A stretch of 42,423 nt of DNA, taken from the IMG/VR virus record IMGVR_UViG_3300007754_000019, positions 1 to 42,423 of that record; one strand, given 5' to 3'. Both the position numbers and the translations under genes were made by a program. Position 1 is the stretch's first letter. Each line of letters begins with the position of its first letter. A model generated the notes under the pieces. The model was not told the origin of the DNA, ran no database searches, and worked only from the letters and a program-made list of their open reading frames with translations. Shown here in pieces: positions 1 through 42,423 of this stretch. This stretch comes from a virus.

Positions 1-517
1 CAGCTGCCACAGCAACGTCAGTTGCTGACCAAACACCTGTGGTAATTGTACCTACAGATGCTAGTGATGTAGCAGATGAAATAGTATTTTGAGCCGCTGT
101 TGTAATAGTACCTTCAATATTGCCAGCAATAATGTTTGCTTGACCTGCAACGGATATGTTACCTGCGGTACTACCAGTTTCTGTTGTTGTGATAAAGTTA
201 AATTTATCTGCGGATTCGTCCCAAATTAAACCTACGTTGGTATCGTCACCACGTTCTACAACAAAACCTGAGTCAACTGCGCCTGAGCCAGAAGCGTTTG
301 CACTGAATACTAATAGAGGATCTTCAATAGACATATTTGTAGTGTCAACAGTTGTTGTTGTACCATTAACAACAAGGTTGCCAGAAACAGTTAGGTTTGA
401 TCCGTAAGTCATGTCATCTTCTAACTTACTACCAGCGATAGCGGCAGAAGCTGCGATTTTGGCATTACTAACGGCACCATCCGTAATCTGATCTGTATCT
501 ATTCTAGTTAAAGCCAT
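1..517 (-). CDS. Virion fibre/appendage protein, N-terminal part (runs off the left edge)
   Basis: The minus-strand frame starts at ATG 517-515 after a good ribosome site (GGAGAA about 8 nt upstream) and stays open to the edge, giving 172 codons of the N-terminus. The protein begins MALTRIDTDQITDGAV and continues with NAKIA, then SGNLVVNGTTTTVDTTN, then a VVERGDD/LIWDESADKF segment. This last module recurs almost unchanged in the 293-aa protein at 8181-9062, so both are probably tail-fibre or appendage proteins built from the same beta-rich repeat stock common in marine T4-like phages. No enzymatic motif is seen. The C-terminus and any receptor-binding domain lie outside the window. The upstream region (518-815) holds three perfect palindromes. 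The structural role is inferred from composition, repeats and neighbours. Confidence 0.75.
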   Translation of the reverse strand, partial: MALTRIDTDQITDGAVSNAKIAASAAIAGSKLEDDMTYGSNLTVSGNLVVNGTTTTVDTTNMSIEDPLLVFSANASGSGAVDSGFVVERGDDTNVGLIWDESADKFNFITTTETGSTAGNISVAGQANIIAGNIEGTITTAAQNTISSATSLASVGTITTGVWSATDVAVAA

Positions 518-541
518 TTATTTTTCTCCATTCCTATAAAA

Positions 542-559
542 AAGTCTTATATAAGACTT
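542..559. repeat. Perfect 18-bp palindrome followed on the minus strand by a T run
   Basis: Half-site AAGTCTTAT meets its exact complement at centre 550/551. On the minus strand it is followed immediately by TTTT, so it could form a terminator-like hairpin just 25 nt before the fibre gene start codon, as an attenuator would, or act as a dimeric protein site. Confidence 0.55.
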
Positions 560-590
560 AATATACCATATATACATATTATGGAATGAT

Positions 591-612
591 TCTGTCTGCA
601 ATTGCAGACAGA
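591..612. repeat. Perfect 22-bp palindrome
   Basis: Half-site TCTGTCTGCAA is followed by its exact inverse complement, with no loop (centre 601/602). Loop-free symmetry fits a dimeric DNA-binding protein site or cruciform better than a simple terminator. It sits in the upstream region of the fibre gene starting at 517. Confidence 0.6.
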
Positions 613-652
613 TCCTTTAAATCTAACGTTATTGAGAGATATAAAGGTCATC

Positions 653-670
653 TATATGCTCGAGCATATA
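653..670. repeat. Perfect 18-bp palindrome
   Basis: Half-site TATATGCTC meets its exact complement at centre 661/662. It is the third perfect palindrome in this gap; the centres are about 51 and 60 bp apart. Confidence 0.55.
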
Positions 671-815
671 CAGTATGCCTATATTTAAATGGATTTATGG
701 AGAAATAGTGTTAGCACATATATACTAACTAAGGCGTCTAAATTAACGATTTTAGTAGCATATAACTATTATAGTAGCATATTATTTTCATTTTACGTGC
801 AAGACTAGAGTTATT

Positions 816-1883
816 TTAATATAAATCAGATGATATATCGAAGGCGCATGTTGAACTAGAACGATTTCTAAAACTCTTTATAAACTCAGATTGTAAATTA
901 ATATGTGAACCGTATTGAAATATTAACCGTTCCATTTGAAAACAATTACTAAGCCAAAAATATGTATTATGTTTGTTTTTTGTATGTTCCAAAAGTTCCT
1001 CAATGTGTTCATTATTAAAAAGATCTAATTGTTTATATACTACATTTAACTTTAAAAACTTATTCCAGTATTGTTTTAGTTCTAATGATGTAATATTGTT
1101 TTCACTAATATATTTTTCAATTGTGCGATCGCCGTCTTGAATTCCTACTAAATTTGGATTTGCCTTTACGAATTTATTTGTTAAAAGTTTAAAGGATTCT
1201 ATTTCACCATCCCAGTTATTTTTTAGATATTGTTGCCACTTTATTGCGGCAGGACTAATATCAAACATTAAAACATTTGTGTTGTCTGTAAAATAATCCT
1301 GTCCTAACAAAATATAAGTTTTTAATCCACCACATACGCCTATATAATTGTCAAACTTATATGCAAACTTATGTGATATATTAACTTCTTCTGTGTTTAT
1401 AATGTAGTATCCATCTGTTAAATTTCTCACAGCTTCACGTAATTCAAATGCGAATGGTTCTACTTCTTGAGGCATTGGATTATCTAAATTTTCCATTAAC
1501 CTTTTTATATCACTGTAGTAGTTTTCTGGGTAGCAATATGCTTTTAATATTTCTATTTTATTAGAAAATGTTTTTGTTGGTATATACGCTTCTTTATCAG
1601 TTTCGAGTAGTTTACAATTAATTAAAAACCAATTTTCATTTCCTATTACTGCTTCGTTTGATTCGTCAATGCATTGGTCAAAAATTGATCTATCCCAAAA
1701 CACATGCCCTGCTTTTATAACAAAAATATAATCTTCATCTGCTTTAACAATAGGGTCTGTATCATTTTGCAAGTGTATAGGATATCTCTGCTGAACACAA
1801 AATTCTGTAAAATCACATAATCTGTCTGCTATATTTTTACAATTTTTATCTGTAATTCTAAGCAATATTAATTTGACTTTCAT
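816..1883 (-). CDS. Uncharacterised 355-aa protein, possible methyltransferase/transferase
   Basis: I do not recognise this gene. It encodes 355 aa, starting MKVKLILLRITDK, with no signal peptide or membrane segment. The middle part (about residues 180-230) runs from VCGGLKTYILLGQDYF to NVLMFDISPAAIKWQQYL, which looks like a beta-strand/loop/acidic-residue arrangement of a Rossmann-like methyltransferase (FD-S-A), but a clear glycine-rich SAM loop is missing. The N-terminal part (DEDYIFVIKAGHVFWD) could be a second, glycosyltransferase-like domain; this is a guess. Its start overlaps the end of the 2OG-oxygenase gene by 26 bp, so the two are translationally coupled and probably act on the same substrate. 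Both lie inside a cluster of fibre genes, suggesting modification of virion or cell-surface components. Confidence 0.6.
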   Translation of the reverse strand: MKVKLILLRITDKNCKNIADRLCDFTEFCVQQRYPIHLQNDTDPIVKADEDYIFVIKAGHVFWDRSIFDQCIDESNEAVIGNENWFLINCKLLETDKEAYIPTKTFSNKIEILKAYCYPENYYSDIKRLMENLDNPMPQEVEPFAFELREAVRNLTDGYYIINTEEVNISHKFAYKFDNYIGVCGGLKTYILLGQDYFTDNTNVLMFDISPAAIKWQQYLKNNWDGEIESFKLLTNKFVKANPNLVGIQDGDRTIEKYISENNITSLELKQYWNKFLKLNVVYKQLDLFNNEHIEELLEHTKNKHNTYFWLSNCFQMERLIFQYGSHINLQSEFIKSFRNRSSSTCAFDISSDLY

Positions 1884-2541
1884 AACTGGTTAAAACAATA
1901 TTATTAAATTGATCTGTTTCTGCACCATGTACAATAATATGATATCTATCTTCACTACTATTGTTTATAACACAATGGTCATATGCAATGTTAAAATGAA
2001 TTATACTGCCTGTGTTTTCAAATGGAACTATTCCATTTTCTGTAATTAGATGACAGTCTTTTGGGTGATTAAGGCTGAAGTTAACTGCTCTACTAGGATT
2101 ATCTTCTCTAAGTCCGTCATAATGCACATCAACATATCCGCCGGGCTCAAGTAACATAATTCTTAATCTATCATATGCACTAAAAGGAAATGTATTTTTA
2201 AAATAATTTGTTGTTATAGGACAATGATTAGATGCGTTTGTCCACACTCTAAGAGTGTCGTTGCTATAGCCATGATCTTGCGGTGGTCCAGTTATGTGAT
2301 CATCAATTCCGTGTAAACAAATACTTTTCCAGCCTTGTGACTGATCATCGCGATGTTCTACAAACATATGTTTTATGTTCTTTGCTTCTTCAAGCATTTC
2401 TTTAAACGGGGCATCTATTTGTAGTTTTAACCATGGATATTTACATTCCCAATTAACCCAATTGACAGGATCTTTGTCACTTGGAATCGGTTCGTAATTC
2501 CATACTTTGTCTTTATTTTGTAAGTAGAATTCTTTTATCAT
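1858..2541 (-). CDS. 2OG-Fe(II) oxygenase, aspartyl/asparaginyl-hydroxylase-like
   Basis: This 227-aa protein has the jelly-roll iron-binding pattern of 2-oxoglutarate/Fe(II) dioxygenases. LEPGGYVDVHYDG gives the HxD pair (H140, D142). DHCVINNSSEDRYHIIVHG gives the distal histidine (H189) and a likely 2-oxoglutarate-binding arginine (R199). The arrangement is closest to the aspartyl/asparaginyl beta-hydroxylase family. Such enzymes hydroxylate protein side chains using O2 and 2-oxoglutarate and are common in marine T4-like phages, where their substrates are largely unknown. The gene is coupled to the downstream 355-aa gene (26-bp overlap) and sits 25 bp after a fibre gene, so a virion protein is a plausible target (inference). 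Confidence 0.8.
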   Translation of the reverse strand: MIKEFYLQNKDKVWNYEPIPSDKDPVNWVNWECKYPWLKLQIDAPFKEMLEEAKNIKHMFVEHRDDQSQGWKSICLHGIDDHITGPPQDHGYSNDTLRVWTNASNHCPITTNYFKNTFPFSAYDRLRIMLLEPGGYVDVHYDGLREDNPSRAVNFSLNHPKDCHLITENGIVPFENTGSIIHFNIAYDHCVINNSSEDRYHIIVHGAETDQFNNIVLTSYESQINIA

Positions 2542-2566
2542 AGAACATTTAAATATTTTTATTAAC

Positions 2567-3844
2567 TTATATTAAGTCTGCCCAAGATCCATTTTCATAG
2601 CCTTGGAATTTGTTATCTGTAGTATTGTAAATAATCATACCGTTGGCAGCCGATAATGAGTTTCTTTGTGTTGTTGTCATGCTTGCTAATTGTACCGCAT
2701 TAGCAAAAACTGTTGCACCAGTAGTCATCGTAGCAACTTCGGTACCGGCTGTCGCAAAACGAATTGTATCTTCGTCAGTACTTGCTTCTACTCTTATTCT
2801 TGTATCATTATCAGCATCCGCAATTAAATTTTGTGTACTAATTAATGAAGTACTAAAAATTCTTACTTCTACAATGTCATCAGTGTGTGGTGCTTCTACC
2901 ATTGTAAGCGTTGTGCCACTTACACTATATGCTGATGTAGGTTGTTGTAAAGCACCGTTAATATTAACGATAGTACCGTTTGTTGTTGCTGACGAACTCA
3001 GTGTAAATGCAGTTGTTGTACCGTCGCCAGTAAATGAGTCACTTGATACTAATGCATAATTACTTGCTTCTAAATCAACCCAAGAAGTACCATTATAGTA
3101 TTCCATTTTATTACTAGTGCTGTTATAACGAAAATCGCCCGCTGATGGTGATCCTGGTCGTTGTGCTGTGGTGCCATTTGGCATTGCTATAGAATTTGTG
3201 CCTACAATTTGTAATTGTCCTGTTCCATCTGGATCAATTTGTATATTACCGTTTGTTGTGCTTGTTGACATTACATTTGTTGAGAATGTAAAATCTCCCA
3301 AGTCACCGCCTACGCCAAAGTCACCTGTGTATCTCGCACCACTAATATAAACACTCTTGCCTGTAAAACTTACGCCATTAGGCAAGTTTGTACTAATAAA
3401 GTGTAATACGCCACTTTGATAATCAAAAAACCATTCGTCGTTATTACCAGAACCTGTAGCAAATACCTGTGTGCCTCCAGACGCGGCAGATCCAGCACTA
3501 CTGCTAGTGTGTATATAAGCTTTTACTTGGTATGTTGAACCAATTTCAGGTGATATCCAATCTGTTAGTCCTGTTTTCCAAGTTCTATTCGCTGTTGATG
3601 TAATATCTTCTGTGCATTCTTGTGGGGCACTTGTCGTGTATACAGTTACAACCTCGGAGCTTGATCCTGGTATTGTGCTAGGAATACTTGAAGCCTCCTT
3701 CCAAACTTTGTCGCCACGTAGCAACAACGAACTTGAAATCGCTTCGTTAGGCGCCTTTTTAAGTGCGTTTGTATCTGTTTTGGTAGCACCGTAACCTAGT
3801 TTTTTCCATAGGTAGTCAATTTTTTGGCTATCTGAAATGGCCAT
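2567..3844 (-). CDS. Virion structural/fibre-like protein (425 aa)
   Basis: The protein starts MAISDSQKIDYLWKKLGYG, an N-terminus I associate with appendage proteins of marine T4-like phages. The rest is Ser/Thr/Gly-rich beta repeats with no enzyme motif. Recognisable modules are an NGNIQIDPDGTGQLQI segment, a QRPGSPSAGDFRYNSTSN...YYNGTSWVDL segment, a GDGTTTAFTLSS...SAYSVSGTTLT segment, and a C-terminal degenerate copy of the RYN/YNG module (IIYNTTDNKFQGYENGSWADL). These recur in the neighbouring proteins. The start codon overlaps the stop of the PKD-repeat gene (TAATG), so the two are translationally coupled. The fibre role is inferred. Confidence 0.75.
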   Translation of the reverse strand: MAISDSQKIDYLWKKLGYGATKTDTNALKKAPNEAISSSLLLRGDKVWKEASSIPSTIPGSSSEVVTVYTTSAPQECTEDITSTANRTWKTGLTDWISPEIGSTYQVKAYIHTSSSAGSAASGGTQVFATGSGNNDEWFFDYQSGVLHFISTNLPNGVSFTGKSVYISGARYTGDFGVGGDLGDFTFSTNVMSTSTTNGNIQIDPDGTGQLQIVGTNSIAMPNGTTAQRPGSPSAGDFRYNSTSNKMEYYNGTSWVDLEASNYALVSSDSFTGDGTTTAFTLSSSATTNGTIVNINGALQQPTSAYSVSGTTLTMVEAPHTDDIVEVRIFSTSLISTQNLIADADNDTRIRVEASTDEDTIRFATAGTEVATMTTGATVFANAVQLASMTTTQRNSLSAANGMIIYNTTDNKFQGYENGSWADLI

Positions 3845-6800
3845 TATGAAGCCTCCCCTATGCTTATCGCAGTCACTGATTCACCGCTTGCTAGTGCTAT
3901 TCTTACCAATACGACATTGCCTGTAGCATTGGACATATTCTCTGAGCCAAGTGTCATTGTATAGCCACCACTTAGTGATGTGCCTGTTGCAATTCTGTCA
4001 CCTGATGTAAACGCACAGCCATTACTGCCGTTACCGCCATTGCCTGTATCACTGCCCGGAACACCACTACCACCATATGTTGTACTTGAATCTATCCATC
4101 CATTTAGTCCACTAGCACTATCAATTGCAGTGCCTGGTGCGGCAATCCATAATCCACTTATGCCTGAACTTGATGTAATGTTAATATCAAAGTTAGCAAC
4201 AACTTGTCTACGGAAAGCAAATGTAAAGTATTGTGTTCCCGTATCAGCACTACGATCAGGTCCTACTGGTAGGAAGCCTGAACTATAATCTGTTACATCG
4301 TATTTTAAAACACCAAGTCTAATTGTTGCTTCTTTTGTTCCACTAACACCTGGATCACTATTTTCAGAATATAAATCGTTAGTATAAAAATTTGTTGCAC
4401 CGTTAAAACTAGGTGTGTTTGTTGTGTCGGCATTAAAATCAAATACACGTTTGCCATCATCTGTATACGTGCCGTTGCCTAAACTATCTGCTACAGCAAT
4501 GGTCTGTTCAACAATACCACTCTGTGATGATCTGTGTACTTGAATATTAGTTGTGTTTTCAACATAACTACTTGTTCCGTTACAGTTGGATGCTCTTACT
4601 TTTACTCTGTCAACTGTTCTTACGCTACTTGTTGTAATAGGTACTGAAAGAGATCCTATCGTGTATGCAGACGCAACGCCAGTATCAGCATTTGGTATAC
4701 CGCCTGTTAGCATTGAACTTGCACCATCAATTTGTGCGTAAGTATAGTTTGAATTAGTAGTTGCCGCGCTACTTGTACTTTCTTGGTTTGTTCCGTTATC
4801 TACTTCAACGACTGATGACGTATCTCGGTAGGCTTGTCCTGTTAAATCACTAACCTGTACACCAGTTAAAGTAAGTGTTGGACTTCCTGTGTTATAATAT
4901 GGTATACCAGAAACATATCTTTTTGTGCCGCCAGTTCCTTCAGACAATGTGCCAGAATCATCTATAGTAGGCGTTGCTGTTATATCATCATATACAACAG
5001 AAACATAGTTTGTATTACCTGTTGCACTGTGTTCTAATCTTTCGTCATTTACACCTACTGTATAACTTGCAAGTGCTTGCGTAATTTTGGCATCAAACGT
5101 TTGATAAAATCCTGTTGGATAAGTTGCTGAACTAATTGTGTCGTTAGCATCACGTTGGTCACTTACAACAAGCGAGGTAAATGTTCCATTCTCGTTCAAT
5201 GCTGTTGTAAATGTTTTATTGCCTTTATCAACGCCGTTAACAGTTGCAGTTAGTGTTCCACTCAAACCATTGTAAGCATTAGCAATAACATTTGTGTCAA
5301 TTGTGCCACTTGTATATCGTCTTGCTGTAGTTGTAGTCAACGCCGCGCCCGCAACCAATGGATTACTCGTACTGTTATCTGCAAATCCAGCACAAAGTTT
5401 TGGACTTGAGCCTTGGTATGAATCACTCAACGTTAGCGATTTAGTACTCAAATTCGCTGGTGCAGATGGCGTTGCATTCATTTGGAACACAATACTTGAA
5501 TCTGAATCTGACTGTAATGTTAAATCAGGAGTTCCGTTTGCTGTAAAGGCTAATGTGTAATTGCCTGCTGATTCACCTGCATAATCATGATCTAATGTTG
5601 CGCCTATAGAACCAGCACTTACACCATCTTCAGTAGGAGTGTCGTTTGTACTACCATCACCCCAATTATATACATAATCATCTGCGTTTTGTGATGTGTT
5701 TGTTGCTCTTACTAATGCTCTATTATTTCCATTGTAGTCTGTGTAATCATAAATGTCATATTGATTGTCACCAGATCTATCACTTGTTGTTACTGCTGTG
5801 GCCGCAATGTTTGCTCTAACATCTGGTTCAACGTGAACTGTAAAGTTAGAACTAATAAATGGACTACTTGTATGATTACTAATAACTCTCAAGTTACCAG
5901 TATAATTTCTTGCTGTTCCTGATGCTTGGTCGCTTGGACTCAACGCAAACGTGTGACTAATAGTGTTACCAGTGTCACCACTTCCGCCTGTACCAACATT
6001 TACTGTTGTATCTGAAGTTCCATCGCCCCATTGGTATTCATATTGAATACCATATGTTGCATAACTGCCAATTGTTGCTTCAGTATTATTAGTAAAGGTA
6101 ATCGGTAATCCACTAGTACTTTCTTCGTTAATACCTGTTGTCGCACTTAATGATACTTCAGGAGTATGTGTGTCATAAATTTTATATGCGACATTGTCAC
6201 TAGTTGGTATTACTGATGGATCAGCAGTATTATGACTGTCTAGTGTTAGTATAACTGTTCTTGTTATTTCTTGTTCTGAAATTTCCGTAAACGTATGGTC
6301 AAGTCTTGCGCCGGCAGAACCACCTGCGGCACTATCACTTGAAATAACATTGTCGCTACTACCATCGTCCCAATCCCAAGTGTATTGAATTGTAGCACCG
6401 CCAATGTTTGTTGTATTATTATCAAAGTAAACTTGGTCACCGTCATCCCAATATGTAATTGGACTACCGCCTGATGAAGCGGCATATGCGGCAAAACTAA
6501 CAACCGGGTTAGCAGTATAGATAATAATATATCCCGCTCTTAATTTAGTTGCGGTGCTTCCTGTTCCACAGCCACTATTGTTATATGCAGTGACCTCTAC
6601 ATCAAATGGTGATCCTACGTTAGAACTATATGTATGTGTTGGAGTACTGTCTGTTGTTCCTGTTGTTGTGTTACCATCGCCCCAATCAATAGTGTATCTA
6701 TTTGCGTTTCCTGTGGCAGTAATAGTTAGTGTTACAACAAGTCCTGCACCACCTACTGTTTGGTCAGCAGTAAAGTCTACTTCCTTAACAAAAGTACTAT

Positions 6801-7290
6801 TACGAATGTTTTCAACAACTTCGTTTAAATCATCAATAGCATCTACAACTAATGTAGACGATGTCCAATCTAAATACGCACTGCACGTTGTTAAGCTGCC
6901 ATCTGTTGGTGTACCTAATGTAAGTGTGCCACCGCCTAGGCCTGCTATTTGAGTATCTACATATGCTTTGTTTGCCGCATCTGTACCTGCTACCGGAGTT
7001 GCTACATCTTCAACTACTTTACTAGAAACAGAAATAATACCCGTGCCGTTAGCATTTAGTATTAAATTACCATTTGTATTTGTTGTAGTGATTGTATTGG
7101 TATCAATTTCAATGTTACCAACTTGTAGATCGCCGGCAATATCCAACGAGTACCCCGGGGCAGCTTCGTTAATACCAATACGTGAGTTAGTTACATCTAG
7201 ATATAATAAGTCTGTTTCAAATGCCAAGTCAGTGCCTTGTCTGACTAGATTTGGTTGTAACATTGGTCCCGAGACGCGACCTATAGCCAT
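3844..7290 (-). CDS. Large virion fibre protein with PKD-like repeats (1148 aa)
   Basis: This is one of the larger appendage proteins in the window. Residues 1-130 hold the shared fibre module (NTNGNLILNANGTGII and DAANKAYVDTQI). Four PKD-like beta-sandwich repeats follow, marked by WGDG or WDDG at about residues 203, 307, 421 and 543, each followed by an H-T-[FY]/DHTF-type strand (THTY, DHTF, SHTF, DHDY). The second half is Ser/Thr-rich beta sequence without a family I recognise. PKD domains mediate protein or polysaccharide contacts, so a host-surface adhesin is likely (inference). The start at 7290 is supported by GGAGAA upstream and by an exact late promoter at 7322-7329. It is coupled to the next gene through TAATG. 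Confidence 0.8.
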   Translation of the reverse strand: MAIGRVSGPMLQPNLVRQGTDLAFETDLLYLDVTNSRIGINEAAPGYSLDIAGDLQVGNIEIDTNTITTTNTNGNLILNANGTGIISVSSKVVEDVATPVAGTDAANKAYVDTQIAGLGGGTLTLGTPTDGSLTTCSAYLDWTSSTLVVDAIDDLNEVVENIRNSTFVKEVDFTADQTVGGAGLVVTLTITATGNANRYTIDWGDGNTTTGTTDSTPTHTYSSNVGSPFDVEVTAYNNSGCGTGSTATKLRAGYIIIYTANPVVSFAAYAASSGGSPITYWDDGDQVYFDNNTTNIGGATIQYTWDWDDGSSDNVISSDSAAGGSAGARLDHTFTEISEQEITRTVILTLDSHNTADPSVIPTSDNVAYKIYDTHTPEVSLSATTGINEESTSGLPITFTNNTEATIGSYATYGIQYEYQWGDGTSDTTVNVGTGGSGDTGNTISHTFALSPSDQASGTARNYTGNLRVISNHTSSPFISSNFTVHVEPDVRANIAATAVTTSDRSGDNQYDIYDYTDYNGNNRALVRATNTSQNADDYVYNWGDGSTNDTPTEDGVSAGSIGATLDHDYAGESAGNYTLAFTANGTPDLTLQSDSDSSIVFQMNATPSAPANLSTKSLTLSDSYQGSSPKLCAGFADNSTSNPLVAGAALTTTTARRYTSGTIDTNVIANAYNGLSGTLTATVNGVDKGNKTFTTALNENGTFTSLVVSDQRDANDTISSATYPTGFYQTFDAKITQALASYTVGVNDERLEHSATGNTNYVSVVYDDITATPTIDDSGTLSEGTGGTKRYVSGIPYYNTGSPTLTLTGVQVSDLTGQAYRDTSSVVEVDNGTNQESTSSAATTNSNYTYAQIDGASSMLTGGIPNADTGVASAYTIGSLSVPITTSSVRTVDRVKVRASNCNGTSSYVENTTNIQVHRSSQSGIVEQTIAVADSLGNGTYTDDGKRVFDFNADTTNTPSFNGATNFYTNDLYSENSDPGVSGTKEATIRLGVLKYDVTDYSSGFLPVGPDRSADTGTQYFTFAFRRQVVANFDINITSSSGISGLWIAAPGTAIDSASGLNGWIDSSTTYGGSGVPGSDTGNGGNGSNGCAFTSGDRIATGTSLSGGYTMTLGSENMSNATGNVVLVRIALASGESVTAISIGEAS

Positions 7291-7321
7291 ATTATTCTCC
7301 GTTTAAAAATACTTTATACCG

Positions 7322-7329
7322 TATTTATA
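7322..7329 (-). promoter_or_regulatory. T4-type late promoter TATAAATA
   Basis: The exact octamer reads on the minus strand 32 nt upstream of the start codon at 7290, with a GGAGAA ribosome site between. It matches the gp55-dependent late promoter of T4, and gp55 is encoded in this window. It should drive the PKD fibre gene and the downstream 425-aa gene. Confidence 0.8.
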
Positions 7330-7342
7330 TAGAGTTTAATTA

Positions 7343-7774
7343 TTAAACTGTGTCGAATCCGCTTAATGCTACAATAACATGACTGTTAGGCGGGGCAGAT
7401 GTAAATGTAATAGTTGTTCCTGATACTGTGTAAGCAGAATCTGGTTCTTGGAAAATGTTATTAATAAAAATAAGAATATTGTTTTCGTCAGCAGGCGCAG
7501 AGGATAACATATTAAATGCCGTTGTTGAGCCATCGCCAGTGTCTGTATCTTTAGTAATAGTCGTAGTGCCGTTAATTCTTATTTGATTCCAAGTGCCTAA
7601 ATGATATGTTTCTAATCCACCTGTTGTGACATTAAATCTAACCATCCCAGAGTCTGCTATAGCAGATCCTGGTCGTTGATTCGTAGTTCCTATAGGAATT
7701 CGTATGGCATTTGTTCCACCAAGATTGAATAATTCCTGAGTAAAGTATTCTGGATTTGTACGATCAAATGGCAT
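7343..7774 (-). CDS. Small virion fibre-like protein (143 aa)
   Basis: This protein is essentially two of the shared fibre modules: NQRPGSAIADSGMVRFNV...YHLGTWNQI (RYN/W module) followed by GDGSTTAFNMLSSAP...DSAYTVSGTTITFTSAPP. The second module parallels the one in the 425-aa protein at 2567-3844 with the same order of blocks. There is no enzymatic motif. It begins 4 nt after the 132-aa gene in the same transcript from the late promoter at 9087-9094. It could be a short adaptor or a fibre tip chaperone-like piece; the exact role is unknown. Confidence 0.65.
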   Translation of the reverse strand: MPFDRTNPEYFTQELFNLGGTNAIRIPIGTTNQRPGSAIADSGMVRFNVTTGGLETYHLGTWNQIRINGTTTITKDTDTGDGSTTAFNMLSSAPADENNILIFINNIFQEPDSAYTVSGTTITFTSAPPNSHVIVALSGFDTV

Positions 7775-7778
7775 AATA

Positions 7779-8177
7779 TTATAAACTCATATAGTTAACA
7801 AAAACATTTACAGGTACTGTCGCCGGCGAACCAGACCAATTGGTAGATGAGTTACTTGCATCATCTAAATCAATATAAAATTTATCACCATTTGTTAATA
7901 GCCACTTATTGGCAGTAAATCCTGTTATAGTGTTTACATGTAAATTTGATCCAGTAGAGATAGGAACTGCAAAACCTCCCGCTTTGGATGAATCATATAA
8001 TAAATTATTAACTGTTACAGAGTCACCGCTGGGAACTAAATTCAATGCCCAATTAAAAAATGAGTCGGCGTGACTATCCGTATTAAAAATAATTATATCT
8101 GTAACAGCAACATTGCCTGATGCAGTAAAAATTGCTGTTGAAGAATTGTTTGTTACATTTGTTATTGTGACTGCCAT
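7779..8177 (-). CDS. Small virion-associated protein of unknown function (132 aa)
   Basis: The 132-aa protein starts MAVTITNVTNNSSTAIFTAS and is Ser/Thr/Asn-rich and predicted beta, without cysteine or recognisable motif. It lies 3 nt after the 293-aa fibre-like protein and 4 nt before the 143-aa protein, so the three form one tight late operon. I do not recognise a family; a structural role is inferred from position and composition. Confidence 0.55.
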   Translation of the reverse strand: MAVTITNVTNNSSTAIFTASGNVAVTDIIIFNTDSHADSFFNWALNLVPSGDSVTVNNLLYDSSKAGGFAVPISTGSNLHVNTITGFTANKWLLTNGDKFYIDLDDASNSSTNWSGSPATVPVNVFVNYMSL

Positions 8178-8180
8178 AAA

Positions 8181-9062
8181 TTATCCACCAAATACTAAAG
8201 CATAAGCAATTGCTTTACTCTTACTTATCATTTCTCCACTTGTTGTGTTATTTACGAAATATAGTCCTGTGCCACCACCGCTTGGTGTTTTGGAATAAAT
8301 TTTATTAACAGATACTGTAGCACCTGGATCACCGCCTTGATCAGTAAAATCTAACTGTACTGAAACGCTGGCCGCTTTGGATAATACAATATTACCCGTT
8401 CCATTTGGCGTAAGAGTAATATTACCATTTGTGTTAGATGAAATAATATCATTTGCATTAATATTAATATTATCTACACTAAGTTCACCTGTTATAGTAA
8501 CAGCATTTGTTCCATTATCAAATACAATGTTTGAACTACCAGCAAGAGTTCCACTATTATTATATTGAATATTAGTATTAGCACCACCTGGGGTTGGTGA
8601 CCCTGCCGCAGTATCTACATATGCTTTGATAGATTGTTGTGTTGCTAAAGCAGTAGCACTATCACTTGCCATATTATCTTCATCTAATATGTCGCTAATA
8701 GTAACACCATTAACAGTTAAATCACCTGTTGTTGTAACAGAAAGTGCTTCTAAGTCTGCTAATCCCGAGCCGAGTTTAAAACTCCATTTGTCTGTAGTTT
8801 CATTCCAAATCAATGATGTATCGTCAGAAGTGCCTCTTTCAATTACAACACCTGCTGTTCCAAGCGTAACACCTGCTCCTGATTCATTCTTGTTTAATAC
8901 AATTGTATTATCTTGAATGTCTAAATCTGTTGTATTAACCGTGGTAGTAGTTCCAGTAACAACTAAATTGCCTGTTACTTGAAATGCATCTGCTGTAATA
9001 TTAACATCATTTGAACCAACGTTGATATTATAATCGCTGTTAACTCTTAATTCCTTTGCCAT
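8181..9062 (-). CDS. Virion fibre-like protein sharing the N-terminal module of the 1-517 gene (293 aa)
   Basis: After an N-terminus reading MAKELRVNSDYNINVG, the protein carries GNLVVTGTTTTVNTTDLDIQ, then GVVIERGTSDDTSLIWNETTDKW, which matches the partial protein at 1-517 block for block. An ATQQSIKAYVDTA linker, an NTNGNITLTPNGTGNIVLS block and a C-terminal Gly-rich region follow. The same blocks occur in the 425- and 1148-aa proteins. No catalytic motif is seen. An exact TATAAATA lies 25 nt upstream of the start codon. It is most likely a fibre or baseplate-attached structural protein. Confidence 0.7.
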   Translation of the reverse strand: MAKELRVNSDYNINVGSNDVNITADAFQVTGNLVVTGTTTTVNTTDLDIQDNTIVLNKNESGAGVTLGTAGVVIERGTSDDTSLIWNETTDKWSFKLGSGLADLEALSVTTTGDLTVNGVTISDILDEDNMASDSATALATQQSIKAYVDTAAGSPTPGGANTNIQYNNSGTLAGSSNIVFDNGTNAVTITGELSVDNININANDIISSNTNGNITLTPNGTGNIVLSKAASVSVQLDFTDQGGDPGATVSVNKIYSKTPSGGGTGLYFVNNTTSGEMISKSKAIAYALVFGG

Positions 9063-9086
9063 ATTTCGTGATTTCCAATGTTATAT

Positions 9087-9094
9087 TATTTATA
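9087..9094 (-). promoter_or_regulatory. T4-type late promoter TATAAATA
   Basis: The exact octamer lies on the minus strand 25 nt before the start codon at 9062 and just downstream (in the minus sense) of the terminator at 9111-9131. It should start the three-gene late operon 9062-7343. Confidence 0.8.
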
Positions 9095-9110
9095 CAAATT
9101 TTAGAATAGA

Positions 9111-9131
9111 AAAGGGGCCGATGGCCCCTTT
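9111..9131 (-). terminator. Rho-independent terminator after the 153-aa gene
   Basis: A perfect 9-bp stem (AAAGGGGCC / GGCCCCTTT) encloses a 3-nt loop, with TTTTCTATTC following on the minus strand. It lies 26 nt after the stop of the 153-aa gene and ends that transcript before the next late promoter. Confidence 0.75.
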
Positions 9132-9156
9132 CCTGTATTGATCGTAAGAATATCAA

Positions 9157-9618
9157 TTAAGCGTCTTCTGTCCAATCGTCGTCGTCTACACCGACTAGTG
9201 TATTGTCGTCGCCTGCTTCCTCGACTTGTGCCGCACCGTCTGTTAGATCTACTGTGAAGTTCCATGGAACTTTACTGCCATCATATGCGTTTGAACCTGT
9301 AGCAGTCGGAGCTGCTAATGTTGCTGTACGGCCAGAAATTTTACTTGCTAGGTATGTTTCACCATCATCCATTTTAAATGAAATTGACATCTCACCTGAT
9401 GCTAGGTTTGCTGGTAAATCATCCCAAGTTAAAGTACAAGTATGTAATCCTGCTGTTTCGATTTCTTCAACAACAAAACGTTTACTTGCTTTTTGTTTAA
9501 CAATATAACCTTCTTTAACACCGCCGCCGCTGTTAAAGTTAACTTTGATTTCGTTACCGCCGGCTGTTGGGCCTACGCCCGCGACACCGAAGTATCTTTT
9601 ATTAAGTGGTCTACCCAT
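9157..9618 (-). CDS. Small virion protein downstream of the capsid gene (153 aa)
   Basis: The 153-aa product starts MGRPLNKRYFGVAG, has a beta-rich middle, and ends in an acidic tail (DDNTLVGVDDDDWTEDA). I recall MGRPLNKRYFG-type proteins only as uncharacterised phage structural proteins; a capsid decoration or neck role is possible but not shown by the sequence. The start is supported by GGAG 7 nt upstream. The gene is insulated: a strong terminator separates it from gp23 upstream (9725-9747) and another follows it (9111-9131). The ~100-nt leader contains a 7-bp hairpin (CTTACTA/TAGTAAG, 9685-9703) and only a weak late-promoter match (ACTAAATA, 9710-9717). Separate expression fits a protein needed in an amount different from gp23. 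Confidence 0.65.
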   Translation of the reverse strand: MGRPLNKRYFGVAGVGPTAGGNEIKVNFNSGGGVKEGYIVKQKASKRFVVEEIETAGLHTCTLTWDDLPANLASGEMSISFKMDDGETYLASKISGRTATLAAPTATGSNAYDGSKVPWNFTVDLTDGAAQVEEAGDDNTLVGVDDDDWTEDA

Positions 9619-9724
9619 TTTATTTCTCCTTTTAGAAGTCCGTTGCGGGTTTTAACCGCTACGAGGAAGGTTAATCCCCATAAACTTACTACCCATTAGT
9701 AAGCATTACTATTTAGTCAAGAAA

Positions 9725-9747
9725 AACCCCCCAAATAATGGGGGGTT
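9725..9747 (-). terminator. Strong terminator after gp23
   Basis: The hairpin AACCCCCC / GGGGGGTT has a 7-nt loop, and on the minus strand GGGGGG is followed by TTTTTC. It lies 23 nt after the gp23 stop codon, a position where T4-like phages end the capsid transcript. The A/T flanks are symmetric, so it may act in both directions. Confidence 0.8.
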
Positions 9748-9770
9748 ATCTTTACAAAAAATTCTAAACC

Positions 9771-10943
9771 TTATGCAAATGATAGGTTTGATACTGCAAT
9801 TGTTTGTAGGTAGTCGCCAGCATTACCTAGTGATGATGCTGTGTTTGTTAGTGCAACATAACCATAACGTGTCATGAAGCCTACGACTGGCTCGAATGTA
9901 TCTGGATCTAGTACTGTACCAGATGACATTAGAGGAATGTATGGGCAGTAGAAAGCAGCTGCGTCTGCTTCGCTTGAACCCTTGTAGCCTACTAGTACTG
10001 CTGTATCATCAGCTGCGTATGTATCAACATAGATCTTCATTGTACCATTTAGTGTGCCAACCATCTTTTGGTTAACTGGTGCTTCGAATGAACCTTCTGT
10101 TGTACGTGCAAATGCACTTGTTGAAGCGGATTGGATAACTGTTAGTGCTTGTGGTGAAACGACTGCCCAGTTACCTGCACCACGACGTGTGCGTTGTGCA
10201 ATTGTGTTGGCTGCGCGGTTCATTAGAACTGCTAGAGCGGCGTGCTCGTCACCAACGTATGTTGCTGTACCTGATACTGCGTTTTGATCATATGGATCAC
10301 CTGCTGTTGCGATACTACGTAGTGAACGTAGGATCTCTTGATCAATTTCTGCAGTAATTTCTTGTGCTAGTGCTGACATGATTTCTGCTTCCATGTCAAT
10401 ACCGTGCATTGAGTTAGCATCTTGAGCAGCTTCGAAAGTCCAACGTGCTGATAGCTTACGTGTCTTTGCTTCAACTGGTTGCTTCAAGATTTGGATGCTT
10501 AGACGGTTACCGCCTGTGCCTTCGTTAGCAGATGTTGAACCTGCTGTATCAGCAGATGCAACGTTACCTGAGTAACCTTCAGCAACTTTGAATGGGCTTA
10601 ATGCTTCTTCGCCTGCTGTTGTGTTACCACCTGCGTTACCTGTGAATGCATCAGCGTAACGTACTCTCAATGTGTGAATTTGTCCTACTGGACCTGCCAT
10701 TGGTTGAACACCAACGATTTCGTTAGCAATTACTGATGGCATTACGCGGCGGATTACTGGTAAAATTACGCGGTTAAGTGTAGCAACATTACCTGATGTT
10801 GATGCGCCGGCTGTAGCAGCCTCTGTCAAATAGCCTTTTGTATTCTCTAGAGTTACTGCCATTGTACTACGAGTTGAACCTGAAAGACCTTCTAATAGTG
10901 CGTCTTTAGTTTCACTCCAGTTTTCATTTAATAGTTCTGACAT
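9771..10943 (-). CDS. 23: Major capsid protein gp23
   Basis: This 390-aa protein is the T4-type HK97-fold major capsid protein. Evidence is the characteristic N-terminal half (NRVILPVIRRVMPSVIANEI, then VQPMAGPVGQIHTLRVRY), the C-terminal MTRYGYVALTN-type segment, and its place after gp20-67-68-21-22. The N-terminal propeptide carries YLTEAATAG; cleavage after LTE (E41) would match the (L/I)xE rule of the gp21 prohead protease. It is shorter than T4 gp23 (521 aa), as usual for marine relatives, because insertion domains are reduced. Ribosome sites GGAG and GGAGAC precede the start, and a late-promoter-like TATAAATT (10972-10979) lies 29 nt upstream. A terminator follows. Confidence 0.95.
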   Translation of the reverse strand: MSELLNENWSETKDALLEGLSGSTRSTMAVTLENTKGYLTEAATAGASTSGNVATLNRVILPVIRRVMPSVIANEIVGVQPMAGPVGQIHTLRVRYADAFTGNAGGNTTAGEEALSPFKVAEGYSGNVASADTAGSTSANEGTGGNRLSIQILKQPVEAKTRKLSARWTFEAAQDANSMHGIDMEAEIMSALAQEITAEIDQEILRSLRSIATAGDPYDQNAVSGTATYVGDEHAALAVLMNRAANTIAQRTRRGAGNWAVVSPQALTVIQSASTSAFARTTEGSFEAPVNQKMVGTLNGTMKIYVDTYAADDTAVLVGYKGSSEADAAAFYCPYIPLMSSGTVLDPDTFEPVVGFMTRYGYVALTNTASSLGNAGDYLQTIAVSNLSFA

Positions 10944-10971
10944 TTTTAGTCTCCTAAACTCCTTAATTATA

Positions 10972-10979
10972 AATTTATA
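10972..10979 (-). promoter_or_regulatory. Probable late promoter for gp23 (TATAAATT)
   Basis: It matches 7 of 8 bases of TATAAATA on the minus strand and overlaps the gp22 stop codon, 29 nt before the gp23 start. T4 gene 23 also has its own strong late promoter. The T at the last position is a departure, so this is tentative. Confidence 0.45.
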
Positions 10980-12075
10980 ATCCTGCTAACTTCTTGATAT
11001 CAACAATGTTGGAAGTGTTTGGTGTTTCTTCAACTTGCTTTTCAACAGGTTGGCGATCACCAGTTACTTCTTTCTTTACTGACTCAGTAAGTTTGCGTTT
11101 AATACCAGTGCCATCGCCATTAATAACTGCTGGCAGGTATTTGTCAAAAGATGCTTTAAGTTTATCAGTTTGTACTGACTCAAGTAAACTTTCCATAACC
11201 TCTTTCTTCTCTTTCGCCAATGGTGAAAGAAGTTGAGAGAGTGTTTCTTTACGGTTTGCTTGGTCATTAATAACGTTGATTTCACTCATTTTTGTCTCTA
11301 CGAGTGCATCCTTTTCTTCAATTGTTTTATTGGCTTCTGCCAATACACCTTCCATTTCTGAAAGTTGCTTGTTGAGTTTTGCAACTTCAGTATTCTCATT
11401 CAAATATGAATGTGCATACTCTGCGGCAAAAGCTTCAAATAATTGACGTCCAAAGTTATTCTCACGAGCACTTTGAATATCTTCTTTAAGTTGTGACATC
11501 TCACCCTTAATAGTTTTAGTGACAGTCTCTTCAACCATCTTAGCACTACGCTCGATAAATGTTTTCTTAAGTTCGGCTAGTTTTGTTTTTGCTTCAGCAA
11601 CTAACTTAACTTTTGTTTCAACTACGTCTTTCTTGTCTTCGTTGAATTCAACAATCTCTTCGCTTAATGCTTTGATTACGAAATCTTCTAGTTTCTGCAT
11701 TGTTTGAGCCTGTGTGCCTCTATCAGCACGGAACTCATTCATTTCAGTTGCTAGATTTTCTGTTACGAACTTGCTTAGAAGATCGGCATGCTCTGTTACT
11801 GCTGTCTTGTATGCTACTCGCTCAGCTAGTAGTGCTTGCTTGTCTTCTACAAACTCGTTGATTTCTTGTTTTAGAGAATCTGTAACCATTGTATCTAGGG
11901 CTTCGACAATCGCCTCCTTATCGTGCTCATATCTCTTTGCAAATTCTTCGCGTAACTCGGCCTTGTTTTGCTCAGTGGCTTCTACCAACTTTGCATCCCA
12001 AGCTTCCTGGAGTTCAACTTGAACTTCCTCGGAGATAATATTGTTTTCGATAAGTGGTTTGAATACGTCTAACAT
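10975..12075 (-). CDS. 22: Prohead core scaffolding protein gp22
   Basis: This 366-aa, highly charged, almost entirely helical protein (long Glu/Lys/Ala coiled-coil stretches, for example KLVAEAKTKLAELKKTF) lies between the gp21 protease and the gp23 capsid gene, exactly the place of gp22 in T4. gp22 forms the internal core of the prohead and is later digested by gp21. The C-terminus (TSNIVDIKKLAGL) is hydrophobic-basic, as expected for a capsid-contacting scaffold tail. A clear GGAGAG precedes the start. Sequence is weakly conserved in this family, so the call rests on synteny and composition. Confidence 0.85.
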   Translation of the reverse strand: MLDVFKPLIENNIISEEVQVELQEAWDAKLVEATEQNKAELREEFAKRYEHDKEAIVEALDTMVTDSLKQEINEFVEDKQALLAERVAYKTAVTEHADLLSKFVTENLATEMNEFRADRGTQAQTMQKLEDFVIKALSEEIVEFNEDKKDVVETKVKLVAEAKTKLAELKKTFIERSAKMVEETVTKTIKGEMSQLKEDIQSARENNFGRQLFEAFAAEYAHSYLNENTEVAKLNKQLSEMEGVLAEANKTIEEKDALVETKMSEINVINDQANRKETLSQLLSPLAKEKKEVMESLLESVQTDKLKASFDKYLPAVINGDGTGIKRKLTESVKKEVTGDRQPVEKQVEETPNTSNIVDIKKLAGL

Positions 12076-12084
12076 AATGCTCTC

Positions 12085-12708
12085 CTAAATTTTTAGGTCC
12101 TTTATGAGACGCAAAATACTCTCTTTGAGATATTTTTGCGCCTTTTGATTCTCACGTACTTCAGCCGCCATCTCAAGCACTCTATGACCGCCTCTCATGT
12201 TTAAAAGGCCTTCATAAATTGCTGTTGGATATGCTTCTGGAGCACTTGGTTGCGCCACTACGTCAATAGTGACAATTTCAAATTCTGAAACATCGCCAGA
12301 AGATTCACGGACATTGCCGCTACCTCTGGATGAAACTCCTAATTTAACACCTGACTCAAGCATAGTTTTGACTAAGTTACCCATTGGTGTTGGTAGTACT
12401 TTCATCTTACCATAACCGTTGGGTCCATCCATCCACATTTCTGTAACCATGTGGGATACACGATCTAAGTTAATCTTAAGATCGTCTGGATGATCAACTT
12501 CGCCTAGTACTGAGTTTCCTTGATTGATTTGCTCATTTAATGTTGATACTGCGGTTTGAATTTCAGAGACAGGATATACACGCTGATTTGCATTCTTTAC
12601 ACCACCTTGAATGCAAATACCCTTCATGTATAGATTCTTGCCTTCTGAATCAGTCTCAGTTACCATGCGAGCTTGGTCAAATGTCAAGTGTTCTCTTAGA
12701 TAAGTCAT
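12085..12708 (-). CDS. 21: Prohead core serine protease gp21
   Basis: The 207-aa protein is the T4-type prohead maturation protease (U9/assemblin-like His-Ser family). The motif GEVDHPDD supplies the catalytic histidine (H73) and VKLGVSSRGSG supplies the serine (S126/S127), with the conserved VTIDVVAQPSAP strand following. It cleaves scaffold and capsid propeptides at (L/I)xE sites, and the gp23 N-terminus here has such a site. It lies 10 nt before gp22 and just after the gp68-position gene. No strong ribosome site is seen (GGATAAAAAAC), so translation may be coupled to the upstream gene. Confidence 0.93.
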   Translation of the reverse strand: MTYLREHLTFDQARMVTETDSEGKNLYMKGICIQGGVKNANQRVYPVSEIQTAVSTLNEQINQGNSVLGEVDHPDDLKINLDRVSHMVTEMWMDGPNGYGKMKVLPTPMGNLVKTMLESGVKLGVSSRGSGNVRESSGDVSEFEIVTIDVVAQPSAPEAYPTAIYEGLLNMRGGHRVLEMAAEVRENQKAQKYLKESILRLIKDLKI

Positions 12709-12720
12709 GTTTTTTATCCG

Positions 12721-13449
12721 TTATACTTTCTTCATGTCTGGTTCAGTTGACATGCCCATATCTGATGATGATGGGTCTGCTGAACTTGAACCTTCTCCTG
12801 ATGACATTGCACCTGGTTCGTTTGCGTCACCTTGTGGCTTACCACCTTTGGCAACAGGTGATGAACCTTCGCCAGCGCCACCCTTAGGTGCAGGAACTGC
12901 CTTTAGTTCAGCGCCTTCGGCAACTACATCTTCTTCTGACTCTTCTAGATCTTCTTCTGCTTCTTCAGCTGACTCTTCAACGGATTCTTCCATTTCTGGC
13001 TCCATGTAGTCGCCTTCTTCGTCGGCTTCTTCGCCTTCGTCGTCGCCAACTTCAGCCATTAACTTGTCGAATTCTGCTTGAAGTTCGTCAAATGCAGCTT
13101 CTAGATCACTAATTCTTTCATCGGCTTCTTCGTCGGCTTCTTCGCCTTCGTCGTCACCTTCTTCTTCTTCGGCATCCATAGCATCTTCAAGTTCTTCACT
13201 TGCATCCTCTAGGGACATACCTTCTTCGTCGCCTTCAATATCATTAACAAAATCTTCAACCTCTTCATCTGAGATTGCTTCTTCAACTTCTTCAATCTCT
13301 TCTTCGATTGCATCAAGATCTTGTTCGTCAATCAAGCCTTCATAAATGTCACGTGACTTTTCAACAACAATTTCATGGAAAAGTTCACGAGCTTTATCTT
13401 GCTCTTCATTGATAATATAGTCAAGCAACTGATTAAATTTATCACTCAT
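12721..13449 (-). CDS. Acidic prohead core protein in the gp68 position (242 aa)
   Basis: The likely start is ATG 13449 (MSDKFNQLLDYIIN), because GGAG lies 11 nt upstream; an earlier in-frame ATG at 13491 has no ribosome site and adds a hydrophobic, unlikely N-terminus. The first ~60 residues are helical (DKARELFHEIVVEKSRDIYE); the rest is extremely acidic low-complexity sequence, with GDDEGEEADEE occurring twice, encoded by a direct DNA repeat near 13020-13045 and 13125-13155. The Ser/Pro/Gly-rich C-terminus ends MSTEPDMKKV. It occupies the gp68 slot between the portal and the protease, so it is probably a prohead core component. T4 gp68 is much shorter (141 aa). Confidence 0.7.
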   Translation of the reverse strand: MSDKFNQLLDYIINEEQDKARELFHEIVVEKSRDIYEGLIDEQDLDAIEEEIEEVEEAISDEEVEDFVNDIEGDEEGMSLEDASEELEDAMDAEEEEGDDEGEEADEEADERISDLEAAFDELQAEFDKLMAEVGDDEGEEADEEGDYMEPEMEESVEESAEEAEEDLEESEEDVVAEGAELKAVPAPKGGAGEGSSPVAKGGKPQGDANEPGAMSSGEGSSSADPSSSDMGMSTEPDMKKV

Positions 13450-13568
13450 AGCGAAATCACTCCTTTTATATAAAAAGTTACAAAATATCAAATATATTTA
13501 AGTTAAAGGGGATATAAAGGCACTCAAATAGTACCAAAATGGTATGAAAACGGCAGAAAAGGGCAAAA

Positions 13569-13808
13569 TTACATTGGGACGTCTGCGCCAGCTGGCGCCG
13601 CGCCGTATTGTAACTTATATTTCTCTGCGTCTTTAATTTTTTCTGCAGTTCTTAGTTCTGAAACCTTTCTAAGCTTATTAATTTGTTCTAGTGTTAGTCT
13701 TGTTTTACGAGTATTCTCTTTTTTAACAATAGTCTGATCAGAGTCCGAATCATAGCGACCGTTATCCTCTTTTTCTTCCAATTGTCCAAAAAGTTCTAGT
13801 AAAATCAT
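13569..13808 (-). CDS. Small head protein in the gp67 position (79 aa)
   Basis: The 79-aa charged protein contains TRKTRLTLEQINKLRKVSEL, followed by RTAEKIKDAEKYKLQYG, and ends in an Ala/Gly/Pro tail (AAPAGADVPM). It sits 8 nt after the portal gene, where T4 has gene 67 (prohead core). The sequence itself is not obviously gp67-like; the assignment is positional. No Shine-Dalgarno is visible, suggesting coupling to gp20 translation. A 119-bp non-coding spacer separates it from the next gene. Confidence 0.6.
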   Translation of the reverse strand: MILLELFGQLEEKEDNGRYDSDSDQTIVKKENTRKTRLTLEQINKLRKVSELRTAEKIKDAEKYKLQYGAAPAGADVPM

Positions 13809-13816
13809 AATACTAT

Positions 13817-15487
13817 TTATGTTGTTGGTGCTGGTTCTAACTCAGGTGCTTCGCCACCTTCTATAGGTGCTTCACCCTCTATAGGCGCTTCATCACCTTC
13901 CGGAAGTTCAGGTTCCTCTGCCATAGACATATCAGAGTCTAATCCACCTGGTGTAATACCAACATTACGCATATCTGAACCATATACTTGGGATGCTTGA
14001 TTGTTGCCTGTTTCCTCTTCCCACTTTTCTGTGTTTTCAATTAGTTCTTGCTCTGTTAGACCTAAGTAACGTGTTAGCAAGAAGCGTTTACTCATATATG
14101 GCAATTGTTCTAACTGCGTAAATGCAGAAATCTTTGTGTTATCCAACTCTGCTTGTCTATATGATGCAAAGTTCTGCGGCTCATTAAACTTAATTTCAAA
14201 AATACTATTGTCAATATTAACACCACGTGTCTTTAAAAATAGTTTAAATTCTGTATCAACTGTACCAGAAATAATTGTTTGTAAACGTTTGCAGTATTCG
14301 TTGAATCTAAATTCTTGAATTAATGCTGTGCCTACTCTACCATCATTATAAGCGGCGACACCTTCATCAGGTCCGGTTGGCAAATAACTTGCCGGAATAC
14401 GCAATGCACGATATAATTTATTTGTAAAATATCTTAAATCGTCAATTTGTCCTAGATTTTCACCTCCTGGTAATGTTTCGACTTTACTGCCTCTTCCTTC
14501 GCCCGTTTGTGGAAAGAAATAATCTTCCATAATAGATAGTGGATTATATGTTGAATCCATCATTTTGGATCCACCACCTGTTGTAGTTGGAATTCTACGT
14601 TGGTGAATTTCATTCTTAACACGCTCAACAAAACCCATAGCCATGTGTGATGGCATATTACCTACGTCAATGTAAAATACACGGCGTTCCGGAGCACGTT
14701 GTACGCGGTAGATAATAATAGCATCTTCTAATAATTCTTTTTGTTTATATGTTTTAAAGATATTCTCTAAAATACTATTACCAAATGGCCAGGTGCCATC
14801 CATCTCTTCTGTTAAACTAATATGAACAATATAATTAGCATCAATAGCAACGGCTTTTTTACCATATGTGTATTTGGAAGCATTTGCCATATTCTCTTGT
14901 GTTTGTGATCCTGTTCTACTCATTAGATTAGGAATAGTTGTACCACCTGTCTCCTTTTCTGTTGTTTGTAGAGTATCAAAATTAATTGCTAAATCACGAA
15001 CAATATATTGTTCAATTTCTTTACCGGCACTTTCATCAACAACAATCTTTTCAACTTTGGCACAATCAACAAAGTGCCACTTTTGTGTTTCTGGATCACG
15101 AATAAAAAGTTGGTCACCGTATTTTAGTGTGTTGCGGAAAAGTTTAAAAATTTTACGATCAAAACTTTGTAGATTATACCAGTGTTTTAATTGTGTATTT
15201 AAAATTTCCATTTCTGTTGCTGTCGCGTCATCATGGTAATGAACTTGGAATGCAATGCCTGATTCTGTATTTTGTTGTGTACAGAATTCTGCTAAAATAT
15301 CAAGTGCTGAATTTACTTCACTGTCTTGGTCCATTGCATCGTATTGAATATAACGCTCAATACGATTAGGATGCCCAGAGTAAACTTCAGGCAATACTGA
15401 ACTATAATTTTTAAAGCCAACGTCAGGAGTTCCATTTCTCATTGGAACTACATTGTTTGGTTGTGTGAAATATTTTTTCCAAGTCAT
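13817..15487 (-). CDS. 20: Portal vertex protein gp20
   Basis: The 556-aa protein matches the T4-type portal. Typical blocks are YDAMDQDSEVNSALDILAEF, GDQLFIRDPET, RVQRAPERRVFYIDVGNMP, MMDSTYNPLSIMEDYFFPQ, GRGSKVETLPGGENLG, and the LYRALRIPASYL helix region. It forms the dodecameric ring through which DNA is packaged and to which the neck binds. The C-terminal ~50 residues are an acidic/proline-rich tail with APIEGEAPIEGGEAP repeats, absent from T4. No Shine-Dalgarno precedes the start; 25 nt upstream is a 23-bp element (15513-15535) shared with the gp26 leader. Confidence 0.95.
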   Translation of the reverse strand: MTWKKYFTQPNNVVPMRNGTPDVGFKNYSSVLPEVYSGHPNRIERYIQYDAMDQDSEVNSALDILAEFCTQQNTESGIAFQVHYHDDATATEMEILNTQLKHWYNLQSFDRKIFKLFRNTLKYGDQLFIRDPETQKWHFVDCAKVEKIVVDESAGKEIEQYIVRDLAINFDTLQTTEKETGGTTIPNLMSRTGSQTQENMANASKYTYGKKAVAIDANYIVHISLTEEMDGTWPFGNSILENIFKTYKQKELLEDAIIIYRVQRAPERRVFYIDVGNMPSHMAMGFVERVKNEIHQRRIPTTTGGGSKMMDSTYNPLSIMEDYFFPQTGEGRGSKVETLPGGENLGQIDDLRYFTNKLYRALRIPASYLPTGPDEGVAAYNDGRVGTALIQEFRFNEYCKRLQTIISGTVDTEFKLFLKTRGVNIDNSIFEIKFNEPQNFASYRQAELDNTKISAFTQLEQLPYMSKRFLLTRYLGLTEQELIENTEKWEEETGNNQASQVYGSDMRNVGITPGGLDSDMSMAEEPELPEGDEAPIEGEAPIEGGEAPELEPAPTT

Positions 15488-15512
15488 AATTATAATCTTT
15501 GTTTTATACTAC

Positions 15513-15535
15513 TATTTACCCTATTTTATAATATA
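15513..15535 (-). promoter_or_regulatory. 23-bp element upstream of gp20, shared with gp26
   Basis: Read on the minus strand it is TATATTATAAAATA followed by GGGTAAATA; the plus-strand copy at 17888-17910 differs at one base. It lies 25 nt before the portal start codon. The TATAAAATA core resembles the late promoter with one extra A, so it may be a promoter variant or a post-transcriptional element. Confidence 0.5.
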
Positions 15536-15563
15536 TTTGTTGTATTGTGACTAGGGAACTGCA

Positions 15564-17876
15564 CTACCCGTATGTCGTCCCATCTTGCCCTGCTTCATTT
15601 GCTAATCCGTGCGGAGATCTTGCGTTCTTGTTTCCATTATCAATATTAACATTAACCTGATTATTTTTCTGTGCTTGCAATTGTTTTTCAGTAAGATCAA
15701 CGAGTTTATCCAATTGTTGAGTTTGCTTTTTCACTTCTTGTAAGTTTTCATTAGCGGTATCTGACAAGCTTTTAGATGCTTCAGTTGCCCCAGTAGCAGA
15801 TTCACCTGTTTGTGCTATGCCTGCCTCGGCCAAGGCTGATATCTTTGTGGAAAGTCCTGCATGGCGCGCATCTGCACTTGATGTTGCTACTTTTGGTTTT
15901 GCTACTGGTGTACCAGGTGGTGGAGTATTTGGTTTTACTACTGCTGTAGGTTTTGCTTCCGAAGTACCACCCAGCACATCCTTCCTTATGTCGACGCGAT
16001 CTCCAGTCCCGCCAAACATTTCATGCATTGTGTCATACTGTTCTTGAATTAGATCTATAGATGTTTTCATAAAACCTGTAATTTTGTCACCTAATGTACC
16101 TGCCATTCTTGGAATAGTTCTGTAAGATACAAGTCCTTCGTCTTGTAGTTTTATTATCTCAGCTGAAAGTTCTTCATCAAACCCCGTTTTTTCTTTATAG
16201 GTTTTTAATTGTCCCTGGACCCAATTGATCAGTCCATCATCAGCGTTAAAGATAGTATCCAAAAACAATTCCCTGGCGCCAACTGCTATCTCGTCTTTCA
16301 GAACTCTGATATCAGTTGTTAGTTGGGTAGCTGCATCACCAATCGTTCCTACGAGTTTCCCGTCGACAATTTCTGCGTCAATACCCATTGCTTGATCATA
16401 AAAATGTTCAAATGCTGTCGAAAAGTTTACTGATTCTGTATCAACTATCCCGGCATGTTTGGCATATGCGTCTTGAATTGCATTAAATTTTGTAGTGGTT
16501 GCCTGTGCAGCTTCGAACAATGCTAACCCGATCGGTTGGCCAGCCGCGGCTAAAGGAGCAAAAGTATCTCTTGTTTTTTCTATGGCGTCTTCTAATTTGC
16601 CTAGACTTGCGTTAAAAATCTCGCCGGCGCCATCACCAGCAGATAACATATCTGAGGCTAGATCGTTATACATTTGTCCCATCGGAGTAGCCATCATCAT
16701 TCTAGCCTCTTTACCTTTCGGAACAACACCTGCAACTCTGGCTTTAAAGATCTCAGCGGCCGCCGGGCCGCCTGTTTCCATTGCCTTCTTGAGCCCGTCT
16801 GTCATTGCAGCCTGTTGTTCTGGGCCCATGTTCATAATAGCCGCCTGGAATTGCGCGTCAGATGCCAATTTTTGTTGTTCTTTCGCTAGCCGATCTTTAC
16901 TCTTACCAGTGAGTACTTCTAACTGTGATAATTGGTATATATAATCACCGGTCATATCTGCTTGCTCTTGAGCAGATAACGAACGAGTGCTATCAGCCAG
17001 AGAAGCATTATTCAGCATGGTTGCCGATAACTCTAATGCATCTTCTACATCCATACCCATCAATTCTATTGTGCGTCTAAACGACATTCCGGATGTTGTA
17101 TGACGTCGGCCAACGTCTGAAAGTACGCCACCTAAAGTAACTAATCTTTCAGCACCTAGTTGTGCTGTTCCTCCAAACATAGACAATGTTTCAGAATTTC
17201 TTTTCATTAAAGCATTAAATTCTGTTTGTGTCAAAGTTGTTGTTGTGATGGCCTTCGCATACGTTTCTAGACTTCTACCAAAAGGTATACCTGCTGTGGT
17301 TATCTCGTTTAGTCCATCTAAATATCCGCCGTACACTTCTTCAGCAATTCCGAGCGCCGCGCCGCCGGCGCCGCCCACAACAGAACCTACCATCGCACCG
17401 GCGCTGCCGAATCTAGCTCCCGCGGTACCGCCCAACCCAGCGCCGGCGGCCATAAAAGGAACCTTGGCAAGAATCGACTTAAAGACTCCCGCGATCGCAG
17501 ACATAATACCACCTTGATCGTCATCCTTATCTTTGTCATCTCCATCTGAATCTGGCTTAGTTAGTTTTCCATCTTTAACAATTTTATCTATATTGCCCAT
17601 CGCAATGACCATTGCTCCGGCGCTTGCGGAAAAGGTCATGCCGGCCTTGGTTATTTCTACAGCGGCACCGCCGAGAGATTTGGTCAATCCGTTTAATGCT
17701 TCTCCAAATGCCTCTGCACTATCACCAGCATAGGATATTTGTCTTCCAGAAACCCTCGCAACTCGCGAAATGTAATTTAACTCTGTAGACGCACGATCCG
17801 CAGAGTCAGAGACACTTCTAAATAGCGCATCTATAGATCGTTTGGTTTCTCGTAAAATTGCGTCGTCGTCTGCCAT
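15564..17876 (-). CDS. Tail tape-measure-like protein (gp29 position, 770 aa)
   Basis: The protein has a helical N-terminus (RSIDALFRSVSDSADRASTEL), a Gly/Ala-rich hydrophobic segment at about residues 124-185 (for example AGAGLGGTAGARFGSAGAM, with glycine-zipper character), long helical Ala/Glu/Lys regions, a Pro/Thr linker near 645-665, and a final coiled coil (EVKKQTQQLDKLVDLTEKQL) with a conserved-looking tail. Length and pattern fit a tail tape measure, which T4 calls gp29. It is divergent from gp26, whose frameshift extension resembles tail-assembly chaperones; tape-measure and chaperone genes are normally neighbours. A late promoter lies at 17920-17927. No clear Shine-Dalgarno precedes the start. 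T4 gp29 is 590 aa, so a longer tail is possible. Confidence 0.7.
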   Translation of the reverse strand: MADDDAILRETKRSIDALFRSVSDSADRASTELNYISRVARVSGRQISYAGDSAEAFGEALNGLTKSLGGAAVEITKAGMTFSASAGAMVIAMGNIDKIVKDGKLTKPDSDGDDKDKDDDQGGIMSAIAGVFKSILAKVPFMAAGAGLGGTAGARFGSAGAMVGSVVGGAGGAALGIAEEVYGGYLDGLNEITTAGIPFGRSLETYAKAITTTTLTQTEFNALMKRNSETLSMFGGTAQLGAERLVTLGGVLSDVGRRHTTSGMSFRRTIELMGMDVEDALELSATMLNNASLADSTRSLSAQEQADMTGDYIYQLSQLEVLTGKSKDRLAKEQQKLASDAQFQAAIMNMGPEQQAAMTDGLKKAMETGGPAAAEIFKARVAGVVPKGKEARMMMATPMGQMYNDLASDMLSAGDGAGEIFNASLGKLEDAIEKTRDTFAPLAAAGQPIGLALFEAAQATTTKFNAIQDAYAKHAGIVDTESVNFSTAFEHFYDQAMGIDAEIVDGKLVGTIGDAATQLTTDIRVLKDEIAVGARELFLDTIFNADDGLINWVQGQLKTYKEKTGFDEELSAEIIKLQDEGLVSYRTIPRMAGTLGDKITGFMKTSIDLIQEQYDTMHEMFGGTGDRVDIRKDVLGGTSEAKPTAVVKPNTPPPGTPVAKPKVATSSADARHAGLSTKISALAEAGIAQTGESATGATEASKSLSDTANENLQEVKKQTQQLDKLVDLTEKQLQAQKNNQVNVNIDNGNKNARSPHGLANEAGQDGTTYG

Positions 17877-17887
17877 AATAATATGCG

Positions 17888-17910
17888 TATATTATAAAAT
17901 AAGGTAAATA
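17888..17910 (+). promoter_or_regulatory. 23-bp element upstream of gp26, shared with gp20
   Basis: The sequence TATATTATAAAATA followed by AGGTAAATA lies 39 nt before the gp26 start codon and matches the element before gp20 at 22 of 23 bases. No exact TATAAATA is found on the plus strand here, so this is the best promoter candidate for gp26. Its complement is also within the leader of the divergent tape-measure transcript. Confidence 0.5.
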
Positions 17911-17919
17911 TCGCTATAT

Positions 17920-17927
17920 TATTTATA
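17920..17927 (-). promoter_or_regulatory. T4-type late promoter TATAAATA
   Basis: The exact octamer on the minus strand lies 43 nt before the tape-measure start codon at 17876, in the divergent control region between that gene and gp26. Confidence 0.78.
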
Positions 17928-17949
17928 CATCAAATTTTGAGGATTTCAA

Positions 17950-18789
17950 ATGAGTAGTTTATTAGAACAATATTATCGCCAACCTGAGATTTATATCTCA
18001 TTACCTAACGAAGGTAAATTTTATCCTGCAGGATCTATAGAAATTTCCGAATCCGGCGAGATTCCTGTTTTTGCTATGACAGCCAAGGATGACATTGTAC
18101 TTAAAACGCCTGATGCTTTGATATCAGGTGAAGCAATTGCACAAGTTATAAAAAGTTGTGTTCCTGCTATTAAAGATCCATGGCAAGTACCTGCTACTGA
18201 TATTGATTTCATTTTAGTAGCAATTCGAATTGCGTCTTATGGTAATGACATGGAATTGAATTTTTCATGTCCTAAATGTGAAGAAAAATTTGATTATCAA
18301 ATAGGTTTAGAATATTATATTAATAAACTAGGTGATATATCCTTTGAACCTGAACAAATCTTAATTCCTTATGGCCAAGTTAAAATACATATTAAACCAT
18401 TAAATTATTTGGATTTGTCGTTAATTCAAAGACGCACATTCGAAGAACAACGTGCAATTGAGGCAGTGGGTTCAATGGAGGAAAAAACAGAAGAAGAAAA
18501 GCAAGAAATGTATAATGAAATACTAAATACAATGACCGATATAAACATCAACGCTATTTCTTCAGGTGTTAAAGCAATTGAACTTCCAGATGGCACTATG
18601 GTTGATGATCAAGAAGAAATTATTAATTTTGTTAATAATTCTAGTGTAAGATTATTCAAAAAAATTACAGGCGCTATTCAAGAAATTAAAGACAAAACAG
18701 TATTAGACCCTATTGATGTAAAATGCCCTGAATGTTCCCATGAGTTTACTAGTCCTATAATTTTTGATTACGCAAATTTTTTCGCCTAA
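17950..18789 (+). CDS. 26: Baseplate hub/tail-assembly chaperone-like protein gp26
   Basis: The 279-aa protein resembles the T4 gp26 baseplate family as found in marine phages: N-terminal YYRQPEIYISLPNEGKFYP followed by IPVFAMTAKDDIVLKTPDAL and a C-terminal alpha/beta region. Two CxxC pairs (CPKC at 107-110 and CPEC at 259-262) suggest a bound zinc. GAGG lies 9 nt before the start. The ORF ends ANFFA-stop, but the last codons contain the heptamer A AAT TTT, and the -1 frame stays open for 77 more codons with coding-like sequence and no start codon of its own near the junction. The gene therefore probably makes two products, as tail-assembly chaperone genes do in many long-tailed phages. Confidence 0.8.
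   Translation: MSSLLEQYYRQPEIYISLPNEGKFYPAGSIEISESGEIPVFAMTAKDDIVLKTPDALISGEAIAQVIKSCVPAIKDPWQVPATDIDFILVAIRIASYGNDMELNFSCPKCEEKFDYQIGLEYYINKLGDISFEPEQILIPYGQVKIHIKPLNYLDLSLIQRRTFEEQRAIEAVGSMEEKTEEEKQEMYNEILNTMTDININAISSGVKAIELPDGTMVDDQEEIINFVNNSSVRLFKKITGAIQEIKDKTVLDPIDVKCPECSHEFTSPIIFDYANFFA
18774..18780 (+). promoter_or_regulatory. Probable -1 programmed frameshift site A AAT TTT
   Basis: In the gp26 frame the end reads GCA AAT TTT TTC GCC TAA. The heptamer A-AAT-TTT fits the X-XXY-YYZ rule, allowing both tRNAs to slip back one base to AAA and TTT. The zero-frame stop follows two codons later (18787-18789), and the -1 frame continues to 19013. Confidence 0.7.
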
Positions 18790-19013
18790 GGCTTCTATCA
18801 TTAAAATACGAAGAAATATTAGAGTTAATTACTAATTACGAAAATCAGGTAGAAGCCATAAAAAAAGAAATATACAGTTTTGCATGGCATATGCGAGGTG
18901 GATTTACTATCAATGAGATGTTCAACACTTCCGCAAAGGAAAGAAAAGTACTTTCTGACATTATTGAAGAACATATGAAAACAACAAAACAATCAGGTTT
19001 ACCATATTTCTAA
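18780..19013 (+). CDS. C-terminal extension of gp26 made by -1 frameshift (77 aa)
   Basis: In the frame -1 to gp26, codons from 18780 read FRLRLLSLKYEEILELITNY, then a helix (ENQVEAIKKEIYSFAWHMRG), then GFTINEMFNTSAKERKVLSD, and stop at 19011-19013. There is no ATG, GTG or TTG with a ribosome site near the beginning; the first ATG (in HMRGG) is in the middle and has no Shine-Dalgarno. Frameshifting from gp26 residue 277 would give a 354-aa fusion. The helical pattern with an aromatic-W/M-R-G-G turn is like the second domain of tail-assembly chaperones (lambda gpG-T type). T4 encodes the separate protein gp51 next to gp26; whether this segment is its counterpart cannot be settled here. Confidence 0.7.
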   Translation, partial: FRLRLLSLKYEEILELITNYENQVEAIKKEIYSFAWHMRGGFTINEMFNTSAKERKVLSDIIEEHMKTTKQSGLPYF

Positions 19014-19129
19014 TGGAACAAGAGAACGAAAAAAAGCAGAATGAAGGCTTAGGATTACTTGGGGCAATATTCAGTCTATTCATCGGCTACAAAGCAGGCA
19101 AGAAAGCTGGTAAATGGCCCTGCATTTAA
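19013..19129 (+). CDS. 38-aa small membrane-like protein
   Basis: The ATG overlaps the stop of the gp26 frameshift extension (TAATG), so it is translationally coupled. The product has a charged N-terminus (MEQENEKKQNEG), one short hydrophobic helix (LGLLGAIFSLFIGY) and a basic C-terminus (KAGKKAGKWPCI). It looks like a single-pass membrane peptide. The IGYKAGKK segment resembles IGYNVGKK in the convergent 37-aa ORF 55 bp downstream. Function unknown; the coupling argues that it is really translated. Confidence 0.55.
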   Translation: MEQENEKKQNEGLGLLGAIFSLFIGYKAGKKAGKWPCI

Positions 19130-19153
19130 ATAATTTAACGTAAGTATTAATAT

Positions 19154-19170
19154 ACCAGGCGTCGCCTGGT
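19154..19170. terminator. Hairpin between two convergent small genes
   Basis: A 7-bp perfect stem (ACCAGGC / GCCTGGT) encloses a 3-nt loop, in the 54-bp space between the plus-strand 38-aa ORF and the minus-strand 37-aa ORF. Neither side has a strong T run, so it is a weak or bidirectional terminator candidate. Confidence 0.4.
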
Positions 19171-19183
19171 GTCGGATTAAAAA

Positions 19184-19297
19184 CTAAATGACTTTTATAT
19201 GCATTTTAGTTTTTTTGCCTACGTTGTAACCTATTCCAAATGATATTGCTATCACTGTACAAATGGCTAGTATATGCCAGATTAAAAATGAGCTCAT
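19184..19297 (-). CDS. 37-aa small membrane protein
   Basis: The ORF has a good ribosome site (GGAG, 8 nt before ATG 19297). The product MSSFLIWHILAICTVIAISF... has one clear hydrophobic segment (about residues 4-25) followed by GIGYNVGKKTKMHIKVI, a basic cytoplasmic-type tail. It looks like a single-pass inner-membrane peptide. Its GY-x-x-GKK motif right after the helix is shared with the convergent 38-aa protein at 19013-19129. It lies 32 bp after the 189-aa gene on the same strand and is probably in the same late transcript. Function unknown. Confidence 0.6.
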   Translation of the reverse strand: MSSFLIWHILAICTVIAISFGIGYNVGKKTKMHIKVI

Positions 19298-19329
19298 TTT
19301 ATTCTCCTTGTGAATTATTTCTTGCTTGG

Positions 19330-19899
19330 TTACTCGACATATTTTTTAAATTCTTCTGGAACTTCATCAAATCGCCAAAGTGTAACCCATTCTAAATATT
19401 CTTTAGGCCAATTTTTATAATAGTTTGTATTTTTTGCCAATTGCACTGATGCGTTATTTAATACATCTAATCGTGCCATTAACACTAATGCAGATTTGCC
19501 AAAATTAAACATTAAATCACCAATTTGTTCTATATGTCCCGGATGGTCATCAAGTATCGCTAAATTTAATGGATTTGCATATTCATTAATTTTTTCTGAA
19601 ATGTCTTGATATTCTTCAACCGTATACCTGTCAGTGGGTGTTATAACCGCTAATACTTCAACATTACCACGGTCATCACGATCTGTCCAGTTGTCAACAT
19701 ATTCTTTTAATTTTTCTAAAAGATTGTCATTGACTACTTTTATTCGTACTGTGTCATTTTCCAATGCAGGGGGTGCATATGGACATACTGGTAAGTTATC
19801 TAACTCGGGAAATTCTTTGACAATAAAAGTTCTAATCCAATGTTTTAGTTCTTCTATTTTTTCTACGGCTTCTGCCGGGGTCCAATCGGTTTCGTTCAT
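19330..19899 (-). CDS. Unknown soluble 189-aa protein
   Basis: I do not recognise a family. The protein is acidic and mixed alpha/beta, starts MNETDWTPAEAVEKIEELKH, contains VCPYAPPALENDTVRIKVV (a CPYAP motif) and a VLAVITPTDRYTVEEYQDIS region, and ends with KEYLEWVTLWRFDEVPEEF. No signal peptide or membrane segment is seen. The start has an excellent GGAGG 6 nt upstream, and an exact late promoter lies at 19980-19987, so it is expressed late. A diverged copy of its last ~20 residues is found in the opposite orientation at 20091-20153. Confidence 0.75.
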   Translation of the reverse strand: MNETDWTPAEAVEKIEELKHWIRTFIVKEFPELDNLPVCPYAPPALENDTVRIKVVNDNLLEKLKEYVDNWTDRDDRGNVEVLAVITPTDRYTVEEYQDISEKINEYANPLNLAILDDHPGHIEQIGDLMFNFGKSALVLMARLDVLNNASVQLAKNTNYYKNWPKEYLEWVTLWRFDEVPEEFKKYVE

Positions 19900-19973
19900 A
19901 ATAATCCTCCTTTCATTTGTTAAACGAAATTTGGACTTTCTTTTGAAATAACCTGCCGTCCGAAAAGGTTATA

Positions 19974-20005
19974 TAAAACTATTTATATCATTATAAATAG
20001 TTTTA
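19974..20005. promoter_or_regulatory. Back-to-back T4-type late promoters in a 14-bp inverted repeat
   Basis: The stem TAAAACTATTTATA and its exact complement are separated by only TCAT. Each arm contains one TATAAATA: 19980-19987 reading minus (toward the 189-aa gene) and 19992-19999 reading plus (toward the remnant ORF at 20032-20165). The perfect symmetry suggests that an inverted duplication created both the promoter pair and the gene fragment. Confidence 0.78.
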
Positions 20006-20031
20006 ACTATTTATGAGGCAGATATAAAACT

Positions 20032-20165
20032 ATGAACCCATTTTATACACTTATTCCGAGTAATAAAATTGCGCTCTCTGACAAGCATTCGCAGATTACT
20101 TAGAGTGGGTTACGCTTTGGCGTTTTAAGGAAGTTCCTGAGGATCTAAAGAAGTTAACGCCTTAA
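20032..20165 (+). pseudogene. Remnant: inverted C-terminal copy of the 189-aa gene
   Basis: In one plus-strand frame, 20091-20165 encodes ADYLEWVTLWRFKEVPEDLKKLTP and stop. Over 20 residues it matches the end of the 189-aa protein at 16 positions; 8 of the 12 differing codons are synonymous, showing past protein-level selection. That frame is blocked by TGA at 20079-20081 and has no start. A separate ATG at 20032, 32 nt after a plus-strand late promoter, opens 23 codons (MNPFYTLIPSNKIALSDKHS...) in the frame one base ahead and stops at 20101-20103. A single-base indel (real or an assembly error) would join them into a ~45-aa protein. Its 3' end overlaps the opposite-strand ATE-like gene. Confidence 0.6.
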
Positions 20166-20832
20166 AACTTCTTATTTTACTGTCGCGTTTACATAACTTA
20201 ATATACATTTCAACATCGTCGCTCCATTCCATACCAGTCCACCATTCGAATCCAGGAAATTGGGATTTGTAAATACTGCTCTGTTCATATCCCGGGCCAG
20301 TGTATAGATACTTGTATCCGTTATGTTTTGCCCACCATATTTCATGCTCTAAACTAATAGTACCTAAATGTAAATCAGGATTATGGTAATTCCAAATAAA
20401 GAAATGTGTTTCTACATCATTACTGTAATTGAGTAACTTTGTAATAGCAACTATTTTTCCGTTATCTTTATAAAGAATATATTTGAATCGATCACAGTCC
20501 TCGTCTATAGAATATAAATCTTTATAATTATTTCTTTGCAGATATGCGTTTAGAATTTTTTTAATTACTTTCGGTTTTTTATCGACAATTTTCCATTCTA
20601 AATCTATCGAATTATAATTGGTTTTTTCTAGACAGATTCGAGTATTACGTGACATGAACCAATGCTCTTTTCCATTTTCAATATAAAGAGAAAATCCGTC
20701 TTGTAACGCCTGACTCTCCTCCCATAGCTCGACATTATCAAGGAATATATTGTTTATTATTACATCACGAGTTTCTTGTTTACCGAAGTAAGTTGATATT
20801 TTTATTTGCATTATGAGATGAACTACGTTCAT
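20125..20832 (-). CDS. Aminoacyl-transferase-like protein (ATE/Bpt, GNAT-fold C-domain)
   Basis: The 235-aa protein has a C-terminal region resembling arginyl/leucyl-tRNA-protein transferases of the N-end rule: IVAITKLLNYSNDVETHFFI..., then HNPDLHLGTISLEHEIWWAK, then HNGYKYLYTGPGYEQSSIYK and SQFPGFEWWTG (about residues 127-200). This follows the family order (phenylalanine-rich strand, D-P-D-x-x-LGT, helix, LYLGY-type strand, K-x-x-F-x-P). The N-terminal cysteine-rich tRNA/oxygen-sensing domain of full ATE is not evident, and the protein is short, so the substrate is uncertain. Start: ATG 20832 or the later ATG 20811 (MQIKIS); neither has a good ribosome site. Two hairpins overlap the 5' end. 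Its last ~14 codons overlap the plus-strand remnant. Confidence 0.6.
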   Translation of the reverse strand: MNVVHLIMQIKISTYFGKQETRDVIINNIFLDNVELWEESQALQDGFSLYIENGKEHWFMSRNTRICLEKTNYNSIDLEWKIVDKKPKVIKKILNAYLQRNNYKDLYSIDEDCDRFKYILYKDNGKIVAITKLLNYSNDVETHFFIWNYHNPDLHLGTISLEHEIWWAKHNGYKYLYTGPGYEQSSIYKSQFPGFEWWTGMEWSDDVEMYIKLCKRDSKIRSFKALTSLDPQELP

Positions 20833-20859
20833 CTAGTTCTTCGCTTTCGCTCGAACTAG
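20816..20859. repeat. Tandem hairpins over the ATE-like gene start
   Basis: AGATGAAC-TAC-GTTCATCT (20816-20834) is a perfect 8-bp stem that contains the first candidate ATG of the ATE-like gene. Next to it CTAGTTC and GAACTAG (20833-20859) form a 7-bp stem around a 13-nt loop. They could mask or expose the start site. Confidence 0.5.
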
Positions 20860-21251
20860 GTATAATTTGAAAAGTCTTTTTTATATTTAACATTGTTATT
20901 TTTATTTAATTTTTTCCTGAAGTTTTGCTCACACTCCACCCGACTGGGTGAAGTGTGGATTTGACTTTTTCCTTCGGTCTTGTCCTATAAACTGTTGTGG
21001 ATTATCTAACGACGTGGAAGCGGTTGTCCTGTACTCCCTACCACAGTCTCCTGGCTATCACGCCAACAAACGGTATCTACTAAATGCTACAGTTTCAACA
21101 AATAATAGACGCGAGGTTCTTACCCTCGTCTTTTTAGCCCATGCTATAGTGGTTTGTATCATCTCCGGAATCTCAATGTGCCTTTGCTACACCGTCAAGG
21201 AGAGCGGGTCTTAGCCGCATTGTGGATATTATGTGTGCCTGTGTGTTGCCT
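20833..21251. other. ~420-bp structured non-coding region, possible small RNA
   Basis: No credible gene lies here. It is visibly richer in G+C than its neighbours and holds strong secondary structure. A 12-bp stem with one mismatch spans 20930-20957 (CACACTCCACCC / GGGTGAAGTGTG). A plus-strand terminator-like hairpin with TTTTT lies at 21108-21135. A TATAAT box occurs at 20861-20866 on the plus strand, though without a good -35. Together they outline a possible plus-strand RNA of about 260 nt. I could not match it to tRNA, tmRNA, RNase P or a known riboswitch. Confidence 0.45.
21108..21135 (+). terminator. Terminator-like hairpin in the structured region
   Basis: On the plus strand GAC-(GC)-GAGG pairs with CCTCGTC (7 bp with a 2-nt bulge), followed directly by TTTTT. 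There is no convincing plus-strand protein gene upstream, so it may end a non-coding transcript. Confidence 0.5.
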
Positions 21252-21785
21252 TTAATTTTTAGATGATAGTCTTGATTTATATGTGGTTGGGTTACTTGAG
21301 AATGTTTTAACACGGTCAGCATTTTTGCTCCAAAACATATCATAGTCGCAAAAAATCCAACCTTTGTAATTAATGTGCCTGTCAAATTTAAATGGTGGGT
21401 ATTTGTTTTCAATTGCTACGTATTTGCCTTTTCTATTGATTTTTATTATTAGTATGTTAAAGTCGTTTTCGTCTGCAGGTTCTAATAATTGCTCTATCCA
21501 TTGATCTAACTTATTCACATCCTGTGAAAATAAATGATGGAATGGAAAGTCGCCGTATGCCTTACACTCAATATTAAGTAAAGGGAAACTTGGACCTGGT
21601 ACTATATCTCCCTTGAAAGATCTTATTTGTCCTTCATGAAGATATTCCTTTCTCGCTTTATTAGACCCCCCAATATAGGAACCACTGTGCGGAACACGAA
21701 TAAACGTTTCGCCGTATATTTCGGTTAAATGTTTAGCAACATCGCGCTCCCACGTGGAGCCTTTTATTTTCTGCTTGCTAGGCAT
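21252..21785 (-). CDS. PD-(D/E)XK nuclease, Hjc-like Holliday-junction resolvase
   Basis: The 177-aa protein has the core of Hjc/MRR-type PD-(D/E)XK nucleases: KGSTWERDVAKHL (E13), a RVPHSGSYIGG loop typical of resolvases, KGDIV (D60), and NIECKAYG (E73-x-K75). The C-terminal half continues the fold (DFNILIIKINRKGKYVAIEN). These enzymes cut branched DNA; T4 uses the unrelated endonuclease VII (gp49), so this may be its replacement in resolving concatemers before packaging (inference). It follows the Hc1-like gene by 3 nt and lies downstream of gp46 and gp47, forming a recombination/DNA-handling operon. No strong ribosome site, so coupling is likely. Confidence 0.75.
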   Translation of the reverse strand: MPSKQKIKGSTWERDVAKHLTEIYGETFIRVPHSGSYIGGSNKARKEYLHEGQIRSFKGDIVPGPSFPLLNIECKAYGDFPFHHLFSQDVNKLDQWIEQLLEPADENDFNILIIKINRKGKYVAIENKYPPFKFDRHINYKGWIFCDYDMFWSKNADRVKTFSSNPTTYKSRLSSKN

Positions 21786-21788
21786 TAA

Positions 21789-21968
21789 TTACATTGCGTT
21801 CTTTTTGTCTTGAATCTCTGCCCTGCGTGATTTGGCTAATTTGCCAATTTCGCCTAACGCTTTACGAGCGCGAGCGGCCGCCGCTTTTACGCCTTTATCT
21901 TCGAACTTTGAAGATTCGCTGACATATGTTTCGACTCGCTCTAAGATTTGCTCATGAATTGTTGACAT
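21789..21968 (-). CDS. Histone-H1-like (Hc1-type) small DNA-binding protein (59 aa)
   Basis: The product starts MSTIHEQILERVETYVSES, then FEDKGVKAAAARARKAL and GEIGKLAKSRRAEIQDKKNAM. The pattern K-G-x-KAAA-x-R-x-R followed by a lysine-rich helix resembles the bacterial/chlamydial Hc1 family (PF07432) of small histone-H1-like proteins. It is basic in its second half and helical, fitting a nucleic-acid binder. GGAG lies 10 nt upstream of ATG 21968. It is followed 3 nt later by the Hjc-like nuclease and preceded by gp46, so it belongs to the DNA-processing group. It could also be a nuclease accessory factor. Confidence 0.65.
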   Translation of the reverse strand: MSTIHEQILERVETYVSESSKFEDKGVKAAAARARKALGEIGKLAKSRRAEIQDKKNAM

Positions 21969-21997
21969 TTTTATTACTCCTTAATATGTAAATATAT

Positions 21998-23758
21998 TTA
22001 CATGATTTCTATATCGTCACTATAATTTGTGAAACCATTTTCCTTTGTAACTGTGAGGACGCTATGTACACGCCCGACCAGTTCGTCCTTATGAGAGATA
22101 AGAAACACACTTTTGCCTCTATCTCTACAAAACTTCTTGAGTATACTTATACTACCTTCTAAACCTAGTGCATCCATGCCACTATCTACTAATTCGTCAA
22201 TAACTAGTAGGCTTATGTTATCATATAAGTGTTCCCAGACATCCCTGAACGCCCAAGATAGACTTAAAATAAGTCTATTTCGTTCGCCTCTGCTGAGATT
22301 ATCAAAGTCTAGATCACGCCCATACTCTGTAATTTCGACGCTTAAATCGTTTAAAAACATTACAGTATGAGGCAATCCAATTTTATCTAGATAGTAACTC
22401 AGTCTCTTATTTAAGAAGGCTAAGTTTTGATCTATAATTCTTTTGCGTATAAATGAATCCTTATTAACAAGCAATCTTGTTAAAAACTCTTGGTGTTCTT
22501 TAAGAGACACTAGATCATTTAATTTATCATAATTAATCTCTTGCAAAACAGAATTTTGTAAATCCTCAATTTGGGATTCGTAAGGATCATCCTCGTCTGC
22601 TTTCTCTACTAAAGTATTACGCAAATGTTCTAAACTACTATCATGCTTATAAGCACTAGCAATATCCTCGTAGAAAGTATCAGCGATAGTATCAATATCG
22701 CCAATGTCTTCTATCTTTTTGTTTATAGTTGCTAAGTTACCTTCTTCGCTTTTGATAGATTCTTTATGTTCATTTATTTGTTCTTCCAAATCTGCAAGCA
22801 TTTTTTGATGTATTTCATCATGCAACGCCTGCCCGCAAGTATGGCATTTTTTATCTTCTGTCTTGGATATATTACTTTCAAAACGTGCTAACTCTTTGTT
22901 ATATTTGGATAATAAGTTTTCAGAGGTGGATTTTTCTCTATTGTAGCCACGTAATTTAGACTCTAACTGCTCTACATTTGATTTTTTAGTGTGTAGTGCT
23001 ATTTCCTCTTCGATATTAACTGATTCAAGTTCCTTAACAGCGTTGTCTAGTTTTTCAACATCTTTGTTGCGAGATTTTACCCACGCTTTTTGTTTCATAC
23101 GCAAACTTTTAATAGTATTTTCAATATTCTCGTTTGCTTGCTGTTTACCCTTAATTGCGTATTCTTCTTCAGTAATAAAATCTTTAGTCTGCTTTACGAT
23201 CTCTTTAAGTCTTTCTGCTTTTTCGGATAGTAATGTAATACCAAGTAACTGCTCAATAACTTCACGCTGATCCGAAACACGCATAGCAAGAAACGGTTCA
23301 GTATATGTGTTAAGTGCCACAACGTGCTTAAACATTGTATGCGACATACCAATTGCTTTCTCTATTGCTTCTTGCGTTTCTTTATTCTCGCCTTGTGCTA
23401 AGTTGTCGTCGTCATCATTCGTATAATATTTTAACACGCCTGGCTTTCTACCACGCTCAATACGATGACGCATACCATCTTTTTCAAACTCAATAGTGAC
23501 TAACATACCTTTGGCATTTGTTTTGTTTATCAAATTATCTTTGCGAATATTAGTTAGTGCTTGCCCATACAGCACATAACTCAAAGCATTTACAATAGTA
23601 GTTTTACCCGTGCCATTACGAGCACCTGCGTCATCACCACCCAAGTCTAAGTTTTCACCCAAAACAAGTGTGAGGTCTTGTCTGTCCAAAGCAACCGCTT
23701 GAGTTTGGTTACCCACACTCATAAAATTCTTTACTGTTAGGGAAGTCAGTTTTAACAC
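21998..23758 (-). CDS. 46: Recombination endonuclease ATPase subunit gp46 (SbcC/Rad50-like)
   Basis: The 586-aa protein has all Rad50-type elements in order: Walker A (GARNGTGKTT, K52), a long coiled coil with a zinc hook (CHTCGQ, C305/C308), signature motif LSRGER (488-493), and Walker B with catalytic glutamate (LLVIDELVDSGMD, D521/E522). With gp47 it resects DNA ends for recombination-dependent replication. It starts with GTG at 23758, preceded by AGGAA; the next in-frame ATG (residue 13) would remove the first beta strand. The start is 1 nt from the gp47 stop, so the subunits are co-translated. Length is close to T4 gp46 (560 aa). Confidence 0.95.
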   Translation of the reverse strand: MLKLTSLTVKNFMSVGNQTQAVALDRQDLTLVLGENLDLGGDDAGARNGTGKTTIVNALSYVLYGQALTNIRKDNLINKTNAKGMLVTIEFEKDGMRHRIERGRKPGVLKYYTNDDDDNLAQGENKETQEAIEKAIGMSHTMFKHVVALNTYTEPFLAMRVSDQREVIEQLLGITLLSEKAERLKEIVKQTKDFITEEEYAIKGKQQANENIENTIKSLRMKQKAWVKSRNKDVEKLDNAVKELESVNIEEEIALHTKKSNVEQLESKLRGYNREKSTSENLLSKYNKELARFESNISKTEDKKCHTCGQALHDEIHQKMLADLEEQINEHKESIKSEEGNLATINKKIEDIGDIDTIADTFYEDIASAYKHDSSLEHLRNTLVEKADEDDPYESQIEDLQNSVLQEINYDKLNDLVSLKEHQEFLTRLLVNKDSFIRKRIIDQNLAFLNKRLSYYLDKIGLPHTVMFLNDLSVEITEYGRDLDFDNLSRGERNRLILSLSWAFRDVWEHLYDNISLLVIDELVDSGMDALGLEGSISILKKFCRDRGKSVFLISHKDELVGRVHSVLTVTKENGFTNYSDDIEIM

Positions 23759-23759
23759 A

Positions 23760-24785
23760 CTAAATGTTCCTATAAATTTCTAACAACGTTTGTGGATTAT
23801 AATATTCGCTTTCAATGTTTGATAATTGATCAATAACAATAGAGTCAATACTATCAAAGTTAAGTTCAATATCCTCGTCAATAATATCAAGGTCCTGCTT
23901 CTCTTTGTTTGGCAATAAACTTAACTCACGAACATTGTGATCTCTAGTAAATGTTTCTTTAATAAAGTTTGCCTCTTCATAACTAATATCAATGTCCATT
24001 GTTACTCTTGCGTATGTTTTATTGTCTAAATACTGTGTGGGATTTTCCAACAGTTGCGATAGTTTTAATGTTTTATATGAAGGAGCATTGGGCCAACTTA
24101 CAAACTCTGGTTCACCATTCCATTCTAACATCATCATACCACGCTCATCGTCCCAAGCATCAGCATAGTTGTGTGGAAAGCAGTTACCAATGTAAATTAC
24201 GTTCTTTTGTTGTTGCCTCTTATGGAAGTGTCCACTAAACACATACTCTGCTTGCGACATGTCGTCAGCATAAAGTTCGCCATGGTCTGGCATTTGTACC
24301 ATAGCGTTCATATAAAAGTGTGGCAGTTCAAAGTGTCCAAAGATATATTTTGCTTTAAGTTTTTTAATTTTCTTAAAGTCATCGCCCACTAACCACGGAA
24401 CAATAGCAACATTGCCCTCGTTAATTGTTTGATTTACGATGGAAATTCCAGGAAATCTACTAGCAAATTCAACACTGTTTAGATCACGACGATCTCTGTA
24501 GTACAGATCATGATTGCCTGTAATAAAATAAAACTTCTCAAAAGACTTGCCTAACTTTTCCAAACTACGTAGGCTATAGTTTAACGTATGGACGTTAATA
24601 CTTGCTCGTTGATGATGCCAATCGCCTAAGAATAGGCAAGTCTCGCAGTCGTTCTTATGCGCCGTGTCTATAAACCAGTCAACAAAATCCTCACAATCTT
24701 GATTGTGTATAGTTGAATTGCTTTTATTTCCGAAGTGTATATCTGTACAAACTGCTACTTTTTTAAATAGATTTTCGTTACTCAT
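23760..24785 (-). CDS. 47: Recombination endonuclease subunit gp47 (Mre11/SbcD-like)
   Basis: The 341-aa protein has the calcineurin-type metallophosphoesterase motifs: TDIHFG (D15, H17), LGDWHH (D55), TGNHD (N91, H92, D93), FGHFE (H151) and SGHFHKR (H186, H188). These bind two metal ions for nuclease action. It pairs with gp46, which begins 1 nt after it, and works in end resection and degradation of host DNA. T4 gp47 is 339 aa, so the length is normal. The gene follows gp55 by 36 bp on the same strand. Confidence 0.95.
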   Translation of the reverse strand: MSNENLFKKVAVCTDIHFGNKSNSTIHNQDCEDFVDWFIDTAHKNDCETCLFLGDWHHQRASINVHTLNYSLRSLEKLGKSFEKFYFITGNHDLYYRDRRDLNSVEFASRFPGISIVNQTINEGNVAIVPWLVGDDFKKIKKLKAKYIFGHFELPHFYMNAMVQMPDHGELYADDMSQAEYVFSGHFHKRQQQKNVIYIGNCFPHNYADAWDDERGMMMLEWNGEPEFVSWPNAPSYKTLKLSQLLENPTQYLDNKTYARVTMDIDISYEEANFIKETFTRDHNVRELSLLPNKEKQDLDIIDEDIELNFDSIDSIVIDQLSNIESEYYNPQTLLEIYRNI

Positions 24786-24821
24786 ACATTCTTATTAGTA
24801 TACTAAACTTAAAGTAATTTG

Positions 24822-25622
24822 TCAAGATCTTGCGTTCTGTCTTGTATAACTTGGATTCATATCATTCATCTCTAAAATATCATCACGTATGTTTTGATTA
24901 CGCTTTTCCATATTGAGAATTTTAGTAAATGAATTTGTTATAACCGCAGTATAATATGCAAATGGATTTTGACTTTTGCACTCGTCAAACTGTAATCCAA
25001 CTTGAATTAGTTGTAAAACAGCCGCGCCACGCATTTCATCATTATATGTGTATCCTCGCCAGTTAGATCTTGTGCCATAGCGATCACAAAGTTTTATAAA
25101 CATGCGGCCAAGATTATCAGTCATTTGCCCATGGTCCTTACTAAACTTACCATTCTCTAGATCACCAATCCAGTGACTTTTGCCCACACAGACAAGTTCG
25201 CCTGTTTCATCATAACGAAAGTGTTGATATGGAGGGAATGTAAGTTTTTCATAATGGTCTGCTACCGTTTTGGGTGTTTTAACTCTACCATGTTGTAAAG
25301 GAATATGATCAAAGGTCATGACTCTAAATACGAGATCTTCCTTAGCAATCTTTTTCCAGTTGACAGTAAAGTCGATTAATCGAGGTTTTTTACGAGTAGT
25401 GTTTTCTTCTACTGCTTTTGCATGGTTTTCTTTTGCAATTTTAGATGCTTTATTACGTTTTGCTTGTGCGGCTGATCGTATGTTTATTTTTTTAATATCT
25501 AGTACGATAATATCGTAATCTGCATCTTCAGGTGTTACGTAACTACTATAACTATTTTTTGATTTGTGTATTTCTTCTAAAATATCTTTGTTTCTTAGGT
25601 ATACGTTTCTAGTATTTGTCAT
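24822..25622 (-). CDS. 55: Late-transcription sigma factor gp55
   Basis: The C-terminal ~110 residues match T4 gp55: RYGTRSNWRGYTYNDEMRGA, then LQFDECKSQNPFAYYTAVIT and NSFTKILNMEKRNQNIRDDIL, a minimal sigma region 2 that recognises the TATAAATA box. The protein is 266 aa, longer than T4 gp55 (185 aa); the extra N-terminal ~130 residues contain a Lys/Ala-rich stretch (RSAAQAKRNKASKIAKENHA). It should recruit host RNA polymerase to the late promoters seen in this window. GGAG precedes the ATG at 25622. It is divergent from the baseplate genes. Confidence 0.9.
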   Translation of the reverse strand: MTNTRNVYLRNKDILEEIHKSKNSYSSYVTPEDADYDIIVLDIKKINIRSAAQAKRNKASKIAKENHAKAVEENTTRKKPRLIDFTVNWKKIAKEDLVFRVMTFDHIPLQHGRVKTPKTVADHYEKLTFPPYQHFRYDETGELVCVGKSHWIGDLENGKFSKDHGQMTDNLGRMFIKLCDRYGTRSNWRGYTYNDEMRGAAVLQLIQVGLQFDECKSQNPFAYYTAVITNSFTKILNMEKRNQNIRDDILEMNDMNPSYTRQNARS

Positions 25623-25670
25623 AAATGCTCCATAATATATTTATTATAATACACGCATATTAAAAAGTCA

Positions 25671-25678
25671 AATAAATA
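25671..25678 (+). promoter_or_regulatory. Probable late promoter for the baseplate operon (AATAAATA)
   Basis: It matches 7 of 8 bases of TATAAATA on the plus strand, 25 nt before the start of the tube-cap-like gene, in the 81-bp space divergent from gp55. No better plus-strand match exists there. Confidence 0.5.
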
Positions 25679-25703
25679 GAAAGATATAATAGGAAATATT
25701 TTT

Positions 25704-26375
25704 ATGGCAACAATTCCATTTGGTGGCGTGTTATTTGGTAGTTCAACTCTTCCTAAGGTAGGTTTCGACAGTTCCCCTAAAGAAGATTGGAGAACAAAAA
25801 TAACTATTGGTATTGAGTTATTAGGCGGACCAGTTTTGGGTCCCCTACAATCGTCTAAAGGAATAATATTTCCATATACACCTACGGTATTTGTTCAGCA
25901 TAATGCTTCGTACGGTGCGGCCGGACTAACACATTCTAATTATGATCATCCTACGTTTGATAGCCACCAAGTTGGATCTATCCAAATTACAGGACAATTT
26001 ACAGCTAATAGTTCAGCAGAAGCTGACTATCTTAGAGCTGTGTTACATTTTTTAAGAACCGTTACTAAAATGTTTTTTGGCCAAGATAAAGATCCAATTG
26101 CGGGCACACCACCGCCAGTTGTGAAATTAAATGGATTTGGGGATTATGCATTTTCAAACGTTCCTGTGGTAATAGAGACATTTACAATGGAACTACCTGG
26201 TACAATTGATTATATTAGAACAACAGATGGTAAAACAATGATGCCTGCTAGTACTACTGTAACAATTACAGCCAAACCCACATATACAAGAAAAGCTACT
26301 TCTCGACGTTTCGGATTGAAGAGCTTTGCCAACGGCGATCTACTTGGAAGTGATAGTGAAGGAGGATTTATATAA
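25704..26375 (+). CDS. Baseplate tail-tube cap/initiator-like protein (gp48/gp54 family)
   Basis: The 223-aa protein contains a tube-like beta-barrel pattern: IIFPYTPTVFVQHNASYG, then QVGSIQITGQFTANSSAEAD, then YLRAVLHFLRTVTKMFFGQD, then NGFGDYAFSNVPVVIETFTM and a final STTVTITAKPTY strand. This is the fold used by gp48/gp54, which cap the baseplate and start tail-tube polymerisation. It is shorter than T4 gp48 (364 aa) and gp54 (320 aa), so which of the two it represents cannot be fixed by eye; gp48 is my preference. It starts the plus-strand baseplate operon and overlaps gp53 by TAATG. Confidence 0.6.
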   Translation: MATIPFGGVLFGSSTLPKVGFDSSPKEDWRTKITIGIELLGGPVLGPLQSSKGIIFPYTPTVFVQHNASYGAAGLTHSNYDHPTFDSHQVGSIQITGQFTANSSAEADYLRAVLHFLRTVTKMFFGQDKDPIAGTPPPVVKLNGFGDYAFSNVPVVIETFTMELPGTIDYIRTTDGKTMMPASTTVTITAKPTYTRKATSRRFGLKSFANGDLLGSDSEGGFI

Positions 26376-26680
26376 TGCCAAAAGTTAATTATTTGTCAGA
26401 AAGTCCTTACTATCTAACAACATCATTTAATAATAAATTAGGAATAATGAGAAAGCGATCTTTTCCTTTTGAAGATGATGATTTAGAATATAGAATTGAA
26501 GAGAAGTATGCTAATAGACCCGATTTGTTGGCGCATGAAATTTATAATAATGCCAACTTATGGTGGGTATTTGCAGTAAGAAATCCAGATACACTAATTG
26601 ACCCAGTTTTTGATTTTATTGCAGGGGTAACTATTATTGTTCCAAAAATAACCACGTTGCGAAGATCATTGGAGTTATAA
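26375..26680 (+). CDS. 53: Baseplate wedge protein gp53
   Basis: The 101-aa protein matches the conserved gp53 core: YLTTSFNNKLGIMRKRSFPF, then EEKYANRPDLLAHEIYNNAN, LWWVFAVRNPDTLIDPVFDF and GVTIIVP, a LysM-like domain. In T4, gp53 (196 aa) joins the wedges to each other around the hub; here only the core is present. The start overlaps the previous stop (TAATG) and has GGAGG upstream. The next gene starts 4 nt later with GGAG inside the end of this one. Confidence 0.88.
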   Translation: MPKVNYLSESPYYLTTSFNNKLGIMRKRSFPFEDDDLEYRIEEKYANRPDLLAHEIYNNANLWWVFAVRNPDTLIDPVFDFIAGVTIIVPKITTLRRSLEL

Positions 26681-26684
26681 TACC

Positions 26685-29600
26685 ATGACAAATGGTGATC
26701 CTAATCTACAAGTTGTAGCAGATAAACCTGTACCAGCACCTGACAATATTTTACACCAGTTTACAAACTACACTTATAAAATAAGTTTATTAAGTTTCAA
26801 AACTGTGCAGAATTATAATGATTTAGCAGAGAAAGGCAGTTGGGACTGGGCACATGCAAATATACCTAAAATATGCTATACATTATTTTCCTCAGGTGGT
26901 ATACTTAATGATGGTTCAGAAATTCTGCCGGCAAGGCATCCTAAGTTTGAATTAGATTTTTACATTGAATCAATGACAACTTCTGGATTAATGGGTATGA
27001 ACTCTAATTCTAGAGCAACTAACCTTATGGATCTAAGTATGGCTGTAGTTGAACCAACCGGAACCACACTGTTAGATAGATTTCATGAAGTGTTAACTGA
27101 AGATGGAGGGAATTGGACAGAAAAGCCGTTGTTAGTTCAGATTGATTTTTTAGGTTATGATGAGGAAGGCAAAAATGTACGTATAAAACCTGCTACACGT
27201 TGGATTCCTGTTAGAATAGCAAATTTAGATTTTAATATTACTGCAGAAGGCACAAATTATTCACTTGAATTTATTATGATGGCGGTTTTGGAAGCAGATA
27301 ATAATCCGATAACACAAAGTCTTAATTTAAAAACAATAAAAGGAAAACAAATTCAAGATATTTTTAAACATCTAGAAAAAGAGTTTAATAGAGAACAAAC
27401 AGATAGAACTACCGGCAGTTTTACCGCAGGAATAAAACCAAATGAAGCAGGAACTTGGGCTCCTAAAACACAGGAGTTTGCTGACAGTATAGAATTTAGA
27501 ATAGGAACAGGAGGCGGCCCGGCCGCTAACAGATTAAAATCTGCAAAAATATCTCCTAATGTAGCAAAGCAGACGTTACTTAAAGTGGTTCCAAGCGGTC
27601 ATGAAACAGTCGCACGTGGCGAGAGGGGAAGGCAAACGCCTCCAAAAGAAAAATTTAAGAACGATTCTGCGTTACGATATTATGGTGAAAGATCGGATTA
27701 TAAAATAGAAATATCTGCCCCAGGACAATCTATGCTATCATTAGTAGAAAAAGTAATACGTGATAGTACATATATTACCGACCAACTTGCAGATAATAAA
27801 CCATTAGGAAAAGTATCTGAAGCAAAAGAAGTTTTAAAGGATCCCAACAAAGGATTAGATTGGTTTAAGATTACATATGTTAAAATATTAAAAGAATTCG
27901 ATAACATACGTAACAAATATGCTAGACACACCCTTATACAAATTGATCCCTATAAGGTAGTAGATCCAGAAGTCACCGGAGGCAAGGCTAAGCCAGGACA
28001 AAATGGAGTACGCAATGTTGCAAGAAGTTATGATTATATTTACAGTGGCCAAAATTTAGATATTAGAAATTTAGATTTAACCTTTAATAATTCTTTTATA
28101 TTAGCTATGGCAGGGGTTGCAACAGGCAATGCATCCGCTGATCAGGCTATAATACCAGAGGAGGAGTCGAATGTTGCACCAGATGCGGGGAATAGGCAAG
28201 ACCAACAATCAAAAGTAGCAGGTGGCCAAAACATTAAACCGAAGTCTAAAAAGTTTATTCAAGATCCACACGCAACAAGTAAACAAAGAACCGGCGCAAC
28301 CTTAATGGAAAACTTATATAGAACACCAGGATCGGACATGATGTCGGTAACTATGGAAATAGTAGGGGATCCGGGATATATTCAACAGGATGGTGTATTG
28401 TCAATGGCAACTCCTAATAAAACTGGAGCAGGAGGCGGTACAAACGGCCATGATCCAAAGAATGGTGCAATATTATGTGACTTAGATGATGCACATTTTT
28501 ATTTGTTATTCAAAACACCTAGAGATTATGATGAAGCGACCGGATTAGCAGACTTTAGTAGCAGTGCCGGCGGTAGTACGTTATCTGGTTATTATAGAGT
28601 ATGGGAGGTTAACAGTGTTTTCCAAGGTGGAGAATTTACACAAACTATTGAAGCAACAAGAATTTATAATCAATGGCGTGAAAATATTGATAATCCTGAA
28701 AAGAATACAGAATTAATGTCTAATGATGAAGCAAACAATTATGATTTTGAAGATGCTAAAGCAGCTGCTAATCAGTTAATAACACCTGGTTCTGCAGAAG
28801 TTGCTAATGAAGCCACCGTAGGCTTAGATGCATTTGGCGGCACTGGAGTAGCACCGACACCAATGGATGCAGATGAGTTTGCAGGAACTCCATTGACAGT
28901 AAAAGAAGAAATGAAGAATAGGCAATTAACTGCAGAAGCAATAGAAGTAAACAATGAATTTGCGGGAATTGAAGGCCCATTTCCAGTTACAGAAACAAGT
29001 TCTAGCAAAAACTTTGTAAATCCCCACGCAGATTTTAATACAGCGGCGTTACAAAATAGGCCGCAAACCGCGGCAGAATTTAGAGCATCTGAAGCAAGTA
29101 GATTTGGATCTCCCAGCATAGCACAATCATCAGGAACACTTGCATCAGAATTGTCTACTACTGGTAGTGAATTAACACCAATTAGACCTAATCCCGCAGA
29201 TGCCTCTGGCCCTGTCACATTTAGTAATAGTTCACCTGCTGAACCATATAGATCATCGCCATCCTTTAGTGCTGGCGGACCGGTTGAACAATATAGATCA
29301 TCGCCGTCCTTTGTGACCACCACTGGTGGCACGGTATTACCGACTCCTCAAGGAAATCCCGTAGGAACAGTGGCATTAGATAGACATCCTAATATTAGTA
29401 CATATGAAACATCGGATCAAACTACTGTAGCAAACAATGATACAATAATGGGTGTAGAAAGACAAACAATCATTAATGCAGGCCTTGCCGCCGGAGCAGG
29501 GGTTCTTGCCGTTGCATCGTTACATCCGGCTGGTAGAATTATTAGAGCAGGTGTTGCGGCCGCAGCCGCCGTACTAAGCGGCACACAATTGGCACACGCC

Positions 29601-29750
29601 TGGGAACGCGGAAACTCAGCAAGTGAAAAAAATGAGGTTATACACAATAAATATGGAAATAATGTACCAAGTTGGAAAAAAACTGGCTACTTATTAGATA
29701 TTATTTCAGAAAAAGAATCTACGACTACCGGCGGTGGTGGCGGATTCTAA
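26685..29750 (+). CDS. Large baseplate hub-like structural protein (1021 aa)
   Basis: The N-terminal ~210 residues contain YTYKISLLSFKTVQNYNDLA, HPKFELDFYIESMTTSGLMG, and a strand-rich part with RWIPVRIANLDFNITAEGTN. It is placed between gp53 and the gp5 spike, where a hub protein (T4 gp27) is expected, but I cannot prove homology. The middle has a long beta/alpha region (SDMMSVTMEIVGDPGYIQQD, then YYRVWEVNSVFQGGEFTQTI). The last third is low-complexity Ser/Pro/Thr with a direct repeat (YRSSPSF twice), then a hydrophobic Ala/Gly stretch (about 925-965; INAGLAAGAGVLAVASLHPA) and a glycine tail (GGGGGF). T4 gp27 is only 391 aa, so this is a much enlarged protein. Confidence 0.6.
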   Translation: MTNGDPNLQVVADKPVPAPDNILHQFTNYTYKISLLSFKTVQNYNDLAEKGSWDWAHANIPKICYTLFSSGGILNDGSEILPARHPKFELDFYIESMTTSGLMGMNSNSRATNLMDLSMAVVEPTGTTLLDRFHEVLTEDGGNWTEKPLLVQIDFLGYDEEGKNVRIKPATRWIPVRIANLDFNITAEGTNYSLEFIMMAVLEADNNPITQSLNLKTIKGKQIQDIFKHLEKEFNREQTDRTTGSFTAGIKPNEAGTWAPKTQEFADSIEFRIGTGGGPAANRLKSAKISPNVAKQTLLKVVPSGHETVARGERGRQTPPKEKFKNDSALRYYGERSDYKIEISAPGQSMLSLVEKVIRDSTYITDQLADNKPLGKVSEAKEVLKDPNKGLDWFKITYVKILKEFDNIRNKYARHTLIQIDPYKVVDPEVTGGKAKPGQNGVRNVARSYDYIYSGQNLDIRNLDLTFNNSFILAMAGVATGNASADQAIIPEEESNVAPDAGNRQDQQSKVAGGQNIKPKSKKFIQDPHATSKQRTGATLMENLYRTPGSDMMSVTMEIVGDPGYIQQDGVLSMATPNKTGAGGGTNGHDPKNGAILCDLDDAHFYLLFKTPRDYDEATGLADFSSSAGGSTLSGYYRVWEVNSVFQGGEFTQTIEATRIYNQWRENIDNPEKNTELMSNDEANNYDFEDAKAAANQLITPGSAEVANEATVGLDAFGGTGVAPTPMDADEFAGTPLTVKEEMKNRQLTAEAIEVNNEFAGIEGPFPVTETSSSKNFVNPHADFNTAALQNRPQTAAEFRASEASRFGSPSIAQSSGTLASELSTTGSELTPIRPNPADASGPVTFSNSSPAEPYRSSPSFSAGGPVEQYRSSPSFVTTTGGTVLPTPQGNPVGTVALDRHPNISTYETSDQTTVANNDTIMGVERQTIINAGLAAGAGVLAVASLHPAGRIIRAGVAAAAAVLSGTQLAHAWERGNSASEKNEVIHNKYGNNVPSWKKTGYLLDIISEKESTTTGGGGGF

Positions 29751-29765
29751 TAACAGGAAAACACA

Positions 29766-31316
29766 ATGCCTGGTCAATCAGATTATAATAATAAACCAAA
29801 AAAGCCAACACCCGGCCTTCCAACGAGTTCTCGTGATTATTCTGCAAAAGTAGATCCAGGTCCTTATATAGGAATAGTAAAAGGCTATGGCGACGACAGT
29901 GGTATGAATCGTATTGGTGTTTATATTCCAGCATTGGCCGAACAACGGACGTCAAATCCCCACTCTAAATACGATAAAACAGAACAAGAAAGTAATGTAA
30001 TATTATGTTCATTAGCCTTGCCGTTTTACGGAAGAACAAATAATTTAGATGTAGGATCTGCAGGCCAATATGAAACAACCACTAAATCTTATGGTATGTG
30101 GTTGCCTACTCCTGATATTGATACACAAGTTATGGTGGTCTTTGCAGAAGGAATACTTGAAAATGGATATATTATTTCTTATATACCTGATGCATTGATG
30201 TTACATATGGTGCCAGGTATAGCAGCCTCCCCGGCATTTGCAAAGTCTAAGTCTACAACGAACGCAGGCATCACATCACCAAATTTTGAAGTACCTGTTG
30301 CAGAGTATAATAAGTTACAAGTAAAAAGTTTTGATAAATCCACTGCTTGGAAGAATGTTGAAAAGCCGGTGCATCCTCTTTTTGATACATTGCTTGCACA
30401 AGGATTGGAGGCAGATTATGTCAGAGGCATTAGTACGTCAAGTGCCCAGCGTGAAAGTCCTTCTAACGTATTTGGTATTTCAACACCTGGACCATTGGAC
30501 TATGATTATGGATCCATTAAACAAGGTTTAATTACTGAAAATAGTACAGGATATGATTGGCCTTATAATAGAAAGTCTGGACATACATTTGTTATGGACG
30601 ACGGTGATCAACAAGGCCTTAGCCAACTTATTAGACTACGCACAGGAACAGGACACCAAGTTTTACTAAGTGATGACGGGGGAACAATTTACTTAGGAAC
30701 TGCAAGTGGCAGTGCTTGGGCAGAATTAAGAAATGATGGCTCAGTAGATGTGTTTAGTGCTAGAGATATTAGCGTTCACGCAGAAGGAAATGTTAATATG
30801 TTAGCAGATGTTGATGTTAATATACAAGCAGGTGAAGATGTTAATATTTTAGCAGGCCATAATTTTAAAATTGAAACAAATCCGGCCGGGGTTGAAGGCA
30901 AGGGCCACGCACATATATATGTCAATGGTAACATGAAAACATATGCGGCCGGCACATTTAACATGTCGTCGACAGGTTGGTTTAACATTACATGCAAAGA
31001 AGCAATCAGTGTTACAAGTACAGCATGTATCTATGTTAAAAGTGGCGGCGGTGCTAAGTACCCTATAAAACTCAACACAGAAGCAGGCAACGTTGCTGAA
31101 GAACCAACCAAGGTACCTGTATATGAAAATAACTGGGTAAACAAGGGAGAATCCAACACACACGGCGGTAAACGCTATGCTGTTGATGGTAGTTACTCTT
31201 ATTATACCGCAATGCAACGTGTTCCGATGCACGAGCCAGATCCAAGAATTAACCAATCAAAGAAAAAGGAACCTAAAGCAGGAACCACCTCACATATTGC
31301 TGATAGTAGTAATTAA
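29766..31316 (+). CDS. 5: Baseplate central spike protein gp5 (OB-fold plus beta-helix)
   Basis: The 516-aa protein has an N-terminal gp5/VgrG OB-fold (YIGIVKGYGDDSGMNRIGVY, then YGMWLPTPDIDTQVMVVFAE, about residues 30-145), a linker, a GHTFVMDDGDQQG transition (about 273), and a C-terminal repeating beta-helix (ISVHAEGNVNMLADVDVNIQ, then AGEDVNILAGHNFKIET, repeats about 8 residues) ending with AEPDPRINQ-like spike residues and a Lys-rich tail. It forms the cell-puncturing needle. The lysozyme domain of T4 gp5 between the two is not seen; the ~130-residue linker has none of its catalytic sequence. AGGAAA precedes the start. Confidence 0.85.
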   Translation: MPGQSDYNNKPKKPTPGLPTSSRDYSAKVDPGPYIGIVKGYGDDSGMNRIGVYIPALAEQRTSNPHSKYDKTEQESNVILCSLALPFYGRTNNLDVGSAGQYETTTKSYGMWLPTPDIDTQVMVVFAEGILENGYIISYIPDALMLHMVPGIAASPAFAKSKSTTNAGITSPNFEVPVAEYNKLQVKSFDKSTAWKNVEKPVHPLFDTLLAQGLEADYVRGISTSSAQRESPSNVFGISTPGPLDYDYGSIKQGLITENSTGYDWPYNRKSGHTFVMDDGDQQGLSQLIRLRTGTGHQVLLSDDGGTIYLGTASGSAWAELRNDGSVDVFSARDISVHAEGNVNMLADVDVNIQAGEDVNILAGHNFKIETNPAGVEGKGHAHIYVNGNMKTYAAGTFNMSSTGWFNITCKEAISVTSTACIYVKSGGGAKYPIKLNTEAGNVAEEPTKVPVYENNWVNKGESNTHGGKRYAVDGSYSYYTAMQRVPMHEPDPRINQSKKKEPKAGTTSHIADSSN

Positions 31317-31364
31317 TCTACCTAGGTTAATAGTAGCATATTATTAAAAACACTAAATATTAGC

Positions 31365-31754
31365 ATGGCGATTACATACAAAGGCTTCAATACACAAGGT
31401 AAAAAGTTCTCTAATTCTTTCACATTAACCGGGTTTGATATTGCTAAACAGGATCTTACAAACCATTTTAATATAAGAAAGGGAGAGAAATTACAGTTAC
31501 CTGATTTCGGCTCTATAGTTTGGGATATGATTTATGAGCCTTTGAATGAGACTACAATTGAAACAATTAGACAGGATATACAAACGATTCTGGCATATGA
31601 TCCAAGAATAGAAGGAAATGATATTGTAGTCAGACAAGTTGAACAGGGTTTAATAATAGAATTAAATTTGACATTTATTCCGGACCAAATAATAGAACAT
31701 TTGTTAATAGAGTTTGATACAGAAACAACCCGAGCTACATTGAGTACAGTATAA
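31365..31754 (+). CDS. 25: Baseplate wedge protein gp25
   Basis: The 129-aa protein is the conserved gp25/T6SS-TssE-like wedge component: DIAKQDLTNHFNIRKGEKLQ, then LPDFGSIVWDMIYEPLNE and RQDIQTILAYDPRI. gp25 sits at the junction of wedge and sheath and starts sheath polymerisation. It overlaps gp6 (TAATG), its partner in the wedge core. No Shine-Dalgarno is visible before the ATG at 31365; a 48-bp gap after gp5 holds TAGTAGCATATTATT, also found at 772-786. Confidence 0.93.
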   Translation: MAITYKGFNTQGKKFSNSFTLTGFDIAKQDLTNHFNIRKGEKLQLPDFGSIVWDMIYEPLNETTIETIRQDIQTILAYDPRIEGNDIVVRQVEQGLIIELNLTFIPDQIIEHLLIEFDTETTRATLSTV

Positions 31755-34700
31755 TGGCACTAACAACACGACAAAATAATATATATAGCGCAGAAGATTG
31801 GCAAGTGTTATACCAATCTTTTATTAATGCTGATTTTGAAAGTTATGATTTCCAAACATTGCGTAAGTCAATGATTGATTATATCAAAACATATCATCCT
31901 GAAGATTTTAATGATTATATTGAAAGTTCAGAATTTATAGCATTAATTGACTTACTTGCGTATGTAACACAAAACATTAGTTACAGAGTAGATTTAAATG
32001 CTAGAGAAAATTTCCTAGCAACTGCAAGTCGCAGAGAAAGTATTTTAAGACTTGCTAGACTAGTAAGTTATAACGCAAAGCGTAGTATAAATGCTAGTGG
32101 ATTATTAAAATTATCAAGCATTTCTACAACAGAAGATGTTTATGATTCCAATGGTGAAAATCTAGCAAATAGTAGAATTGAATGGAATGACCCCAACAAT
32201 GTAGATTATACTGAACAAATTAATTTAATACTTAATGCCGCAATGGTAAATTCTCAGAGAATAGGAAACCCTAACAGTTCTAAAACATTGAACGGCATAT
32301 TAACAGAAGAATATGAAATTAATATACCATCTGGAACTATCCCTGTGTTTCCATTCACAACTAATATTGATGGAGTAAACATAGATTTTGAAATAGTTAG
32401 TGCCACTTTTCAAAATGCAGATTTTATATATGAAAAAGCACCTAGCAATGTTGCGCCTTTTGGTTTTCTATATAGGAGTGATGGCAAGGGCAATGGCAGT
32501 GACAATACGGGATTTTTTGCGTACTTCAAACAAGGTACGCTACGATCATCTGATTTCAATATTGACCAAGCAATTCCTAATAGACAAGTTTTAATTAATA
32601 CCAGTAACGTTAATAATAATGATGTATGGCTATATGAATTAGATTCCAATAATGATTTGTATAGATTATGGACACAAGTTCCTAGTGTGGTCGGCAATAA
32701 TGTAATATATAATAGTTTGGCCAAAGATATAAGAACATTATACAGTGTAACGTCACGCGAAGCGGATCAAATTTCATATATATTTGGAGATGGTATCTTC
32801 TCAGATATGCCTCGGGGAGGTTTTAGATCTTATTTTAGACAAAGTAACGGATTAACATATGATATTAATACAGATGATATGCAAGGTGTTACGTTAAGTG
32901 TCACTTATTTAAACAAGTATAATATAACACATACCTTAACCATGGTATTTGATTTACAACAGCAGATTTACAATGCGGCAGAAAGAGAAACAATTGAAGA
33001 TATTAGAACAAATGCACCGCAGGCCTATTACACACAAAATCGTATGGTAAATGGTGAAGATTATAATATATTCCCAGTCACGGCAACAAATGAAATCATA
33101 AAAGCAAAAGCGGTTAACAGAACATCCAGCGGTATATCACGTTATTTGGATGTTGTAGATCCGTCTGCAAAATATTCATCTACAAATGTATTTTGTGAAG
33201 ATGGAATATTATTTGAAGAAATATTTACTAATAACTTTGATTTTGAGTTTGTAAACGAGATGGACATATTGCGAATTATTCGTGATAGAATAGAACCCAT
33301 CTTACGTGACGTTGGTAGTAAACAATACTATTATAAAAAATATTCTAGAATAACAGTTGCAACCACGACGTGGGAGCAATCAACAACCGGCACCAATTTA
33401 AGTACAGGTTATTTTAAAAATAATATTGGATCACCTGTGCCATTGGGGTCATCAGCACCTGATGCAAGAAAATGGTTAACAAATAACTCACTAGTTAAGT
33501 TTAATGCACCATCTGGAAAATACTTTAAAGCAGATGGTAGTTTGCATACAGGCTCAGTTAGCGCGCCAGGAACATTTAGCTCTATATGGGCAATGATTAA
33601 AAATGTTGTAGGCGACGGTATGAATGGTGGCGTAGGTAATTTGTCAAATGGCAGTGGCCCGGTAACGTTAACAGAGAAAATTGGTGATGGTGCAGAAGTC
33701 GCAGAGATTATTCCACAGTTTGACACTGATTTGTCTTCATCAATTGAAACAGCAATGTTAAACAAAATCTTTAATCACGAAGAATTTGGTTTACGTTTTG
33801 ATCTTAACGACAGAGAATGGTATATTGTATTAGCAGAAAATTTAAACGTTTCTGATAACTTTGGATTTGGATATGCCGGTGACACGTCGGGATTGCGTAA
33901 GGACGCAAGTTGGATGATTCGTTTTAAAAGTACTGGCGTGATGTATACAGCAACTTATAGAGGATTAAACTATAGTTTTGAAAGTGATTTAGAAACAAGA
34001 TTTTATTTTGATGACTCACTTAAAATTTATGATTCTCGTACAGGACAAACAGTAATAGATTATGTTAATGTATTTAAAATGAACAGTAAGCCTGATGCAA
34101 ATGACGCATTAGAAGAAGATTACATCTGGCAAATTTATGGGCTGGATACAGAATTTACAGGCAATACTAATACACGCAGAGTTCTAGTTACTTTCTTAGA
34201 TAGTGACGACGACGGTATACCTGATAATCCTGATCAGTTTACATCTATTGTTGATCCTAGTGTTAATCCAAATAACAAACTAGTATTTTTTGAAAAATTT
34301 ACAGAAGCAGACGGTGGCCAACAATATAGATTAACTAAAAAAACAATTAATTTAGATTATGATTTAGAAACAAATTTACCATCCGACACATCAATTTTTA
34401 AAGATGGTGAAGTTATATATTTGACGTTAGATAAGAAGTTTAAAGTTAATAATTCATCTGATAGTACTCTTTTAGACAGTACAGATTATCTAACATATGT
34501 AGGTAGAAAAGACTTATACTTTAATTATAAACACAACTCACCAAGTGATAGAAGAATTAATCCAGGACTGAGTAATATTATTGATTTATACATTTTAACA
34601 CAATCATATAATGATCAGTTTGTGCGGTATATTCAAGATAATACAGGTGTTGTTACTAAACCAGAAACAAGTACTACAACAGAATTGGCAACACAATTTG

Positions 34701-35149
34701 GTAGTTTATTAGAATATAAAATGTTGAGTGATGAAATTATTTTTCATCCGGTAAAATATAAGGTATTATTTGGTAGTAAAGCAGATGCTAATTTACAAGC
34801 ACAATTTAAAATAGTAAAAAATCCAAATTCTCCAATTACTGATTCTGAATTAAAAACAAGAACTGTAGACGCATTCATTGATTATTTTGAAGACGAAAAT
34901 TGGGATTTTGGAGATACTTTTTATTTTACAGAATTATCAGCGTTTGTTCATCATGAATTAGCGCCGCACGTAGCGACCATTTTAATTGTACCTACTGGCA
35001 CAAACCAAAATTTTGGTAGTTTATTTGAAGTTGAATGTGCTAGTGATGAAATTTTTATAAGTGATGTAAAAGTAGATAATATTGAGATTATAGATGCTGT
35101 CACTGCATCTAAGATTAGAGCAAGTGGCACAATTGTAACAAGTGCATAG
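31754..35149 (+). CDS. 6: Baseplate wedge protein gp6
   Basis: The 1131-aa protein matches gp6: RKSMIDYIKTYHPEDFNDYI, then SSEFIALIDLLAYVTQNISY, then VDLNARENFLATASRRESIL, the typical N-terminal core shared with gpJ-type baseplate proteins of many contractile tails. The middle shows acidic calcium-binding-like loops (DSDDDGIPDNPDQF), and the C-terminus has FIDYFEDENWDFGDTFYF followed by HVATILIVPTG, the wedge dimerisation region. It is much larger than T4 gp6 (660 aa), with insertions in the middle. It is coupled to gp25 (TAATG) and followed 8 bp later by the giant wedge-position gene. Confidence 0.92.
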   Translation: MALTTRQNNIYSAEDWQVLYQSFINADFESYDFQTLRKSMIDYIKTYHPEDFNDYIESSEFIALIDLLAYVTQNISYRVDLNARENFLATASRRESILRLARLVSYNAKRSINASGLLKLSSISTTEDVYDSNGENLANSRIEWNDPNNVDYTEQINLILNAAMVNSQRIGNPNSSKTLNGILTEEYEINIPSGTIPVFPFTTNIDGVNIDFEIVSATFQNADFIYEKAPSNVAPFGFLYRSDGKGNGSDNTGFFAYFKQGTLRSSDFNIDQAIPNRQVLINTSNVNNNDVWLYELDSNNDLYRLWTQVPSVVGNNVIYNSLAKDIRTLYSVTSREADQISYIFGDGIFSDMPRGGFRSYFRQSNGLTYDINTDDMQGVTLSVTYLNKYNITHTLTMVFDLQQQIYNAAERETIEDIRTNAPQAYYTQNRMVNGEDYNIFPVTATNEIIKAKAVNRTSSGISRYLDVVDPSAKYSSTNVFCEDGILFEEIFTNNFDFEFVNEMDILRIIRDRIEPILRDVGSKQYYYKKYSRITVATTTWEQSTTGTNLSTGYFKNNIGSPVPLGSSAPDARKWLTNNSLVKFNAPSGKYFKADGSLHTGSVSAPGTFSSIWAMIKNVVGDGMNGGVGNLSNGSGPVTLTEKIGDGAEVAEIIPQFDTDLSSSIETAMLNKIFNHEEFGLRFDLNDREWYIVLAENLNVSDNFGFGYAGDTSGLRKDASWMIRFKSTGVMYTATYRGLNYSFESDLETRFYFDDSLKIYDSRTGQTVIDYVNVFKMNSKPDANDALEEDYIWQIYGLDTEFTGNTNTRRVLVTFLDSDDDGIPDNPDQFTSIVDPSVNPNNKLVFFEKFTEADGGQQYRLTKKTINLDYDLETNLPSDTSIFKDGEVIYLTLDKKFKVNNSSDSTLLDSTDYLTYVGRKDLYFNYKHNSPSDRRINPGLSNIIDLYILTQSYNDQFVRYIQDNTGVVTKPETSTTTELATQFGSLLEYKMLSDEIIFHPVKYKVLFGSKADANLQAQFKIVKNPNSPITDSELKTRTVDAFIDYFEDENWDFGDTFYFTELSAFVHHELAPHVATILIVPTGTNQNFGSLFEVECASDEIFISDVKVDNIEIIDAVTASKIRASGTIVTSA

Positions 35150-35157
35150 GAAATACC

Positions 35158-38100
35158 ATGGCAATAAGAAAAACTGTTAATCTATTACCAAATCAGTTTC
35201 AAACTGAAGTTAATAAGAAATTTTTAAATTCAACCTTGGATCAATTACTGTCTCCGGGAACATTGGATATCGTTAATGGATTCGTTGGTAGACGTGATGT
35301 TGATAATTTTAAAACTACTGACAGTTACTTATTAGAATCAACTGCTGATAGAACAAATTATCAGTTAGAACCTGCATTTACCATTAAAAAGGATGCAGCT
35401 AATCTTCGATTTACGGACCGATTGCACTCCGGAACTAGTCACGTTCTTGGACAATCTGCATATGACTACGCCGCAACATATATTGATTTAATCAATGCAG
35501 TAAAATCAAGAGGCGGCAATAGTTTTGATCATGATAAAATATTTTCTAGTGAATATTATGTCTGGACCCCTCCAATTGACTTAGATAAAATTACTAGTTA
35601 CGCAAGATATTTTTGGTTACAGGACGGCCCTGATGTTGTTGAAATTACAGATAAATTAAATATTGATTCAGAAGTGTTAGGTAAAAAGAACTTTACTACT
35701 ACCACTGGAAATATAAAATTTACTAACGGGTTGAAAGTTAAATTTACTCATGCAGACACCCAGCCCACAACTTATTATAATAAAGAATATATAGTTGCAA
35801 ATGTAGGTAAAAGTATTGAACTCATTGAATGGAATAGTTTAATTACACCAGAAAGTAATGTCTATTCTTTAGGCAAGGATTATATCACAATTAAACCTGG
35901 ATCAATTGACGGAAACCAGTGGAGTAACAATAATCGCTGGTTCCATGAAGATATCATTGCCAAAACAGCGGAATATAACAAAACGGTTCCAGTGTATAAT
36001 TCAGCCTTAAGAGCAAAACGCCCTATTATAGAATTTGATAAAGATCTAAAATTATATAATTTTGGTGTATCTAAGTTAACAAATGTTGATCTTGTTGACA
36101 CTCTTTTTACAGATGCGTTTTCTAATTTAGAAGGTTCGGCTAAAGCAGGCACCTTTATTGATGGCGTTGCTGTTGAAGCAGGCCAAAAAATTGTTTTCAC
36201 AAAAGATGAAGATTCATTTGTTAATGGTTTTATATATGAAATACAAATCGTAACTATCGGCGGCGTTGAAACTATTCATTTAGAGAAAATTACCACAGTG
36301 GCTGACCCTGTTGAAGGGAATACGTTAATTGCTAAATTGGGCAATAATGCCGGGAGCCAATGGTATTATAAAAACAACGCATGGATAAAAGGACAAATAA
36401 AGTCAAAATTAAACCAAGCCCCATTGTTTGATATGTTTGATAATGCTGGTAATAGTTTTTCTACATATACTAATAGTAAATTTGCTGGAACAACTGTTTT
36501 TAGTTACGCTATAAATTCGGCAGGTGTTGCGGATACAGAGTTAGGGTTTGGGTTAACATATAGAAATTTTAATAACATCGGAGATATTGTTTTCCACGAT
36601 AACATTATTAAAGATAGTTTTGTGTATACATCAGATGTTTTGAATAATATTTCTGCTAATATAAGATTGGCAAAGGGATTCTTGCATAAGTCAACCAGTA
36701 TTACACAATATAACGTGCTTAACAATTGGACAAAGGCGCCTTTTGAAAGTAGACAATTTGTCCAACAAACAATTTCTGTCGGAACTGAATTGAAGCAGTT
36801 TAAAGTTACAACAACACCAAAAGCAGAAACAATTGCAAAAAATTTAATAGTAACGGTTAATGGAAAATTACAAGTAAAAGGTGATAACTCTGAAACTACA
36901 AAAGATTTTTATATTGTAGTAAATGATGGCGTACAGTTTATAAACTTTACTAGAGATCTAGTTAAAGAAGACATTGTCGTAATAAAATCTTATACAGATG
37001 ATTTAATTGAAACTTTAGTAGACGGAGAAACATATACTATTCCGATTAACCTAAACAATAACCCACTTAATAATTTAGATACAACAACTACATTTACGCT
37101 TGGCCAGATTAGAGACCATGTAGGAACATGTGTTGAAAATAGTTTGGATTTTGACGGAGTGTTTTTTGGTTATAATAATTTGCGTGACATCGGTGATATT
37201 AATACGTTAGGAGTAAAAATTATTCAAAACTCTGCTAGTTTGGCCAAGGCGGGTTATATCTTAACAAATAACGAATATGACTTCTTTGCTTCTATAGATC
37301 ACGCAGAAATAGAATATAATAAATTTAAGAATTTATTCCTTCAAACAGCTGACAAATTGCAATATAATGACAATCCAGCAACATTTGTTGATTTAATCTT
37401 AATTACAATGTTTGCTGGTAAAAATAGTACAATGCCTTATTACGATAGTGATATGGTACCATTTTCAACAGATAATACAGAAACAACTTATGTTGTTTTT
37501 GATATTGATAATAAAAAGTTTGAACTTAAAAGAACATATAACGACACTACACCAGGCCAAACAGCTGTTTTAATTTATCACAATGATGTACTATTAATTA
37601 AAGATCAAGATTACACTTTTTCTACAACAACACCATTTGTAACATTGACAGATTCTGTTACTTTGGTAGCGAATGATAAGATTAAATTAGTAGAATATAA
37701 TACGACACTTGGCAATTTCATACCACCAACGCCAACTAAGTTAGGATTATATCCAAAATATACTCCTAAAAAATACACAGATAATTCCTATGTAACATCG
37801 ATATCGGCAATTCAAGGACACGATGGCTCTATTATTCCAGCGTATGGGGACTACAAAGATGACGTTTTATTAGAATTAGAAAAGAAAATTTATAATAATA
37901 TTAAGGCTACATATAATAAAGATTTACTTAGTAAATTTGAAATCATACCAGGTCATATAAGAAAACTGCCATTCACATTAGACGATATTAATATTATTAC
38001 ATCTGCGTTTTTGTCACAGTGGGCATACCGCAATAATGTTAACTATACTGATAATACACATTATGACTCATCAAATCCTTATACGTGGAATTACAGTTTA

Positions 38101-41100
38101 GTAAAAAATAAACTTAACTCGTCTGAATTTTTGCCAGGTTCTTGGAGAGGTATTTACAAATACTTTTATGATACAGATCGCCCACATTCTCATCCGTGGG
38201 AAATGCTTGGTTTTTTTGAGAAACCGAGTTGGTGGGAGAAAGAGTATGGGCCAGCACCGTATACAAAAGACAACCTAATATTGTGGCAAGATTTAGAAGA
38301 TGGTAAAATTGTAAGTGGTCCTGATGCCGGCACTTATGACAAATATAAACGCACCGGAATGGTTGCAAATTATATTCCAGTAGATTCATCAGGCGCGCTA
38401 TTAAATCCACGTGAGATAGGCCTTACAGGTGTAATTGATACAGATACCACTAGTGATTGGAAAGCGGGGGACGATGGCCCGGCTGAAACTGCGTGGAAGA
38501 GATCTAGTAGTTATCCCTTTGCAGTGCAAAAACTATTTGCATTAACTAAACCTGCAAAATATTTTGAATTGATGTATGATGTATCTAACGTAACAAAAAA
38601 TTTAGTTGGGCACTATGTAGACAAAGATACAGGGTTATTCCTTGTTCCCAATTCCGTAAAGACAAACGGGTTTGTTAATACAGATAAATCAATTGATTAT
38701 ACTCTTGGTTATGGCAACTGGTTAGTTGATCATGCAAAATATTTAAGTAGTGATACTGTAAAACTTAACACAAATTTAAATACTTTAAGTCTTAATTTGG
38801 CTTATAAGATAGCCGGATTCACAGATAAAGAAAAATTAAAAATTATATTAGAACAAATTTCACCTACTAGATCTTCTAATGACATTTTTGTGCCACAAGA
38901 AGATTATTCTTTATACTTGCTTGAAGGCAAACCCTTAGCAAAAATAAATTATTCAGGCTTGTTAATTGAAAGAACACACACCGGATACATTATTGACGGT
39001 TATTCAGTTGATACTCCTTATTTTAATATATTAAAAAGTATTACTACATCTGGTAATACAAGACAGGTATCTGTTGGAGGAATACAACTTGATTCAATTC
39101 CATATGAACTAGGTAAAGAATATGCTATTGGTCAAGTTGTGGAAGTAGGTCAAAATACTTTCTATATTGTTAACGCTGAGTTTACAGCAACAAATAATTT
39201 TGATGATGATAGACAATATTTAACTAGTACACCAACAGTTCCTACACAAGGAGGAATCACTGTACTTCATCATGATGATTTTCAAAGCACCACTACAAAA
39301 GTACCTTATAAAACAGAATATAACACTATACAAGATGTATATGATTTCATTATAAGTTATGGAAGATATTTAGAATCTGTTGGCCTAGTATTTGATAATG
39401 TTAGCGATGATTTTGGCCAAATTGAAGACTGGGACAATTCAGCAAGGGAATTCTTATTCTGGACTCAGGCCAACTTTGGTCCAGGGTCATTAATAACAAT
39501 GAGTGCTGGTAGTAATACTTTCAAATTTAACTTAAACCAAACACAAGTTAGCAATTTAGTAAGTAATATTTTACCTTCTTCTGTCATTAACCAAAATAAA
39601 CAAAGAATAGCAATACAAGATCTTTTCTATTATAGAGAAGATAACATGTTCCAACTAAGTTCAAGTGAAGAAGTGGATGGCATATTTGCTTGTACTTTAA
39701 ATCCAATACAAACAGAACATTTATTAATTCTTGAAAATGAAACAGTATTCAAGGATGTTATTTGGAATTTAACAACAGGCAGTAGACAGAACAGAATTAA
39801 GTTAGTTGGATATAAAACAAGATTGTGGGATGGTACACAGCAATTACCGGGTTATATATTACTAGACGATAGCGTAGAAGTTTGGAATGTTAATTATTCT
39901 TATCAGATAGGAGATATTATAAAATTTAAAAATAAATTTTACGCCACTAACGTAAGTCATTCTCCTACAGATCTAACAGAATTGGGTAAGTTTGATTTTA
40001 GCAAATGGAAACTTTTAGATAAAGTAGAAACAGGACTACTGCCTAACTTAGATACTAAAGCAGACCAATTTAGAAGCTTTTATGAAGTTGAAGAAGATGC
40101 TAGAATGTCTAGTCTAGACAAGTTATCCACTAATCTAATAGGATATCAAAGTAGAAGATATTTAGAAAACTTACAAATTGACGACACGGCGCAAAAGAAA
40201 TTTTACCAAGGTTTTCTTAAAGAAAAAGGTACAAGTTCTGTAGTTAATAAACTATTAAGAGCAAAAGTTCCTGCTTTAGATACAACAATTGACTTATATG
40301 AAGAATGGGCATTTAGAATTGGTGAATATGGTTCAGTAGACAGTACACAGACAATTGATCTATATTTAGAAGAAAATAAATTTAAAGAAAGTCCTGATTT
40401 AATTGAACTCATTAACTCAGATGAGCAATATAAAGATATTCACATCACTGTTCGTCCTGAAGATTTGCATCAACGACCACAAGAACCTTTATATTATAGC
40501 AAAAATATATTTAAACATAAAACAGATAATATTAGTAACAGACTAACATTGCCTACAGCGGGCCATGTAAGAACTGATGACTCCGAGCACTCTGTATTAA
40601 CACTTTCTGATTGGGTTTCATCTAACATAATAACAATAACAGAATCTATCGATATACAAACAGAACTACTCGGAAGAAAAAGCTATACAACTAATGATTC
40701 TGTACAATTATATAATGGTTCCGTAGTATTCTTTAGTAGTTCACAGATTACGCCGTCTAGTTATAAAGGTAAGAATTTTGTAGTATCCGGTGTAGGCGAA
40801 TCAATACAACTTACCGAAAAAACAGAATTTTTAAATTCTTTAAAAATTGGTGACAAAATTTGGGTAGCAAATGCTGATAGTTACCCGCCACAATTTGAAG
40901 AAGATTCAAAAGATTGGGCAATGTATAGGATTACTAATGCAAATAATTCACCTATAGCAGTGGCTAAAGATAATAATAATGAATTAACTGTCACATTTAC
41001 ATACCCAATTGGAAAAATTCTTGAAGGTGATTATATTATTCTAAGAAAATTTTATAACACAGCAGACCAGTCAATTGACTTCAGTGGTGTTTATAAAGTT

Positions 41101-42423
41101 AAAGAAAATTTACTTTCTTCTAGAACATATACTTTAAAATTACACGCAAACACGTCTGTGGGACCGTTAAACGGGTTGGGAGATTCTTTAGCACCGACTC
41201 CGACTCGCGGTGAAATTTTATTATTAACAAATTCTCGTTATGCTAGTTCTAGTGATTTATATAGCGATGCCGGACCTAGATATGGATGGTTAGATGGGGA
41301 TTTGGCTTGGATTGATGACTATAACGATACAGGAAAATGGGCAGTACTTGAAAAGAAGAATCCATTTACGTTGAGAGAACAACTTTATCCTACCGGCAAG
41401 CCGGCTAATACTGGATTTGGTCAGGCTATCTCAACCAACAAGGATACATCTACGCTGTTGGTTGGATCTGTACATGACGGCACGTCAGCCGGTAATATTG
41501 AACAATGGACAAGAACTATTAAAACAGTCTTTGATGTAACAAGTATTTTTGTAAGTGGAGATGGCTCACTAACATCAGGACATTTAAGTGAATCAGGATT
41601 TTTATTAACAATTAATACAGATGGTTTACCTAAGCCTGCACCATTTGGTGTATTTCCTAGTGATGCTAATCCTAATAGAATTAATAGTAAAACTTTTGAA
41701 CATACGTTTAATATACGTGTTGGTACAAATACTACTACAAGCTCCCCAAAAGAAATTGGTCTAGGCGGCATTGGCATTGCAGCCAATGGTGTAACTTTTG
41801 TAAGTCCAATTATTGACGGGAATTTGACAAACGACACAGGGCCAGCAAAAGGCGTAGCACCAGGCAATTGGAAATGGAACGCGATAGTAAACAGAACAAA
41901 TTTGGGATTAGACGCGAGTGACGGCCACCCACAAGAAGATGGTGAGTATCATTACCATAGTGGTAAGTTTTTAAGCCAATGGAATAGCGGAGTCTATACA
42001 GAAAATAATTATTATAATAACACGAATTACAGCGGAGACCATTGGAGACATGCAGATGGACACTCTAAGATTATAGGCTACGCATACGACGGTTATCCAA
42101 TTTATGGACCATTCGGTTACCAAACTCCTGGAAATTCTACAACAACACCTGTACGTATGACATCTTCTTATCGTACACACTCATCACCGTTAAGTGAAAG
42201 AGGATACAATTATACAGTTTATCCTGTTGGTTCATTTATAGAAGATCATTATTATTTAGATGGTGTCGGAACTTTAGACAAACACAATGGTCGTTATTGT
42301 GTAACCCCTGATTATCCTGATGGCACCTATGCATACTTTTTAACTATAAAAGTAGACGGAACTCCTGTATATCCTTATATCGTAGGACCTACATTTAAAG
42401 AACAACCTGTTTTAGAAACAGAC
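35158..42423 (+). CDS. Giant baseplate/virion protein with C-terminal YHYH domain (runs off the right edge)
   Basis: An unbroken plus-strand frame starts at ATG 35158 (AGGAAA 7 nt upstream, 8 bp after gp6) and is open to the last base, at least 2422 codons. It starts MAIRKTVNLLPNQFQTEVNK and has a long wedge-like N-terminal region (YYVWTPPIDLDKITSYARYF, HPWEMLGFFEKPSWWEKEYG). Its place after gp25-gp6 is that of gp7 in T4, but it is over twice as long, so it may combine functions. Near residue 2086 is FGQAISTNKDTSTLLVGSVHDG-type repeat sequence, and from about 2160 a YHYH domain: GEYHYHSGKF (2262 on), HADGHSKIIGYAYDGYPIYG, NGRYCVTPDYPDGTYAYF. The family binds unknown ligands, perhaps metal via His. 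The stop lies beyond the window. Confidence 0.85.
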   Translation, partial: MAIRKTVNLLPNQFQTEVNKKFLNSTLDQLLSPGTLDIVNGFVGRRDVDNFKTTDSYLLESTADRTNYQLEPAFTIKKDAANLRFTDRLHSGTSHVLGQSAYDYAATYIDLINAVKSRGGNSFDHDKIFSSEYYVWTPPIDLDKITSYARYFWLQDGPDVVEITDKLNIDSEVLGKKNFTTTTGNIKFTNGLKVKFTHADTQPTTYYNKEYIVANVGKSIELIEWNSLITPESNVYSLGKDYITIKPGSIDGNQWSNNNRWFHEDIIAKTAEYNKTVPVYNSALRAKRPIIEFDKDLKLYNFGVSKLTNVDLVDTLFTDAFSNLEGSAKAGTFIDGVAVEAGQKIVFTKDEDSFVNGFIYEIQIVTIGGVETIHLEKITTVADPVEGNTLIAKLGNNAGSQWYYKNNAWIKGQIKSKLNQAPLFDMFDNAGNSFSTYTNSKFAGTTVFSYAINSAGVADTELGFGLTYRNFNNIGDIVFHDNIIKDSFVYTSDVLNNISANIRLAKGFLHKSTSITQYNVLNNWTKAPFESRQFVQQTISVGTELKQFKVTTTPKAETIAKNLIVTVNGKLQVKGDNSETTKDFYIVVNDGVQFINFTRDLVKEDIVVIKSYTDDLIETLVDGETYTIPINLNNNPLNNLDTTTTFTLGQIRDHVGTCVENSLDFDGVFFGYNNLRDIGDINTLGVKIIQNSASLAKAGYILTNNEYDFFASIDHAEIEYNKFKNLFLQTADKLQYNDNPATFVDLILITMFAGKNSTMPYYDSDMVPFSTDNTETTYVVFDIDNKKFELKRTYNDTTPGQTAVLIYHNDVLLIKDQDYTFSTTTPFVTLTDSVTLVANDKIKLVEYNTTLGNFIPPTPTKLGLYPKYTPKKYTDNSYVTSISAIQGHDGSIIPAYGDYKDDVLLELEKKIYNNIKATYNKDLLSKFEIIPGHIRKLPFTLDDINIITSAFLSQWAYRNNVNYTDNTHYDSSNPYTWNYSLVKNKLNSSEFLPGSWRGIYKYFYDTDRPHSHPWEMLGFFEKPSWWEKEYGPAPYTKDNLILWQDLEDGKIVSGPDAGTYDKYKRTGMVANYIPVDSSGALLNPREIGLTGVIDTDTTSDWKAGDDGPAETAWKRSSSYPFAVQKLFALTKPAKYFELMYDVSNVTKNLVGHYVDKDTGLFLVPNSVKTNGFVNTDKSIDYTLGYGNWLVDHAKYLSSDTVKLNTNLNTLSLNLAYKIAGFTDKEKLKIILEQISPTRSSNDIFVPQEDYSLYLLEGKPLAKINYSGLLIERTHTGYIIDGYSVDTPYFNILKSITTSGNTRQVSVGGIQLDSIPYELGKEYAIGQVVEVGQNTFYIVNAEFTATNNFDDDRQYLTSTPTVPTQGGITVLHHDDFQSTTTKVPYKTEYNTIQDVYDFIISYGRYLESVGLVFDNVSDDFGQIEDWDNSAREFLFWTQANFGPGSLITMSAGSNTFKFNLNQTQVSNLVSNILPSSVINQNKQRIAIQDLFYYREDNMFQLSSSEEVDGIFACTLNPIQTEHLLILENETVFKDVIWNLTTGSRQNRIKLVGYKTRLWDGTQQLPGYILLDDSVEVWNVNYSYQIGDIIKFKNKFYATNVSHSPTDLTELGKFDFSKWKLLDKVETGLLPNLDTKADQFRSFYEVEEDARMSSLDKLSTNLIGYQSRRYLENLQIDDTAQKKFYQGFLKEKGTSSVVNKLLRAKVPALDTTIDLYEEWAFRIGEYGSVDSTQTIDLYLEENKFKESPDLIELINSDEQYKDIHITVRPEDLHQRPQEPLYYSKNIFKHKTDNISNRLTLPTAGHVRTDDSEHSVLTLSDWVSSNIITITESIDIQTELLGRKSYTTNDSVQLYNGSVVFFSSSQITPSSYKGKNFVVSGVGESIQLTEKTEFLNSLKIGDKIWVANADSYPPQFEEDSKDWAMYRITNANNSPIAVAKDNNNELTVTFTYPIGKILEGDYIILRKFYNTADQSIDFSGVYKVKENLLSSRTYTLKLHANTSVGPLNGLGDSLAPTPTRGEILLLTNSRYASSSDLYSDAGPRYGWLDGDLAWIDDYNDTGKWAVLEKKNPFTLREQLYPTGKPANTGFGQAISTNKDTSTLLVGSVHDGTSAGNIEQWTRTIKTVFDVTSIFVSGDGSLTSGHLSESGFLLTINTDGLPKPAPFGVFPSDANPNRINSKTFEHTFNIRVGTNTTTSSPKEIGLGGIGIAANGVTFVSPIIDGNLTNDTGPAKGVAPGNWKWNAIVNRTNLGLDASDGHPQEDGEYHYHSGKFLSQWNSGVYTENNYYNNTNYSGDHWRHADGHSKIIGYAYDGYPIYGPFGYQTPGNSTTTPVRMTSSYRTHSSPLSERGYNYTVYPVGSFIEDHYYLDGVGTLDKHNGRYCVTPDYPDGTYAYFLTIKVDGTPVYPYIVGPTFKEQPVLETD

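Follow-up and report, generated by a model that had tools for sequence, protein, structure and literature searches.

Organization of the gp26 locus

The DNA analysed here, referred to as the window, is a viral stretch of 42,423 nucleotides (IMG/VR record IMGVR_UViG_3300007754_000019). On its plus strand, positions 17950–18789 encode in the 0 frame a putative gp26-type short chaperone (TAC-N) of 279 residues, and the sequence GAGGA (17939–17943), which reads as its ribosome site, lies 6 nt before the ATG. The gene ends with the codons GCA AAT TTT TTC GCC TAA, the stop being located at 18787–18789. Two overlapping heptamers, A AAT TTT (18774–18780) and T TTT TTC (18777–18783), are both phased for a −1 slip in gp26, and a slip at either of them would give an identical protein of 354 residues. 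Beginning at 18780, the −1 frame runs for 77 codons without a stop, as the initial annotation had noticed, and the part that would extend gp26 (TAC-C, 18783–19013) comprises 76 residues after the slip plus the stop codon (19011–19013); the translation past the slip, up to this stop, is RLRLLSLKYEEILELITNYENQVEAIKKEIYSFAWHMRGGFTINEMFNTSAKERKVLSDIIEEHMKTTKQSGLPYF. An open frame of this length is unlikely by chance, with a probability of approximately 0.001 according to the local composition, or 0.005 according to that of the window. Immediately downstream, a tiny ORF of 38 aa was observed (19013–19129), whose ATG shares the last base of the −1 frame TAA stop.

Upstream of gp26 and on the opposite strand lie the gene of a 770-aa protein (15564–17876) and that of the portal protein (13817–15487; phrog_213, E = 4e−109). 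Phosso, PA5oct, RaK2, CBB, GAP32, 121Q, Hallingskeid, and XaC1 likewise carry a large divergent gene in the interval from gp26 to portal, unlike Atu_ph07, Vibrio 2.275, XacN1, and RAS14. The RaK2 counterpart is annotated as similar to a tape measure protein. In blastp comparisons, the 770-aa protein matched L005 (1e−67), and L019, L012, L008, and Hallingskeid with values from 1e−12 to 4e−8; it did not match the RaK2 counterpart, and no Pfam or PHROGs family was found over threshold. By its position in some relatives only, this gene is a candidate for the tape measure.

The initial annotation had described the extension as coding-like and helical, and both traits were recovered. Substitutions in the −1 frame were commonest at third codon positions in all 11 scorable pairs of loci (13 pairs were tried, but two had unequal lengths and could not be scored); between the window and L005, for instance, 26, 15, and 7 changes fell at positions 3, 1, and 2, respectively. 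The extension is also conserved as a protein that could be aligned across 37 sequences, and its AlphaFold model is predicted to contain four helices (mean pLDDT of 85.2). When the extension alone was compared with Pfam and PHROGs, the matches were at chance level only.

Conservation of the slip site

The relatives of the window gp26 comprise 49 IMG/VR loci, of which 46 were included in a scripted count of the heptamer; the remaining three (L002–L004) were left out, and their gene proved to have the same sequence as that of the window. T TTT TTC was found in frame in all 46, starting 10–19 nt upstream of the 0-frame stop, and in each of them the −1 frame is open for 70–74 codons beyond this stop. 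A AAT TTT, the heptamer proposed in the initial annotation, is present in the window at the place and in the frame described, but it occurs in only 22 of the 46 loci and was rejected as the main slip site; the conserved one is the overlapping T TTT TTC.

The same heptamer was found in 13 of 16 records of jumbo phages, either cultured or assembled (Atu_ph07, Phosso, PA5oct, RaK2, CBB, GAP32, 121Q, Munch, Vibrio 2.275, Hallingskeid, XaC1, SCTP-2, and LR756511), while two others (XacN1 and RAS14) carry T TTT TTT at the junction. The remaining record, LR756508 (L067), does not have a −1 heptamer at its gp26-like gene. In this record, an extension-like sequence, YYSNGGYSWYNVYHHMPVHHRKFHLRKL, was observed around positions 3720–4020 in the +1 (= −2) frame, where another shift, or an independent start, may operate. 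Among 10 further records, Sf-FS3, IC12, VH7D, and Aswh_1 have T TTT TTC and RHph_Y68 has T TTT TTG; no usable heptamer was found in Cygsa01, K444, Mooltan, RC-2014, and SdyM_006. All 80 cyanophage-type loci carry T TTT TTC, in the context TTTTTTCG; the heptamer, Shine-Dalgarno (SD)-like, and ATG counts for this type took all 80 loci, and one comparison took 41 of them.

To thin duplicates, 57 loci, every one of them heptamer-bearing, were picked by hand and used for the junction, best-stem, and shuffle tests (LR756511, LR756508, Cygsa01, K444, Mooltan, RC-2014, SdyM_006, T4, VH7D, Aswh_1, and RHph_Y68 are outside this set). With the junction defined as the last in-frame run of six T, a definition that favours finding the heptamer, it reads T TTT TTC in 55 loci and T TTT TTT in two. 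In contrast, the other Phe-Phe pairs of the same genes were never encoded by T TTT TTC (0 of 31) and by T TTT TTT in three cases (Fisher p = 9e−22, relatedness ignored). In these genes, 71% of the two-fold NNY codons end in T, and Phe is encoded by TTT in 65% and by TTC in 35% of the cases. Both Phe residues of the junction are invariant columns in an independent protein alignment (A1, 37 sequences). Additionally, a −1 stop codon lies immediately 5′ of the heptamer in 7 of the 57 loci, and in these the −1 frame can therefore be entered only at the heptamer.

Initiation codons in the −1 frame

A rival reading makes the −1 ORF a gene of its own, read by termination-reinitiation or through a non-standard start codon, and several relatives do carry a start-like codon near the junction. 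In the cyanophage-type loci (80/80), the distances from the first base of the heptamer are 10 nt to the 0-frame stop and 15 nt to an ATG of the −1 frame, which sits 2 nt after the stop; in Sf-FS3 this ATG is annotated as the start of gp51. Early ATG codons are present in Atu_ph07 and Phosso (+9), and in 121Q and L008 (+12), and L020 and L048 have a TTG at +18 with AAGGA just 2 nt before it; some of the 46 scripted IMG/VR relatives are among the loci with an early ATG or TTG. In Cygsa01, K444, and RC-2014 the heptamer is lost, the second ORF is kept, and the junction reads TAATG; in Mooltan the second ORF is also kept after loss of the heptamer, with a junction that does not include an ATG. An own start in homologues and the loss of the heptamer with both ORFs intact, two outcomes that the initial annotation had listed against its reading, do occur in distant lineages, namely in cyanophages and in these four phages, respectively, but neither is the rule in the group formed by the 46 scripted relatives.

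Several observations disagree with a separate gene. In the window (identical to L001), no ATG, GTG, or TTG occurs in the −1 frame until 114 nt after T TTT TTC begins, in the middle of the extension, which bears out the view that this extension does not have a usable start of its own, and the −1 ORF of PA5oct does not contain a single ATG, GTG, or TTG. No SD-like sequence was detected within the 16 nt inspected before the early ATG codons of Atu_ph07, Phosso, 121Q, and L008. The cyanophage ATG lies within the proposed downstream stem (see below), roughly 25 nt beyond the GGAGG motif, a distance too long for usual initiation. Moreover, a free-standing ORF leaves the near-invariant T TTT TTC unexplained. 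Taking both sides together, we consider it very improbable that the extension is expressed as a separate gene. In current annotations, the extension of the jumbo phage records is a separate hypothetical ORF or is omitted, and in Sf-FS3, Cygsa01, and RHph_Y68 it is called baseplate hub assembly catalyst.

Predicted RNA stems and upstream motif around the slip site

Downstream of the heptamer, the RNA of the window is predicted to fold into a 10-bp stem formed by GGCUUCUAUC (18790–18799) and GGUAGAAGCC (18848–18857), which begins 6 nt past the slip site. Five of 200 dinucleotide shuffles were as stable as this fold, and none of 150 synonymous-codon shuffles (z = −3.21). When 14 loci were compared, with the 3′ arm taken as the best of a scan, a procedure that favours pairing, all 10 positions of the window-type stem were paired in four (L001, L005, Atu_ph07, and Phosso), and the complete stem was absent in the other 10. 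In the two rhizobial phages the stem is re-formed with different letters, the arms being GGCUCUUUGU/ACAAAGAGCC in Atu_ph07 and GGCUCUUGUC/GGCAAGAGCC in Phosso. The stem of L005 is not significant on its own, given its z of −0.71 in the synonymous-codon shuffle.

A second clade has another stem, in which 5 of the 10 pairs changed on both sides among nine sequences; its covariation score was 0.311 versus 0.138 in shuffles, and none of 500 shuffles reached the observed value. The sets A5 (9 loci) and A3 (26 loci) were picked by hand. A single RNA structure for the entire jumbo group was sought and not found, the best stem differing by clade. With synonymous-codon shuffles, the 36 jumbo-type loci showed a mean z of −1.63 near the site versus 0.03 further down, and the 21 cyanophage-type loci −1.36 versus −0.08.

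In 18 of these 21 cyanophage-type loci the best stem begins 4–8 nt downstream. The stem proposed for this type has a shared register, in which 84.3% of the cells are paired (25 distinct sequences), and encloses the ATG annotated as the start of gp51. One pair only, and eight cells, changed on both sides. As a control, sliding the register by +2 gave nine cells and two pairs changed on both sides, with 48.3% of the cells paired and half the covariation score. Because a single pair changed on both sides and the slide gave nine cells against eight, covariation suggests this stem at most.

An SD-like motif ending 8–10 nt before the heptamer was present in all 45 unique cyanophage-type sequences (GGAGG in 37), versus none of the 36 jumbo-type loci searched with the same set of motifs, an outcome that did not change with a slightly modified set. 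In E. coli dnaX, frameshifting involves an upstream SD sequence, which the cyanophage motif resembles, and a role as a ribosome-pausing element is possible. In L072–L151, the codon choice of the cyanophage-type gp26 at 8–15 nt 5′ of the slip site appears bent towards GGAGG: the Glu at this spot is encoded by GAG in 41 of 45 sequences, compared with 25% elsewhere, and the codon of the preceding Leu ends in TG in 40 of 45, compared with 31%.

These results also bear on the possibility that the fusion arises from slippage of the RNA polymerase, instead of the ribosome, on the run of T residues. The site does contain six consecutive T; however, six bases are a short run for polymerase slippage, and this explanation accounts neither for the stability of the RNA downstream of the site nor for the motif located 8–10 nt upstream of it in cyanophages, so we regard it as very improbable. 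That a single gene was split by a sequencing error or by gene decay is the least credible explanation, its probability being close to nil, since no point in its favour was found, the sequence 17950–19013 is the same in four IMG/VR contigs, which makes an assembly error very unlikely, and the layout is common to 46/46 scripted relatives, whose sequences, short of a shared error, refute it.

Relationship with T4 gp26 and gp51

The product of the window gene matched the Pfam family T4_baseplate (PF12322) over residues 47–279, with an E-value of 1.5e−18 and a score of 67.8 bits (cut-off of 24.5), and the baseplate hub family phrog_150 (2.1e−19). T4 gp26 (residues 1–206) and T4 gp51 (residues 1–201) matched this same Pfam family with values of 8.8e−64 and 3.9e−52, respectively, and gp51 has about 48 more residues beyond the match. 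The two T4 genes are on opposite strands, and the end of gene 26 does not contain T TTT TTC. The initial annotation was correct in that gp26 and gp51 of T4 are separate genes, but they do not correspond to an N-terminal and a C-terminal part, given that both are T4_baseplate proteins over approximately 200 residues. For this same reason, the idea that the extension represents "gp51" in place was rejected.

Profile comparisons were carried out with hhalign. The gp51 profile, whose set includes one truncated sequence (L166), aligned with the profile of the cyanophage-type gp26 plus extension over its full length and through the junction (99.7%), and the cyanophage-type and jumbo-type fusion profiles aligned end to end (99.8%); the cyanophage-type profiles also include IC12 (rhizobial), VH7D (Vibrio), and Aswh_1 (Aeromonas). 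With the extensions alone, the cyanophage-type one was related to gp51 (93.6%), but the jumbo-type one was not recognizably so, reaching 3.6% against the C-terminus of gp51 and 11.1% against the cyanophage-type extension. A match between T4 gp51 and the jumbo fusion (86.9%) was set aside as an out-of-register alignment. By these alignments, T4 gp51 appears to be a whole long form, of which only the last ~48 residues would occupy the place of the extension. Read most simply, T4 would have one gene for the short form (26) and another for the long form (51), where the phage of the window would frameshift.

The model of the short form had a mean pLDDT of 88.9, and its top two matches among predicted viral proteins were a T4-like baseplate hub assembly protein and a baseplate protein. 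The tail assembly chaperone of HK97 (2ob9) appeared at rank 13 (Z = 6.0, 101/107 residues, rmsd of 5.1); with a Z below 8, which is within chance, this match of the modelled core is suggestive at most. Foldseek searches of the core and the extension against the PDB gave nothing at E ≤ 0.001, and when the core profile was run against the sequences of solved structures, four matches appeared, none of them convincing (best E of 0.22). The gp26 model also matched longer proteins of other jumbo phages, namely Erwinia Special G (539 residues, E = 1.9e−8), Ralstonia RSL1 (384 residues, 1.4e−5), and RP12 (548 residues, 4.6e−5), a hint from modelling that the fold may also exist outside the T4-like phages.

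Discussion

In the window, a −1 programmed frameshift very probably yields a short and a long tail assembly chaperone from one start, as the initial annotation had proposed, although with the site moved to T TTT TTC. This reading is backed by the slip site and its conservation, a −1 frame that is coding and offers no usable start, a predicted stem with matching changes, and the homology of the core with T4 gp26 and gp51. We infer the occurrence and frequency of slippage, the partner of the products (perhaps the 770-aa neighbour), and their function. Most ribosomes would terminate at 18787 to produce the 279-aa short chaperone, and a minority, probably helped by the stem that begins 6 nt downstream, would shift backwards by one base at T TTT TTC (18777–18783) to produce the 354-aa long chaperone, which would carry the helical C-terminal domain. 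By analogy with gpG and gpGT of lambda, both forms encoded in the window would attach to the tape measure protein and, while the tail is being assembled, pass it on to the protein of the tail tube. A role as tail assembly chaperone is the most likely one, and the proposed link of T4 gp26 and gp51 with the general chaperone system gains support.

A −1 frameshift giving a short and a long chaperone is known for the E/E′ genes of P2, whose site is T-rich, and for G/GT of lambda, both of which we liken to the window by their layout. Within the T4-like phages, Vladimirov, Gautam and Davidson reportedly described in 2022 frameshifting as conserved in several groups, with T4 relying on genes 26 and 51 instead. 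Those systems and the window share a gp26-type short and long form and a polyT slip signal, T4 having separate genes; since frameshifting of this sort had been described in T4-like phages, the present case is not new in kind. In the titles and abstract openings of the matches listed, which were mostly open-access literature, frameshifting in RaK2/PA5oct-type jumbo phages was not described; neither were the downstream stems and the cyanophage upstream GGAGG as stimulators in the titles and abstract openings among the matches listed. A further article credits Vladimirov 2022 with polyT slip signals in T4-like phages, and mentions that in Vandenendeviridae the tail chaperone is extended by a −1 frameshift and that the extension mostly figures in annotations as a hypothetical gene in its own right (PMC12846349). 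The window is comparable to this family by the frameshift extension; the motif conserved there is GTTTTT, in contrast to T TTT TTC G.

A close parallel is found in cyanophages, where gp26 and the short "gp51" share with the window the slip site and the frame, and where the profiles of the fusions align from end to end; they differ in a shorter extension, the ATG after the slip, and the upstream GGAGG-type element. T4 resembles the window in that gp26 and gp51 are both T4_baseplate proteins, gp51 with the layout of the long form, and differs from it in having two genes on opposite strands and a gene 26 end devoid of T TTT TTC. Both proteins are listed as hub assembly chaperones in PMC3004832. 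According to a study from 2010 (PMC3037559), cyanophage and marine vibriophage gp51 is without the ~200 N-terminal residues that other T4-like copies have, and its C-terminus matches theirs. This short gp51 would correspond to the part that frameshifting adds to gp26, which would explain the missing N-terminal residues.

We consider it reasonably probable that gp26 frameshifting is ancestral in the T4-type contractile phages, with a near-invariant heptamer and stimulators that differ by lineage: in the window clade, a stem past the slip site, and in cyanophages, an upstream GGAGG plus a hairpin hiding the annotated gp51 start. In T4, a gene duplication, giving 26 and 51, would have taken the place of frameshifting, and in other phages a TAATG junction would have done so. 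If this is true, the cyanophage "gp51" as annotated would not be a separate protein. The frameshift, if confirmed, would lead to a corrected annotation for one of the core tail genes of jumbo phages, whose extension is now a hypothetical protein or is missed, and the differing stimulators found at one slip site across lineages would constitute a natural test set for frameshift efficiency.
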